Source: Sulfurirhabdus autotrophica (GTDB lineage: Bacteria > Pseudomonadota > Gammaproteobacteria > Burkholderiales > SMCO01). Taken from it: a DNA stretch of 64,000 bases. The stretch spans positions 124,001 through 188,000 of the forward strand of contig NZ_SMCO01000001.1 in the NCBI RefSeq assembly GCF_004346685.1, written 5' to 3'. The notes under the pieces are model-generated. The model did not search any database. It was not told the DNA's origin and saw nothing but the letters and a program-made list of their open reading frames with translations. This document shows, one piece after another, positions 1-64,000 of the stretch. Position 1 is the stretch's first letter; each line of letters starts with the position of its first letter. A program made the translations under genes and the position numbers.

Positions 1-369
1 AGTTTGCAAGTAGTGATTTTTGGTGTTGGTCACAATCCCCGGTACCCTGATGCAGAGCAAGTCCCATACACCGTTCTCATTAATCCTGAGCTTTCTACTA
101 TCAATGAAGAGATGGAGGAGGGCTGGGAAGGGTGTTTGTCAGTACCGGGAATGCGTGGCAAGGTGCCGCGTTATAAGCAATTGCGTTATAAAGGTTTTGA
201 TCCTAAAGGCGAAAAGATAGACAGAGTGGTTGAAGGGTTTCATGCACGGGTAGTGCAACACGAGGTGGATCATTTGAATGGTATTCTTTATCCGATGCGA
301 ATAGAAGATATGCGGTTTTTTGGTTTTACTGAAGTGCTTTTTCCTGGACAGGAACTTGTTGATGAGTGA
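1..369 (+). CDS. def: Peptide deformylase, 5' end cut by window edge
   Basis: Removes the N-formyl group from the initiator methionine of nascent proteins in the cytoplasm, using a bound metal. Two of the three family motifs are visible: EGCLSVPG, with the metal-ligand Cys, and QHEVDHLNG, with the two His ligands and the catalytic Glu. The first motif (GxGLAAPQ) would lie upstream of the window. The frame is open from base 1, so the TTG at position 4 is unlikely to be the real start. About 122 residues are seen; the family is usually 165 to 180. The identification is firm, but which def paralogue this is cannot be told. Confidence 0.93.
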
Positions 370-426
370 AAACTTAAAATTACTAAGCGGATTCCAAGCG
401 TTTTAATGCCTTTTTGTGTATGATTT

Positions 427-660
427 TTACCATACATCAAATGATTCTGCTGGCAGTCTGTCACTGCATCTGTGCCACATAACATGCAACGCTCGTTTCA
501 AAACAGTTGCAATCAGTTCAGGTTGGCCTAGAGCAGATTGTTGAAAACGCTCCCTCAACTCAGCCAGAAGATCGGCGAGTGTTTCAAGTTCACAGGCCAA
601 ATTAACCCCCTTTTGTACAAAATTTTCCTCGTCATGTGCAATAAAACCTTCTAACCCCAC
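427..660 (-). pseudogene. Truncated C-terminal tail of a SPINDLY/GT41 O-GlcNAc-transferase-like protein
   Basis: The 77 codons resemble the extreme C-terminus of TPR-linked GT41 (SPINDLY-type) transferases: an IAHDEENFVQKGVNLA segment, a leucine-rich helix, then LRERFQQSALGQPELIA and a final MW..C...LPAESFDV tail. No catalytic region is present. An in-frame stop lies directly upstream of the GTG at 658-660, and no SD is evident. It lies just downstream of another, dissimilar TPR glycosyltransferase on the same strand. I read it as the remnant of an older transferase gene that was replaced or recombined. Expression as a small protein cannot be excluded. The family assignment rests on recalled family sequence. 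Confidence 0.6.
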
Positions 661-735
661 TTAGTTAATAATAGTTGTCCCCACTATTCCTGGCAATTGA
701 ATATAAGAAACACCTTTTGCTCTGTGCCGGTAAGT

Positions 736-3570
736 TTAGACAGAGTGTTTATCACTCATTACAGAATTAAAAAAGTCAATCAAGTCATCGACTGGTTGCA
801 GATTTTCATAAAGGACAGAATTGTTTTTTAGTATATTTTTGCTGATCTTATCTCGTAATTGTTGATCGCTTGCGATTTGCACTGCTTTTTTAGCATAATT
901 CTCGGTGTCTTTCGTGACACAATCAGACAAGTCAAGCATCTCACAATAATATGCTCCAACCCTGCCACGCATAAACTCTCCTACTTTCGTTACAAGCGGT
1001 GTCCCAGTTATAGAAGTCATGGCGGCCGTCGAACCTATACCAAAATGGAATGGGTCCAAAATTACATCGGCAGCAGAAATGGCACTCATAAAATCTATAG
1101 GATTGCTTAACCAAGGAAGGAAGATAATTCTTACCCTAAGATGTTCGGGGATGGTATTCTGGAATCGTTTAATAACATCGTGCTTCCAGTATGGTCTCAA
1201 ATCATCTTCAAACAGTATAATTACACCATTTTCATCGAGTTGCAGAATTCTGGTTATTGCTTCATCAAAATCAGGGTGAAGTTTTTGTAATTTCATCGGG
1301 CACATATAAATATGCTGATCATTTGGTAAATCTAATTCCAAGCGAGTTTTAAGTATTGCTGGTAATGATGGTCGTGAAAAGTAAACTATTGGAGATGGAA
1401 AACGAACCAATTTTTCACTGTAATGTTCTTCTGCGTTATTTGGTTCCATACGGTCAGTAGACAGAAAATAGTCGATATTTGCAATGCCCGTCGTTACTGG
1501 ATGACCTGTTAAAACACATTGCACTCTCGCCAAACGGGAAAAAGCCATGAAATAGCTGAGTGGTTCCATGCCTATATCTAGATATACCATTATGTCGAGC
1601 TCCAAATCGGCAATAATTTTCCGAGCCCCAGGTAAATTATAAGGAATACGGACACGATTTCCTGCAAAATTCGCGTAAATGTTATCATCGATAGAACTGT
1701 TCGAAATCAAGGTTACTTCTAATTGCGGTTTCAAAGATAATGATTCAATTATTTTGCTAAAACAGAGTGATACGGAATGGCTATATAAAAATTTGGAAAA
1801 AAAACCAACTCTAATTTTTTTCGATGCAACTAATTTAGATTTTGAGCAATGAGGGGCAATAAATAGTAGTGAAGGGCTGACTTTCTCATAGTATTTAGCT
1901 ATCTTGACTTGTAAATCCCGGTCATTTAAGCCGTGATAGGCTAAATAGAAATTAGTTTCTCCGATGATTTTTAAAGGTTCATTAATCGGTACATTTTCCT
2001 CTATTAGTTTATCAAGGTTTTGTTCAAACTTAGCTCTGCTTCTGAATAATTCTGGTTTTGTTCCCATAATTGACGGAAGTAATAATGCTTTCCTTATACG
2101 AGCACCATATAATCCCTTTTGGTGTGCCATTTGATAGCATATCTCGGCTTTCTGCAGTTCTCCCTGGCTCTTCAGGGTGTTACCCAAGTTGTAATGCGCA
2201 TCAGCTAGTTCTGGGTTAATGTCTAGGGCCCGTTGGTAGCAACTCTGCGCTTCATCCAACCGCTCCAAGTTAAAAAGAGTTGCACCTAAATTGCAATTTG
2301 CCTCAGCGTAATCGGGCTTGATTTCTAGCGCACGTCTGTAACTGGCTTCAGCTTCATTTAGCCGGCCCAATTCATGAAGAATGACACCTAAATTGCTGTG
2401 CGCTTCAGCATAAACGGGTTTGATTCTGAGAGCTACAATGCAGCTGGTTTCGGCCTCGTCTAACCTGCCTAATTCGTGAAGAATGACTGCCAGATTACTA
2501 TGTGCTTCAGCAAAATCAGGCTTGATATTTAGCGCTCGACGGTAGCTTGCTTCGGCTTCATCCAGTCGGCCTTGTGCTTTGAGGGCATTACCAAGATTAT
2601 TATATGCTTCAGCATATTCTGGATTGATTTCTAGCGCTTTACGGCAGCACATTTCGGCTTCGTCAAATCTATTCAACTCATGCAATGTAAAGGATAGGGT
2701 AATGTGTGCTGCGACTAATTCTGGGTTTATCTCAAGTGCCCTTCGGCAGCTTGCTTCGGCCTCGTCAAGTCGGTTCAGCTCATGAAGTGTGATACCAAGG
2801 TTGCTATGCGCATCTGCGTCATAGGGCAAAAGCATTGCTGCTTTTTGCATTGGTGCTAGTGCATTTGTATTTTGTCCCAACAGATTAAATGCTGCACCTA
2901 AGGCTTTCCAGCCAAATCCATGCAAAGGGTAGCGTACGGTCATTGCTTGAGCAACACTTGCTGCTTTTGTAAAATGTCCCTCCGTGAATAGAGATACTAG
3001 TGAATTTACATCTTGAGGAGCAGGTGCCTTTTTATTGTGAGTGGCAGATTTTTTGGTTGATTTACCTGATTTTAAAGGTTTATTTTTAATTTTGTTTGAG
3101 GCTGATAAAGACGTGGGCTGAGGTTCCTTATAGGCATGCTTATATTCAATTGTTGATGGCGTTATGGTAGTTGCACTATCACTTAATTTAATAGCTAATG
3201 CATTTATTTCCCCCCCCCCTATTCCCTGTTGTCGCGCAAGTGCCAGTACTTCACGTGCAGCGTCTAACTGGCCAGTTTTAATCAGGGCGTCGATATAACT
3301 TAACCAATATGGTCCATGGGTTGGGTTTGCTTCCAATGCTGCCATAAAGTGCGGCAATACTGCATCAGGTTTTTTCATCTGCATCGCTAAAACACCCATA
3401 TTGTGGTGTGCTTCAGAGTGATTAGGTTGTACTAGCAAAATTTTTGAATAAAGCTGCTCGGCAGCTTGCAGTTGCCCTGCTTGGTGGAGAGCAACGGCCT
3501 GCTGGAGAGTCCTGTCGATGGTCGTTGTTATATGCTGAGTTGACTCGGCAGTATTGGAGTGTGGTTTCAT
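736..3570 (-). CDS. TPR-repeat protein with GT41-like glycosyltransferase domain, candidate flagellin glycosyltransferase
   Basis: 944 residues. Two or three TPRs lie at about 15-130, followed by a Lys/Ser/Thr-rich linker (about 140-185) and a long run of near-identical 34-residue TPRs (about 185-490, LDEAEASYRRALEI type). The C-terminal half (about 570-930) resembles OGT/SPINDLY or HMW1C enzymes: GFFSKFLYSHSVS (His-containing N-terminal signature), VLTGHPVTTG, PMKLQKLHP and LDPFHFGIGSTAAM..GTPLVT. The classic HTTG motif of OGT is not conserved, so donor and acceptor are unknown. Such enzymes glycosylate proteins in the cytoplasm. Proximity to flagellin genes suggests flagellin as acceptor (inference). 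A G10 tract at codons 118-121 makes the frame prone to slippage. The ATG at 3568-3570 has only a weak SD. Confidence 0.8.
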   Translation of the reverse strand: MKPHSNTAESTQHITTTIDRTLQQAVALHQAGQLQAAEQLYSKILLVQPNHSEAHHNMGVLAMQMKKPDAVLPHFMAALEANPTHGPYWLSYIDALIKTGQLDAAREVLALARQQGIGGGEINALAIKLSDSATTITPSTIEYKHAYKEPQPTSLSASNKIKNKPLKSGKSTKKSATHNKKAPAPQDVNSLVSLFTEGHFTKAASVAQAMTVRYPLHGFGWKALGAAFNLLGQNTNALAPMQKAAMLLPYDADAHSNLGITLHELNRLDEAEASCRRALEINPELVAAHITLSFTLHELNRFDEAEMCCRKALEINPEYAEAYNNLGNALKAQGRLDEAEASYRRALNIKPDFAEAHSNLAVILHELGRLDEAETSCIVALRIKPVYAEAHSNLGVILHELGRLNEAEASYRRALEIKPDYAEANCNLGATLFNLERLDEAQSCYQRALDINPELADAHYNLGNTLKSQGELQKAEICYQMAHQKGLYGARIRKALLLPSIMGTKPELFRSRAKFEQNLDKLIEENVPINEPLKIIGETNFYLAYHGLNDRDLQVKIAKYYEKVSPSLLFIAPHCSKSKLVASKKIRVGFFSKFLYSHSVSLCFSKIIESLSLKPQLEVTLISNSSIDDNIYANFAGNRVRIPYNLPGARKIIADLELDIMVYLDIGMEPLSYFMAFSRLARVQCVLTGHPVTTGIANIDYFLSTDRMEPNNAEEHYSEKLVRFPSPIVYFSRPSLPAILKTRLELDLPNDQHIYMCPMKLQKLHPDFDEAITRILQLDENGVIILFEDDLRPYWKHDVIKRFQNTIPEHLRVRIIFLPWLSNPIDFMSAISAADVILDPFHFGIGSTAAMTSITGTPLVTKVGEFMRGRVGAYYCEMLDLSDCVTKDTENYAKKAVQIASDQQLRDKISKNILKNNSVLYENLQPVDDLIDFFNSVMSDKHSV
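2100..2830 (-). repeat. Tandem 102-bp repeats encoding 34-residue TPR units
   Basis: About seven consecutive 34-codon units with very similar DNA encode the central TPR superhelix of the glycosyltransferase. The consensus is A.AHSNLG..LHELGRLDEAEASYRRALEIKP. High DNA similarity between units suggests recent expansion and makes copy number likely to vary between strains by recombination. Confidence 0.85.
3210..3219 (-). repeat. Ten-G homopolymer inside the glycosyltransferase gene, candidate phase-variation tract
   Basis: On the coding strand ten consecutive G follow ATA and precede AAATAAATGC, encoding Gly-Gly-Gly-Glu after QQGI. With ten G the frame is open. With nine it reads GGG GGG GGG AAA TAA and stops at once. 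With eleven it reads on for ten codons to a TAA. Only lengths of 7, 10 or 13 keep the protein on. No other single-base run of this length was noticed in the window. Slippage itself is inferred, not seen. Confidence 0.85.
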
Positions 3571-3970
3571 CTTTTTATATTACGTGAGCTAATCAAGAAA
3601 AATCAAACTTATGGTAAGGCATATTTGGTGTGCATGGCAAAGGGTGATGATGTGCATGCTCTAAAGCATGTCTGGGAAAACCATCGAATTTTACTTCGAT
3701 AGCCATATACGCAAAAAACAAGTGGCTGGCCTGAATTATCATTTGTTAATAAAAACTTGACTGCAATCATCGCTTGACGATAAAACACATGATGAGTTTA
3801 ACTTGAATAAATGGGTTGAATAACCGGCAATGGTAATGTAGAAGTAATTCTGAAGGTTGCCAATGGTATTGATTAATCTGTTCCCCTTGTTTATAAATAT
3901 TTTTGGTTATTATTCAAAATTTGATGTGATGGTGATTGTATGAACAACACATTTTAATAGAAAGGAATGC
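3571..3970. other. 400-bp divergent intergenic region without a gene
   Basis: A/T-rich spacer between the reverse glycosyltransferase and the forward aminotransferase operon. It must hold both divergent promoters, but I could not identify a convincing sigma-70, sigma-54 or sigma-28 element. A short SD-like AAAGGAA precedes the aminotransferase ATG at 3971. No ORF with family resemblance, and no tRNA or repeat, is visible. Confidence 0.5.
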
Positions 3971-5077
3971 ATGAAAAAGCCAATCTATGTTACTCAACCC
4001 TATCTTCCTCCATTGGAGGAGTTCATGCCCTTTCTTGAACAGATTTGGGAAAGCAAAATCCTGACTAATGGCGGTCCATTCCATTTTCAGTTGGAAAAAG
4101 CACTATGTGAATATCTTGGTGTAGATCATATCGCCTTATTTACAAATGGAACAATTGCATTGGTTACTGCTTTGCAAGCATTGCGTATTACTGGGGAGGT
4201 GATTACCACACCGTATTCTTTTGTTGCTACTTCACATTCACTATTATGGAACGGTATCAAACCAGTATTTGTTGATATTGATCCCTGCACACTGAACCTG
4301 GATCCGACAAAGATAGAAGCCGCCATCACGCCACAAACTACAGCTATCATGCCAGTTCATTGCTATGGACATCCTTGTGATGTGGAATCAATTCAGAAAA
4401 TAGCAGACAACTACAACCTTAAGGTAATTTATGATGCCGCTCATGCTTTTGGTGTAAAAAATGCTCAGGGCAGCATACTCCAGTATGGTGATTTGTCCGT
4501 GCTAAGTTTTCATGCTACTAAAGTTTTTAATACTTTTGAGGGTGGCGCTATCGTATGTCCTGATCTTAAAACCAAGGTGCGTATTGATCAGTTTAAAAAT
4601 TTCGGTCATGTCGGCGAAGTTACTGTTGTAGCTCCCGGCATCAATGGAAAAATGAGTGAATTTAACGCGGCACTAGGATTGTTGCAGCTAAAGCATTTAG
4701 AAAATGCACTTGTGAGCCGCAAAAAAATTGATGAGGCTTATCGAGAGAAGCTTAAAGATGTGAAAGGCATTCACTGTTTGACTGGTACGGGTGAAAGCGT
4801 CGCCAATTATGCTTATTTCCCGATTCTTGTGAAAGCTGACTATCCACTTAGTCGAGATGAACTTTACCTGACACTCAAGGAAAATGACATTCATCCACGC
4901 CGATATTTTTACCCCTTGATATCTGAATTCCCAATGTATCGAGGTTTGCCTTCTGCAAATAGAGAGAACCTTTCTGTGGCAACAGCATCATCGTTAGAAG
5001 TTCTCTGCCTACCGATTTACCCTGGTCTGGATATGGATATTATTGACGAAATATCAAATTTAATTGCTGCTAAATAA
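3971..5077 (+). CDS. DegT/DnrJ/EryC1-family PLP-dependent sugar aminotransferase (VioA/FdtB-like)
   Basis: 368 residues, full length for the family. These enzymes convert a nucleotide-linked keto sugar to an amino sugar with glutamate as donor. Visible signatures are NGTIALVTAL (PLP phosphate region), PYSFVATSHSL, the YDAAHAFG motif with Asp155, and SFHATKVFNTFEGGA with the Schiff-base Lys184. This SFHATK..EGGA form is common in enzymes making dTDP-4-amino-4,6-dideoxy sugars such as viosamine. The exact product is inferred. It is the first gene of a tightly spaced forward operon (2 bp to the next gene). An SD-like AAAGGAA lies upstream. Confidence 0.88.
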   Translation: MKKPIYVTQPYLPPLEEFMPFLEQIWESKILTNGGPFHFQLEKALCEYLGVDHIALFTNGTIALVTALQALRITGEVITTPYSFVATSHSLLWNGIKPVFVDIDPCTLNLDPTKIEAAITPQTTAIMPVHCYGHPCDVESIQKIADNYNLKVIYDAAHAFGVKNAQGSILQYGDLSVLSFHATKVFNTFEGGAIVCPDLKTKVRIDQFKNFGHVGEVTVVAPGINGKMSEFNAALGLLQLKHLENALVSRKKIDEAYREKLKDVKGIHCLTGTGESVANYAYFPILVKADYPLSRDELYLTLKENDIHPRRYFYPLISEFPMYRGLPSANRENLSVATASSLEVLCLPIYPGLDMDIIDEISNLIAAK

Positions 5078-5079
5078 TC

Positions 5080-5817
5080 GTGATTAGTAAAATCATAGAA
5101 CGTTTGAAGGGAGATAAAGTGAAGTTGGCCATAATGCAACCATATTTCTTTCCATACATCGGCTATTTTCAGCTAATTGCGGCAGTTGATTTATTTATTG
5201 TTTACAACAATATTCAATATACCAAGAAAGGATGGGTTAATCGTAACCGATTGTTGCAGAATGGTAAAGATGTGATTTTTTCTCTTCCATTGAAAAATGA
5301 TTCTCATTGTTTGGATGTGCGCGAACGGGAGTTGGCGGGAGGATTTAATCGGGAAAGATTGCTAAATCAATTGAAGGGGGCGTATCAATGTGCACCATAT
5401 TTTGCTGAGACCTTTCCGCTTCTTGAGCAGATTATTCAGTACGATGATGTTAATTTATTTCATTTTCTACACCACTCCATCTTAAAAACTTGTGAATACT
5501 TGTGCATTACAACTGAAATTGTGGTTTCTTCTGATATTGCTATTGACCATAGTCTGAAAAATCAAGAAAAAGTGCTGGCCATGTGTGCCGAGGTTGGTGC
5601 GAGTACATATGTGAATGCTATCGGCGGCAAGGAGATGTATTCAAGGGAAGCATTTTCGAAGAAAGGTGTTGATTTGAAATTTATACAATCAAAATCGATA
5701 GAGTATGAGCAGTTTGGGGAAGCATTTATACCTTGGCTGTCGATTCTCGATGTGTTGATGTTTAATCCTCGCGATGTGATTCTCAACAGGATGTTGACTA
5801 ATTACGAGTTGATTTGA
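5080..5817 (+). CDS. WbqC-family protein
   Basis: 245 residues. The WbqC-like signature is clear: AIMQPYFFPYIGYFQLI near residue 20, VYNNIQYTKKGWVNRNR, and a downstream YVNAIGGKEMY segment. WbqC proteins occur in O-antigen and surface-glycan clusters next to amino-sugar genes. Their biochemistry is not settled, so no reaction is claimed. An alternative start is the GTG at 5119 (KLAIMQPY follows directly), which has AGGGAG upstream and may be preferred. Position between the aminotransferase and the propeller genes supports a role in building or loading the same sugar. Confidence 0.82.
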   Translation: MISKIIERLKGDKVKLAIMQPYFFPYIGYFQLIAAVDLFIVYNNIQYTKKGWVNRNRLLQNGKDVIFSLPLKNDSHCLDVRERELAGGFNRERLLNQLKGAYQCAPYFAETFPLLEQIIQYDDVNLFHFLHHSILKTCEYLCITTEIVVSSDIAIDHSLKNQEKVLAMCAEVGASTYVNAIGGKEMYSREAFSKKGVDLKFIQSKSIEYEQFGEAFIPWLSILDVLMFNPRDVILNRMLTNYELI

Positions 5818-5820
5818 AAT

Positions 5821-6783
5821 ATGTTCAAATGGAAAAAGTTAGGCAAAGTGTTCACGCCACAGGATGTTAAAGGTCGATGTTGGCTTAAGGAGTTCGCACA
5901 GGCTCCAGCTACCTTGGTGTTCGAAGATTTTGTGCGTGTTTACTTTTCCTGCCGCCCTCAGGTGGATTTGAATGGTCAATATGTAAGCTATTCTGCCTAT
6001 GTCGATTTAGATCGTGCTGATTTGTTTAAGGTGCGGTATGTTGCGGAACATCCAATTCTTAACCTGGGTGGGTTGGGCGAGTTTGATGAGTTTGGCACCT
6101 ATCCTGTATCAGTTGTTCGTAATGGCGACCAAGTTCGTGTTTATTACGCCGGTTGGACTAGGTGTGAATCTGTGCCTTTCAATGTGGCTATTGGTATGGC
6201 GGATAGCTTCGATGGAGGAAAAACTTTCACCAAGCTCGGTAATGGACCAATTTTGTCGTATTCTCCTGACGAGCCTTTTATTTTGAGCGGTCCAAAGATT
6301 CGGATCTTCGATAATACTTGGTACCTATGGTACATAGCTGGACGAAAATGGAAAATGGTGAGTTCGCGAGCTGAACCAGTGTATAAAATTCGCATGGCAT
6401 CATCTAAAGACGGCATTCATTGGAATAAGATCAACAAAGACTTAATAGTGAGTCGTATTGAAGAAGATGAGGCGCAAGCCAGCCCGGATGTGATCTATGC
6501 CAACGGAAAGTACCACATGTTTTTCTGTTACCGTTACAGCAGTAATTATAGGGGAAATGAGAACGGTTATAGAATCGGATATGCTTCTAGCAACAATCTG
6601 ATTGACTGGGTACGCGATGATTCGAAAGCTGGAATTGACGTATCTAAAAATGGTTGGGATGCCGAGATGATTAGCTATCCGCATGTATTTGAATTGGATG
6701 GGCTTATTTATTTAGCCTATCTGGGAAACCAGGTTGGCAAGTATGGATTTGGTCTGGCAGTGCTGGAAGGAATATTGGAGTAG
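5821..6783 (+). CDS. Five-bladed beta-propeller glycosidase-like protein, copy 1
   Basis: 320 residues resembling the arabinanase/levansucrase/invertase (GH32/43/62/68/130-like) fold. Repeated blade elements include VRVYYAGW, FTKLGNGPIL, YKIRMASSKDGIHW, YHMFFCYRYS and a C-terminal YGFGLAVLEG. It is paralogous to the next gene along its whole length. Proteins of this kind occur in glycan clusters near WbqC. Whether it is a hydrolase, phosphorylase, transferase or binding protein cannot be told. It starts with MFKWKKLGK, three bases after the WbqC gene. No signal peptide is visible, so it is likely cytoplasmic. Confidence 0.75.
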   Translation: MFKWKKLGKVFTPQDVKGRCWLKEFAQAPATLVFEDFVRVYFSCRPQVDLNGQYVSYSAYVDLDRADLFKVRYVAEHPILNLGGLGEFDEFGTYPVSVVRNGDQVRVYYAGWTRCESVPFNVAIGMADSFDGGKTFTKLGNGPILSYSPDEPFILSGPKIRIFDNTWYLWYIAGRKWKMVSSRAEPVYKIRMASSKDGIHWNKINKDLIVSRIEEDEAQASPDVIYANGKYHMFFCYRYSSNYRGNENGYRIGYASSNNLIDWVRDDSKAGIDVSKNGWDAEMISYPHVFELDGLIYLAYLGNQVGKYGFGLAVLEGILE

Positions 6784-6793
6784 GGAGCATGAG

Positions 6794-7753
6794 ATGAAGT
6801 GGAAAAAGCTCGGCAAGATTTTCGACCCTACGCAGTACACGCTGCCAAACGACTGTGAGCAATTCGCACAGTCGCCACAAGCACTGGTGTTTGATGATTT
6901 TGTGCGTATCTACTTTTCAACTCGCGCAGTTGATAAAAGTAATGGCAAATACCTCAGCCATATTGCATTTGTTGATATGCAAAAGAACCTGCATGATGTC
7001 ATCAAGGTATCTGATAAAACTGTTATACCGCTAGGCAATCTGGGTTGTTTTGACGAACATGGGATTTTTCCAATGAATGTTATGCGTCATAGCGAAGCTG
7101 TGTATGGTTATACATGTGGTTGGAATAGACGTGCATCGGTTTCTGTAGATACGGCAATTGGTCTCGCGATAAGTAATGATAATGGGCTTACTTTTCAGCG
7201 TGTTGGCAATGGACCGATTTTGACGGCATCGTTGCATGAACCCTGTTTGGTTGGTGACGCTTTCGTGAAGGTAGTCGGGAACGTATTTCATATGTGGTAT
7301 ATGTTCGGAACTGGGTGGAAGCGGTTTTCGGAGGATGCTTCACCGGATCGTACCTACAAAATAGGTCACGCAGTTTCAACTGACGGCGTTAATTGGGTTA
7401 AAGAAGAAGCTCGACAGCTTATCAGTAACCGTCTGGGAGAAGATGAAAGTCAGGCGCTGCCTACGGTGATTGAAATTGGAAGTCGGTATCACATGTTCTT
7501 TTGTTATCGTTTTTCTACTGATTTCAGGACTAACATGAGTCGCAGTTATCGAATCGGTCACGCTTACTCGGATGATTTGTCAAACTGGATTCGGGACGAC
7601 GAGTCCCCATCATTAGATGTCACTCCGGGCGACTGGGACTCTGATATGTTGTGTTACCCGCATGTGTTTGAATGCTTCGGCAAGGTGTACTTGCTCTATA
7701 ACGGCAATGAATTTGGACGCTATGGTTTTGGATTGGCGGTATTGGAAAGATGA
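6794..7753 (+). CDS. Five-bladed beta-propeller glycosidase-like protein, copy 2
   Basis: 319 residues, a diverged tandem paralogue of the preceding gene: MKWKKLGKIF at the start, FVRIYFSTRA, FQRVGNGPILTA, YKIGHAVSTDGVNW, EDESQALPTVIE, YHMFFCYRFS, and YGFGLAVLER at the end. The ATG at 6794 was chosen over an in-frame start at 6734. The reasons are that it aligns with the paralogue's N-terminus, avoids overlap with copy 1 and has a GGGAG about ten bases upstream. The stop overlaps the next start (ATGA), so translation is probably coupled. Substrate and reaction are unknown. Confidence 0.75.
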   Translation: MKWKKLGKIFDPTQYTLPNDCEQFAQSPQALVFDDFVRIYFSTRAVDKSNGKYLSHIAFVDMQKNLHDVIKVSDKTVIPLGNLGCFDEHGIFPMNVMRHSEAVYGYTCGWNRRASVSVDTAIGLAISNDNGLTFQRVGNGPILTASLHEPCLVGDAFVKVVGNVFHMWYMFGTGWKRFSEDASPDRTYKIGHAVSTDGVNWVKEEARQLISNRLGEDESQALPTVIEIGSRYHMFFCYRFSTDFRTNMSRSYRIGHAYSDDLSNWIRDDESPSLDVTPGDWDSDMLCYPHVFECFGKVYLLYNGNEFGRYGFGLAVLER

Positions 7754-8952
7754 ATGAGTTGATTAGATTTCAGGCGAACACAGCTTCTGCGGCACAAATA
7801 GCTGAACACTTGTTGTGTTGCGATAATGATTTTGTTCCGCCCTTAAGTACTCATGTCAATATAAGCGCCTATTCTAAAAAAATCGCAACTAAGGCGGCAT
7901 GTTTAGAAGCTTGGTCGGGAAATTTGCTAGTGGGGTTGTTGGCGGTATATTGCAACGATCATGATAGCGGTAATGCCTACATTACTAACCTTAGCTTGTT
8001 GTCAGAATGGAAGAGTAAGGGTATTGCAACCCAATTACTGGATCAGTGTTTAGAACATGTAATGCACTCTGGTTTGAGGGGGATTAATCTTGAAGTTGAA
8101 ACGGGGAATTTACCAGCTATCAAACTGTATGAGAAAAAAGGTTTCGTAATGAGCAAGGCGGATACGCAATTTGTTAATATGAATCTATGCATTAAAGCGG
8201 GGGAGAGTATGAATAATGACCGCGATTATAACGCCGAAATGGGAGAAGCAAATGGCAGCAAGTACGTTTATAGCTTTGATTTCGACGTTATGCATCCATA
8301 TATGATCAAATCATTCAAACAATTTTTTTTAACAGGCTCTTTGCTTGAATTGGGGAGCTTTAAGGGCGACTTCACCAAAAGGCTACTTTCTTACTTCGAC
8401 GACATTACTTGTGTCGAAGCTTCAGATGTTGCTATCGAAGAAGCTAGAAATAAACTCGGTGACAAAGTGCAATTTGTTCATTCCCTTTTTGAAAATGCAG
8501 TGTTGCCGAAGCGTTATGATAACATCGTGCTTACTCACGTTTTAGAACATTTGGATGACCCCGTGCAACTATTGAAGAGAATTAATGACAAATGGTTGGC
8601 AGACAATGGCAGGTTCTTTCTAGTTTGTCCTAATGCCAATGCGCCATCTCGCCAAATTGCAGTCAAGATGGGATTGATTTCACATAATTCGGCGGTGACG
8701 GCAAGTGAAAAGGATCATGGTCACCGCTATACCTATACATTAGATACCTTAGAACGCGATGCTGTTGCTGCAGGGTTAAATGTGGTTTTTCGTTCTGGAG
8801 TATTCTTTAAAGCTTTGGCTAACTTTCAATGGGATAAGCTATTGAATACGGACATAATATCCAAAGAGTATCTGGAGGGGTGCTACAAACTGGGGCAGCA
8901 GTATCCGGATCTGTGTTCAAGTATTTTTTTGTTGTGTGAAAAAGGGAATTGA
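7750..8952 (+). CDS. GNAT acetyltransferase fused to SAM-dependent methyltransferase
   Basis: 400 residues with two domains. Residues about 1-150 carry a GNAT fold: LSLLSEWKSKGIATQLLDQ is the acetyl-CoA motif, and GNLPAIKLYEKKGF the second half. Residues about 165-400 form a class I methyltransferase: LLELGSFKGDFT (SAM loop), CVEASDVAIEEA, and IVLTHVLEHLDDP (a Methyltransf_23-like post-I motif). I infer it acylates the amino group and methylates a hydroxyl of the sugar made by the operon. Its start overlaps the previous stop. An internal ATG at 8209, preceded by GGGGGAGAG, could also yield the methyltransferase alone. Confidence 0.82.
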   Translation: MNELIRFQANTASAAQIAEHLLCCDNDFVPPLSTHVNISAYSKKIATKAACLEAWSGNLLVGLLAVYCNDHDSGNAYITNLSLLSEWKSKGIATQLLDQCLEHVMHSGLRGINLEVETGNLPAIKLYEKKGFVMSKADTQFVNMNLCIKAGESMNNDRDYNAEMGEANGSKYVYSFDFDVMHPYMIKSFKQFFLTGSLLELGSFKGDFTKRLLSYFDDITCVEASDVAIEEARNKLGDKVQFVHSLFENAVLPKRYDNIVLTHVLEHLDDPVQLLKRINDKWLADNGRFFLVCPNANAPSRQIAVKMGLISHNSAVTASEKDHGHRYTYTLDTLERDAVAAGLNVVFRSGVFFKALANFQWDKLLNTDIISKEYLEGCYKLGQQYPDLCSSIFLLCEKGN

Positions 8953-9071
8953 TTTGAAATTTGATTAAACTTGTAAATTTTAAGTTTAAAATGACATCCC
9001 GCGATTTATGTATTGCTTCACTTGCTTAATATTTTGGAACAAATTTTCGTTCAGAAAAATGAAAGCAATTG

Positions 9072-9407
9072 TTAAACCCCGTATTTATCTTGCAATTTCT
9101 GGCCTTGGCGAATGCTTTGATTAATACTTTGCGTAATGGTTTGTAATTCAATCATCCAAGTTTGCGTGTGATTGCGTATGTCGGAGTCGTCTGACAATAT
9201 TTTGCTAATCAATTTAGTTTTATGTTGTCTGGCATCGTTATCAAGTACTTCCTCAATATCAGTTTGCTTCATTTTGACGACCAGGTCACTGCACTTTTGT
9301 TCTAGGGTGATAAGTTGCTCCCATTTACCATTAATTGCAGCTTCGCGCATCTGCTCCATTAGGGTAGATAATAATTCATAGTTTTGAATGGGCTTGGAAG
9401 TGCTCAT
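9072..9407 (-). CDS. fliT: Flagellar export chaperone FliT-like protein
   Basis: 111 residues, almost all alpha-helical and Gln/Lys-rich, with the FliT-like layout: an N-terminal YELLSTLMEQMREAAINGKWEQLITLEQKCSDLV segment followed by a long C-terminal helix. FliT keeps the filament cap protein FliD soluble and escorts it to the export gate; in enterics it also binds FlhDC. It follows fliS by four bases in the order fliD-fliS-fliT, which supports the call more than the weak primary sequence does. No recognisable terminator was found after the gene. Confidence 0.75.
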   Translation of the reverse strand: MSTSKPIQNYELLSTLMEQMREAAINGKWEQLITLEQKCSDLVVKMKQTDIEEVLDNDARQHKTKLISKILSDDSDIRNHTQTWMIELQTITQSINQSIRQGQKLQDKYGV

Positions 9408-9411
9408 TTAA

Positions 9412-9861
9412 TCATGCTCTGCCATATACTTTTTGAGCGTTATTATTTTGTACTCGCGGAGCTTCAGGTTGCATTTGATTGGGTCGAATTGTATCCCATG
9501 CTCCTTTTAAATCAGTCAGAAGGAGAGCAACCTCATCTAAAGCTGCAATGTCATTATTTAAATTCGCTGCAATAAGTCGAGATATCATATAGTCATATAA
9601 TGAAGACAGATTCTGCGCCAACTCTCCCCCAACTTTTTTATCTAAGCTAGCATTCAGCCCTTCACCAATGATGGCGATAGTTTTGGTAATAGATGCACCC
9701 TTGGATTGTATTTCTTTGCGTGAAATTCCGTTTTTTGCATTGGCAATTTCAAGCAATGCTCCACGATACAACAATGAAATTAGTTTGTGCGGGTCTGCTC
9801 CAATTATCTCGGATTCGACGCTGACCGTGTTATAGGCTTTGATAGCGGAAGATGTATACAT
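9412..9861 (-). CDS. fliS: Flagellin export chaperone FliS
   Basis: 149 residues. FliS binds the C-terminal D0 region of flagellin in the cytoplasm, prevents premature polymerisation and delivers it to the flagellar type III export gate. Typical features are AIKAYNTVSVESEIIGADPHKLISLLYRGALLEIANAK near the start, and the YDYMISRLIAANLNNDIAALDEVALLLTDLKGAWD helix pair. Length is normal apart from a short Gln/Asn-rich tail. It lies between fliD and fliT in what looks like one transcript. Confidence 0.92.
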   Translation of the reverse strand: MYTSSAIKAYNTVSVESEIIGADPHKLISLLYRGALLEIANAKNGISRKEIQSKGASITKTIAIIGEGLNASLDKKVGGELAQNLSSLYDYMISRLIAANLNNDIAALDEVALLLTDLKGAWDTIRPNQMQPEAPRVQNNNAQKVYGRA

Positions 9862-9875
9862 GACATACCTCTAAA

Positions 9876-11294
9876 TTATTTTACAGTTGCAAGTTGTTGT
9901 GTCAGATAAGCGCTAGTCTGACTCATGCTGCTCAACATGACATCAAGAGCGCTATATTGACGGCGATATAGCTTTTCAAGCGTAACCATACGCACTTCTA
10001 ACGCATCCCGCTGAGTACCAATATTTTTTATTGATTGATTAAATCCATCTGTACGATTGGCAATCGTTCCTTGAACGCCTAGCGTGGCAGATGTCCATTG
10101 GGCAAACATTGTGCCGTAGCCAGTCCCGGAGTTAAACAGGTTTGCCACATCATTGAAATTATTTGCTATGGCACTGGTTAACTTTGTAGTATCCAGTTGC
10201 ATCGTGCCAGAGACTTGAATAGTCAGACCTACTTCATACAAGTGGGACATGGTGCCGCCACTTACCGCTTGTGCTGCGATGTCCCGCATTTGGGTTTGCA
10301 ACGTACGTAAAGTAGGATCACCTTCTAACGCAGAGCCGGATTTATATGCGGAAGAATTTTTAAGAGCGCTATATAAATCATTATAAGCTTTAACAAAACC
10401 TGACACTGCATCAGTTGCAGCGCTTGCATCTCTGGCGACTGTCAAGGCGACGGGTGTGGTTGTTTTATTGTTCAAAGTCAATGTGACACCTTGAATAGCA
10501 TCAGTCACTGTATTGGAAGTTTTGCTGATTGGAATACCGTTAACGCTAAACTGTGAATTTTGGGCGGCAACTGTCTGGGTAAGATGTTGCGCAGCGGGCA
10601 AACCTGCAGGATCATTTGCCAATAAAGTATTAATTGTTCCATCACCACCAGAGGTGGTTATTTTGATGCTATTGCTCACACCACTGTTATCTGAAGATAA
10701 TACGAGGCGGTATGGAGTGCCGCTGCCATCATTAACGATGCTCGCAGTTACACCTATTCTGGCTGAGTTGACGGCATCACGAATACCTTCCAATGTATTG
10801 TTTGTCCCATCTATTGTGATGCTTTTGCTACCATTTCCATTCGGGGTAAATGTGGCGCCACTATACGTGCCTGATGACAAAGTGCCACCATTAATGGTTC
10901 CAAAATCGAAAGTGATTGTAGTCGCTACGCCATCACTAATAGCTGTATTACTACTAGATTTCCCAGAAGCAACCAGATTTTGTGATTGTGCCAGGCTGGT
11001 TACTTCAAGCGTGTAATTTCCTGCAGCTGCTGTGCTGCTAGCAGAAGCATTAAAAATGGTTGAATCTGAAGAGGTGGCCTTAAATGCAAGTAGGCTGCTG
11101 GAACTTGTGCTGCTCAAGCTCTTCAAAGCAGTTTGAAAGCTGTCTACTTTACTTGTAATAAGGCCCATAGCTGTCAGCTTTGCCTGGTAGCTCGACTCTT
11201 TAGTATTGAGCTTTGTAATAGGCTGACGCTCTATAGACATTAATCCTGTTACTATGGCATTAACGTCTAAGGATGATGTAGCACTAACTGCCAT
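9876..11294 (-). CDS. fliD: Flagellar filament capping protein FliD
   Basis: 472 residues. It forms the cap at the filament tip under which flagellin folds and inserts. The N-terminus (LDVNAIVTGLMSIERQPITKLNTKESSYQAKLTAMG) and the coiled C-terminus (RTDGFNQSIKNIGTQRDALEVRMVTLEKLYRRQYSALDVMLSSMSQTSAYL) are classic FliD_N and FliD_C. The middle is Ser/Thr/Gly-rich, as expected for variable surface domains. The protein is secreted by the flagellar apparatus, so no signal peptide is expected. A good SD (GGAGG) precedes the ATG. Downstream are fliS and fliT. Confidence 0.95.
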   Translation of the reverse strand: MAVSATSSLDVNAIVTGLMSIERQPITKLNTKESSYQAKLTAMGLITSKVDSFQTALKSLSSTSSSSLLAFKATSSDSTIFNASASSTAAAGNYTLEVTSLAQSQNLVASGKSSSNTAISDGVATTITFDFGTINGGTLSSGTYSGATFTPNGNGSKSITIDGTNNTLEGIRDAVNSARIGVTASIVNDGSGTPYRLVLSSDNSGVSNSIKITTSGGDGTINTLLANDPAGLPAAQHLTQTVAAQNSQFSVNGIPISKTSNTVTDAIQGVTLTLNNKTTTPVALTVARDASAATDAVSGFVKAYNDLYSALKNSSAYKSGSALEGDPTLRTLQTQMRDIAAQAVSGGTMSHLYEVGLTIQVSGTMQLDTTKLTSAIANNFNDVANLFNSGTGYGTMFAQWTSATLGVQGTIANRTDGFNQSIKNIGTQRDALEVRMVTLEKLYRRQYSALDVMLSSMSQTSAYLTQQLATVK

Positions 11295-11312
11295 GATTTT
11301 TTACCTCCAGAA

Positions 11313-11687
11313 CTAGGCCTTCTGTTTTAGCAGCAGGCCTTGTTGAAACCGGTCAATTTCTCGTGATATTGCCAAGGTTTCTTCAGAAGGAAATTGCCGT
11401 ATCAACTCTCCTGTTTCTGTGTCAACCATTTTTACTACTGTCCTGTTAGTGTCAGTATCGACACTGAATTGAAGGTTGTTGTTAGAATGCTTCATTACCA
11501 GATTGATAACATCTACAGCATTCTTCAATTGTTCGGGAGAAGGCTGCTGCAAAGAGCTAGTTTGATTGGTTGAGATTTGCGCAACGCCCGGCGTAGATCC
11601 AACATCTGAAACAATGTTTGGTAAACTATCATTGAATGGCCTGACAGATTGCGCTGGCTGATTTAGGTTTGTGTTTTGGATGATCAT
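11313..11687 (-). CDS. flaG: FlaG family protein
   Basis: 124 residues. The C-terminal half has the FlaG signature: LKNAVDVINLVMKHSNNNLQFSVDTDTNRTVVKMVDTETGELIRQFPSEETLAISREID. The N-terminal half is Gln/Asn/Ser-rich and probably unstructured. FlaG lies between flagellin and fliD in many polar flagellates and affects filament length; its mechanism is unclear. It is separated from the upstream flagellin by 65 bases that contain a strong hairpin. Confidence 0.9.
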   Translation of the reverse strand: MIIQNTNLNQPAQSVRPFNDSLPNIVSDVGSTPGVAQISTNQTSSLQQPSPEQLKNAVDVINLVMKHSNNNLQFSVDTDTNRTVVKMVDTETGELIRQFPSEETLAISREIDRFQQGLLLKQKA

Positions 11688-11707
11688 TGCTTATCTCCTT
11701 CATGGCA

Positions 11708-11735
11708 CTACCTAACCGGAAGTCCGGCTAGGTAG
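11708..11735 (-). other. Strong hairpin between flagellin 1 and flaG
   Basis: CTACCTAACCGG and CCGGCTAGGTAG form a 12-bp stem (one mismatch) around a 4-base loop, 17 bases after the flagellin stop. In the flagellin transcript direction no U-run follows. It therefore looks like a 3'-stabilising or partial processing/attenuation structure rather than a canonical Rho-independent terminator. It could give high flagellin and low flaG-fliD-fliS-fliT levels from one promoter. Confidence 0.6.
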
Positions 11736-11752
11736 ATTTTAAATTACCATGT

Positions 11753-12469
11753 TTAACGTAGCAAACTTAGTACGGTGTTGGGTGTTTGGTTTGCTTGAGC
11801 CAGCATTGCCGTTCCTGCTTGTTGCAGAATGTTGTTACGGGTCATGTTCTGGGTTTCCATGGCATAGTCGGTGTCCATGATTCGGCTATATGAAGCTGAT
11901 AAGTTCACAGACTGAACCTGAAGGTTGGCAACAGCAGATGAAAAAGTCGCCATGTCTGCACCGTAGGTAGCCCGGGCTGTGGTTACTGCTGTGATGTCTG
12001 CATCAATGCCTGCAACAGTAAGGGTTCCAGCAACTGTTGCTTTGGTACCTACGCCAGTAACCGTTCCACCATTTGAGTTCACAACAACTGTACCGGTGTT
12101 TGCAGCCAAACCCAAAATCCGGGTGTTTTCTGCAGCCAGTGCTGTAGTTTCAGCTCCGGCTGCTGTACCGCCCAACTGAACTGCAATTTCACGCAGTCTT
12201 TGTAGGTTCTCAAGAACCTGGGCATGGTAGCCGTCATTAGTTTGTGCGGTTGAAATTCCGTCATTAGCGTTGCGAATGGCCTGGTTTGCACCACGAATCT
12301 GGCTATCATAACCGGTAGCTGTAACCAAGCCAGTTGCATCGTCTTTAGCGCTGTTTATACGCAGACCTGAAGAAAGGCGCTGCTGTGCAGTTTGCAACGC
12401 AAGATTTGATTTGTTCAGGGCCGCTCCAGCGAACAGGGAAGCAACGTTTGTGTTAATGACTTGAGCCAT
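11753..12469 (-). CDS. fliC: Flagellin, short form, copy 1
   Basis: 238 residues, far below the common 270 to 500. The N-terminal D0/D1 helices (MAQVINTNVASL, QRLSSGLRINSAKDDATG, IRNANDGISTAQT, LQRLREIAVQ) and the C-terminal D1/D0 helices (NLQVQSVNLSASYSRIMDTDYAMETQNMTRNNILQQAGTAMLAQANQTPNTVLSLLR) are intact. The intervening D2/D3 region is missing, leaving a Gly/Thr/Val-rich linker of about 60 residues. It is nearly identical to copy 2 at both ends but differs in the linker. The Thr/Ser-rich linker is a possible glycosylation zone (inference). Strong SD AAAGGAG; sigma-28-type promoter at 12563-12589. Confidence 0.96.
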   Translation of the reverse strand: MAQVINTNVASLFAGAALNKSNLALQTAQQRLSSGLRINSAKDDATGLVTATGYDSQIRGANQAIRNANDGISTAQTNDGYHAQVLENLQRLREIAVQLGGTAAGAETTALAAENTRILGLAANTGTVVVNSNGGTVTGVGTKATVAGTLTVAGIDADITAVTTARATYGADMATFSSAVANLQVQSVNLSASYSRIMDTDYAMETQNMTRNNILQQAGTAMLAQANQTPNTVLSLLR

Positions 12470-12501
12470 GGTAATTCTCCTTTAATACTTGGTACATTCG
12501 A

Positions 12502-12520
12502 TTATGGCTGCTTGCCATAA
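12502..12520 (-). promoter_or_regulatory. 5'-UTR hairpin of flagellin 1
   Basis: TTATGGC and GCCATAA form a perfect 7-bp stem with a 5-base loop between the promoter and the SD. A closely similar hairpin occupies the same place in the flagellin 2 leader. It may stabilise the message or bind a post-transcriptional regulator; no factor can be named from the sequence. Confidence 0.5.
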
Positions 12521-12562
12521 ACTTCGGTTCACTTTAGAAGTTTTTAACCGCTTATATTTATA

Positions 12563-12589
12563 TTATCGGTAAGACGGTTAAAAACTTTA
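12563..12589 (-). promoter_or_regulatory. Sigma-28 (FliA) promoter of flagellin 1
   Basis: Read on the reverse strand: TAAAGTTT, 11 bases, ACCGATAA. This matches the enteric FliA consensus (TAAAGTTT-N11-GCCGATAA) at 15 of 16 positions with exact spacing. It lies about 95 bp upstream of the flagellin 1 ATG. Confidence 0.92.
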
Positions 12590-12638
12590 GAGTGAATCCC
12601 TAATTTTCTGATCATGTTTGTTGCTGGAATAAAGTTAC

Positions 12639-13355
12639 TTATCTCAACAAGGACAATACGGTGTTAGGTGTTTGGTTTGCTTGAGCCAGCATTGCCGTTC
12701 CAGCTTGTTGTAGAATGTTGTTACGGGTCATGTTCTGGGTTTCCATGGCATAGTCGGTGTCCATGATTCGGCTATATGAAGCTGATAAGTTCACAGACTG
12801 AACCTGAAGGTTGGCAACAGCAGAAGAAAAAGTCGCCATGTCTGCACCGTAGGTAGCCCGGGCTGTGGTTACTGCTGTGATAGCTGTATCGAGAGCACCC
12901 ACGGTAAGGCCGGCAACAATAGTAGCCTTAGTGCCTGTTCCTGCAACCGTGCCACCATTCGAATTTACAACAACACTACCGGTGTTTGCGGCCAGACCTA
13001 AAATCCGGGTGTTTTCTGCAACTAACGCGTTGGATTCTGCACCGGATGCAGTACCGCCCAACTGAACTGCAATTTCACGCAATCTTTGAAGGTTCTCAAG
13101 AACTTGGGCATGGTAGCCATCATTGGTTTGCGCGGTTGAAATTCCGTCATTAGCGTTGCGAATGGCCTGGTTTGCACCACGAATCTGGCTATCATAACCG
13201 GTAGCCGTAACCAAACCAGTTGCATCGTCTTTAGCGCTGTTTATACGCAGACCTGAAGAAAGACGCTGCTGAGCAGTTTGCAACGCAAGATTTGATTTGT
13301 TCAGGGCCGCTCCAGCAAAGAGGGAAGCAACGTTTGTGTTAATGACTTGAGCCAT
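12639..13355 (-). CDS. fliC: Flagellin, short form, copy 2
   Basis: 238 residues, same architecture as copy 1. The first about 100 and last about 75 residues are identical or nearly so. The central stretch differs (GGTASGAESNALVAEN, then GSVVVNSNGGTVAGTGTKATIVAGLTVGALDTAI), which fits gene conversion at the ends and free divergence in the exposed linker. Two sigma-28-type promoters lie upstream, at 13451-13477 and 13537-13563. The SD AAAGGAG and its leader match copy 1. No hairpin terminator was found between the two flagellin genes. Confidence 0.96.
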   Translation of the reverse strand: MAQVINTNVASLFAGAALNKSNLALQTAQQRLSSGLRINSAKDDATGLVTATGYDSQIRGANQAIRNANDGISTAQTNDGYHAQVLENLQRLREIAVQLGGTASGAESNALVAENTRILGLAANTGSVVVNSNGGTVAGTGTKATIVAGLTVGALDTAITAVTTARATYGADMATFSSAVANLQVQSVNLSASYSRIMDTDYAMETQNMTRNNILQQAGTAMLAQANQTPNTVLSLLR

Positions 13356-13387
13356 GGTAATTCTCCTTTAATACTTGGTGCGATAAT

Positions 13388-13408
13388 TTATGGCATATTT
13401 GCCATGAA
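13388..13408 (-). promoter_or_regulatory. 5'-UTR hairpin of flagellin 2
   Basis: ATGGC and GCCAT pair around a 6-base A/T loop, with partial extension (TTATGGC against GCCATGAA in plus orientation). It occupies the same place between promoter and SD as the hairpin of flagellin 1, within otherwise diverged leader sequence. Confidence 0.45.
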
Positions 13409-13450
13409 CTTCGGTGCGCCTTTAAGGCATCCCAACCTCAGTTATTTTTA

Positions 13451-13477
13451 TTATCGGTTGATTATTAATTAACTTTA
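13451..13477 (-). promoter_or_regulatory. Sigma-28 (FliA) promoter, proximal, flagellin 2
   Basis: On the reverse strand: TAAAGTTA, 11 bases, ACCGATAA. This matches FliA at 14 of 16 positions with exact spacing. Its distance to the ATG (about 96 bp) is the same as for flagellin 1. Confidence 0.9.
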
Positions 13478-13536
13478 GGGTCAATCTCAAGTTTCTGATC
13501 TTACATGTTGCTTGAGACCAGATGCTTGCAGATACT

Positions 13537-13563
13537 TTATCGATTGAAATTGATAAAACTTTA
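13537..13563 (-). promoter_or_regulatory. Second, distal sigma-28-like promoter upstream of flagellin 2
   Basis: On the reverse strand: TAAAGTTT, 11 bases, ATCGATAA. The -35 is perfect and the -10 matches at 6 of 8 positions. It lies 86 bp upstream of the proximal element, in the same direction. It may add to expression of flagellin 2 or be the relic of a third flagellin copy. Confidence 0.65.
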
Positions 13564-13885
13564 GTCAAAATTTAACAGGATTAGTTTTTATTATAAAAAT
13601 CAATTGGTTGAATTTTGATAATACCGGGTTATATATTACACATACTCGCAAATATATTTTGATAACTAAGCGCTTACCTATTTGTGTTGTTGTTACTGTC
13701 CGGTATAAACATATTTTTAGAAGTTTTTTGTATCTTAATGTTTCTGCGGCACCATTTCATTGATACACTTTCTAATACAGCGTATTGTATTATTGTCACG
13801 AAAACGGATTAAACGGATTGATACAATTTCGTTTTTTTGGCTGATATGAAAATCTATTGCGAACCCATTTGGGTAGGGACTGATC
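13564..13885. other. A/T-rich intergenic region, no gene recognised
   Basis: 322 bp between the flagellin promoters and the forward DUF2802 gene. A 64-codon reverse frame (13735-13929) has no family resemblance and overlaps the DUF2802 start. The region presumably holds the promoter of the forward DUF2802-fliK operon, but no clear element stands out. Confidence 0.5.
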
Positions 13886-14269
13886 TTGGAATCGTTTGTT
13901 GTAACTTGGCGTGAGCTATTGATTGTCATTGTGCTGGTTTTGGCGGTTTATATTGCCGAAATGCTGCTGCTCACCCGATCCAGCAAAAGTCGTGGGTTGA
14001 GGCTTTGGCAAAAAGGATTTGAAGCTAATAAGGAAGCGCATGCCTTGGATGGTATTGAAAGTGAAATTGCATTGTTGCGTGACAAAGTTTCCAAACTTGA
14101 AAGTGATGTAGATGAACTGAAGCAGGATAAACCCGCTGCCACTCCTTACAGTCAGGCAATCCAGATGGCGCAGCAAGGTGTAGATCCAAGTGAGTTGGCA
14201 GCAAATTGTGGGATTTCACGAGGAGAAGCAGAGTTAATTGTTGCTTTGTATAGATCCCATTCTTCTTGA
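13886..14269 (+). CDS. DUF2802 family protein, membrane-anchored, flagellar context
   Basis: 127 residues. An N-terminal membrane helix (about 8-29, LLIVIVLVLAVYIAEMLLL) is followed by a coiled coil (about 56-80, IESEIALLRDKVSKLESDVDELKQD). The C-terminal DUF2802 signature is YSQAIQMAQQGVDPSELAANCGISRGEAELIVALY, which resembles a helix-turn-helix. Members sit near flagellar or chemotaxis genes; function is unknown. The TTG start is chosen because an AGGGA lies about eight bases upstream and no better in-frame start precedes the membrane helix. Confidence 0.82.
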   Translation: MESFVVTWRELLIVIVLVLAVYIAEMLLLTRSSKSRGLRLWQKGFEANKEAHALDGIESEIALLRDKVSKLESDVDELKQDKPAATPYSQAIQMAQQGVDPSELAANCGISRGEAELIVALYRSHSS

Positions 14270-14291
14270 AATTGCCTGCTTAGGATAGCAA

Positions 14292-15308
14292 GTGATTTAT
14301 AACGACATTCAAAACCAGCTTCAGCTACTCATCAAGGTTTCGGCCCCGCCGCTGATAGAGGTCTCTGAAACTCAGTTGAAGCTGCCAGAACTTGTCCCAG
14401 GGCAGCGTTTATCGGCTATCGTATTAGGTAATTTGCCAAACGGTCGTTTCCAGGTTTTGATTGGAGATAGCGTCCTTGATCTGAATCTTCCAAAAAATAC
14501 CCAGGCTGGGGATAAACTCGACCTGACATTTGTTTCCAATCAACCGCGCCTTACTTTCGCTTTGTCTCGTGACCTTCCAGCCGCAGGATTCAATACGGCA
14601 GGGCAGCCTCAAGTTTCTATCAGTGATTCTGCAAAATTTTTGGGTGCGCTATTGCAAAAGGTTGCTGAACAGGCGCAATCGCAAACTTCGCCCTTAACCA
14701 AATTTGCACCTTTAATGACAGGCGCTCCGGAAAATACCAAAGTGCTGGCCGATACCCTGCATAACACCATTTCTAAAAGTGGCATGTTTTATGAGTCGCA
14801 TCAGGCCCAATGGGTGACTGGTCAGCGTCCTCTAACCGACTTAACAATGGAACCCCAGGGAAAGTTATCAGGGTTGGGCCAGAATGCACAATCGTTAAGC
14901 GGGACTGCAGCAGGTGCATTAGCGCAGACCCAAAATGCGGTACACCCTCAGACAGCACCCATAGTGCAGCAACAACTGGATATTCTGGATTCTCGTCAAA
15001 TTATATGGCAAGGCCAGGTGTGGCCTGGCCAGGCTATGGACTGGCGTATAGAGGAAGACACACATAAGGAGCAAGGGCAGGACGAAGCACCAGCCTGGCA
15101 AACACGCCTGTACCTTAAAATGCCAGTACTGGGCGAAGTAGAAGCTACCTTGGCCTTGAATCGGGAGGGCATTCGACTGAGTATTAATGTGTCAGATGCT
15201 GAAACAGCAAATAAGCTAAAAGCTAATCAACCGACGTTGCAGAGTGCATTGCAAACCGCGGGTATTAATTTGCTCGGTTTGAAAGTTGACCGAAATGAAG
15301 AAGCCTGA
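14292..15308 (+). CDS. fliK: FliK-like flagellar hook-length control protein
   Basis: 338 residues. The N-terminal part is globular (PGQRLSAIVLGNLPNGRFQVLIGDSVLDLNLP). The middle is Gln/Ala/Ser-rich and low-complexity, as expected for the ruler region. The C-terminal Flg_hook-like domain (TRLYLKMPVLGEVEATLALNREGIRLSINVSDAETANKLKANQPTLQSALQTAGINLLGLKV) would act on FlhB to switch export from hook to filament subunits. GTG start with AGGATAG upstream. The downstream FlhB-C-like gene overlaps its end, which fits the FliK-FlhB partnership. Confidence 0.8.
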   Translation: MIYNDIQNQLQLLIKVSAPPLIEVSETQLKLPELVPGQRLSAIVLGNLPNGRFQVLIGDSVLDLNLPKNTQAGDKLDLTFVSNQPRLTFALSRDLPAAGFNTAGQPQVSISDSAKFLGALLQKVAEQAQSQTSPLTKFAPLMTGAPENTKVLADTLHNTISKSGMFYESHQAQWVTGQRPLTDLTMEPQGKLSGLGQNAQSLSGTAAGALAQTQNAVHPQTAPIVQQQLDILDSRQIIWQGQVWPGQAMDWRIEEDTHKEQGQDEAPAWQTRLYLKMPVLGEVEATLALNREGIRLSINVSDAETANKLKANQPTLQSALQTAGINLLGLKVDRNEEA

Positions 15309-15606
15309 TTCGCAACAAATTGCGGTGGCAATGGCATATGGTGCTGGCGATGCAGCGCCTAAGGTGGTTGCTAAAGGCAGGGGGATTTTGGCAGAAACGA
15401 TTATTGCCCGCGCTAAAGAAGCGGGGGTGTATGTACATGAATCGCCGGAGCTGGTTTCCTTGCTGATGCAAGTGGATCTGGATCAGCATATACCCCCCCA
15501 ACTTTACCTGGCAGTGGCTGAGCTACTGGCATGGTTGTATCACCTGGAGAAAGGGGATGCGAATGCAGAACAACCCGACTTTAAGTTACCGGGTTTAGTG
15601 CCTTAA
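15295..15606 (+). CDS. FlhB C-terminal-domain-like protein
   Basis: 103 residues resembling only the cytoplasmic C-terminal domain of the FlhB/YscU export switch: IAVAMAYGAGDAAPKVVAKGRGILAETIIARAKEAGVYVHESPELVSLLMQVDLDQHIPPQLYLAVAELLAWLY. The membrane part and the NPTH autocleavage site are absent. Such stand-alone FlhB-C proteins accompany fliK in many proteobacteria and can substitute for cleaved FlhB-C in some. ATG 15295 is chosen; a TTG nine bases upstream is possible. It overlaps fliK at its start and the convergent glnD at its end. Confidence 0.85.
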   Translation: MKKPDSQQIAVAMAYGAGDAAPKVVAKGRGILAETIIARAKEAGVYVHESPELVSLLMQVDLDQHIPPQLYLAVAELLAWLYHLEKGDANAEQPDFKLPGLVP

Positions 15607-18166
15607 CCAGATCGGTTTCAAGCTGTAGTGTGCTTTTGGTATGTTGCAGACTGTCTCCGGTAATCAGGAATATATCTTCTGCGCGCCCACCTAATGTGTT
15701 GATTTTTGCAGTATGCAAGTGGATTTCGTGTTTGACGAAAATCTGTGCAATTCGCGATAACAAACCGGATTGGTCTCCCGCTGTAATGGAAAGTACGTGG
15801 TAAGCGCCTTTGTCATCGGCTTGTATGCGCACCTGTGGTGCAATGGGAAAGTGCTTGAGATGTCTGCTTAAGCGTCCGCGCAGGGGTTCTTCTACGGGGT
15901 TACTTGATGTCAGGCGTTCAGTCAGTTCAAATTCTACGTAGCTTATAAGATCACGGTAATGAGGCGAGCGATTGGCTTCATCCAGTACCAAAAAACTATC
16001 TAATGCATATCCATGGGTTGTGGTGTGTATCTTGGCTTCAACAATGTTGTAATCGGTGCGTTCGAAGAACCCGCAAATTCTCGCAAACAAATCATCATGA
16101 TCGCGTGAATAAATCAATACCTGTAGCCCTTCTCCCACTGGACTGATACGCGATCGGACGATAGGAGTGTCAGTATTGGTATGGGCAAGCAATAAACGGG
16201 TGTGCCAGGCAATTTCCTGTGCATCATGTCTTAAAAAATATCCGACATCCAGCTTCGACCACAATTCTTCATGTGCTTTATCACCAATAGCATAAAGCCT
16301 GAGAATGCGCTGTGCTTCGGTTTGTCTTGCCTCCAGATAACTATCTGTAGTGGCGGTTCCTTCGCTTAAATGTCTTTTGGTAGCATAGAACAAATCTTCC
16401 AGCAGTTTGCCTTTCCATGCATTCCATACTTTTGGACTGGTGCCTCTTATATCTGCAACTGTTAACAGATAGAGTGCAGCCAAGTGTCGCTGATCCTTTA
16501 TTTTTTCAGCGAAACTGGCAATGACATCCGGGTCACTAATATCCTGTTTCTGAGCAGTGGCTGACATGGTCAGGTGCTTTTCTACCAGCCAGCAAACCAG
16601 GTCGGTATCTTCAGGGGCAATATTATGTGCAGTGCAGAAACGTCGCGCATCTACTTTGCCAAGTGCGGAGTGATCACCGCCGCGCCCTTTTGCGATATCG
16701 TGGAAGAGTGCTGCAAGAATGAGCACTTCCTGTCTTTCAAAGCTGTTGATCAGACGGCTGCACAAAGGAAATTCATGGGCGAACTCTGCAACTGTAAAAC
16801 GCCGCAGGTTGCGCAGTACCATCAGGGTATGCTCGTCAACCGTGTACTGATGGTAAAGGTCATGCTGCATTTGACCGACAATACGTCCAAAAGCAGGGAT
16901 ATAACGCCCCAGAATACCGTACTGGTTCATCCTGCGTAATTCGTGAGTAACGCCTCTGGGTTGCCGCAGAATCTCCATGAATAAATCGCGGTTATGCCGT
17001 TCACGTCGAAATAGCGGGTTAATTAAGCGTTTTGCCCGCCATAACGCGCGTAATGTGCTCGCAGTCATACCCTTTAATTCTGAGTGCTGTTGTAATAACA
17101 AAAAGCATTCAAGTATCGCACTGGGTTCTTCTTCAAATATCTGGTCATTCGCTGCAGCGAGCAGATTGCCTTGCTTTCTGAAACGGGCATTTAATTCAAC
17201 TGGTGCTGTATGACTGGATGGAAATATCTTAGCCCGTAAATTTTGCAGCAGTATTTCATTGAGCAGGCTGATAGCTTTGGCTGTACGATAATAGCGCTGC
17301 ATAAGCTGTTCGCTAGCGCGACGTTGTTTTTTATCAGTAAAACCAAATTGTTGAGCCAGAGTGGCTTGAAAATCAAATAACAGCCTGTCTTCCCTACGTT
17401 TAGCTTGGTAATGTAATCGAATGCGGATGTTTTCGAGCAAGGTTTCGTGCCGGCGAATCTGGCGTGCTTCATTTGAGGTAATAATGGATTGATGGGCTAA
17501 TTCCATCCAGGACTGCCCAAGACCGCACCCGTCACTTATCCATATGATATTTTGTAAATCTCTCAGGCCGCCAGGACTTTCTTTAACGTTTGGCTCAAGG
17601 TTGTAGGCTGTGTCATGGAAGCGAGCGTGCCGCTGTTGTTGTTCAAGGTACTTGGCCTCAAAAAAAGCGCGTTGATCCAGTTCTCGGTGAAAAGTTTGAT
17701 CAAACTGCTGGAAAAGGGATTTATTACCCGCGATGAGGCGCGCTTCCAGTAAATTGGTCTGAACAGTAATATCCTTTGCGGCTTCCTCTCTGCATTCTTC
17801 AAGCGTTCGTACGCTGTGGCCAACATCCAGGCCTGTATCCCATAAAAGAGCAACTAGCTGTTCCAACTGCAGATTCAAATTTTCATCAGGGGCACCAGGT
17901 AATAGAATCAATATATCAACATCTGAATAAGGGAACAGTTGGTCACGACCATAACCCCCAACGGCAAGCAGAGAAATAGATTCAGGTAATTGCGTTTTTT
18001 GCCATATTTCCTGTAACAGCTGATCTACTAGCCGACTATGATTGCGTAACAGCGAAGTAGAAGACAAATTGGTTAAATAGGTGTCGCGAAGGACTTGCCT
18101 TCCTTCGACCAGAAAAGCTCTCCAGTCAGCAGTTTTTTTCTGGGAAATGGGTAAAGACAAAAGCAA
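15581..18166 (-). CDS. glnD: Bifunctional PII uridylyltransferase / uridylyl-removing enzyme
   Basis: 861 residues, close to E. coli GlnD. It senses glutamine and uridylylates or deuridylylates the PII signal protein. Domains in order: nucleotidyltransferase (GGYGRDQLFPYSDVDILIL, about residues 67-85), helical linker, HD phosphohydrolase (LAALFHDIAKGRGGDHSALG, about 490) and two C-terminal ACT domains (about 680-760 and 790-860). The TTG start is chosen because AGGA lies five bases upstream and it sits 13 bases after the map stop, implying a map-glnD operon. The 3' end overlaps the convergent FlhB-C-like gene by 26 bp. Confidence 0.95.
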   Translation of the reverse strand: MLLSLPISQKKTADWRAFLVEGRQVLRDTYLTNLSSTSLLRNHSRLVDQLLQEIWQKTQLPESISLLAVGGYGRDQLFPYSDVDILILLPGAPDENLNLQLEQLVALLWDTGLDVGHSVRTLEECREEAAKDITVQTNLLEARLIAGNKSLFQQFDQTFHRELDQRAFFEAKYLEQQQRHARFHDTAYNLEPNVKESPGGLRDLQNIIWISDGCGLGQSWMELAHQSIITSNEARQIRRHETLLENIRIRLHYQAKRREDRLLFDFQATLAQQFGFTDKKQRRASEQLMQRYYRTAKAISLLNEILLQNLRAKIFPSSHTAPVELNARFRKQGNLLAAANDQIFEEEPSAILECFLLLQQHSELKGMTASTLRALWRAKRLINPLFRRERHNRDLFMEILRQPRGVTHELRRMNQYGILGRYIPAFGRIVGQMQHDLYHQYTVDEHTLMVLRNLRRFTVAEFAHEFPLCSRLINSFERQEVLILAALFHDIAKGRGGDHSALGKVDARRFCTAHNIAPEDTDLVCWLVEKHLTMSATAQKQDISDPDVIASFAEKIKDQRHLAALYLLTVADIRGTSPKVWNAWKGKLLEDLFYATKRHLSEGTATTDSYLEARQTEAQRILRLYAIGDKAHEELWSKLDVGYFLRHDAQEIAWHTRLLLAHTNTDTPIVRSRISPVGEGLQVLIYSRDHDDLFARICGFFERTDYNIVEAKIHTTTHGYALDSFLVLDEANRSPHYRDLISYVEFELTERLTSSNPVEEPLRGRLSRHLKHFPIAPQVRIQADDKGAYHVLSITAGDQSGLLSRIAQIFVKHEIHLHTAKINTLGGRAEDIFLITGDSLQHTKSTLQLETDLVKALNPVT

Positions 18167-18179
18167 CGAGTCCTGAATG

Positions 18180-18983
18180 TTAGCCGATAATTGTGGGTAT
18201 GGGCGGGGATCCTGCAGACACGGTCAGAACCTCGTAACCTGATTCTGTCACCAAAATGGTGTGCTCCCATTGTGCAGATAAACTGTGATCCTTGGTGACA
18301 ATAGTCCAGCCATCACCCAATTGACGGATATCACGTTTACCCGCATTAATCATGGGTTCGATTGTAAATGTCATCCCAGGTTCAAGCTTTACGCCTGTAC
18401 CTGCTTTACCATAATGCAAAACTTGTGGGTCTTCATGGAAATTCAGGCCGATACCATGTCCGCAAAATTCACGTACTACGCTACAACCCTTACTTTCAGC
18501 ATATTTTTGAATGACTTGACCAACATCTCCCAAAAATCCACCTGGTTTCACAGCAGCGATGCCAAGCCACATGCACTCATAGGTTATCTCAGCGAGTCGT
18601 TTAGCGTGAGGAGCTACTTCGCCTACAAAAAACATCCTGCTGGTATCCCCGTGATAACCATCTTTAATGACAGTAATATCAAGGTTGACAATGTCACCAG
18701 ATTTCAATTTTTTGTCACCGGGTACACCATGGCAAACCTGATGGTTCACAGAAGTGCAGATAGAGCGAGGATAGGGTTTATGTCCTGGTGGGGCATAATT
18801 TAGCGGTGCAGGGATGGTTTTTTGTACATCAACCATATAGTCATGGCAAATTTTATCCAGTTCGCCGGTAGTGATGCCTGGAGTAACGAATGGCTGAACA
18901 TGGTCGAGCACTTCGGATGCAAGCCGCCCCGCAATCCGCATTTTTTCGATTTCTTCAGAAGATTTGATACTGATGGACGACAT
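18180..18983 (-). CDS. map: Methionine aminopeptidase, type I
   Basis: 267 residues. It removes the initiator Met after deformylation. The metal-site residues are visible: Asp in VNLDITVIKDGYHGDTSRMF, His in CGHGIGLNFHEDP, Glu in FTIEPMI and Glu in AQWEHTILVT. It is a standard type Ia enzyme without an N-terminal extension. It is divergent from rpsB, with a 320-bp intergenic region, an arrangement shared with many proteobacteria. Confidence 0.96.
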   Translation of the reverse strand: MSSISIKSSEEIEKMRIAGRLASEVLDHVQPFVTPGITTGELDKICHDYMVDVQKTIPAPLNYAPPGHKPYPRSICTSVNHQVCHGVPGDKKLKSGDIVNLDITVIKDGYHGDTSRMFFVGEVAPHAKRLAEITYECMWLGIAAVKPGGFLGDVGQVIQKYAESKGCSVVREFCGHGIGLNFHEDPQVLHYGKAGTGVKLEPGMTFTIEPMINAGKRDIRQLGDGWTIVTKDHSLSAQWEHTILVTESGYEVLTVSAGSPPIPTIIG

Positions 18984-19124
18984 AATGCGAAACCTTGTGA
19001 TAGGAGTTAAGCGAAGAGGATAGTGGATTATAATGAAATTATCAATTCACTTGATATGCCGTGAATTGGCAGACGTTGAGGTTTGACGTTTGATTATGCC
19101 TTGTAAGTTAAAACCATGCTGAGC

Positions 19125-19154
19125 TTGATGTGGTAATGTATTTTATGGTACTAT
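19125..19154 (+). promoter_or_regulatory. Candidate sigma-70 promoter of rpsB
   Basis: TTGATG, 18 bases, TACTAT, located about 40 bp before the structured rpsB leader. Consensus match is moderate, but position and orientation fit. Confidence 0.4.
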
Positions 19155-19195
19155 TTCGAGTTAGTTTTTCAACTGTACCTTATATCGGATTGGTA

Positions 19196-19288
19196 AAGGG
19201 GTTGAAAGATGAAATCGCACATCTGCCTAAAGTACAGGGTGCCCGTTAAATTACGGGTTATGTTCAGGCAGATGGAGGCTTAACCCTT
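19196..19288 (+). promoter_or_regulatory. Structured rpsB leader, candidate S2 autoregulatory element
   Basis: Three nested stems precede the rpsB ATG. The outer is AAGGGGTT (19196) with AACCCTT (19282). The middle is CATCTGCCT (19220-19228) with AGGCAGATG (19266-19274), a perfect 9-bp stem. The inner is CCCGT with ACGGG (19242-19257). Autogenous control of rpsB-tsf by ribosomal protein S2 through a structured leader is established in gammaproteobacteria. That this fold serves the same role here is inference. Confidence 0.6.
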
Positions 19289-19303
19289 ACAAGGAATGTT
19301 TAA

Positions 19304-20053
19304 ATGTCAGTTACTATGCGTCAAATGTTGGAAGCGGGTGTTCATTTCGGGCATCAAACCCGTTACTGGAATCCAAAGATGGCTCCGTTTATTTTCGGTC
19401 ATCGCAATAAGATTCACATTGTAAACCTTGAAAAAACCCTTCCTATGTATCAGGAAGCGCTGAAATTTGTACGTCGCCTTGCTTCAAACAAAGGAACTGT
19501 TTTGTTTGTTGGTACCAAGCGCCAGGCGCAGGAAATTATCAACGAAGAAGCAACCCGTTGTAACATGCCTTATGTTGATCATCGCTGGTTGGGCGGCATG
19601 CTGACCAACTTCAAAACAGTTAAACAATCCATCAAGCGCCTGCATGAAATGCAAGTCATGATGCAAGACGGTTCTCTGGATAAAATTTCCAAGAAAGAAG
19701 GTCTGGGTCTTCAGCGTGAGCTTGAGAAACTGGAACGCAGTCTTGGTGGTATCAAGGACATGGGTGGCATTCCTGATGCGATTTTTGTGATCGACGTTGG
19801 TTATCAGAAAGGGACCATTACCGAAGCCAATAAACTGGGTATTCCCGTAATTGGCGTGGTGGATACCAATAACTCACCAGATGGTGTTGATTATGTTATC
19901 CCGGGTAATGACGATTCAAGTCGCGCTATTCGTCTGTATGTTCGTGGCGTTGCTGATGCAGTGCTGGAAGGGCGTAGTCAGGTTGTACAGGAAATAGTAG
20001 GCGGTGATGAATTCGTAGAAGTTGATGAGTCGGGAACCCCGGCTGCTCAATAA
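19304..20053 (+). CDS. rpsB: 30S ribosomal protein S2
   Basis: 249 residues, full length. The S2 signatures are all present: [25 protein letters not shown] at the N-terminus, [26 protein letters not shown], and [32 protein letters not shown]. It binds the small subunit between head and body. SD AAGGAA upstream. It is the first gene of the super-cluster and is followed by a Rho-independent terminator before tsf. Confidence 0.98.
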
Positions 20054-20063
20054 GATTTAAGAG

Positions 20064-20090
20064 AAAAAAGGGGCTAGCGCCCCTTTTTTT
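20064..20090 (+). terminator. Rho-independent terminator between rpsB and tsf
   Basis: A-run, then GGGGC TAGC GCCCC, then seven T. The A/T flanks pair too, so the hairpin could act in either direction. Read-through would set the rpsB to tsf ratio. Confidence 0.88.
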
Positions 20091-20110
20091 AAATAAGTAA
20101 CAATTGTAAG

Positions 20111-20136
20111 AAATGCTCTAAATGATTTGAGCATTT
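20111..20136 (+). other. Hairpin in the rpsB-tsf spacer
   Basis: AAATGCTC and GAGCATTT form an 8-bp stem with a 10-base loop, 20 bases after the terminator. It overlaps the candidate tsf -35 by two bases. Its role is unknown; it may be a second structural element limiting read-through. Confidence 0.4.
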
Positions 20137-20163
20137 GTCAAAATATCTGGTATTACGTATTAC
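20135..20163 (+). promoter_or_regulatory. Candidate sigma-70 promoter of tsf
   Basis: TTGTCA, 17 bases, TATTAC, about 20 bp upstream of the tsf ATG. The -35 is good and the -10 weak. It is placed after the rpsB terminator, where an internal promoter would make sense. The distance to the AAGGAG SD is short. Confidence 0.35.
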
Positions 20164-20183
20164 TGAATTCTAAGGAGCACATT

Positions 20184-21062
20184 ATGGCGGAAATTACCGC
20201 GAGCATGGTTAAAGAACTGCGCGAGATGACAGGTCTCGGCATGATGGAATGCAAAAAGGCATTAACTGAAACGTCTGGTGATCTGAAAGCGGCTGAAGAC
20301 TTGATGCGTATCAAGAGTGGCGCGAAAGCGAGCAAGGCTGCTGGTCGCGTGGCAGCTGAAGGCGTTGTTAGTGCCTGTATTTCGGCTGATGCCAAAACTG
20401 GCGCTTTGGTTGAAATTAACTGTGAAACCGACTTTGTGGCAAAAAATGATGATTTCATCGCTTTTGGCAATGAAATTGCCAAATTGGTAGCAGATAACAA
20501 CCCAGCTGATGTTGATACAATTTCCCAAACCAAATTGGCCTCTGGTGAATCTGTTGAAGATAGTCGTAAAGCATTGGTGATGAAGCTGGGTGAGAATATC
20601 TCAATTCGCCGCTTCCAGCGCTTCAATACGGCTGGCCGATTGACTACTTACCTTCACGGCACGAAAATCGGTGTAATGGTAGATGCCACGGGTGGTGATG
20701 AAGCTATGGGCAAGGATATTGCAATGCATATTGCTGCAAGTAAGCCAATTTGTGTCTCTAAAGAACAAGTGCCAGCTGAACTGTTGTCCAAAGAGCGTGA
20801 AATTTATGCAGCTCAGGCAGCAGAAAGCGGCAAGCCTGCAAATATCATCGAGAAAATGGTCGAAGGCCGGATTGTCAAGTATCTTGCCGAAGTAACCTTG
20901 CTGGATCAGCCTTTTGTTAAAAATCCGGATGAGACAGTTGAAAAGTTGCTGGCTGCCAAGAAAGCAACAGTTAATGGATTCCAGATGTTTGTAGTTGGTG
21001 AAGGTATTGAGAAGAAAGTAACTGATTTTGCAGCTGAAGTTGCTGCTGCTTCACAGGTGTAA
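20184..21062 (+). CDS. tsf: Translation elongation factor Ts
   Basis: 292 residues, the usual length. It is the guanine nucleotide exchange factor of EF-Tu. The N-terminal UBA-like domain ([35 protein letters not shown]) and the core signature [15 protein letters not shown] are clear. ATG 20184 was chosen over an upstream in-frame start at 20127 because it gives the canonical [14 protein letters not shown]-terminus and has AAGGAG seven bases upstream. Four bases separate it from pyrH. Confidence 0.98.
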
Positions 21063-21065
21063 TGC

Positions 21066-21782
21066 ATGACAGCCCCCGCCTATAAAAGAATTCTGCTCAA
21101 ATTAAGCGGAGAAGCCCTGATGGGTGAAGATAGCTATGGTATTAACCGTGCCACAATCGATCGCATGGTATCTGAAGTTGCCGAAGTTGTAAGATTAGGC
21201 GTTCAGGTTGCTGTTGTTATAGGCGGGGGTAATATTTTTCGTGGTGTGGCACCAGCCGCAGCCGGGATGGACCGCGCCACTGCAGATTACATGGGTATGC
21301 TTGCCACCGTGATGAATGCACTGGCTTTACAAGATGCCATGCGCAGACAAGGGCTGGTGAGTCGTGTACAGTCTGCATTGAATATAGAGCAAGTAGCAGA
21401 ACCCTATATTCGCGGTAAGGCAATGCGCTATCTGGAAGAAGGTAAAGTAGTTATTTTTGGTGCCGGAACAGGTAACCCTTTCTTCACTACCGACACTGCG
21501 GCTGCGTTGCGCGGTATGGAAATGAATGTAGATGTCGTTCTGAAAGCTACCAAAGTGGATGGGGTCTATACTGATGATCCTAAAACCAATCCAGAAGCCA
21601 TGCGCTACCAACGCCTCACTTTTGATGAGGCAATTGTCAAGAATCTGAAAGTGATGGATGCTACCGCTTTAACTTTATGCCGCGATCAGAAAATGCCCTT
21701 GTGTGTTTTCAGTATTTTTAAAGAAGGTGCATTAAAGCGCGTAGTGATGGGTGAGGATGAAGGTACGTTGGTTCAGTGCTGA
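21066..21782 (+). CDS. pyrH: UMP kinase (uridylate kinase)
   Basis: 238 residues. It phosphorylates UMP to UDP with ATP. It is the bacterial amino-acid-kinase-fold enzyme: [14 protein letters not shown] (phosphate binding), [26 protein letters not shown], and [17 protein letters not shown]. It sits between tsf and frr, the usual order. Confidence 0.97.
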
Positions 21783-21851
21783 TAGACCGAGCGTTAACCG
21801 TTTTGCACAGTAGTTAGTTTTACGCTAAGTTAACCATGGAAGGATTAAATC

Positions 21852-22409
21852 ATGATTGCAGACATTAAGAAATCTGCCGAGCAAAAAATGCAAAAAAGCC
21901 TGGAGTCCTTGAAAGTTGATCTGGGTAAGGTCAGAACTGGCCGTGCAAATCCAGGCATTCTTGACCATGTGATGGTTGATTACTATGGAACGCCTACAGC
22001 AATTAATCAAGTAGCTAATGTATCGCTTTTAGATGCTCGCACAGTGACAGTTACGCCTTGGGAAAAGAAACTGGTAGGTGCCATAGAAAAAGCTATTCGC
22101 GATTCTGATCTGGGATTAAACCCATCATCTGTGGGCGATTTGATTCGTGTGCCGATGCCAGCATTAACCGAAGAACGAAGAAAAGATTTGATCAAAGTTG
22201 TCAAATCCGAAGCAGAAAATGCACGTGTCGCTATGCGCAATATCCGACGTGACGCCAATGGTACGCTTAAAGATTTACTGAAAGAAAAAGAAATCAGTGA
22301 AGATGATGAGCGTCGTGCGCAGGAAGATATTCAGAAGCTGACTGATCGCTTCATCGCGGAAATTGAAAAAGTTCTTCAGGCCAAGGAAGTTGACCTGATG
22401 GCTGTCTAA
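21852..22409 (+). CDS. frr: Ribosome recycling factor
   Basis: 185 residues, canonical length. With EF-G it splits post-termination ribosomes. Signatures are [36 protein letters not shown] and the paired C-terminal helices [35 protein letters not shown] lies upstream. The 69-bp gap after pyrH contains no clear structure. Confidence 0.98.
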
Positions 22410-22421
22410 GGTAAAACATCT

Positions 22422-23192
22422 GTGGTCTTTTTCTCAAGCTCAACACGTCAGTTACCTGAAACTGGCAATATTCCTCGCCACATTGCCATCATTATGGATG
22501 GTAATGGCCGGTGGGCAAAAAAACGATTTATGCCACGTATTGCTGGCCATAAACGTGGTGTAGAAACAGTTAGAGATACGATTAAGGCTTGTATTGATAA
22601 GGGTGTAGAGTATCTGACCTTGTTTGCGTTCAGTAGTGAAAACTGGCGGCGTCCCGCTGAAGAAGTGTCGTTGCTGATGCAACTTTTCGTTTTTGCTTTG
22701 GAAAAAGAAGTAACCAGGCTACACGAAAATAATATTCGCCTCATCGTTGTAGGTGATTTAAGTCATTTTGAACCGAAGCTTCAGGATTTGATTCGTCAAG
22801 GTGAAGAACTGACTCGGAATAATACGCGCTTAACCTTATCAGTTGCAGCAAATTATGGTGGGCGATGGGATATCTTGCAGGCAACCCATCGTTTACTAAA
22901 AGAAAAGCCCGCTTTAGCAACTAGCTTTACCGAAGAAGAGTTAGTTCCTTATCTTTCAATGAGCTACGCACCTGAGCCGGATTTATTTATTCGTACAGGT
23001 GGCGAACAGAGAATCAGTAATTTTTTGCTGTGGCAACTGGCCTATAGCGAACTCTATTTCACCCACACGCTTTGGCCGGATTTTGATTCAGATTCCTTGA
23101 ATTTAGCGATCCAATCCTATCAGCAGCGTGAACGTCGTTTCGGAAGAACGAGTGAACAGTTGATTTCGACGAGCAATACGGACAATTCCTGA
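22422..23192 (+). CDS. uppS: Di-trans,poly-cis-undecaprenyl-diphosphate synthase
   Basis: 256 residues. A cis-prenyltransferase that extends FPP to the C55 lipid carrier for peptidoglycan and O-antigen. The catalytic [15 protein letters not shown] motif is near residue 25, with GHKRG and [13 protein letters not shown], and the C-terminal [28 protein letters not shown] carries substrate-binding arginines. GTG start, 12 bases after frr. Confidence 0.97.
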
Positions 23193-23193
23193 G

Positions 23194-24045
23194 ATGCTGA
23201 AGGCCCGTATCCTGACTGTATTGGTCTTGCTGCCACTACTGCTAGCCGCATTGTTTTTCCTTCCTAATGTTTACTGGGCTGTACTCATGCTTTTTGTGCT
23301 GCTTATTGGCGCATCTGAATGGGCCCGGATGGCTTCCTATTCTGTAGTGAGTTCTTCAATCTTCCTGTTTCTTACTGGTGTGTTTGGGTTGGCGTTGCTG
23401 TTTATTTTTAAAATTGATACGGCTACCGGTACGTGGTTAAACTTAAGTCTGTATGGATTATCTTTGTTTTTTTGGACTCTGGTTGCGCCAGTCTGGTTAT
23501 CTAAGGGATTGAAGATATCCAATGGATTTGTGCTGGGACTAGTGGGTTGGATAATATTGATCCCAACCTGGCTCGCGTTGGTACAGTTAAAATCAATCAG
23601 CCCTGTTTTGCTGCTTGCCCTGATGGCAGTCATCTGGGCAGCTGATACGGCAGCATATTTTGCCGGGAAAAGATTTGGAAATAATAAACTGGCACCAACT
23701 ATCAGCCCTGGAAAAACTTGGGAAGGCGTAATTGGCGCCCTGGTAGGCGTTTCTATTTATGCTCTTATCTGGTTAAATTCAAGTAATACGTTACATGAGG
23801 CAACGGCTCGCGTTGGGGGCATTCCTGTAATTACTGTTATTATCGCAGTTTGGTTAATGACTTATTTTAGTGTCTTGGGCGATCTATTTGAATCCTGGAT
23901 GAAGCGACAGGCAGGTTTGAAAGATAGCGGAAATATATTGCCTGGTCATGGTGGCATTCTTGATCGAATTGATGCTTTGACCTCAACACTTCCATTAGCA
24001 GCACTTGTTGTGTTTTATTTAAACTCTACATTGTCTATTCAATGA
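23194..24045 (+). CDS. cdsA: Phosphatidate cytidylyltransferase
   Basis: 283 residues, an integral membrane enzyme with about eight hydrophobic segments. It makes CDP-diacylglycerol from phosphatidate and CTP. The C-terminal family signature [37 protein letters not shown] is complete. It starts one base after uppS and overlaps dxr by four bases, so translation is coupled. Confidence 0.97.
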
Positions 24046-25241
24046 AATCAGTTCAAAACGTTACGATTTTAGGTTCAACTGGGACTATCGGCGTTAATAC
24101 TCTCAATGTTATTGCACAGCACCCAGATAAATTTCGCGTAGTGGCGCTCACGGGTAATGCGCAAATAGATCGATTATTTGAGCAATGTCAACAGTTTGAA
24201 CCCGAGTTTGCTGTGGTTCTAGATTCAGCAGGGGCGGAAAAGCTTCATGCCAGGATCAGGCAAGCCGGTCTTCAAACTGAAGTGCTGTTTGGTATTGATG
24301 CAATGGAACGAGTGTCATCATTGCCGCAAGTTGACAGTGTGATGGCGGCTATTGTCGGCGCTGCTGGTTTACGTCCAGCTTTGGTGGCTGCTAAAGCTGG
24401 TAAGCGCATTATGCTTGCCAATAAAGAAACGCTAGTGATGTCCGGCAATATTTTCATGGAGGCTGTACGACATAGTGGGGCTACCTTATTGCCGATTGAT
24501 AGTGAGCACAATGCCATCTTTCAGGCGATGCCAGGTAATTATGCCGGTGATCTGGCACATTCCGGCATTAAACGCATTTTATTGACAGCTTCTGGAGGGC
24601 CGTTCAGGAAAATACCCCTGACTGAGTTGGAAAACGTGACACCAGAGCAAGCTTGTGCACATCCTAATTGGGTCATGGGAAGAAAAATTTCAGTCGATTC
24701 TGCTACCATGATGAACAAAGGGCTGGAAGTAATTGAAGCGCATTGGTTATTCAATGCGCCAGCTGATCTGATTCAAGTCGTTATTCATCCACAAAGTGTG
24801 ATTCACTCGATGGTTGAGTATGTGGACGGCTCAGTGATTGCGCAGTTAGGCAATCCGGACATGCGAACACCTATTGCCTATGCATTAGGGTTTCCTGAAC
24901 GTATTGATGCCGGTGTAAGCCCTCTAGACCTGTTTAAAATAGGTCGCCTGGATTTTGAAGAACCAGACTTTGTGCGATTCCCTTGTCTTCGATTGGCATT
25001 TCAAGCGTTGCGCACTGGTGGTACTTCGCCTGCAGTCTTGAATGCCGCTAATGAAATTGCCGTGGCTGCTTTTCTGGATGGAAACTTGCCATTCAAGTCA
25101 ATTCCTGTGCTGATTGAGTTTGTGTTAGAACAAATTACTTCGCAATCTGTCACAGTACTGGAAGATGTGCTACGCGCTGATGCGCAAGCTCGTGAACGTG
25201 CTTCAGAATGGATAAGCATGCACACTGCTGTCCGTGTTTAA
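24042..25241 (+). CDS. dxr: 1-deoxy-D-xylulose 5-phosphate reductoisomerase
   Basis: 399 residues. Converts DXP to MEP with NADPH, the committed step of the MEP isoprenoid pathway; the product ultimately feeds UppS, encoded nearby. Visible: [16 protein letters not shown] (NADPH fold), [20 protein letters not shown] (metal ligands Asp/Glu), TASGGPFR, and [21 protein letters not shown]. The start overlaps cdsA (ATGA). Confidence 0.98.
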
Positions 25242-25271
25242 ACGTATAAAATCCAAAAACTGATTTATCCT

Positions 25272-26639
25272 ATGAATATTATTTTTACTCTCATTGCCTT
25301 TGCACTTGCACTGGGTATCCTGATCGTTATTCACGAATTGGGGCATTACTGGGTTGCTCGTCTTTCCGGAGTGAAAGTGTTACGGTTTTCGATCGGGTTC
25401 GGTAAGCCTTTGCTGGTTAAAAAATATGGTGCTGATCAGACTGAGTGGGCAATCGCTGCTTTTCCGTTAGGCGGATATGTAAAGATGCTTGATGAGCGTG
25501 AGGGTAAGGTTAGCCCACACGAAGCCCATCGTGCATTTAATCGTCAGACTGTATCAAGGCGCATTGCTATTGTTGCTGCTGGTCCAATAGCCAATCTGCT
25601 GCTGGCGATACTGCTCTATTGGGTGTTGTTTATGCATGGTGTTCCCGGCATAAAACCTGTTCTGGGGGATGTGCCGAAACAAACCGCTGCTTCAGTGAGT
25701 GATTTGAAGAAGGGCGATTTAATTCTCAATATTAACACCCAACCTGTTGCTACTTGGCAAGATGTCCGTTGGTATCTGCTCCAAGATGCAGTACAAAAAT
25801 CCATTGTCAAAATTGAGGTGCAAAATACCAAGGGCGAACTGAGTTTTCACACGCTTGATTTGAGTGGTCTCACAGCTGAAGATCTTGATGGGGATCTTCT
25901 TGAAAAATTGGGATTGTCTATTTTCAGACCCGAACTCACAACCCGGATTGGTCAAATTTTACCTGATGGTGCTTCAGCGCAAGCAGGATTGCATGAAGAC
26001 GACGTAGTTGTCTCGATTAATCAATCACAGGTACAACGTTGGGAAGAGCTAGTCGAGTGGGTGCGAAAATCGCCTGGACTACCTTTACTATTTTCACTGG
26101 ATCGGCAAGGGAAGGTTGTTCAACTTACTGTGGTACCTGACGGTGTGGTAGAAAATGGCACGAAAGTGGGTAAAATTGGTGCTGGCCCCTGGGTAGATCC
26201 CTCTCAAAAGAAAATGCTGTTAACGCAAGTAAAGTATTCTCCGTTGCGAGCATTACAGGAATCGGTCAGAAAGACTTTGGATACGGCTATTTTCAGTTTG
26301 AAGATGCTCTTCAAAATGGCTATTGGCGAAGTTTCTCTCAAAAACATCAGTGGCCCGATCACGATTGCCGATATAGCGGGTCAAACGGCAAGTTTGGGGT
26401 TTGTCCCTTATGTCAGCTTCCTGGCTTTAATCAGTATTAGTCTGGGTGTATTGAATTTATTGCCCATCCCCTTATTGGATGGTGGTCATTTGTTGTATTA
26501 TATGGTGGAAATTATCAAAGGAAGCCCTGTCTCTGAAAGAGTCATGGAAATTGGTCAACAGGTTGGCATGGCATTCTTGTTGACCTTAATGGCTTTTGCT
26601 TTCTACAACGATATCAATCGATTGCTAATAGGCTCATAA
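25272..26639 (+). CDS. rseP: Site-2 zinc metalloprotease RseP
   Basis: 455 residues. An intramembrane protease that cuts RseA after DegS-type cleavage and so frees sigma-E; the rpoE-rseA genes are at 58264-59379 in this window. The zinc motif HELGH is at residues 21-25 in the first membrane helix. Two PDZ domains follow (about 115-200 and 205-300), and the third zinc ligand lies in [15 protein letters not shown] near residue 400. Length matches E. coli RseP. Confidence 0.97.
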
Positions 26640-26643
26640 AAAT

Positions 26644-28920
26644 ATGAAACCAAAACTTCTTGCTTCCCTGATTATGGGTTTGTTTTCCGCATCCACTTGG
26701 GCAATTCAACCTTTTGTGGTTAAGGATATCCGGGTTGAGGGTATTCAACGTACAGAAGCTGGCACTGTATTCAGTTATTTGCCTGTTAAAGTGGGCGAAA
26801 CCATGGATGATGAAAAGGCATCCGCAGCAATTAAAGCCTTATTCTCAACTGGCTTTTTTAAAGACGTGCGTCTGGAATATGATAAAGATGTATTGATTGT
26901 TATGGTGCAGGAACGGCCCGCTATTTCCAAAATTGAAATTACAGGTACCAAGGAATTTCCTAAGGAACAACTTAAGGATGGCCTTAAACAGGTAGGACTG
27001 GCCGAATCCCGTATTTTTGATAAAGCTTTGCTAGATAAAGCCGAGCAGGAATTAAAGCGGCAGTATTACAGTCGTGGCAAATATGCAGCTACTGTAACAA
27101 CGACTGTGACACCGCTTGAACGTAATCGGGTAGCGATTGATTTTACGGTTAATGAAGGTGAAATTGCTAAAATTCATCAGATCAACATTGTAGGTAATCA
27201 GGCCTTTAAAGAAAAAGAACTGTTGGATTTGTTTGTACTGACAACGCCTGGCTGGTTGACTTGGTACAGTAAGAATGACCAGTACTCGAAACAAAAACTC
27301 TCGGCTGATCTGGAGACGCTGCGGTCCTTTTATCTGAATCAAGGCTATCTTGAGTTTAATATTGATTCTACTCAGGTTTCAATTAGTCCTGATAAAAAAG
27401 ATATTTATCTGACTGTAAATATCACAGAGGGTGAAAAATATACCGTTTCAGATGTAAAGTTGGCTGGTGATTTGCTGGTGCCCGAAGAAGAACTGAAGAA
27501 ATTAATCAAACTAAAGGCAGGTGATGTTTTCTCCCGTGAGAAACTGACTGAATCCAGCAAACTCATCGGGGACCGTTTGGGTAATGACGGCTACGCATTT
27601 GCAAACGTCAATGCTGTTCCTGAATTGGATAAAGTAAACCATAAAGTAGCTTTTACTTTTTTTCTGGACCCTGGTCGGCGTGTTTATGTACATGAGTTGA
27701 ATATCACCGGTAACACTAAAACAAGCGACGAAGTGATTCGACGTGAAATGCGGCAATTAGAAGGCGGATGGTATTCTGCCGAAAAAATCAACAGGTCTCG
27801 TGAACGTTTGAATCGCCTGGGTTATTTTTCTGATGTCAACGTTGAAACGCCTGCAGTAACGGGTACAACGGATCAAGTAGATGTGAATTTTAATGTTACT
27901 GAAAAACCAACTGGCAGCATTATGGCGGGTCTTGGATTTTCAAGCACTGATGGGGTGGTTTTAAGCGGTTCAGTATCTCAGAGCAATGTTTTTGGGTCCG
28001 GTAATTATCTTGCTGTTCAGGTTAATAGCAGCAAAATAAATAAAGTTTATTCTTTATCATTTACTAACCCGTACTACACTCCGGATGGGGTTAGCCTTGG
28101 TTATGATGTATATCAGCGAAACGTAGATGCGACTACCAGCTCTGTTTCACCTTATACCAGTAAAACATTGGGTGGGGGAATGCGACTTGGTATCCCATTA
28201 AATGAACTCGATACAGTTAATTTTGGTTTGAGCTACGAACGCACCAAACTAGGTGTATTGGATACCAGTCCGATCCAGTACATTAATTTCGTGAACGAAT
28301 TTGGTTCGACAAACACTACTTTGCGCGGAGATGTAGGTTGGGCTCGTGATACACGTGATAGTCTGATTTATCCAACTCAAGGTACGTTGCAACGGGTTTA
28401 TGGCGAACTTGGCTTGCCTGGGGGAACCCTGAAGTACTATAAACTTAACTACCAGCATCAATGGTTTTACCCATTGTCCAGAGACTATACGCTTATGCTG
28501 AATGGTGAGGCTGGAATGGGTAATGGCTATGGTGGAAAGACATTGCCATTTTTCAAGAATTTCTATGCTGGTGGCAACACGTCAGTACGCGGATATGATT
28601 CCGGTACTTTGGGTCCAAAGGATATTAACGGCAATTCTTTGGGCGGAAATCGTCGTATAGTGGGTAATGCAGAGGTTTTTTTTCCATTCCCTGGTTTAAA
28701 CAAGGATAAGTCTGTAAGACTCAGCGCTTTCATGGATGCTGGTGCAGCGTATGGGCAGGATGAGAAATTGAGTTTTGGAAATATGCGATATTCAGCAGGC
28801 GTTGGATTAAGTTGGCAATCACCCATAGGTCCGCTTAAATTTAGTTTGGCCAAAGCTTTCAAAGCGCAAGAAAATGATAAAATACAAAAATTCCAGTTTG
28901 TTTTGGGTACAGCATTTTAA
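26644..28920 (+). CDS. bamA: Outer-membrane protein assembly factor BamA
   Basis: 758 residues. A signal peptide ([20 protein letters not shown]) is followed by five POTRA domains (to about 420, beginning [29 protein letters not shown]). A 16-strand beta-barrel ends with the characteristic C-terminal Phe (FQFVLGTAF). It folds and inserts outer-membrane proteins as the core of the BAM complex. The VRGY motif of loop 6 is present ([14 protein letters not shown]). It is four bases downstream of rseP and followed by skp. Confidence 0.98.
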
Positions 28921-28946
28921 AATAATTATTAAGGTAGGAGAGTAAG

Positions 28947-29450
28947 TTGAAAAAGTTCTTATTATCAGTATGTGCTACAGCTTTGTTGCTGCAGGTTGCG
29001 CCCACAGTTTTAGCAGCAGAATATAAAATTGGTTTTGTAAATACTGAACGTGTGTTCCGCGAAGCTGCTCCGGCAGTCAGAGCACAAAAGAAACTGGAAA
29101 AGGAATTCGCTGCGCGTGATCTTGAACTCCAGAAAATGACCAAGCAGGCACGTGATATCCAGACTTACCTGGAAAAAGAAGGTGTCACAATTAGCGACAC
29201 AGATCGTCGAAATAAAGAAAGGGATCTGGCTAATCTGAATCGCGATATTCAGCGTTCGCAAAGAGAGTTTCGTGAAGATCTGAATTTGAGACGTAATGAA
29301 GAGCTTTCAGCTGTGCAGGAAAGAGCGAATAAAGCCATCCAGGCAATTGCAGAAAGCGAAAAGTTTGATTTGATCCTTCAGGAAGCCGTTTTTGCAAGCT
29401 CCCGAATTGATGTGACAGAAAGAGTTCTGAAAGCTCTGTCTGACAAGTAA
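28947..29450 (+). CDS. skp: Periplasmic chaperone Skp (OmpH)
   Basis: 167 residues. Signal peptide MKKFLLSVCATALLLQVAPTVLA, then the OmpH-type IGFVNTERVFREAAPAVRAQKKLEKEF and long charged coiled-coil arms. It holds unfolded outer-membrane proteins in the periplasm on their way to BamA, encoded just upstream. The TTG start is supported by TAGGAG eight bases upstream and by the intact signal peptide that follows. Confidence 0.94.
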   Translation: MKKFLLSVCATALLLQVAPTVLAAEYKIGFVNTERVFREAAPAVRAQKKLEKEFAARDLELQKMTKQARDIQTYLEKEGVTISDTDRRNKERDLANLNRDIQRSQREFREDLNLRRNEELSAVQERANKAIQAIAESEKFDLILQEAVFASSRIDVTERVLKALSDK

Positions 29451-29463
29451 CAGACATTGACTG

Positions 29464-30516
29464 ATGCGCTCTGGAAATCAAAAATCCTTTACTCTAGGAG
29501 ATTTTGTAGAGCAGTTTGGTGGTGAACTAATAGGCGCTGCCAATACTGAAATTAACCAGGTCTCCTCACTGGAAAGCGCTAAAAGCGATCAGGTCAGTTT
29601 TTTTTCCGGTGCGCGATACCTCAACCAATTACAACACACTGCAGCAGGTGCGATTATCCTTGGTCTGAAAGACCGCGATGCATCAACTTTGCCACGTATT
29701 GTATGCAGTAATCCTTATGCTTATTTTGCCAAAGTTTCTACGCTGCTTAATCCTGTTGTGAAATGTGAACCCGGTGTGCATTCGTTGGCTGAGGTTGATG
29801 CTTCGGCGCAAATAGCCCTCTCTGCCAATATTGGGCCTTTTGTTTATATAGGAAAAAATGCACGTATTGGTGAAAATGCAGTCATATCCCCGGGGTGCTA
29901 CATTGGTGACAATGTTGTAATTGGATCAGATTCAAAGCTTTATCCTCGTGTCGTTATTTACCATGATTGCCAGATAGGTAGCAGAGTTATTTTGCATTCT
30001 GGTGTTGTGATTGGCGCAGATGGATTTGGATTGGCTAATGAAGAAGGTCGCTGGTTGAAGATTCCACAGATTGGCCGTGCCATTATTGGAAATGATGTGG
30101 AAATTGGTGCCAATACAACAGTTGATCGGGGGGCGTTGGAAGATACCGTTATTGAAGAAGGTGTCAAACTGGATAACCTGATTATGGTTGCTCATAACGT
30201 CAAAATTGGTGCGCATTCTGCAATGGCTGGATGCGTGGGGATTGCCGGCAGTGCTACAATCGGCAGCCATTGCACTGTTGGTGGCGCCGGTATGGTATTG
30301 GGTCATCTAGCATTAGCTGATGGCGTTAATGTGTCTGCAGGTACGCTGATTACGAAGTCGATCACAAAGCCAGGTACTTATACTTCGGCCATGCCATTTT
30401 CCAGCCACAAGGATTGGTTAAAAAATGCTGCGCAATTACGTCATCTGGACAACATGGCAGACAAAATCCGCATGTTGGAACAAAAGATCAACGAACTTGA
30501 AAGGAAATCATCTTGA
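29464..30516 (+). CDS. lpxD: UDP-3-O-(3-hydroxyacyl)glucosamine N-acyltransferase
   Basis: 350 residues. The third step of lipid A synthesis: N-acylation of UDP-3-O-acyl-GlcN from acyl-ACP. An N-terminal uridine-binding domain ([14 protein letters not shown]) is followed by a left-handed beta-helix of hexapeptide repeats (about 105-310) with the catalytic His in [11 protein letters not shown], and a C-terminal helix. Start 13 bases after skp; the end overlaps fabZ. Confidence 0.97.
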
Positions 30517-30956
30517 GCAGTATGGACATCCATGAAATTCTGACCTATCTTCCGCACCGTTACCCTTTTTTATTAGTGGATCGAGTGCTTTCTTGCGAAC
30601 CGGGTAAAACGATTACCGCGATCAAGAACGTTACTATTAATGAGCCTTTTTTTGAGGGGCATTTCCCGCATTTTCCTGTTATGCCCGGTGTCCTCATCAT
30701 TGAAGCCATGGCGCAAGCAGCTGCTATTTTGTCATTTAAAACCATGGGTACACGCCCAGATGACAAATCAGTCTATTACTTTGCCGGTATAGATAATGCC
30801 AGATTCAAAAAGCCTGTTTTTGCAGGCGATCAATTGGTATTGCAAGTTGAAATTACTCGCACCATGAAAGGTGTCTGGAAGTATAAGGCCCAAGCAAAGG
30901 TGGATGATGTGCTTGCAGCTGAGGCTGACTTGATGTGTACATTGCGAGCGATTTAA
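30513..30956 (+). CDS. fabZ: 3-hydroxyacyl-ACP dehydratase FabZ
   Basis: 147 residues. Dehydrates 3-hydroxyacyl-ACP and so competes with LpxA and LpxD for the same substrate, which explains its place among lpx genes. Hot-dog fold signature: [13 protein letters not shown], then [25 protein letters not shown] with catalytic His and Glu. The TTG at 30513 has AAGGA seven bases upstream and overlaps the lpxD stop. The ATG at 30522 is the alternative. Confidence 0.97.
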
Positions 30957-31727
30957 ATGATTCATGCTACAGCCATTGTTGGTGAGGGGGCCAAGCTTGC
31001 AGCAGATGTTGAAGTTGGTCCTTATTCTATTATTGGCGATCACGTAGAAATTGGCTCTGGCACGAAAATTGGCCCGCATGTGGTGATTACAGGTCACACG
31101 CGTATAGGTAAAGATAATCAGATTTTTCAGTTTGCTTCTTTGGGGGAAGTACCCCAGGATAAAAAATTTGCTGGAGAGCCTACCCGTCTGGAAATTGGTG
31201 ATCGTAACGTCATTCGTGAGTCTTGTACGTTGAATGTCGGGACTATACAAGATGTTGGCGTAACCAAAATTGGCAATGATAACTGGATTATGGCCTATGT
31301 ACATATTGCCCATGACTGCCAGATTGGAAATAACACGATTTTTGCCAACAATGCCTCACTTGCTGGTCATGTGCATATTGATGATTTCGTTATTCTGGGT
31401 GGGTTTACGCTTGTTCATCAATTTTGCCATGTTGGAGCCCATGTATTTACGGGTATGGGCAGTTCTATTGTTCAAGATGTACCACCATATGTAACAGTGG
31501 CTGGCAACCCTTCAAAACCTCATGGCATTAACTCTGAGGGCTTGAAACGTCGTGGATACTCAAGCGAAGCAATTATGCAAATTAAACGCGCATACAAAAC
31601 CCTTTATCGTGCCGGGTTGACTCTGGAAGAGGCTAAACGTGCTTTGTCGGAACAGGTTATAGATTGCCCTGAACTCGGAATTTTTCTTGAATTTCTAGCG
31701 GCTTCCTCCCGCGGTATTGTTCGATAA
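30957..31727 (+). CDS. lpxA: UDP-N-acetylglucosamine acyltransferase
   Basis: 256 residues, canonical. The first step of lipid A synthesis. Hexapeptide beta-helix (IHATAIVGEGAKLAADVEVGPYSIIGDHVEIGSGTKIGPHVVI...), with catalytic His in AYVHIAHDCQIGN and a C-terminal helical domain. It begins directly after the fabZ stop, implying translational coupling. Confidence 0.98.
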   Translation: MIHATAIVGEGAKLAADVEVGPYSIIGDHVEIGSGTKIGPHVVITGHTRIGKDNQIFQFASLGEVPQDKKFAGEPTRLEIGDRNVIRESCTLNVGTIQDVGVTKIGNDNWIMAYVHIAHDCQIGNNTIFANNASLAGHVHIDDFVILGGFTLVHQFCHVGAHVFTGMGSSIVQDVPPYVTVAGNPSKPHGINSEGLKRRGYSSEAIMQIKRAYKTLYRAGLTLEEAKRALSEQVIDCPELGIFLEFLAASSRGIVR

Positions 31728-31744
31728 GTCGGAGAGGCTGTTTA

Positions 31745-32923
31745 ATGGTGCAAGATGACGTTAAGGGGAAAGTTACCCGCGACAGGCTACGTGTTGGTAT
31801 TGTTGCAGGTGAAGCGTCCGGTGATTTGCTGGGAGCGCATCTGATTCGAGCGCTCAAGGAAAAGCTGCCTGACATCGAATTTGTTGGTATAGCGGGTCCA
31901 AAAATGATTTCTGCTGGCGCTATTTCTTTATTTCATATGGAAAAACTGGCAGTCAACGGATTTACCGAAGTGATCCGTCATTATCGAGAAATTTTGGGAA
32001 TCCGCCGTAAACTGACTGAAATTTTTCTGAGTGACCCACCCAATGTATTTATTGGTATTGATGCCCCTGATTTCAATCTGGAACTGGAATCACAGCTAAA
32101 AGCCAAGGGGATTCCTGCGATTCATTATGTAAGTCCTTCTATCTGGGCTTGGCGTGGTGAGCGGATTCGTAAAATTGCACAGGCAGTTTCCCGTATTTTG
32201 GTGTTATTTCCCTTTGAAAAGCCTATTTACGAAAAAGCAGGTATTCCTGTTACTTATGTAGGCCATCCATTGGGAGATATGTTACCAATGGAACCTAATA
32301 GACAATTGGCACGTGAACAGTTAAAACTGTCACAATCCGAAGTCATTATTGCCATGCTGCCCGGGAGCAGGCAAAGAGAACTGCATTCTCTTGCGGAACT
32401 TTATGTGAAAACGGCAAGGGAGGTTATCCAATCTTGTCCCGCCGCCCGTTTTCTTGTTCCTTTAGTTAGCAGAGAAACCCGCAAGATATTTGAGAAAGCC
32501 ATATACAGCGCGGGTGGCGAAGATTTGCCGATAACAATTTTGTTTGGCCATGCCTATGACGCAATTACTGCCGCTAACGTTGTCCTGGTGGCTTCTGGTA
32601 CAGCAACCCTGGAAACTGCATTGCTTAAACGCCCTATGGTGATAACCTACAGGGTATCCAAATTAACCTGGAAACTTGCAAAGCGAAGAGCTTATCTTCC
32701 TTATGTTGGGTTGCCTAATGTTCTTGCAGGGCGTTTTATTGTGCCAGAGCTGCTACAAGAAAATGCGACGCCTGAAAATCTGTCCCAAGCCTTACTGAAT
32801 ATTTTGAATGATCAAACGCTGGAAAAAGAATTGATCAATCGTTTTACAGATATGCATGTTGCTCTGCGCCAGAATACTGGAGAGAAGGTTGCCGCTGCGT
32901 TATTACCCTATTTGACCCGATGA
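31745..32923 (+). CDS. lpxB: Lipid-A-disaccharide synthase
   Basis: 392 residues. A GT19 glycosyltransferase that joins UDP-diacyl-GlcN and lipid X. Signatures: [66 protein letters not shown], and [22 protein letters not shown]. The start is preceded by GGAGAGG. It overlaps rnhB by four bases. Confidence 0.98.
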
Positions 32924-33531
32924 AACAGATTGTAAAGATTCACAATAACATCCTCATCTGTGGCGTGGATGAAGCGGGCAGGGGTCCATTGGCAGGGCCC
33001 GTTTATGCGGCAGCTGTTATTCTGAATCCAGAACGGCCTATAATCGGGTTGGCAGATTCGAAAAAACTGAGCGAAAAAAAACGGGATAAATTGGCGCTTG
33101 AAATAAGGGAGTTTTCATTGGCGTGGGCTGTAGCGCGTGCTGAAGTTGAAGAGATCGATCGTATTAACATCTTGCAAGCCAGTTTGCTTGCCATGCAGCG
33201 TGCGGTAAATCAGCTTAAACTAATACCAACAGAAGTGTTGGTGGATGGAAATCAATGTCCCAAGTTAACTATGTCCACGAAGGCAATTGTTAAAGGGGAC
33301 AGTTCAGTACCAGAAATTTCCGCTGCGTCCATTTTGGCTAAAACAGCCAGAGATGCAGAAATGCTGTCGTTACATTTACTATATCCGCAATATGGGTTTG
33401 ATCGACATAAAGGTTATCCTACTGCGGATCATGTACGAGCACTGAAAGAATTTGGCGTGACGTCAATACACCGGATGAGTTTTTCACCAGTAAAAAATAT
33501 TATTAGAGAAAAAGAAACGAAAATTAGTTAG
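32920..33531 (+). CDS. rnhB: Ribonuclease HII
   Basis: 203 residues. Cleaves RNA in RNA-DNA hybrids, including single ribonucleotides. Catalytic acidic residues are in [23 protein letters not shown] and [22 protein letters not shown] near the C-terminus is typical. It ends the super-cluster and overlaps lpxB at its start. Confidence 0.97.
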
Positions 33532-33593
33532 AATAATTTACAGTTCTAATCGAATCAACTATTTCGCAATACCAATAAAGGAAAATCTCTACC

Positions 33594-34052
33594 GTGAAAT
33601 TTGCTATTCTGCTGCATATTCTTGGCATAGTCGTTTGGGTGGGAGGCATGTTTTTTGCCTATATGGCACTTCGTCCTGCAGCTGCTCAGCTACTTGAACC
33701 TCCTCAGCGTTTAACACTTTGGGTTGGAACTTTCGGTCGTTTTTTCCCTTGGGTATGGGCATCCGTTCTTTTAATTCTGGGGAGTGGTCTTGACCTGATT
33801 TTTACTAAATTTGGTGGTTTTGCTACCACGCCTGTTTTTGTTCATAGCATGTTTGGTATTGGTCTGCTGATGATGTTGATTTTTGCCCATGTATTTTTTG
33901 CGCCCTATGGTCGTTTAAAACGCTTTGTAGCCGTTCAGGAGTGGAAGTCCGCAGGCGCTGCCCTTGCACAAATTCGCGTATTGATTGGTATTAACTTAAG
34001 TCTTGGGTTGATTAATATAGCCATTGCAGTCATTGGCGAGAGACTGGGTTAA
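33594..34052 (+). CDS. CopD-domain-like integral membrane protein
   Basis: 152 residues with four predicted membrane helices (about 3-25, 50-70, 82-105, 125-147). The opening FAILLHILGIVVWVGGMFFAYMALRPAA, with a His and Trp-Val-Gly-Gly-Met, is typical of the CopD/DUF2269-like membrane family found in putative copper uptake or haem-binding proteins. Several conserved His lie in or near the helices. The substrate cannot be assigned. GTG start with AAAGGAAAA upstream. It lies alone between rnhB and motA. Confidence 0.7.
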   Translation: MKFAILLHILGIVVWVGGMFFAYMALRPAAAQLLEPPQRLTLWVGTFGRFFPWVWASVLLILGSGLDLIFTKFGGFATTPVFVHSMFGIGLLMMLIFAHVFFAPYGRLKRFVAVQEWKSAGAALAQIRVLIGINLSLGLINIAIAVIGERLG

Positions 34053-34074
34053 GTTTCCTGAACGGTAACTATTC

Positions 34075-34101
34075 GATTCAAGCTTCGTCAGAAGCTGAAT
34101 C
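34075..34101 (+). other. Hairpin between the CopD-like gene and motA
   Basis: GATTC(A)AGCTTC and GAAGCT(G)AATC pair around GTCA: an 11-12 bp stem with one A/G mismatch. No T-run follows, so it is not a clear terminator. It lies about 60 bp before motA and could mark the end of the preceding transcript. Confidence 0.45.
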
Positions 34102-34162
34102 GTCCTGATTAATACGCTGCCTTTTCTGAAATGAAAAGTGACGCCATGAGGAGCAGCTTGTA

Positions 34163-35023
34163 ATGTTTGTAATTATTGGTTGGGTTATTGTTATAGGCTC
34201 AGTATTTGGCGGTTTTGCGATGGCCGGGGGGCACCTGGCTGTTTTATTTCAGCCACTGGAGCTTTTAATGATTGGCGGTGCTGCCGCTGGTGCTTTTTTG
34301 GTGGGTAATACCCTTACTGTTGTAAAAAGCACTATCAAGACGCTTCCTACCGTATTCAAGGCAGGAAAGTTCAATAAAGTCATGTATATGGACTTACTGG
34401 CCCTCCTGTTTGAAATTCTGGCAAAAGTCCGCAAAGAAGGTTTGATGTCCATTGAGAGGGACGTTGAAAGTCCCCATGAGAGTCCTGTTTTTTCCAAATA
34501 CCCTAATATTAGCTCAGACCATCACCTTATTGAATTCATTACGGATTATTTGCGATTGATGGTGGGGGGAAACCTGAATGCCTTTGAAATTGAAAATTTG
34601 ATGGATCAGGAAATGGAAACTCACCACAAGGAAGCAGAAGCGGCTATCGGCGCAGTTGCCAAGTTGGGTGATGGTTTGCCGGCATTTGGTATTGTGGCAG
34701 CGGTTATGGGAGTGGTTCATACAATGGAGTCGGTGGGAATTCCGCCAGCAGAATTAGGTATTTTGATTGCACATGCTCTCGTAGGTACCTTTCTGGGTAT
34801 TTTGCTCGCTTATGGCTTTGTTGGCCCACTTGCTTCAACACTTGAACAAAAAATGCATGAATCGTCCAAGCCTTTTGAATGTATCAAAGTAACCTTGCTG
34901 GCCAGCTTGAATGGTTATGCTCCACAGGTTGCGATTGAATTCGGGCGTAAAGTTTTGTACTCCACAGACAGGCCTACCTTCAGTGAGTTGGAAGAAGACG
35001 TGAAATCGCGTAAAGGTAAATAA
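34163..35023 (+). CDS. motA: Flagellar motor stator protein MotA
   Basis: 286 residues, E. coli-like proton-type length. Four membrane helices; with MotB it forms the ion channel that drives flagellar rotation. The C-terminal part carries the conserved GDGLPAFGIVAAVMGVVHTMESVG and IAHALVGTFLGILLAYGFVGPLA helices. The cytoplasmic loop contains the charged region that contacts FliG. Separated by 51 bp from motB. Confidence 0.97.
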   Translation: MFVIIGWVIVIGSVFGGFAMAGGHLAVLFQPLELLMIGGAAAGAFLVGNTLTVVKSTIKTLPTVFKAGKFNKVMYMDLLALLFEILAKVRKEGLMSIERDVESPHESPVFSKYPNISSDHHLIEFITDYLRLMVGGNLNAFEIENLMDQEMETHHKEAEAAIGAVAKLGDGLPAFGIVAAVMGVVHTMESVGIPPAELGILIAHALVGTFLGILLAYGFVGPLASTLEQKMHESSKPFECIKVTLLASLNGYAPQVAIEFGRKVLYSTDRPTFSELEEDVKSRKGK

Positions 35024-35074
35024 CTACTATGTTTGTTATGAAATATAGCAGCCTAAATACTCAGGATATCCAGG

Positions 35075-36058
35075 ATGAGTGATACATCCCAGCGGCCAAT
35101 TATTGTAAAAAAAATCAAGAAGAGCGCTCATGGCCACCACGGTGGTGCCTGGAAAATCGCTTATGCTGATTTTGTGACGGCGATGATGGCTTTCTTTTTG
35201 CTTATGTGGTTATTGGGCTCGACAGCAAAAGGTGACTTGAGTGGTATCGCTGAGTATTTTAAAACGCCTTTGAAAGTTGCACTTGCTGGAGGTTCTGGTA
35301 GCGGTGATAGCTCAAGCGTTATAAAAGGTGGTGGGCAGGATCTGACACGCAGGGCTGGCCAGGTTAAAAAAGGCGAAGTACCCCAGCAAAAAAGATTGAT
35401 CAACCTGGAAGCTGCGAAGCATGAGTTTGAGCGGATGGAAGCGGCTAAACTGGAAGGCTTGAAAAGTAAGCTGAAAGCAGCGATTGCAGCAAACCCTGGT
35501 TTGAGTAAATATAAGGACCAACTGCTGATTGATATTACCAGCGAAGGTTTGCGTATCCAGATTGTTGACGAAAAAAATCGGCCGATGTTTGATAGTGGGC
35601 ATGCAGCCCTGAAGCCATATACACGTGATATTTTGCATGAAATTGGAAAAATTCTGAATGAAGTGCCTAATCGAGTCAGTCTTTCTGGGCATACTGATGC
35701 TACGGTTTATGCAGGAGGGGAAGCGGGCTATAGCAACTGGGAGCTTTCTACCGAAAGGGCCAATGCTTCCCGAAGGGAGTTGATTGTTGGCGGTATGAAT
35801 GAAAATAAAATGTTGCGTGTGGTGGGGCTGGCATCAGCAGTATTATTTGATAAAGAAAACCCGGAAAATCCTATTAACAGGCGAATAAGTATCATCGTCT
35901 TGAACAAGAAAACAGAAGAAGAATTTGCTAAAGAAAGCGGTCCCGTCCAAGAGGTGAAGCCGGCAGAAGAGTCAAGTGAGGGAAGCGATCCTGTGCAGGA
36001 GATCAAAACCAAACCAGTTACTGAAGGGGCGCTGAGTGGAAGTCAGCCCAAGCACTAG
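35075..36058 (+). CDS. motB: Flagellar motor stator protein MotB
   Basis: 327 residues. Single N-terminal membrane helix with the proton-carrying Asp in WKIAYADFVTAMMAFFLLMWLLGS. A plug/linker region follows, then a periplasmic OmpA-like peptidoglycan-binding domain (about 170-280, VSLSGHTDATVYAGGEAGYSNWELSTERANASRRELI). The C-terminal tail is Glu/Ser/Pro-rich. It anchors the stator to the wall. Confidence 0.97.
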   Translation: MSDTSQRPIIVKKIKKSAHGHHGGAWKIAYADFVTAMMAFFLLMWLLGSTAKGDLSGIAEYFKTPLKVALAGGSGSGDSSSVIKGGGQDLTRRAGQVKKGEVPQQKRLINLEAAKHEFERMEAAKLEGLKSKLKAAIAANPGLSKYKDQLLIDITSEGLRIQIVDEKNRPMFDSGHAALKPYTRDILHEIGKILNEVPNRVSLSGHTDATVYAGGEAGYSNWELSTERANASRRELIVGGMNENKMLRVVGLASAVLFDKENPENPINRRISIIVLNKKTEEEFAKESGPVQEVKPAEESSEGSDPVQEIKTKPVTEGALSGSQPKH

Positions 36059-36857
36059 CAAATTTGAATCTAACGTTACTATGCTTTTAATAGCGCGCAT
36101 TCGTAAATTGCCACCTGCAATTCTTGCATTATTTATACAACTAATTGCTTTCTGTAGTTTGTTTCTGGTTATACCTGTTTTCCATCAAGTTGTTGCAGTA
36201 GATTTCTCACCCATGCAACTGGCAGTCATTCAAGGGGTGCTAGCCGTTGCATTCAGTCTGGCTATTCGATTTGCAACCTGGTGGTACGTTATTCAATTCC
36301 TGTTTGCTCCAACATTAATTAGTGCACAGTATCTGCATATTCCTTCTGGCTGGTTCCTGCTGGCATTTTTGTCGCTGGCAATGATTTACTGGAACACTTT
36401 CAGAACTCAAGTGCCACTTTATCTTTCCAGTCGCAAAGCATGGGTGGCGATCAGCGAATTGTTGCCGGCAGAACCCGGTTTCTCTTTTATAGATCTGGGC
36501 TCGGGACTAGGCGGGTTACTGGCGTACCTGAGTAAGGTAAGGCCTGGTGGAAAATATCATGGTATTGAGTCTGCTCCTTTGCCATTTATCTTTAGCTGGT
36601 TGAAAGCGAATTATAAGGGAAGCGCCTTCCAAGTTGCCTGGGGTGATTTCTGGAAGCTTGATTTTGCTAATTATGATGTGGTTTATGCCTATCTATCACC
36701 TGTCCCTATGGTGGAATTGTGGCAAAAGGCACGCTCTGAAATGCGCCCAGGTTCACTTTTTATCAGTAATACTTTTGTTGTTCCGGGGGTTAATCCAACT
36801 CAAGTTGTGCCATTGAATGATTTAAATGACTCAACGCTTTATATTTGGAAAATGTGA
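36036..36857 (+). CDS. Membrane-linked class I SAM methyltransferase, FAM173-like
   Basis: 273 residues. An N-terminal block of three or four hydrophobic helices (about 27-120) precedes a Rossmann methyltransferase: FIDLGSGLGGLLAYLSKV (SAM motif I), YHGIESAPLPFIFSWLK, then WGDFWKLDFANYDVVYAYLSPVPM. This last segment recalls the FAM173/ATPSCKMT lysine methyltransferases that modify membrane protein subunits (resemblance by eye only). The GTG start has GGGG six bases upstream and overlaps the motB end by 23 bases. The stop overlaps the next start (GTGA). The substrate is unknown. Confidence 0.72.
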   Translation: MEVSPSTSKFESNVTMLLIARIRKLPPAILALFIQLIAFCSLFLVIPVFHQVVAVDFSPMQLAVIQGVLAVAFSLAIRFATWWYVIQFLFAPTLISAQYLHIPSGWFLLAFLSLAMIYWNTFRTQVPLYLSSRKAWVAISELLPAEPGFSFIDLGSGLGGLLAYLSKVRPGGKYHGIESAPLPFIFSWLKANYKGSAFQVAWGDFWKLDFANYDVVYAYLSPVPMVELWQKARSEMRPGSLFISNTFVVPGVNPTQVVPLNDLNDSTLYIWKM

Positions 36858-38329
36858 AAATCTCCATGGAAAAGAGCATCGATAACTGGGTTGATGAGTT
36901 CAGGAACAAAGAGATTCCGGTGTTAAGGAAAACTGCAAAGGAATTTCAACGCATGTCTTCCAACACCAGAGATTTAACCCCCTCACGTATTGCAGCTGTG
37001 GTGTATCGAGACCCGTTAATGACACTCAGGATTTTAAGGTTTATTAACGGGATGCACCGTGGCCGGCTGGCAGGGGAAGTGACAACGATTGAGCATGCCA
37101 TCATGATGCTTGGTATAGACCCATTTTTTAAGCAGTTCAGTCAGTTGACTTTTATTGATGACCATCTTGGGTACAGTCGTTATGCTTTTGTTGGGTTGAT
37201 GCGTGTTATTAGCCGTGCTCACCATGCGGCTTATCAGGCATGGGACTGGGCGGTTTTGCGTAACGATGTGAAGGCTGAAGAAGTTTATACCGGAACATTG
37301 GTTCAGTCTCTTGGTGAGCAAATGTTCTGGTGTTTTGCACCTGAAGTGCATCTGGATATTGTAAAGTCCATGCGACAAGATAAATTGCCGTTTATAGAAA
37401 CGCAAAAAGCGCTGCTGGGTTTTGAATTTTCACAATTTCAGATGGCTCTCGCTAGAGCGTGGAATTTGCCGGAGTTATATATCGATTTCATGGACCCGGA
37501 GAATAGTGAACGACCACGAGTGATTGATATTCGACTCGCCGATTCCATTGCCAGACGTTCAGACAGAGGGTGGTATCAGGAGGCCTTGTGGCAAGACATG
37601 AAGGATGTTGCCCTCTTGTTGCGAATGGAAGAAGAACCCATTATTGCCAGAATTCATCAGAATGCCATTATTGCTGCAAGACAATGGGAGTTGTATGGTG
37701 TAACGCCTGCCGCTGCCTGGTTACCTTTGCTGCCAGGAACATGGCCGGAAGATGAAATTCCGGATGAGATCGTGCCTACTGCTATTGAATCTGATGAGGA
37801 AGCGCTATGCTTTATGCCGCAGCCTGCAGTGATGAAGCATGTCATGCAGGAAATTGGTTCGCATCTCGATGGAACCTTTAATTTGCAGCAACTCATGGCA
37901 TTGGTTTTGAAGGGTATGCATGATGGCATTGGATTAAATCGGGTTGTTTTTGCGCTGATGACTCCGGATCGAAAAAGTGTTAAGGCTAAATTTGTGTTGG
38001 GTGCAGAAGCCAATTCTCCTTTACGTCAGTTTGAATATTCGTTAAGTACGCCCCATTTATTTACTCGTTTGATGAGCAAACAGCAAGGCCTATGGTTTAA
38101 TGCTTCAAACAAGGAAAAGTTTGCCCCGCTATTACCAGCAGAAATAATAAAAATAATAGGAGAGGGAGAATTTTTTGCAATGGCTGTGCATATTCATGAT
38201 AAGCCAGTAGGGATGTTTTATGCTGACAGAAAACATGGTGATTGCGAATTAGATGCGCATAGTTATGAAGAATTTAAGGCACTTTGTTTGCGTGCCTCTG
38301 AAGGTTTAGCTCACCTCGCTAAGAAATAG
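36854..38329 (+). CDS. HDOD domain protein with C-terminal GAF-like region
   Basis: 491 residues. The HDOD domain at about 20-230 (SSNTRDLTPSRIAAVVYRDPLMTLRILRFIN, TTIEHAIMMLGIDPFF, VQSLGEQMFWCF) lacks the catalytic HD pair, as is normal for HDOD signalling proteins. The C-terminal part (about 330-490) resembles GAF (LMALVLKGMHDGIGLNRVVFALMTPDR). HDOD proteins tie second-messenger or stress signals to motility; the motAB neighbourhood fits this, but the role is inferred. GTG 36854 overlaps the upstream stop; ATG 36866 is the alternative. The 3' ends overlap the convergent senB. Confidence 0.78.
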   Translation: MKISMEKSIDNWVDEFRNKEIPVLRKTAKEFQRMSSNTRDLTPSRIAAVVYRDPLMTLRILRFINGMHRGRLAGEVTTIEHAIMMLGIDPFFKQFSQLTFIDDHLGYSRYAFVGLMRVISRAHHAAYQAWDWAVLRNDVKAEEVYTGTLVQSLGEQMFWCFAPEVHLDIVKSMRQDKLPFIETQKALLGFEFSQFQMALARAWNLPELYIDFMDPENSERPRVIDIRLADSIARRSDRGWYQEALWQDMKDVALLLRMEEEPIIARIHQNAIIAARQWELYGVTPAAAWLPLLPGTWPEDEIPDEIVPTAIESDEEALCFMPQPAVMKHVMQEIGSHLDGTFNLQQLMALVLKGMHDGIGLNRVVFALMTPDRKSVKAKFVLGAEANSPLRQFEYSLSTPHLFTRLMSKQQGLWFNASNKEKFAPLLPAEIIKIIGEGEFFAMAVHIHDKPVGMFYADRKHGDCELDAHSYEEFKALCLRASEGLAHLAKK

Positions 38330-39278
38330 GCTCACTGATCCGTTTAACCAGATTTAGTAATTCGATTTTTTCTTTTTCTGGTTGAACATAGTGCTTGCGT
38401 TGAGCGCATTGGGTTTTTAAGAGGGAATAAAAAAGCGGGTCTGATTCTGCACGCCAAAGCAATTCGGCTAGCGCTTTTTCATTTCCACATGGAAAATACC
38501 CTGCATAATCCTCGCCTAGCATGCCGATATTACCCGATACCGCAGACGAAATAATCGGAATATCGCCCATCAGTGCTTCACAAATGACGTTTGCCCCTCC
38601 TTCCATTTTAGATGTGATCACCATCAAGTGTGAATGCGCGAGTTTACGGCGCACCTCACTATGAGGTATTTCACCTATCCAGGTATAACGGGAGCTGTAT
38701 TTCATAAGGTTTCTTGCTTCATCTGCCATGGTTTCTTCCATAGCTCGCCCAATATGCGTGATATGAATTTTGGATTGGGGAGGAAGCAGCAGTGTTGCCA
38801 AGGCACTACGAAAAGGATCTTTTTCATCTCGTAGATGACCTATAAGAGAAACTTCAAATCGTCTTTTCGGCGGTGTTTTCTTGATGAGTGGCATCGCTGA
38901 CTGGTACAGAACGTCGGTCTTGATACGGTAGATTTCTGTTAATTCCTGTCGCCCCATATCCTGTAACACCAGTAATCGTGTAGCGAGATTCATGGATTCC
39001 TGTGAGTTTGGATCCGTTTTTATGTCGCGGTATAAATCTGTACCGGTCAGTACGACAATGAGAGGTGAGTTTGGATATAGTGTTGAAAATTGCTTGATGG
39101 AATCATAACTTCGTCGCGCATGCAAAGCGATCATCATATCCGCTTTGTTTCTGTCCCAATGTTGCTGTATTTTTACTTGGTGACCACCTTCTCGAAGATA
39201 TCTGGCCCAGCGTTGTGCAGTGTTGTGGTTACCATTTTTAAAACGCGATGAGGTGGGTGTAATTATAATAATTTTCAT
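38319..39278 (-). CDS. senB: SenB-type selenosugar synthase (TIGR04348 glycosyltransferase family)
   Basis: 319 residues, GT-B fold. The pattern RWARYLREGGHQVKIQQHWDRNKADMMIALHARRSYDSI followed by LIVVLTGTDLYRDI and a C-terminal TSKMEGGANVICEALMGDIPIISSAVSGNIGMLG matches the TIGR04348 family. Members of this family are the SenB selenosugar synthases of selenoneine biosynthesis, which use selenophosphate and a UDP-sugar. The usual partners senA (EgtB-like) and senC/selD are not in this window, so the pathway is unproven here. If they are absent from the genome, another sugar-transfer role is possible. Confidence 0.75.
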   Translation of the reverse strand: MKIIIITPTSSRFKNGNHNTAQRWARYLREGGHQVKIQQHWDRNKADMMIALHARRSYDSIKQFSTLYPNSPLIVVLTGTDLYRDIKTDPNSQESMNLATRLLVLQDMGRQELTEIYRIKTDVLYQSAMPLIKKTPPKRRFEVSLIGHLRDEKDPFRSALATLLLPPQSKIHITHIGRAMEETMADEARNLMKYSSRYTWIGEIPHSEVRRKLAHSHLMVITSKMEGGANVICEALMGDIPIISSAVSGNIGMLGEDYAGYFPCGNEKALAELLWRAESDPLFYSLLKTQCAQRKHYVQPEKEKIELLNLVKRISEPIS

Positions 39279-39534
39279 ATTCAGCTAATCGCGATAGACT
39301 TCTTGAAACGATGCTAAGAAAAACTGGTTAAAATGATAAGCAAAGTGTGTCTGTGTTTGCTTTACAGTAATGCAGCAAAACTGTTTGAGCGGATCATAAA
39401 CAATTAAAGTTTGTGTCGAAGTTAGTTCATTTTACCAATAAATATGCTTTGAATAATGCTTTCCATAAGTTTTAACCTGATTTGAGATAAATATCGTCAT
39501 GTTTGCATCAGAAATTAATAGATAGGTTAACCTT

Positions 39535-40455
39535 TTGAGTATCCAGAAATTTTGGTTTATCAAACAAGGTGAGGCGATTAACGGGCCTTTCCCTGCGGGT
39601 GTCATTACTCAATATTTATTGTTGGGAAGAGTCACACCTACGTATATGGTGAGTCTGGATAAAATTACATGGTCACCTATTAGTGATTTTGACGAATTTC
39701 TGCCAGAAACATTGCCCGAGCAGTCTCCTGGAAATATTGTATTTCAGAAACCGCCTCATTGGCAGATTGAGCGGATAAGTGCTTCTCGCCGTTGGATTGA
39801 CGAGCGAACACGGGATCGGCGTTTAGAGGAGCTTCCAACATCCGAGGCCCCAAAAAGACGCAAGCGGATTGATCGCAGAATGATTGAAAGTAATGAGATA
39901 CGGGCACTGCGTAAACATTTCCTGTATCAATCCTTCAATCGCCCATTAAAATTATCCGATTTGCCACTTTTATCAATCTCACTCGGATTGATCGTATTTG
40001 CAATGTTGTTGTACTTCTATCCGGTTAATCCGGTAAAAGTAGATCTCGGACCTATTCAGGCTGATTGTCATCAAGCTGCGAAACCTCAGGTTAACTGGAA
40101 AGGGTGTGATATGCGAGGAATCTGGTTGCGAGGTGTGAATTTGTCCAGCTCCAATTTAAACCATACTAACTTGAATAGCGTAGAGCTTAGTAATAGTAAT
40201 TTATCTTACGTTAATTTAGCCAATGCAGATATTTCATATGGACGTTTGAACAATGCAGTACTGCTGGGGGCGAATTTAAAACAGGCTAATTTAAGCTATG
40301 CAGAGCTTCGTGGTGCAGATTTAAGCCAGGCGGATTTGAGGGGAGCAAAACTTGATGGTGTAGCCATTGTGGGTGCAAAACTAGATAATGCTGTCTGGCC
40401 AGATGGCTCGATATGTGCACCGGGTTCTATTGGGCACTGTATACCAAAAAATTAA
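39535..40455 (+). CDS. GYF_2 domain, membrane anchor and pentapeptide-repeat protein
   Basis: 306 residues. Residues about 3-50 (FWFIKQGEAINGPFPAGVITQYLLLGRVTPTYMVSLD) form a GYF_2-type domain. A charged Arg/Lys-rich segment (about 80-125) is followed by one membrane helix (about 147-163) and a run of A(D/N)LXX pentapeptide repeats (about 200-290). Pentapeptide repeats fold into a right-handed beta-helix. The topology suggests a cytoplasmic GYF domain and a periplasmic beta-helix. Function is unknown. TTG start with TAGGT upstream. Confidence 0.8.
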   Translation: MSIQKFWFIKQGEAINGPFPAGVITQYLLLGRVTPTYMVSLDKITWSPISDFDEFLPETLPEQSPGNIVFQKPPHWQIERISASRRWIDERTRDRRLEELPTSEAPKRRKRIDRRMIESNEIRALRKHFLYQSFNRPLKLSDLPLLSISLGLIVFAMLLYFYPVNPVKVDLGPIQADCHQAAKPQVNWKGCDMRGIWLRGVNLSSSNLNHTNLNSVELSNSNLSYVNLANADISYGRLNNAVLLGANLKQANLSYAELRGADLSQADLRGAKLDGVAIVGAKLDNAVWPDGSICAPGSIGHCIPKN

Positions 40456-40461
40456 CGTGAT

Positions 40462-41247
40462 ATGAAATTAATTACTTCTCGCGAAAACCCTTTATTTAAA
40501 TCGCTTAAAAAACTTGAATCGTCTGCAAAAGACAGGAAAGTTGAAGCAAAAACGTTGCTCGATGGTGAACACCTTATTGAAGCGTATCTTTCCAGTGGCG
40601 GCATTCCAGAGCTGTTTATTCTAAACGAAGCTGCCGCTAATGGAAGGGCATCAGTTGATTTATTGAAACGGTTGGAACCTGAACGTCTGATTGTCATGCC
40701 AGATGCGTTGTTAAGAGAACTTTCGCCGGTTAAAACGCCAACGGGCATGATTGCACTTATCGCTATTCCAGGTGCTAATGCTGAAACGTCTCAAGCAGAT
40801 TTTTGCGTGATGCTTGAAGATATTCAGGATCCCGGCAATCTCGGCACAATCCTGCGTTCGGCCGCTGGTGCAGGTGCACAACAGGTATATCTTTCCAGCA
40901 AATGCGCTGATGCCTGGTCACCCAAGGTTTTACGCGCGGGGATGGGGGCGCACTTTTGTCTGGTAATCAAGGAAAATGCTGAACTGATAAAAATCGCGGA
41001 TAAATTAATCGGTTCTATTATTGCTACCAGTCTGAATGCAAATAAAAGCCTTTTTGATTTGGATTTAACCGGTCCGGTCACTTTCTTAGTGGGTAATGAA
41101 GGTGCGGGTTTATCCGCTCAGTTGGAAGATGTCGCAACAGAAAAAGTGTCTATTCCCATGCCCGGAAAAATAGAGTCATTAAATGCTGCTTCTGCTGCTT
41201 CAATTTGCTTTTTTGAACGAGTCAGGCAAATTTCTACACGCTCTTAA
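40462..41247 (+). CDS. TrmH/SpoU-family RNA 2'-O-methyltransferase
   Basis: 261 residues. An N-terminal substrate-binding domain (ITSRENPLFKSLKKLESSAKDRKVEAKTLLDGEHLIEAYL) is followed by the SPOUT knot fold: LEDIQDPGNLGTILRSAAGAGAQQVYLS, LVGNEGAGLS, and IPMPGKIESLNAASAASICFFE. It methylates a ribose in rRNA or tRNA using SAM. The exact site (RlmB, TsnR or YsgA type) cannot be told. Confidence 0.88.
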   Translation: MKLITSRENPLFKSLKKLESSAKDRKVEAKTLLDGEHLIEAYLSSGGIPELFILNEAAANGRASVDLLKRLEPERLIVMPDALLRELSPVKTPTGMIALIAIPGANAETSQADFCVMLEDIQDPGNLGTILRSAAGAGAQQVYLSSKCADAWSPKVLRAGMGAHFCLVIKENAELIKIADKLIGSIIATSLNANKSLFDLDLTGPVTFLVGNEGAGLSAQLEDVATEKVSIPMPGKIESLNAASAASICFFERVRQISTRS

Positions 41248-41252
41248 TGTGC

Positions 41253-42083
41253 CTACGATGCTGGATGAGCTTGGTGTAAATGTGCTGCGTGTAGAATCGT
41301 TATGGAAATTTCCTCTACGGATTTGGTAGAGGTATCAAGGTAGGGAATAGCTTCAGAATGGAAAATGCTTTCTGCTTTGCGTATTTCAGCACGGCAGTTA
41401 TCCAGAGAAGCATACTGGCTGTCCGGTTTTCTTTCGCTGCGTATTTTGTGTAGCCTGTCAGGTGTTATGGAAAGACCGTACAATTTTTTCCGGAAGGGCT
41501 GTAATAATTTGGGTAAATGCCCATCGCTAAAGTCATCAGGGGTTAACGGGTAGTTTGCTGCACGAATCCCGTATTGCATCGCCAGATACAAACACGTAGG
41601 GGTTTTACCTGAACGTGAGACGCCAATCAGAATTATATCCGCCAATTCAAAGTTAGCTGTTGTAATACCATCATCATGATTTAAAGTGAAGTTGATTGCG
41701 TCAATCCGGTCGTTATAGGCATCATGATCACTGATGCCATGGGATAAGCCCAAAACATGAGAAGATTCTTCACCCAGCTCTTTTTCAAGTGGCCGTATAA
41801 ACATTTCAAACAAATCCAGTACCAGCCCATTACATGCTGTAATGACATTTCGAGTATTGGGGTTAATTAAGGTGCTAAAAACCAGTGGTCTGACACCTTG
41901 GTCTGAAAACGCCTGGTTGATTTCTATGCAAGCAGTTCGCGCCTTTTCAACAGTATCGATAAAGGGTAAAGTGGTTTTATTAAATGCCGCCCCTTGAAAC
42001 TGGCTAAGAAGCGTGCGGCCCAGCAGTTCAGCAGTAATGCCGGTACGGTCAGAAACATAAAAGACATTTCTTTTGATTGTCAT
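41253..42083 (-). CDS. ppsR: PEP synthase regulatory protein (kinase/pyrophosphorylase)
   Basis: 276 residues, DUF299 family. It inactivates PpsA by ADP-dependent phosphorylation of a Thr and reactivates it by Pi-dependent dephosphorylation. Signatures are [22 protein letters not shown] and the P-loop-like [29 protein letters not shown]. It is divergent from ppsA with about 76 bp between start codons, the common arrangement. Confidence 0.95.
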
Positions 42084-42159
42084 TCAAAGTACCTATAGTG
42101 ATATCAATATGAGTATGCTGGATGGCAAAACATGTTGCAAATTAGTTATGGAGTGTTCT

Positions 42160-44535
42160 GTGGAAAAAGATTATATAGCTTGGTTTGAAACATTATCGAT
42201 GAATGATGTTGGCACTGTTGGGGGTAAAAATGCCTCCCTGGGCGAAATGATTAATCAGCTTTCGCATGCTCAAGTTCGTGTTCCCGGTGGTTTCGCAACT
42301 ACTGCCAAAGCGTTTCGTGACTTTCTCACACATAATGGATTGACACAGCGAATTAATGCATCGCTTGAAACATTAGATATCAGCGATATAAAAAAGTTGG
42401 CAGAAACGGGGGCAAAAATTCGCCAGTGGATTGTAGAGGCGCCATTGCAACCAGATCTGGAAGCTTCAATAAAGGAAGCTTTTAATAAAATGCAGGCTGA
42501 GAGTAAAGGTGGGTTATCAGTTGCGGTACGTTCTTCAGCCACTGCAGAAGATTTGCCCGATGCCTCATTTGCTGGCCAGCAGGAAACCTACCTCAATATA
42601 AACGGTATAGAAAACGTGCTGTTAGCGGTCAGAAAGGTATTCGCCTCTTTGTATAACGATAGAGCGATTTCGTACCGCGTGCATAAAGGCTTTATTCATT
42701 CTGAAGTGGCGCTTTCTGCGGGCGTTCAGCGCATGGTGCGCAGTGATATTGGCGCCAGTGGCGTAATGTTTACTTTAGACACCGAATCCGGGTTTCAGGA
42801 TGTTGTTTTGATCACTGCTTCTTTCGGTTTGGGTGAAATGGTTGTTCAGGGTGCGGTAAATCCGGATGAATTTTACGTGCATAAGCCTATGCTGGAAGCG
42901 GGTAAACAGGCAGTCATTCAACGTACGCTTGGTTCAAAAGCCATCAAAATGATTTACTCTAATGACGCTTCAATTGAAGACCCTGTGAAGGTGGTCGATG
43001 TCTCCGAAGCAGAACGGAACCATTTCTGTCTGACAGATATAGATTTACTGGATCTAGCCCAACAGGCCGTTATTATTGAAAAACATTACGGTCGCCCTAT
43101 GGATATTGAATGGGCAAAAGATGGTATAGATGGAGGGCTTTATATTGTGCAAGCCCGCCCCGAAACAGTTACTACACAAGCCAACACCAAAACATTAACA
43201 CGATATCACCTCAAACAGCGTTCCACAGTGCTGATTGAGGGGCGAAGTATTGGGCAGAAAATTGGAAGCGGTAATGTGCGTATTGTGATGGGTACTGGCG
43301 AGATGGAGCGTGTGCAACCAGGTGATGTACTGGTAACGGATATGACAGATCCCGATTGGGAACCAGTCATGAAGCGGGCATCCGCTATTGTTACTAATCG
43401 AGGTGGGCGAACCTGTCATGCAGCCATTATTGCAAGAGAGCTTGGTATACCTGCAGTTGTTGGCTGCGGAAATGCTACGTCAGAGCTAAAAGATGGCGCT
43501 GAAGTGACTGTATCTTGTGCTGAAGGAGATACAGGGTACGTTTACGAAGGCATTCTGGAAAGTGAGATTATTAATTTATCTCTAGATTCTATGCCTAAGT
43601 CGCCAGTTAAAATCATGATGAATGTAGGTAATCCTGAACGCGCTTTTGATTTTCAAGCACTGCCAAATGAAGGCATCGGGTTGGCCCGCCTGGAGTTTAT
43701 CATTGCGAGAACAATTGGTATTCACCCCAAAGCGTTACTTCAATATCCGGATCTTTCAGAAGAATTACGTGAAACAGTGGAAAAACGAAGTGCTGGTTAC
43801 ACTAATCCAGTTAGTTTTTACGTTGATAAAATAGCCGAAGGGGTGGCCACTTTAGCTGCTGCTTTTTGGCCCAAGCCGGTCATTGTGAGGTTGTCAGATT
43901 TTAAGTCCAACGAGTATTCCAATCTCATTGGCGGTAATCTCTATGAACCCAAGGAAGAAAATCCCATGTTGGGGTTTCGAGGTGCTTCTCGCTACATATC
44001 AGATGATTTCCGCGGATGTTTTGAACTGGAATGCCGTGCTATGCTTCAGGTAAGGGAGGAAATGGGACTAACCAATTTACAGATTATGGTGCCATTTGTA
44101 CGTACTATCGACGAAATTAAACAAGTGATTGGATTACTCGAAGAATATGGATTGAAGCGTGGTGAGAACGGCCTGAAAGTGATTATGATGTGCGAAATAC
44201 CTTCTAATGTGATTTTGGCAGATGAATTTTTAAAGCATGTTGATGGATTTTCGATAGGTTCTAACGACCTTACACAGCTAACATTGGGAATAGACAGGGA
44301 TTCCGGGCTGGTTGCAGGGGGCTTTGATGAGCGCAATCCGGCAGTAAAAGCACTATTGCACCAGGCCATTCAAGCTTGTACCAAGGCAGGTAAATATATT
44401 GGTATTTGCGGTCAAGGGCCTTCTGATCACCCGGATTTAGCGCAATGGCTTGTCGAGGAAGGGATCGAAAGTATTTCTCTCAACCCTGATACGGTAGTGG
44501 AAACCTGGATGCTGCTTGCAGGTAAAAAAGTCTGA
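42160..44535 (+). CDS. ppsA: Phosphoenolpyruvate synthase
   Basis: 791 residues, equal to E. coli PpsA. Converts pyruvate, ATP and water to PEP, AMP and Pi for gluconeogenesis. ATP-grasp N-terminus ([41 protein letters not shown]), swivelling His domain ([17 protein letters not shown], with the Thr that PpsR targets next to the catalytic His), and a PEP-binding TIM barrel ([26 protein letters not shown]). The GTG at 42160 is chosen because GGAG lies six bases upstream and [10 protein letters not shown] matches the family start; longer in-frame starts at 42073 and 42148 are less likely. Confidence 0.96.
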
Positions 44536-44545
44536 ATAGGGTTTT

Positions 44546-44580
44546 GTTAGCCAATTTTTTTACCAAATTGGTTAACTTTT
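44546..44580. terminator. Bidirectional terminator between ppsA and feoB
   Basis: GTTAGCCAATTT and AAATTGGTTAAC form a near-perfect 12-bp stem, followed by TTTT in the ppsA direction and preceded by AAAAC on the opposite strand. It lies between two convergent genes 49 bp apart. Confidence 0.75.
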
Positions 44581-44584
44581 CAGG

Positions 44585-46372
44585 TTAATAACCTAACGCT
44601 CTGGCACCCTGATAAAAAGCAAAGCTCAATATCCATGCTAAGCATAAAGGCCACACCACAGAAAACACGGTGAATCCCAAGCTTTTTGATTCGCTACGTA
44701 TGGTGGCGATGGTTGAAAGGCAAGGTGTGTAAATCAGGGTAAACAACATGAAACTATAAGCTTGAACCCAATCCAGTTGATGTGCCATCTGCCCCATCAG
44801 TGCTGTGCCATCCAATCCGTAGATTACTGCCAGTGAACCAATGACGATTTCCTTGGCAACAAAACCGAAAATCAGCGCGATGGCAAGTTGCTGATTAATG
44901 CCCAGCGGATCCAGAATAGGTGACATCCAGTGCCCAATCATACCGGCCCAGGTTTGTGCGCTGGCAGGTGCCACATCAGAAGGAAAATGGGTGAGTAACC
45001 AAACCAGTACGACACCGGCAATAATAAATTTACTGGCGCGATTCAGAAAATGACGAACCTCATGCCATCCGCGTAGCACCATCTGGCGTATAGTAGGGAA
45101 GCGATAGGGCGGCAATTCTAGAATAAAAGGTTCGGTATTCTTAAATCGCCCTTTGAAAATCAGTGCAGTAAGTAATGCTGTGCCAAAGCTGAATAAATAG
45201 AGACTGAATAATACCAAAGGTGCTGCTTTTGGCGCAAATAGCGCTGTGGTGATAAAAATAAATACCTGCAAACGAGCAGAGCATAACGAAAATGGAATCA
45301 CCAGCATGGACAGCAAGCGTAGAGGGCGAGAGCGCATCACACGGGTACCCATCAATGCAGGCACATTGCAGCCAAATCCCATTAATATCATAACAAAGCT
45401 GCGGCCATCCAGCCCCAGTTTTGACATCAAGGCATCCATCAGGAAAGCAGCTCGGGATAAATAGCCGGTATCTTCCACAATAGCCATAAACAGGAAGAAC
45501 AAAATAATAATAGGCACAAAGGCAGCTACAGTACTTACACCATTGTAAATACCATCAAGCAGCAGGCCATTAATCGGGCCGGGTAAACCACTAAAAAGCG
45601 GATCTAATGCATATTCCCTGAAACTGCCTAAAATCCAGGCAACACCTTCCTGGAATGGCGTGCCTAAAAAGAAGATTCCCTGGAAGAGCAAAAACATCAC
45701 CAGGAAGAAGATAGGTAAACCCAGCCAAGGATGTAACAAAGCATTATCGAGGCGCGCAGTCAGATTGTCTGACATTTGCACAGGAACCTGGACGGCACTT
45801 TTGAGCACGGATTCCATTGTGGATTCAATTTTAGCGTCCTGCGAAAGCATTTCGCGGATTTTGTCCAGTTTGACTGGTTTGCTGCTGCTGACAATTTTGG
45901 TAATGGCTTGATAGGCTTCTTTATAACCTAAGCCATATTTTGCGCTAAGCAATGCTACAGGCATCTCCAGCATTTCAGACAGTTTTTTAGTGTCAACGGT
46001 AATGCCAAATTTTTTGGCTTCGTCAGACATGTTTAACAACAGAATTGAGGGGAGATTTAACTGCTTTATTTGCAATACAAGGGAAAGTTGCCGCTCTATT
46101 TGAGACGTGTTCAGAATGATCAATACCTGATCGACGACATTATTTTCCAGGAAGTGCCTGACAACCTGCTCATCATCTGAAAATCCATGCAAGTCGTAAA
46201 TACCTGGTAGATCTACCAGTTCAACCATTTCTCCACCAAGCAGCACTTTTGCGCCTAGCAGATCAACAGTGATTCCGGGCCAGTTGCCAACTCTGGCAGA
46301 TGCACCCGTGATACGGTTAAAGAAAGTGGATTTGCCTGTATTAGGCATACCCAAAAGGGCAATTCTTTTCAT
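44585..46372 (-). CDS. feoB: Ferrous iron transporter FeoB
   Basis: 595 residues, shorter than E. coli (773) but within the range of short FeoB. The N-terminal G-domain has GMPNTGKSTFFNRITG (G1) at residue 8 and VDLPGIYDL (G3). The membrane part has two Gate motifs (GFGCNVPALMGTRVMRSRPLRLL, then FSLCSARLQVFIFIT). It takes up Fe2+ across the inner membrane. It lies 12 bases after feoA, and the pair is probably Fur-repressed. Confidence 0.96.
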   Translation of the reverse strand: MKRIALLGMPNTGKSTFFNRITGASARVGNWPGITVDLLGAKVLLGGEMVELVDLPGIYDLHGFSDDEQVVRHFLENNVVDQVLIILNTSQIERQLSLVLQIKQLNLPSILLLNMSDEAKKFGITVDTKKLSEMLEMPVALLSAKYGLGYKEAYQAITKIVSSSKPVKLDKIREMLSQDAKIESTMESVLKSAVQVPVQMSDNLTARLDNALLHPWLGLPIFFLVMFLLFQGIFFLGTPFQEGVAWILGSFREYALDPLFSGLPGPINGLLLDGIYNGVSTVAAFVPIIILFFLFMAIVEDTGYLSRAAFLMDALMSKLGLDGRSFVMILMGFGCNVPALMGTRVMRSRPLRLLSMLVIPFSLCSARLQVFIFITTALFAPKAAPLVLFSLYLFSFGTALLTALIFKGRFKNTEPFILELPPYRFPTIRQMVLRGWHEVRHFLNRASKFIIAGVVLVWLLTHFPSDVAPASAQTWAGMIGHWMSPILDPLGINQQLAIALIFGFVAKEIVIGSLAVIYGLDGTALMGQMAHQLDWVQAYSFMLFTLIYTPCLSTIATIRSESKSLGFTVFSVVWPLCLAWILSFAFYQGARALGY

Positions 46373-46384
46373 AGGGGATATTTA

Positions 46385-46621
46385 TTAAGGCAGAGGCTGA
46401 ATATCAATTTTATTGGCTTCAACTCTCCGTAGCATGACATCGGTAGTGCCTATGCGCACGTGCAAGGGACCAGAGAATCGGGCACCGCGAATGATGTCGA
46501 TTTTCTTTCCGATACGGAAACCTAGTGCTGAAAGACGATGGTAAAGATCTTCTTCAGTATTCAAAGCGGCAATGATGCCGGTTTCACCAGGTTTAAGCGC
46601 AGACAATTTTTGGGTGGTCAT
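46385..46621 (-). CDS. feoA: Ferrous iron transport accessory protein FeoA
   Basis: 78 residues with an SH3-like fold: LSALKPGETGIIAAL, LYHRLSALGFRIGKKIDIIRGARFSGPLHVRIGTTDVMLRR. A small cytoplasmic partner required for FeoB function. GAAGGTG lies upstream of the ATG. It is the first gene of feoAB and sits under a promoter overlapped by a Fur-type box. Confidence 0.95.
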   Translation of the reverse strand: MTTQKLSALKPGETGIIAALNTEEDLYHRLSALGFRIGKKIDIIRGARFSGPLHVRIGTTDVMLRRVEANKIDIQPLP

Positions 46622-46645
46622 TCAGCAGCACCTTCATGTTCATAG

Positions 46646-46666
46646 TAATGAGAATTATTCTTATTA
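46646..46666 (-). promoter_or_regulatory. Fur-type operator upstream of feoAB
   Basis: A 21-bp near-perfect palindrome: half sites TAATGAGAAT and ATTCTTATTA around a central T, with one asymmetric pair. It resembles the AATGATAAT-ATTATCATT style Fur box. It overlaps the -10 of the candidate feoAB promoter, so bound Fe-Fur would block transcription. Confidence 0.78.
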
Positions 46667-46691
46667 TGGCAATATTTATTTCTGTTTGCAA
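46663..46691 (-). promoter_or_regulatory. Candidate sigma-70 promoter of feoAB
   Basis: On the reverse strand: TTGCAA, 17 bases, CATAAT. Good hexamers at ideal spacing, about 40 bp before the feoA ATG and overlapping the Fur-type palindrome. Confidence 0.68.
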
Positions 46692-46863
46692 GCTTATTGT
46701 AGACATAAAGGTATTAAATAAACTACGGAATATTCCTTCATGGTTACATTGGGTACTCCTATAGGGTTACTTGTTTTAGTGAGTTGATGTAAAAATGAAC
46801 CAGCTAAGGCTAAAATTCCCAACAAGACTTCTGCTTTCATCCTTCACTGAATCATCAAATTAA

Positions 46864-49400
<2,537 letters not shown>

Positions 49401-49443
49401 TTCATATCATTATGTTGTTGTGTAAGATTTAAAGGAAAAATAA

Positions 49444-50730
<1,287 letters not shown>

Positions 50731-50731
50731 T

Positions 50732-51097
50732 ATGCGGTTATTGACGCTCATACTTGTTGCCTTGATTGCCTTGCTTCAATATTCTTTGTGGTTAGGTAAA
50801 GGCAGTTGGCTTCGGGTATGGGAAGTCGATCAGCAATTAAAGGCTCAAAAAGCGACGAATCAGAAGTTGCAGGCGCGCAATTCTTCCATGGATGCGGAAG
50901 TGCGCGACCTTAAACAGGGATATGATGCCATTGAAGAACGTGCGCGTTCTGAATTAGGTATGGTCAAGCAGGACGAGGTTTTTTTTCAGGTTCTGGATTC
51001 ATCAAAGCAAACCGGGCTTTCTGACAAAACGCCTTCTGAAAAACCGCTACCCCAACCACAGTTAGCTGTTCCAGCCCAACCCAAAACTAGTCGCTAA
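50732..51097 (+). CDS. ftsB: Cell division protein FtsB
   Basis: 121 residues. Short cytoplasmic start, one membrane helix (about 4-20), then a periplasmic coiled coil (about 32-70, [55 protein letters not shown]). This is the FtsB/DivIC pattern, including the RxELGMxKxxE motif. It forms the FtsQLB divisome complex. The Pro/Gln-rich tail is longer than in E. coli. The position after eno is diagnostic. Confidence 0.94.
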
Positions 51098-51365
51098 AGC
51101 ACTCCATTTTTCTGCTGGTCCCAGGCACAAGAAAGATTTCTATTTCAAACTTGTCCACTTCACGCATTAAGGCTTTCTCAAAGTGGTCCGGGTTTTCTAC
51201 ATTTTCGTATATTTCCATCCAAAGCAGTGGATCATCACGTTTTTTCAGTGTGCGACCCATAACGCCAGTCTGGCATTTAAGCCTTGCCTGCATACTGGAT
51301 ACCAAAGTTTCAAGTGTTGGCGTGTTGTCTGGGTCTACACGATAATAAACGTAATAATGCAACAT
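51087..51365 (-). CDS. DUF4936 family protein
   Basis: 92 residues. [63 protein letters not shown] matches DUF4936, a small betaproteobacterial family with a dimeric alpha/beta-barrel look. Function is unknown. It follows ygfZ closely (5 bases), and its end overlaps convergent ftsB by 11 bp. Confidence 0.8.
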
Positions 51366-51370
51366 TAACT

Positions 51371-52402
51371 TTAAGGAAGGGCGTAAGGTAGCTGTTGAAG
51401 CTCAAGTGCCGGGCCATCAAGGGTCTTCCAGTGAATGGTTTCACTTGCAGCGCTACTGATTTGAATGACGGCAAGAAGGTCATATCCACCTTTTGGTGAA
51501 GGAAATACGTTAACAACCATTCCGGATGCTTGTCCTTCCATCTCAGGACTAAACAGGTCGTCACCCGCAGCAGGTGCTCCTGTATTGAGATGAGCTAAAT
51601 ACATGCGGCGCTTTAATTTTCCTAAATATTGTGTTCTCGCAACAATTTCTTGCCCTGGGTAGCAGCCTTTCTGAAAATTAACCCCGCCTATGACTTCATA
51701 GTTGACCATTTGTGGCACAAATTGCTCTTGCGTTGCAGTGGTAATGCGAGGGATTCCAGCCTGAATTTCATACCACTCCCAAGCAGCACTCCCAACAGGA
51801 GTGCATATTTTACTTAATGCATCCCATAAATTGGCTGCATTTTCCGGGATAGTAATAATTTCAAAACGATTACCCGGCAGGTTAATAATAGTGTCATCTC
51901 CGATGCGTATCACTTCCTGGGGAGTTTCAGGTACGTTCCCATAATGATTTTGCAATATCTCCTTGGCGTTGCTGCCTGCAATGCCCAATCGAATAGACAA
52001 ACCGCTGATATCAGTTACTTTTACTTTGGAACGCATAACGAACATACTGAGTCGTTTTTGTATGCTTTCCTGAAGTTCAACAGGCAATTGCATGATGTAG
52101 CCATGCTCATCATTCTGCCAGATCAGGAAATTAGCTAACATGCGGCCTTTTGGCGTACAGTAACTGCTATATTGGCTTTTACCTGAATTGACTTGACGAA
52201 TATCATTGGTTAACTGTCCCTGGAGAAATATTTGCGAGTCTTCTCCAGAAAAACTGATCAGTCCGAAGTCTGATAAGTCAATCAGTACGGCTCCCGATTG
52301 CAGGGATGCCATTTCTTTTATAGGATTGCCAAAGTTAACAACACAGTTAGCTTCTATTGAGGCACCGCAGTTCAATAAATGTTGTTGCCAAATTGAGTTC
52401 AT
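51371..52402 (-). CDS. ygfZ: tRNA-modifying / Fe-S maintenance protein YgfZ
   Basis: 343 residues, GcvT-like folate-binding protein. The family-defining Cys motif is present as FQKGCYPGQEIVARTQYLGKLKRRMYLA. YgfZ supports assembly or repair of certain Fe-S enzymes. The N-terminal part (VLIDLSDFGLISFSGEDSQIFLQGQLTNDIRQV, CTPKGRMLANFLIW) is typical. It is divergent from sdhC; the shared spacer holds a TATAAT and a 14-bp palindrome. Confidence 0.93.
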   Translation of the reverse strand: MNSIWQQHLLNCGASIEANCVVNFGNPIKEMASLQSGAVLIDLSDFGLISFSGEDSQIFLQGQLTNDIRQVNSGKSQYSSYCTPKGRMLANFLIWQNDEHGYIMQLPVELQESIQKRLSMFVMRSKVKVTDISGLSIRLGIAGSNAKEILQNHYGNVPETPQEVIRIGDDTIINLPGNRFEIITIPENAANLWDALSKICTPVGSAAWEWYEIQAGIPRITTATQEQFVPQMVNYEVIGGVNFQKGCYPGQEIVARTQYLGKLKRRMYLAHLNTGAPAAGDDLFSPEMEGQASGMVVNVFPSPKGGYDLLAVIQISSAASETIHWKTLDGPALELQQLPYALP

Positions 52403-52457
52403 AATTAATTAATTGAGTTAGATGGGTTGCACGAATACATGACCGGGATGAACGCGA

Positions 52458-52479
52458 TATAATGTCTTAGCATGCTAAG
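52458..52479 (+). promoter_or_regulatory. Candidate sdh promoter -10 and adjacent 14-bp palindrome
   Basis: A perfect TATAAT (52458-52463) is followed after two bases by CTTAGCATGCTAAG (52466-52479), a perfect palindrome that would cover the transcription start. The -35 is not obvious, which suggests an activator-dependent or regulated promoter. The sdhC ATG lies about 80 bp downstream. The palindrome is not one I recognise. Confidence 0.5.
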
Positions 52480-52557
52480 CTAACAGACGTTTTAATTCAC
52501 TGCAAGCTTGCGAATTTACTAACGTATTTCTCTTTGCCTAATTTTATAATAATTTGC

Positions 52558-52935
52558 ATGATAAAACAGCGACCAAAAAACCTGAATCTTTTAAAAATCA
52601 GATTGCCTGTTACTGGATTGGTCTCTATTTTACATCGGCTTAGTGGCGTCTTATTGTTTCTTTTAGTGCCTGGTATTTTATGGGCCTTTGAACTTTCTCT
52701 TGCATCTGAATACCAATTTCAGGCACTTTTCAGCGTTTCTGATTACACCCCTATATTAAAACTGATTTTATTATTTTTACTATGGGGATTTTTTCACCAT
52801 CTTTTTGCTGGTGTGCGTCATCTGTTTTTGGATATTCACTGGGGAATTTCTTTGACCCATTCTCGTTTAACTGCGAAATTTATCATGATATTTAGTTTGT
52901 TTATAACATTTCTACTAGGGTTTTTTCTGTGGTGA
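52558..52935 (+). CDS. sdhC: Succinate dehydrogenase cytochrome b556 subunit
   Basis: 125 residues, three membrane helices. Signature RLPVTGLVSILHRLSGVLLFLLVPG near the N-terminus, and HHLFAGVRHLFLDIHWG with the haem-ligand His. It anchors SdhAB to the inner membrane and binds quinone. ATG 52558 is chosen: it gives the usual short N-terminus, and the upstream TTG at 52534 would only add hydrophobic residues. It overlaps sdhD. Confidence 0.93.
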   Translation: MIKQRPKNLNLLKIRLPVTGLVSILHRLSGVLLFLLVPGILWAFELSLASEYQFQALFSVSDYTPILKLILLFLLWGFFHHLFAGVRHLFLDIHWGISLTHSRLTAKFIMIFSLFITFLLGFFLW

Positions 52936-53276
52936 GCCGTGTAGTCAGTGGTGCGCGATATGGGTTGAGAGATTGGCTTATGCAACGTATAGCTGCTGTT
53001 ATTTTATTGATATACAGTCTATTCGTTTTGGGTTTCATTATTCTGAATATGCCCATAAGTTTCACCAGCTGGCATGCGTTTTTTACACATGTCTGGATGC
53101 GGTTTTTCACGTTACTTTCTTTTATAGCGTTGTATTTGCACGCTTGGGTGGGCATTCGCAATGTTTTGATGGATTATGTTCATTCGACTGCAATCCGTTT
53201 GATCCTGCATGGAAGCGTTATTGTCGCGCTTGTTATTTATTTTATCTGGACGGTACAAATTTTATGGGGAAAATAA
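52932..53276 (+). CDS. sdhD: Succinate dehydrogenase hydrophobic membrane anchor subunit
   Basis: 114 residues, three membrane helices. The [28 protein letters not shown] opening and [29 protein letters not shown], with a haem-region His, are typical of SdhD. GTG 52932 overlaps the sdhC stop (GTGA), implying translational coupling. Confidence 0.93.
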
Positions 53277-53280
53277 TTCC

Positions 53281-55044
53281 ATGAATATCCCCAAGAGAAC
53301 ATTTGACGCATTGGTGATTGGTGCAGGCGGGGGAGGGTTGCGCGCCGCTTTGCAGTTGTCCGATGCTGATTATCAGGTAGCTGTAGTGTCCAAGGTTTTT
53401 CCTACACGATCTCATACGGTTGCTGCTCAGGGTGGCATCAATGCCGCGTTGGGAAATGTCACGCCAGATAACTGGCACTGGCATATGTATGACACCATAA
53501 AAGGCTCGGATTACCTGGGTGATCAGGATGCGATTGAATACATGTGCCGGGCAGCGGCTCAGTTGGTATATGAACTGGAACATTATGGCGTGCCATTTTC
53601 CCGCCTGGATAACGGCAAAATCTATCAACGCCCTTTTGGTGGTCAATCCATTGAATTCGGCAAGTCACAGGCAACGCGAACTTGTGCCGCAGCGGACCGA
53701 ACTGGCCATGCAATGCTGCATGCCCTATACCAACAAAACATGCGCGCCAGAACCCATTTTTTTGATGAATTCTATGCAATCGACCTGATAAAAGATAAAG
53801 ACGGTTATGTGTTAGGTGTGCTAGCAATTGAGATAGAGACCGGTGAACCCTTATTGATTGAAGCCCGTACTACTTTACTGGCAACCGGTGGCGCAGCCAG
53901 AATTTTCCGCACTTCAACCAACGCTTTAATTAATACAGGCGATGGTTTGGGAATGGCGTTGCGTGCTGGTGTCCCTTTGCAGGATATGGAGTTCTTTCAG
54001 TTCCATCCCACCGGGATTGCAGAAGTGGGTAGCCTGATGTCCGAAGCTGCACGAGGAGAGGGCGGCTATCTGTTGAACAGCGAAGGCGAGCGTTTTATGG
54101 AGCGCTATGCCCCCAATGCCAAAGATCTTGCCAGCAGGGATGTGGTGAGCAGGGCTATTGCCACTGAAATCAGAGAGGGGCGTGGTTGTGGTAAGAATAA
54201 AGACCACATCTTATTGAAAATGGACCATCTTGGTGCAGAACTGATTATGCAGCGTTTGCCAGGTATACGCGATCTGGCTATGCGCTTTGCCCATGTTGAT
54301 CCTATTGAAAACCTTGTGCCTGTTTTCCCTACTGCCCATTACATGATGGGAGGAATTCCGACGAACCGCTTTGCTCAAGTAGTTACACCTGCACAGTTTG
54401 GCCCTGAAGAACCCGTTCCTGGGCTTTATGCCGTAGGCGAGTGCGCATGCGTTTCTGTACATGGTGCAAACCGGCTTGGTGGCAATTCGTTGCTGGATAT
54501 TCTGGTCTTTGGTCGTGCTGCAGGTAATCATATGCTGGAATACCTGCAAGAAAATCCCTATCCAAGAGAAATGCCTGTTGATGCCATGGAACCGGCTTTG
54601 CAACGGTTACTGCGTTGGGAAAAAACCGGTGATGGAGAGAGTGTTCATACCATCCGTGAAGCAATGCAAAAGGTAATGGAAGATTACTGTGGTGTTTTTC
54701 GCACTAGTGAAGTGTTAAAAGAAGGTATTACCAAAATAAAAGCCTTACATGAAAGACTTCAGCATGCTGTGTTGCATGATCAAAGTAAAGTTTTCAATAC
54801 GGCTCGTATCGAAGCTCTGGAACTGGAAAATATGATGGAAATCGCGTTGGCGACGATTATTTCTGCAGAAGCACGCCAGGAGAGCAGGGGGGCGCATTCG
54901 CGAATTGATTTCCCTGAACGCGATGATGATAAATGGTTGAAGCATTCTTTGTATTTCAAAGAGGGTCGACGCATGGACTATAAACCGGTGCGACTGAAGC
55001 CATTAACGGTGGAAACATTTATTCCAAAACCTCGGGTTTATTAG
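53281..55044 (+). CDS. sdhA: Succinate dehydrogenase flavoprotein subunit
   Basis: 587 residues. Oxidises succinate to fumarate. FAD-binding [15 protein letters not shown], the covalent-FAD His in [18 protein letters not shown], the substrate region [27 protein letters not shown], and [23 protein letters not shown] are all present. ATG 53281 is chosen because it gives the normal N-terminus and lies downstream of the sdhD stop. Confidence 0.98.
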
Positions 55045-55052
55045 GAGATCGC

Positions 55053-55748
55053 ATGCGTTTCTCAATTTACCGCTACAACCCGGAATCTGATCAAGAGCCC
55101 TACATGCAGGACTATGATCTGGACATCGACCCAGAGGGGAAGATGTTGCTGGATGCCATTCTGCTGATTAAAACCATAGATGAAACATTGAGCATGCGCG
55201 CTTCTTGCAAAGAGGGAGTCTGCGGTTCAGATGCGCTCAATATTAATGGTCGAAATGGTCTGGCCTGCATTACGCCACTCGGAAGCTTGCAGGAGCCTGT
55301 TGTGTTGCGTCCGCTGCCAGGCGTCCCAATCATTCGTGATTTAGTAGTAGATCTCAGTCAGTTTTATAAACAGTATCGAGCAATCAAGCCCTATCTGATC
55401 AACCAGGATCCTCAGCCGGAAATTGAGCGTCTACAAAGCCCGGAAGATAGAAAAGAGCTGGATGGTCTTTACGAGTGTATTTTGTGCGCATGTTGCACGA
55501 CTTCATGTCCTTCATTCTGGTGGAATCCAGATAAGTTTCTGGGGCCGGCTGCGCTACTCCAGTCTTACCGTTTTATTGCCGATACTCGCGATCATGCAGC
55601 AAATGAACGTCTGGATTACTTGGAAGATCCATATCGACTGTTTCGTTGCCATACTATTATGAATTGTGTTGATGTATGTCCCAAAGGACTGAACCCTACC
55701 TTGGCAATTGGTAAAATTAAATCACTGCTGGTCAAACGCAGCGTATGA
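55053..55748 (+). CDS. sdhB: Succinate dehydrogenase iron-sulfur subunit
   Basis: 231 residues. Carries three Fe-S clusters: the N-terminal 2Fe-2S site (RASCKEGVCGSDALNINGRNGLACIT), and the C-terminal 4Fe-4S and 3Fe-4S sites (YECILCACCTTSCPSFWWNPD, then FRCHTIMNCVDVCPKGLNP). SD AGGAGA upstream. It overlaps sdhE by four bases. Confidence 0.98.
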   Translation: MRFSIYRYNPESDQEPYMQDYDLDIDPEGKMLLDAILLIKTIDETLSMRASCKEGVCGSDALNINGRNGLACITPLGSLQEPVVLRPLPGVPIIRDLVVDLSQFYKQYRAIKPYLINQDPQPEIERLQSPEDRKELDGLYECILCACCTTSCPSFWWNPDKFLGPAALLQSYRFIADTRDHAANERLDYLEDPYRLFRCHTIMNCVDVCPKGLNPTLAIGKIKSLLVKRSV

Positions 55749-55981
55749 CGATTGAACTAAACCGGTTGCGTTGGCGTTGTCGACGTGGCTTGCTGGAGCT
55801 CGATATTGTGCTTGAGCGGTTTATTGAGCATCATTATTCCAGCCTCTCGGAATTGGAAAAAGCTTCCTTTATTGAATTGCTAACTGAAGCTGATAATGAC
55901 TTATGGGAGTTGATTTCTGGCGTAAATGCTGTTAGTGCAAGTTACAACGGGCGCGTATTGTCTTTGCTGCGACAATGCTGA
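55745..55981 (+). CDS. sdhE: FAD assembly factor SdhE
   Basis: 78 residues. Helps covalent flavinylation of SdhA. The conserved RGxxE motif is seen in RWRCRRGLLELDIVLERF, with ADNDLWELISG near the C-terminus. The start overlaps sdhB and the end overlaps the ygfX-like gene, so it is a coupled part of the sdh operon. Confidence 0.95.
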   Translation: MTIELNRLRWRCRRGLLELDIVLERFIEHHYSSLSELEKASFIELLTEADNDLWELISGVNAVSASYNGRVLSLLRQC

Positions 55982-56418
55982 ACATCAATTTAAAACAGTC
56001 CAGAATACTTGCCCTGATGCTGCTGTTTATGCATAGCTTTTGTATTTTACTGGTTTGGCTTATGCCCTTACCGTTTTGGGTTAAGCTGACAGGTAGTTTG
56101 ATATTGATAGTTAGCGCAGCTTTTTATCTCCAGCGGGATGCTCTACTTACGTTTCCTCAATCAATTGTCGCGTTACAAGTGGATTCTGATTGCCGCAGCG
56201 AAATTCAAAGCAAGCAAGGTGATCGGATTACGGCAGAATTAATGGGGACAAGTTTTGTAGCTCCCTATCTGACTGTTCTCAATTTCAAAACAGCTGAAAA
56301 AAGGTTCGCACAGCATGTTGTAATTTTTCCAGATGCTATCAATAGGGAAGATTTTCGTCAGTTGCGGGTACTGCTCAGGTGGAAATGCAATCAATTTCCA
56401 CCTGAAAAAGGCTCTTAA
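55975..56418 (+). CDS. YgfX-like (CptA) membrane protein
   Basis: 147 residues. Two membrane helices (about 10-30 and 34-51) precede a cytoplasmic beta-rich part ([40 protein letters not shown], then [22 protein letters not shown]). This is the layout of YgfX, which is encoded directly after sdhE in enterics. Published roles (toxin partner of SdhE) are debated. The call rests on layout plus position. Confidence 0.72.
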
Positions 56419-57992
56419 ATCTGAGGCTGCAACACCGTATTTTCTGCGTGTGGCAACATAGCTGGATAATCCCGGCTAAAATGCAGACCACGGCTTTCAT
56501 GGCGTGCCATAGCGCAACGAACAATCAGGTCGGCTGTTAATACCAGGTTACGTAACTCGATTAAATCGTTACTTACGCGAAAGTTTTGGTAATATTCATC
56601 AATCTCTTCAGTCAGTAATTTAATACGGTGCTGAGCGCGTTGCAGCCGCTTGTTAGTTCGCACAATACCAACATAATCCCACATGAAACGGCGCAACTCG
56701 CCCCAGTTGTGCGCAATAACAATTTCTTCGTCTGCGTCTGTTACACGGCTTTCATCCCACTCTGGCAGGAATTGTTCAGAAACTTTATCCTGATTTAAAA
56801 TATCCTGAGCGGCAGCCTTTGCGAAAACAATACATTCCAGCAAGGAATTACTCGCCAATCGGTTGGCGCCGTGAAGACCTGTTTGTGCCACTTCGCCTAC
56901 AGCGTAAAGATTGGTAATATCCGTTCGGGCCTGTAAGTCCGTCATTATGCCGCCACAACTGTAGTGAGCCGCCGGAACCACTGGAATGGGTTCGCGGGTA
57001 ATATCAATTCCCAGCTCCAGGCAGCGCGCATAAATATTGGGGAAATGGCTGATCAGAAAATCAGCGGGTTTATGGGATATATCCAGATAAACACAATCCA
57101 GACCACGTTTTTTCATTTCAAAGTCTATGGCACGCGCAACAACATCCCGGGGGGCCAATTCAGCACGTTCATCATGGTCTGGCATAAAACGGTTACCATC
57201 CGGTAACTTTAACAATCCACCTTCACCGCGAACGGCTTCAGTAATCAGAAAGGATTTGGCGTGAGGATGGTATAAGCAAGTAGGATGAAATTGAACGAAT
57301 TCCATATTGGCGACACGGCACCCCGCACGCCAGCCCATGGCAACGCCATCGCCAGCTGCTACATCAGGGTTCGTGGTGTAGAGATAGACTTTACCCGCAC
57401 CACCAGTAGCCAAAATTGTGTTTTGAGCTGAAAATGTTTTGACGGTACCTGTGCTTGTATCCAGTACATAAACACCATAACAGCGATTGTCGTCTAACCC
57501 TAGTTTTTTGCCGGTGATGAGATCGATCGCAATATGTTGTTCAAATACGGTGATATTTGAGTGAGCTAATATTTTTTCGGAAAGGGTTTCCTGAATGGCT
57601 CGGCCAGTTGCGTCAGCTGCGTGAATAATGCGGCGTTGACTGTGCCCTCCTTCACGAGTCAGGTGGTAACCGGTCGGGTTGGTTTCATCTTTGGTAAAGG
57701 GAACTTCCTGGCTGATTAGCCAGTTTACGGCTTCTTTGCCATGCTCCGCAACATAGCGCGTGACGTTTTCATCGCATAATCCTGCACCTGAAATAATTGT
57801 ATCGTGAATGTGTTCATCAATAGAGTCTCCGTTCCCAAGAACAGCTGCAATGCCGCCCTGCGCCCAGCTACTGGCTCCATCCAGCAAGTTTTTTTTGGTA
57901 ATCAGAGCAACACGCTGGTGATCAGCCAGATGCAACGCCAATGTAAAACCTGCCAGTCCGCTACCAATGATGATGACGTCAAAACGAAACAC
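56415..57992 (-). CDS. nadB: L-aspartate oxidase
   Basis: 525 residues. First enzyme of de novo NAD synthesis: aspartate to iminoaspartate, FAD-dependent. [21 protein letters not shown] (FAD), [54 protein letters not shown], and [23 protein letters not shown]. The GTG at 57990-57992 is chosen over ATG 58022 because GGGAG sits six bases upstream and [10 protein letters not shown] is the natural start. Convergent with ygfX (4-bp overlap). Confidence 0.95.
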
Positions 57993-58112
57993 AAAATACT
58001 CCCATAAGTCATGTGGCATCAATCATATCAGACACAAGGATGCTCGGGCATGTACTGGTTAAATTATTTATCCTCCTTGAAATGCATTTTTATAAATTTC
58101 ATTTCAAAGAAG

Positions 58113-58140
58113 TGAACTATCAATTATTACCGCTGTCTTT
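58113..58140 (+). promoter_or_regulatory. Candidate sigma-E promoter upstream of rpoE
   Basis: TGAACTA, 16 bases, TCTTT resembles the GGAACTT-N16-TCTAA sigma-E consensus with correct spacing. Autoregulation of rpoE is established in enterics; here the match is only moderate. It lies about 125 bp before the ATG. Confidence 0.35.
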
Positions 58141-58263
58141 AGCTTAGTAAGAAGGATGCGTTCCCTGATCAGCGCCTTGCAGCTATACTATTCGTAAGTT
58201 GCATATATATGTAGCTTGGGTGCTTATTAATTCATACAAACAAAATTCAGGGAAAAACCCCGC

Positions 58264-58863
58264 ATGGGTGATCGGGAAATCGATCAAGTATTGGTCGAGC
58301 GAGTACAACAAGGCGACAAGCATGCGTTTGAATTGCTTGTCGTAAAATACCAGCGCAAGCTGGGGAGATTGCTATCGCGTTTTGTTCGCGATCCAGCAGA
58401 AGTTGAAGACGTGACACAAGAGACGTTTATCAAGGCTTACCGCGCATTGCCATCCTTCCGGGGTGAGAGTGCGTTTTATACCTGGCTGTATCGGATTGGT
58501 ATTAATACAGCCAAAAACTATCTTGTCGCTTTAGGCAGGCGTGCCCCAACTTCTACAGAAATTATCAGTGAAGATGCTGAAAATTATGAAGAGGGTGAAC
58601 TGTTAAGAGACAACAACACGCCTGAAACTGAGTTGATGACCAAGCAGCTTGCCATAACAGTAAACAACGCTATGAGCAGCCTGCCAGAAGAACTCCGTAC
58701 AGCGATCACGTTGCGTGAAATTGAAGGTCTGAGTTATGAAGATATTGCCAGCGTCATGAACTGTCCAATAGGGACAGTGCGTTCCAGAATCTTCCGGGCA
58801 CGTGAAACAATTGCGGAACAATTACGCCCTTTACTGGGCACTAATAAAGAAAAAAGGTGGTGA
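58264..58863 (+). CDS. rpoE: Extracytoplasmic-stress sigma factor RpoE (AlgU/sigma-E)
   Basis: 199 residues, an ECF sigma. Region 2 (FELLVVKYQRKLGRLLSRFVRDPAEVEDVTQETFIKAYRALPSFRGESAFYTWLYRIGINTAKNYL) and region 4 (LPEELRTAITLREIEGLSYEDIASVMNCPIGTVRSRIFRAR) are complete. It directs transcription of envelope-repair genes. The whole regulatory set follows: rseA, rseB, rseC and a DegP protease. RseP is at 25272-26639 in the same window. Confidence 0.98.
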   Translation: MGDREIDQVLVERVQQGDKHAFELLVVKYQRKLGRLLSRFVRDPAEVEDVTQETFIKAYRALPSFRGESAFYTWLYRIGINTAKNYLVALGRRAPTSTEIISEDAENYEEGELLRDNNTPETELMTKQLAITVNNAMSSLPEELRTAITLREIEGLSYEDIASVMNCPIGTVRSRIFRARETIAEQLRPLLGTNKEKRW

Positions 58864-58866
58864 GTT

Positions 58867-59379
58867 ATGAATGACCAAATCTCAGCATTAATGGATAATG
58901 AATTAGAAGAAAATGAAGCCAAAGCATTACTGGCAAAGTTCAAAGATAATCATCAATTGAGTGAAAGTTGGGCTGTTTATCATCAAATTGGAGATTGTCT
59001 GCGTCAGACTCAGATGCTTTCGACTGATTTAACAGAAAAGATTTCTGCGCGGCTGGAAAACGAACCGACTGTTCTGGCACCACACAAACTAACTCCCCCT
59101 CGACGTGAAATGATTGCCTGGTCGGCAGCTGCTTCGTTTGCTGCCGTAGCCGTAGTTGCATTTGCCATGTTGAAATTTTCAAGTATTAATAATCAAGAGG
59201 TAAGTAACTTGGCTTCTGCATCCAGTCAACCTGCCAAAGCCCTCGTTGCTTCTACATCAAATAGTAATATGAATGATTATTTATACGCGCATCAAGAGTA
59301 TTCCCCTGCAACCCCCATTCAGTCTGCCTCGGGATTTGCATTGGTAACATATAGTAATGAGCAGGGTAGTGCCCGATGA
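58867..59379 (+). CDS. rseA: Anti-sigma-E factor RseA
   Basis: 170 residues. Cytoplasmic sigma-binding domain (MNDQISALMDNELEENEAKALLAKFKDNHQLSESWAVYHQIGDCLRQ), a single membrane helix at about 78-100, and a periplasmic Ser/Asn-rich tail. It holds RpoE inactive until sequential DegS-type and RseP cleavage. The DNA overlaps rseB by four bases. Confidence 0.93.
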   Translation: MNDQISALMDNELEENEAKALLAKFKDNHQLSESWAVYHQIGDCLRQTQMLSTDLTEKISARLENEPTVLAPHKLTPPRREMIAWSAAASFAAVAVVAFAMLKFSSINNQEVSNLASASSQPAKALVASTSNSNMNDYLYAHQEYSPATPIQSASGFALVTYSNEQGSAR

Positions 59380-60350
59380 GATATTTGGTTGGTGCGTTTG
59401 TATTCCTATCGGTTATTGCTGGAAGTGTGCAAGCAGATAATTCTCAACCTGATGCCTTCGCTGTACTGAAAAAAATAGAAGCTGCCGCAAGGGAACTTAA
59501 CTATTCAGGCACATTTGTATATCAATATGGCAATCAGGTTGAAACCTCAAAAATCACACATCATGTGGATGCAACAGGTGAGCATGAGAAACTGGAAGCA
59601 TTAAATGGTCCGGCAAGAGAAACCATTAGAAACAACGATGAAGTCATTTGCTATCTACCGGAAAGTAATTCAGTTCGTGTTGATAAACGCCATACCAGAA
59701 AATTCTTTCCCGCATTGCTGCCAAAAGATATCAGTAAACTTTCAGCGAACTATACGATTAAATTGGGTGGGATAGAAAGAATTGCTGGCTTCGATTGCCA
59801 ATCGCTTATTCTTGAGCCGAAAGATAACCTTCGCTATTCGCATAAATACTGGGCTGATATTGCAACTGGTTTGTTATTAAAAGCAACACTTTTAAATACC
59901 AATGGGGAAGCAATAGATCAGTTTACATTTACTCAATTAACCATAGGTGGGCCAATAGATAAGTCTCAGTTCAAACCAAAACCTGCCTGGAAAAAACTGA
60001 CGTGGAAAACGGATGAATCAACCATAGTGGATGCAAATGCTCACGATACTGGCTGGGAAATTAAACAACCGCTCCCTGGCTTCAACAAAATTGTCGAATT
60101 GAAAAGGTCTATGCCAGGGAAAAAAATGCCTGTATCTCATTTGGTTTATTCTGATGGGTTGTCCACCGTATCCGTATTTATTGAGCCACTTTCAGGAATC
60201 GCGCATCCCATGCAAGGTTTGGCTAGCCAGGGTGTGCTTAATGTCTATGCCACTTCATTGGCGGATTTCCAGATAACCGTTATTGGTGAAGTGCCTGCTG
60301 TGACGGTTAAGCAAATAGCAACTTCGATGTCTAACAAGCATAAACAATGA
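59376..60350 (+). CDS. rseB: Periplasmic sigma-E regulator RseB (MucB)
   Basis: 324 residues. Signal peptide MRYLVGAFVFLSVIAGSVQA, then the MucB/RseB fold: ELNYSGTFVYQYGNQVETSKITHHVDATGEHEKLEALNGPARE, and HKYWADIATGLLLKATLLN. It shields RseA from cleavage and senses mislocalised lipoprotein or LPS. Its start overlaps rseA (ATGA). Confidence 0.94.
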   Translation: MRYLVGAFVFLSVIAGSVQADNSQPDAFAVLKKIEAAARELNYSGTFVYQYGNQVETSKITHHVDATGEHEKLEALNGPARETIRNNDEVICYLPESNSVRVDKRHTRKFFPALLPKDISKLSANYTIKLGGIERIAGFDCQSLILEPKDNLRYSHKYWADIATGLLLKATLLNTNGEAIDQFTFTQLTIGGPIDKSQFKPKPAWKKLTWKTDESTIVDANAHDTGWEIKQPLPGFNKIVELKRSMPGKKMPVSHLVYSDGLSTVSVFIEPLSGIAHPMQGLASQGVLNVYATSLADFQITVIGEVPAVTVKQIATSMSNKHKQ

Positions 60351-60366
60351 TTAACAGGGCTTGGCA

Positions 60367-60843
60367 ATGCTTGAAACAGAAGCAGTAATTGTAGAAATAA
60401 AGAATTCAGTCGCCTATGTGGAAACGCAACGGTTGTCAGGGTGCGGACACTGCGATCCACAAAAAGGGTGTGCTACATCTACATTGACTAAATTTTTTGG
60501 CGGAAAGAAAACTTTTTTTAAAGCTTTGAATCCAATTGAAGCACAAGTTGGTGATGCGGTTGTAATCGGGGTAGAAGATGGCGCAGTACTGAAAGGTTCA
60601 CTTGCTGTTTATTTGCTGCCGATACTCTTCGTGCTGTTAGGTGCTGGAATGGGTAATGCTCTTGCTTCAACAGCACCGCAACGCGATTTGCTTGCCATCA
60701 TTGGTGCTGTTGTGGGACTGGGAATTAGTTATGCATGGATACGCGCTTATACCGCTTTTGTAAGCAAAAATAGTCATTTCCAGCCTGTAATATTACGCAA
60801 AATTTCTACTGATAAAATTGTTAACTTTATTAAGGAAATCTAA
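60367..60843 (+). CDS. rseC: RseC/MucC-like membrane protein
   Basis: 158 residues. A Cys-rich N-terminal part (LSGCGHCDPQKGCATSTL, four Cys) precedes two membrane helices (about 80-103 and 112-130). RseC family proteins modulate sigma-E and take part in reducing SoxR in E. coli. The Cys cluster is likely a redox or metal site. ATG 60367 is chosen for its spacing from AGGG; TTG 60361 is less likely. Confidence 0.9.
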   Translation: MLETEAVIVEIKNSVAYVETQRLSGCGHCDPQKGCATSTLTKFFGGKKTFFKALNPIEAQVGDAVVIGVEDGAVLKGSLAVYLLPILFVLLGAGMGNALASTAPQRDLLAIIGAVVGLGISYAWIRAYTAFVSKNSHFQPVILRKISTDKIVNFIKEI

Positions 60844-60846
60844 AAA

Positions 60847-62241
60847 ATGAAAAATTGGTTGTATGTATTTGTTTTTCTGCTTTCTTTTACAACTCCGTTA
60901 CACGCAAAAGATTTGCCGGATTTCACTGAGTTGGTCGAGAAGCAAGGTCCCGCCGTTGTGAATATCAGTATTACGCAAGTTGTGCATGGAAATAACATGT
61001 TCCCACAAATCCCAAATTTGTCGGAAGATGATCCTTTTTTTGATTTTTTCCGCCGCTTTATGCCACCACAGGGCGGGAATGGCGGGCCATCCCAGGACTT
61101 TGAGAGCAAATCACTCGGTTCGGGATTTATTATCAGTCCTGACGGTTACATTTTAACCAATGCCCATGTGGTGGATGATGCCAGTGAAGTGGTTGTCAAA
61201 TTGACCGATAAAAGAGAGTTCAAGGCTAAAGTTATTGGCAGTGATAAACGTACTGATGTTGCTCTGATCAAAATAAATGCAACCAACCTGCCAAGAGTGA
61301 CGTTTGGCGATCCGGCGCAACTTAAGGTGGGAGAGTGGGTGGCAGCAATTGGTTCCCCTTTTGGTTTCGAAAATAGCGTGACGGCTGGTATCGTGAGTGC
61401 CAAAGGGAGATCGTTACCCCAAGAGAACTATGTACCGTTCATTCAGACAGACGTGGCAATTAACCCTGGTAATTCAGGTGGCCCCTTGTTTAATTTAAGA
61501 GGGGAAGTAGTCGGTATCAACTCGCAAATTTATAGCCGGACAGGCGGTTTCATGGGGCTGTCTTTCGCCATACCTATCAATGTAGCTATGGATATCAGCA
61601 ACCAGCTTAAAATAAGTGGCAAAGTAAGTCGTGGTTGGCTGGGTGTGGTCATACAGGAAGTTAACAAGGAATTGGCTGACACATTTGGTTTGAGTAAACC
61701 TATGGGGGCCTTGATCGCTAATGTAGAAAAAGGAAGCCCTGCAGATAAAGCCGGTTTACAGGCAAGTGACATTATCCTTAAATTTGATGGGAAAGCGGTT
61801 CAGAGCTCCAGTGAATTACCCCGACTAGTTGGCGCTGTCAAACCAGGCGCGAAAGTGAATGTTCAAATTTGGCGTAAAGGTGCTTTAAAGGATTTGTCAC
61901 TGGTATTAAGTGAATTACCTGCTGAAAAAATGGCTAAGCGTACTGAAAAATCTGGGAAATCACCTGGTAAATTAGGACTTTTTATCAGTGAACTGACGCC
62001 TGAGCAAAAGCAGCAATTGCAAATTTCCAGTGGATTGCTGGTGGAGGATGCGCAAGGACCTGCAGCTCGAGCAGGGATTCGCAGGGGCGATATCATTCTG
62101 GCTGTCAACAATACCGATGTGAAAAGTATTGCACAGTTTTCTCAAATTGTTTCTCAGTTTGAATCGCGTGGTAGTGTTGCGCTGCTGGTTCGTCGTGGAG
62201 ATACATCCCTCTATGTGCCTTTAAAACTGGATGGTAAATAA
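60847..62241 (+). CDS. degP: Periplasmic serine protease DegP/MucD (Do family)
   Basis: 464 residues. Signal peptide MKNWLYVFVFLLSFTTPLHA. Trypsin-like domain with catalytic His in YILTNAHVVDDASEV, Asp in SDKRTDVALIKI and Ser in NPGNSGGPLFNLRGEVVG, followed by two PDZ domains (about 255-350 and 370-460). It degrades or refolds damaged envelope proteins. Its place at the end of the rpoE operon matches MucD of Pseudomonas. Confidence 0.96.
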   Translation: MKNWLYVFVFLLSFTTPLHAKDLPDFTELVEKQGPAVVNISITQVVHGNNMFPQIPNLSEDDPFFDFFRRFMPPQGGNGGPSQDFESKSLGSGFIISPDGYILTNAHVVDDASEVVVKLTDKREFKAKVIGSDKRTDVALIKINATNLPRVTFGDPAQLKVGEWVAAIGSPFGFENSVTAGIVSAKGRSLPQENYVPFIQTDVAINPGNSGGPLFNLRGEVVGINSQIYSRTGGFMGLSFAIPINVAMDISNQLKISGKVSRGWLGVVIQEVNKELADTFGLSKPMGALIANVEKGSPADKAGLQASDIILKFDGKAVQSSSELPRLVGAVKPGAKVNVQIWRKGALKDLSLVLSELPAEKMAKRTEKSGKSPGKLGLFISELTPEQKQQLQISSGLLVEDAQGPAARAGIRRGDIILAVNNTDVKSIAQFSQIVSQFESRGSVALLVRRGDTSLYVPLKLDGK

Positions 62242-62245
62242 TCCT

Positions 62246-62488
62246 ATGCCGGTTTTGACCTTGTTTGGACGCGAAGATTGCCATTTGTGTCATGAAATGA
62301 TTGCTGAATTGGAAGAAATTCAACCGGACTTTTTGTTTGACATAGAAGTTGTTGATATCGATCGTGATGCAAATCTGAAAGAAAAATACGGGCATCTGGT
62401 GCCAGTGCTAACCTCGAACGACGAGGAAATATGTCATTATTTCCTCGATCGCACAGCACTTGATGCTTATTTTGCCAAAATCCGCTAA
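62246..62488 (+). CDS. Small thioredoxin-fold protein (DUF836/glutaredoxin-like)
   Basis: 80 residues. LTLFGREDCHLCHEMIAELEEI has a CxxC redox motif near residues 11-14. The cis-Pro region is GHLVPVLTSNDEEICHYFLD. It resembles the glutaredoxin-like DUF836 family that lies between degP/mucD and lepA in many betaproteobacteria. The partner is unknown. ATG 62246 is chosen because an upstream ATG (62231) lies inside the degP end. Confidence 0.85.
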   Translation: MPVLTLFGREDCHLCHEMIAELEEIQPDFLFDIEVVDIDRDANLKEKYGHLVPVLTSNDEEICHYFLDRTALDAYFAKIR

Positions 62489-62511
62489 AATCCTCCTTTT
62501 CTTAAGTATTT

Positions 62512-62536
62512 AAGGGCGCTTAATGTGCCCTTTTTT
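62512..62536 (+). terminator. Rho-independent terminator directly before lepA
   Basis: AAGGGC and GCCCTT pair around a 9-base loop, followed by further T residues. It ends only ten bases before the lepA ATG, where a SD would normally be, so it may end the rpoE operon and also limit lepA translation. Confidence 0.65.
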
Positions 62537-62546
62537 GATGCGAAGT

Positions 62547-64000
62547 ATGAAACATATCCGTAATTTTTCCATTATTGCCCATATTGACCACGGTAAATCC
62601 ACCCTGGCAGACCGAATTATCCATCTGTGTGGAGGCTTGAGCGACCGCGAAATGGAGTCTCAAGTACTTGATTCTATGGATTTGGAACGAGAACGTGGCA
62701 TTACCATTAAAGCGCAAACTGCGGCTTTGGAATACAAAGCTCGAGATGGGCAGGTCTATCAGCTGAATTTGATCGACACACCCGGACACGTTGATTTTAC
62801 CTATGAGGTGTCGCGCTCACTGGCGGCATGTGAGGGAGCATTGCTGGTTGTGGATGCCTCACAAGGCGTGGAAGCTCAGACCGTGGCTAACTGTTACACA
62901 GCCATTGAGCAGGGCGTTGAAGTCGTAGCTGTTCTGAATAAAATTGACTTGCCTTCTGCCGAACCTGAACGCGTTATAGCTGAGATTGAAGATATTATCG
63001 GTATTGATGCGCAGGATGCTGTTCGTGCCAGTGCAAAAAGCGGTTTGGGCGTTGAAGACATTCTTGACGCGGTTATTAGCCGTATTCCACCGCCTAAGGG
63101 GAATATAGATGCCCCTCTTAAAGCACTAATTATTGATTCCTGGTTTGATAATTATGTTGGCGTGGTGATGTTGGTACGGGTAGTAGACGGCGTGTTGAAA
63201 CCTAAAGATAAAATTCTGCTAATGGCATCACAAACCACTCATTTGTGCGAACAAGTAGGTGTGTTTACCCCAAAAACAAAGGCTCGTGCTCAGCTTTCAG
63301 CTGGTGATGTAGGTTTTATTATTGCGGGTATCAAAGAATTAAACTCTGCAAAAGTTGGTGATACGGTAACTTTGGCAAATAATCCCGCTGCAGAACCTTT
63401 ACCTGGCTTTAAAGAAATTCAGCCGCAGGTGTTCGCTGGCTTGTACCCAGTCGAATCGCATGATTATGATGCATTGCGTGATGCGTTGGAAAAACTGAAA
63501 TTAAATGATGCATCCCTGCAGTACGAACCTGAAACTTCTCAGGCGCTGGGATTCGGTTTTCGCTGTGGATTCCTGGGATTGTTGCACCTGGATATTGTGC
63601 AGGAACGACTTGAACGCGAATACGACATGGATCTCATCACTACTGCGCCGACGGTGATTTATCAGATATTGATGAAAGATGGCGAAGTAATCGAAATTGA
63701 AAATCCTTCCCGACTGCCTGACTTATCTAAAATTGAAGAAATTCGAGAACCTATTATCAATGCTACTATTTTGGTACCGCAGGATTATGTCGGTGCAGTA
63801 ATCACACTGTGTACTGAAAAGCGTGGTATGCAGCGTAATATGCAATACATGGGCAGGCAAGTTATGCTGAGCTACGAAATGCCAATGAACGAAGTGGTGA
63901 TGGATTTCTTTGATAAATTGAAATCAGTCAGCCGAGGTTATGCTTCCCTGGATTATGAATTTAAAGAATTTCGAGCATCAGATCTCGTTAAACTTGATAT
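62547..64000 (+). CDS. lepA: Elongation factor 4 (LepA), 3' end cut by window edge
   Basis: 484 codons are open to the window end; the full protein is about 600. Ribosome-bound translational GTPase. G1 is [13 protein letters not shown], switch I has [12 protein letters not shown]3 is [33 protein letters not shown], and G4 is [14 protein letters not shown]. The LepA-specific [26 protein letters not shown] follows. ATG 62547 is chosen ([18 protein letters not shown]). No clear SD is visible because a terminator hairpin lies just upstream. Confidence 0.96.

Follow-up and report, generated by a model that had tools for sequence, protein, structure and literature searches.

The window analysed here, a stretch of 64,000 nucleotides from Sulfurirhabdus autotrophica, carried the gene order lpxB, rnhB, copD-like, motA, motB, methyltransferase-like, HDOD, senB, pentapeptide, trmH-like, ppsR and ppsA. 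The far end of this locus was marked by two landmark genes on the plus strand (31745..33531), which we take, from their sequences, to be lpxB and rnhB. Several genes were bystanders, including motA (34163-35023) and motB (35075-36058), together covering 34163..36058 of the plus strand, a membrane-linked SAM-methyltransferase-like protein (36036..36857, plus strand) assigned by eye, and an HDOD-domain protein (36845..38329, plus strand), which was convergent with senB with an overlap of 11 bp at the ends. Pfam was run on ten neighbours of senB in the window and gave no match for the methyltransferase-like protein, whose gene is conserved beside motA-motB in several families and was also present at loci of family f13 that retained senA. 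The selenosugar synthase gene senB (TIGR04348; 38319..39278, minus strand) was a single open frame of 319 aa in single copy. Behind it lay a divergent intergenic region of 256 bp (39279..39534), the slot that in other families holds senA, head to head with senB, and then a pentapeptide-repeat protein gene (39535..40455, plus strand), which faced senB directly and in family f13 directly followed senA. Three conserved landmarks completed the locus, a SpoU/TrmH-type RNA methyltransferase (40462..41247, plus strand), the PEP synthetase regulatory protein (kinase/pyrophosphorylase; 41253..42083, minus strand) and PEP synthase (42073..44535, plus strand). Neighbour genes in relatives were assigned by codon-position GC and by homologue order. 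An earlier sequence-only reading had put senB beside motility genes, which was literally true, with motA and motB near and two genes in between, but this carried no functional meaning in a conserved housekeeping region.

We infer that senB is transcribed alone, because its neighbours are divergent and convergent. The promoter scan of senB stayed at chance level (3 seen and 3.8 expected), and 3 terminator-like sites were counted where 1.1 were expected.

The 319-aa product matched TIGR04348 (SenB) with 419.1 bits (cut-off 300, E 9e-126) over positions 1-309 of the 310 of the model, while the runner-up family, GPMC GT4, reached 95 bits, its cut-off being 400. When the protein was compared with PDB by phmmer, the top four matches were the SenB chains 8k5u, 8jjq, 8fbx and 8jjn (E 4e-66 to 7e-64), and no close match was found besides SenB chains. 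The identification as SenB made in the sequence-only reading was thereby borne out, with the gene lying on the minus strand, and the two motifs it had quoted as TIGR04348-type signatures, ADMMIALHARRS and VVLTGTDLYRD, were both found in the translation of 38319-39278. In the genome, this copy alone exceeded the SenB cut-off, and nine further matches were partial GT4 of at most 42 bits.

In Variovorax paradoxus SenB (TIGR04348; 8jjq, 8fbx), mutagenesis has linked residues to the binding of selenophosphate and of the sugar donor and to Se-P cleavage, and N20, T23, H58, R61, T83, T85, Q131, R155, K158, E231 and E239 were needed (PMC10891094). The window protein belongs to the same family, is full-length and was identical at all 11 of these positions in the alignment, with the catalytic Lys K158 and the selenophosphate pocket N20, H58, R61, T83, T85 and R155 kept; the donor motif EGGAHV reads EGGANV in it, with E231 retained. 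Placement in another GT4 family lacking the SenB active-site residues thus found no support in the TIGR04348 match, the PDB match or the residue alignment. Unlike Variovorax SenB, which has V157 and H235, the window protein has E157 and N235, as does most of the family. Residue counts and the SenB tree were based on 117 of the 118 SenB copies, with the truncated G169 excluded, and column 157 was E in 115 of 117, while column 235 was N in 83 and H in 29. Variovorax SenB was therefore the exception at 157 and had the less common state at 235, and a changed specificity through V157E and H235N was rejected, both being the norm of the 117-copy set. From homology, the window gene would encode a working SenB Se-glycosyltransferase.

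SenB is known as the middle step in the synthesis of selenoneine, an antioxidant; in this pathway SenA requires hercynine, and EgtD is the hercynine methyltransferase. In the window genome (G000), which was rated 100% complete and consisted of 59 contigs, only one selD was over the cut-off (436 bits, C1:697157), beside and divergent from mnmH, on the same contig as senB and about 0.53 Mb from it; MnmH also requires selenophosphate. The best match to the SenA model in this genome had 159 bits against a cut-off of 420 and was OvoA, and no TIGR03438 match for EgtD was found in it at 1e-10. The genome search proposed earlier for senA/EgtB-like genes and selD thus recovered selD but no SenA, and the observation that neither gene lies near senB held. 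Compared with the pathway SenA-SenB-SenC/SelD, the genome has SenB and SelD, with senB standing where other families carry senA|senB, but it lacks SenA and the hercynine maker EgtD, and the published pathway cannot run. Unlike Variovorax senB, the window gene has no SenA/EgtD partner, stands outside a sen cluster and is unlinked to selD. Because SenA and EgtD were absent from a genome rated complete, selenoneine is not expected via the published route (PMC9814287; PMC10702425), and the suggestion of a dispersed pathway found no support where selenoneine is concerned, even with selD elsewhere.

The family of the window was represented by one genome in the collection, and a search for related loci with the single SenB protein returned one relative. 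Across the order, SenB was detected at E 1e-60 or better in 118 of 399 genomes, 115 of them over the cut-off. The DNA around all 118 senB genes was examined, and a first probe found no SenA-like ORF at 41 loci; SenA was then searched genome-wide in 80 SenB genomes, which were those 41 and 39 others. The 38 SenB genomes outside this search had an OvoA/SenA-like ORF at every senB locus, and none was counted as SenA-less. Among the 80, SenA was over the cut-off in 54, nine had matches of 336-419 bits (EgtB-like or truncated, and counted neither way), and 17 had nothing above 170 bits and no EgtB-like match genome-wide. These SenA-less genomes were G000 (the window), G042, G260, G087, G319, G200, G014, G272, G242, G181, G105, G382, G094, G049, G186, G068 and G017. 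With 229 bits, the SenB of G017 missed the family cut-off, which leaves 16 of the 17 as secure SenB members. G017 and G244 (L162/L163, family f18) carried divergent SenB relatives of 229 and 209 bits with nearly all active-site residues kept, and the G017 gene was flanked by a short-chain dehydrogenase gene on one side and by genes for thymidylate synthase and DHFR on the other.

EgtD, searched in 70 genomes, was found in none of the 17 SenA-less ones and in 52 of the 53 others (Fisher p 2e-15, relatedness ignored). A flaw of assembly does not account for the joint absence of SenA and EgtD, because two genes of one pathway are missing from the same genomes, three of which (G042, G181 and G068) are single-contig assemblies. 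That selenoneine is made after all, with a SenA missed or too divergent and hercynine from another source or import, could appeal to the 59 contigs of the assembly and to eight relatives in which senA lies away from senB (G212, G373, G166, G230, G346, G077, G054 and G247). Yet all eight have EgtD (with a single in-frame TAA in the G166 match), SenA as well as EgtD would need to have been overlooked in all 17 genomes, including the single-contig ones, and the empty slot holds no senA remnant; this explanation is hardly credible.

SelD and MnmH were present in all 29 SenB genomes checked, including all 17 SenA-less ones, and among the SenB-negative genomes of the order, the 80 with the lowest numbers were checked and 51 had SelD (p 0.002 against 17/17, relatedness ignored). 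This co-occurrence fits the need of SenB for selenophosphate weakly, because MnmH alone explains SelD. In three SenA-less genomes (G042, G260 and G068), selD directly adjoined senB on the same strand. The matched part of SelD contained a single in-frame TGA in L219 (G054), L221 (G386) and G103:C20:26738-27679, as expected if SelD is a selenoprotein. A sulfur reaction, by which SenB would convert thiophosphate into a thiosugar, has to be weighed here, since the selenium specificity of the studied SenB is not absolute, yet that enzyme disfavours thiophosphate 10-20-fold (PMC10702425). The unchanged selenophosphate-contacting residues and the SelD found in every one of the 29 genomes also speak against it, and it is very unlikely.

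The lpxB-rnhB...senB-trmH-ppsR-ppsA frame was found again in other families of the order. In families f46, f48, f36, f17, f27, f11 and f13, senA adjoins senB head to head, before trmH or the pentapeptide gene, and the slot is empty in the window, f15, f50 (g50), f33, f34, f6 (G054), part of f43 and f21 (G247); no senA remnant was detected in the 256-bp intergenic region 39279..39534. With at least two landmark genes as the criterion, 44 of 117 loci qualified, 25 with SenA adjoining SenB and 19 without (one of the 19 ends at a contig edge), and the qualifying loci fell in a 56-gene SenB clade with support 100/97. Where SenA adjoins SenB, the two genes stand head to head in all 31 cases within this clade and in 40 of 41 beyond it, which dates the senA|senB pair before both the clade and the empty slot. 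Loss of senA is the best reading of the empty slot, and gene order and the SenB tree mark the window locus as an old sen locus that no longer has senA.

Multiple independent losses of senA, to which a first AU test had pointed (25 rows against all 92, p 9.7e-7), were dropped as a claim, because that test was unfair in forcing other SenA-linked rows outside. The fair test, in which the 25 loci with SenA formed a single clade apart from 18 empty ones, gave p 0.061, and therefore no claim is made on the number of losses. Parsimony on 79 of the 80 searched genomes needed at least 9 changes of the SenA-less state. The genome G212 is the sister of two SenA-less ones; its senA adjoins egtD on another contig, and its SenA grouped outside the clade of the SenA genes of the locus itself in a quick tree (88 rows, left after one duplicate and four rows scoring at most 150 with phmmer were dropped). 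Thus SenA can apparently return while SenB stays put, as read from G212 in a weakly resolved tree. Three f43 genomes, L250, L251 and L253 (G373, G166 and G346), carried senA beside selD on a contig other than that of senB, which was still at the trmH locus. In G373, egtD was next to the senA-selD pair; G166:C18:5035-8185 held a second SelD-like gene with an EgtD match containing one in-frame TAA close by, possibly a decaying copy.

The dN/dS ratio was 0.18-0.27 in seven close SenA-less pairs (pairwise Nei-Gojobori, few pairs) and 0.11-0.34 in ten comparison pairs, one of which (G105/G212) pairs a SenA-less genome with one that has SenA; synonymous sites were saturated in two window pairs. The SenB proteins of the window and of f15 have diverged down to 58% identity. 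As estimated from these ratios, lone senB is under purifying selection of ordinary strength and is not drifting freely, and the constraint on SenA-less senB is perhaps a little weaker than that seen in some of the SenA-bearing pairs. The active site was kept in 17 of 17 SenA-less SenB proteins, save R61K in one. Whether senB is a leftover after the loss of senA, drifting or under weak selection only, can be judged against these results. The locus is plainly a reduced senA|senB locus and no partner is known, but the frame and active site are intact in all 17, the dN/dS values of the seven SenA-less pairs are well below 1, the gene has persisted through the divergence between window and f15, and of the eight SenA-less copies found outside the 56-gene clade, seven also exceed the family cut-off, making such a relic quite improbable. 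The stand-alone role suggested for SenB in the sequence-only reading gains indirect support from 17 SenA-less and EgtD-less genomes with an intact, constrained SenB; this support extends to the existence of a role, not to its nature.

The window genome also encodes OvoA, a full ovothiol synthase with a fused C-terminal methyltransferase (L013 730-2841; G000:C7:55936-56694 and flanks), assigned by TIGR04344 (693 bits) and TIGR04345 (350 bits), both over cut-off. FGE-domain proteins in this genome were OvoA and one PvdO-like protein, as found by TIGR and PDB searches. A second selenometabolite route, that of ovoselenol (OvsA, OvsM), reportedly described in a Nat Chem paper of 2024, is said to end in selenohistidine, and PDB molecule names indicate a 5-selenohistidine route through OvsA/OvsM. 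The selenosugar might therefore feed another C-Se bond-forming enzyme, here possibly OvoA, to give an ovoselenol-like or other selenometabolite, and OvoA-sized proteins (706-878 aa frames, 159-170 bits in the SenA search) occurred in six of the 17 SenA-less genomes. However, the window OvoA was closest in PDB to the sulfur OvoA 8khq (973 bits), with just 78 bits to OvsA chains, and the FGE-domain gene on contig C7 considered as an OvsA candidate was rejected as canonical OvoA by TIGR models and PDB match. Unlike the ovoselenol pathway, the window genome had as its only candidate this canonical OvoA with its own methyltransferase domain, and no OvsA-like protein was identified by these TIGR and PDB searches. 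An OvoA-sized match was missing from 11 of the 17, and an FGE-sulfatase-domain protein was absent altogether in three (G105, G382 and G094), so that this fate is unlikely.

No conserved operon partner for SenA-less senB was found among its neighbours, and copies elsewhere stood mostly amid housekeeping genes (Lnt, RlmH, MacA/MacB-like, RNase G, thymidylate synthase and DHFR). The end use of the selenosugar rests on elimination, because no partner enzyme, exporter or receptor was found in the neighbourhoods of SenA-less senB. In G186, which is SenA-less and EgtD-less, a TehB-like SAM methyltransferase (L082 8601-9197) lies on the strand of senB and stops some 14 bp short of it, the only such case among 118 loci, and it is possibly a selenosugar Se-methyltransferase. 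This pair is reminiscent of the methylated selenosugars of mammals, where the selenosugar 1beta-methylseleno-GalNAc is a selenium storage and excretion form and gives a precedent for a selenosugar that is no intermediate (PMC12936836). Unlike the mammalian case, the enzymes differ and there is no sign of Se-methylation in the window genome.

On balance, it is somewhat more probable than not that the window gene encodes a working selenosugar synthase, and that a selenosugar or a simple derivative of it is the selected product, outside selenoneine synthesis. In this proposal, senB would be the surviving half of the old head-to-head senA|senB pair, and SelD, shared with MnmH, would supply selenophosphate to SenB, which would join it with a UDP-sugar into a 1-seleno-sugar. 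This selenosugar could not be converted to selenoneine without SenA and EgtD, and because both are absent it must have another fate. The selenosugar itself or a simple derivative would then be the reason why senB stays under selection, and would most plausibly serve as a selenium store or buffer, as a detoxified or exportable form, or as a small-molecule antioxidant.

In the literature searched, which lay outside the founding Kayrouz papers (Nature 2022, Nat Chem 2024), no description of SenA-less SenB genomes was found. The introduction of PMC11929427 states that SenB reduces selenate to selenite, a statement at odds with the structural and biochemical papers.

The selenosugar may matter in its own right, as related bacteria share the pattern. 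A tentative wider proposal, which we hold at somewhat under even chances, is that bacteria use the selenosugar as a selenometabolite of its own, so that SelD and SenB alone would add one more trait of selenium utilisation to selenocysteine, selenouridine, the selenium cofactor, selenoneine and ovoselenol; selenoneine synthesis would then be an optional SenA-EgtD addition, which comes and goes while SenB stays. For a lone SenB gene, the annotation "selenoneine biosynthesis" is unwarranted. Genomes with SenB and SelD that have neither the user of the product nor the maker of the co-substrate predict selenosugars which accumulate or are otherwise used in bacteria.
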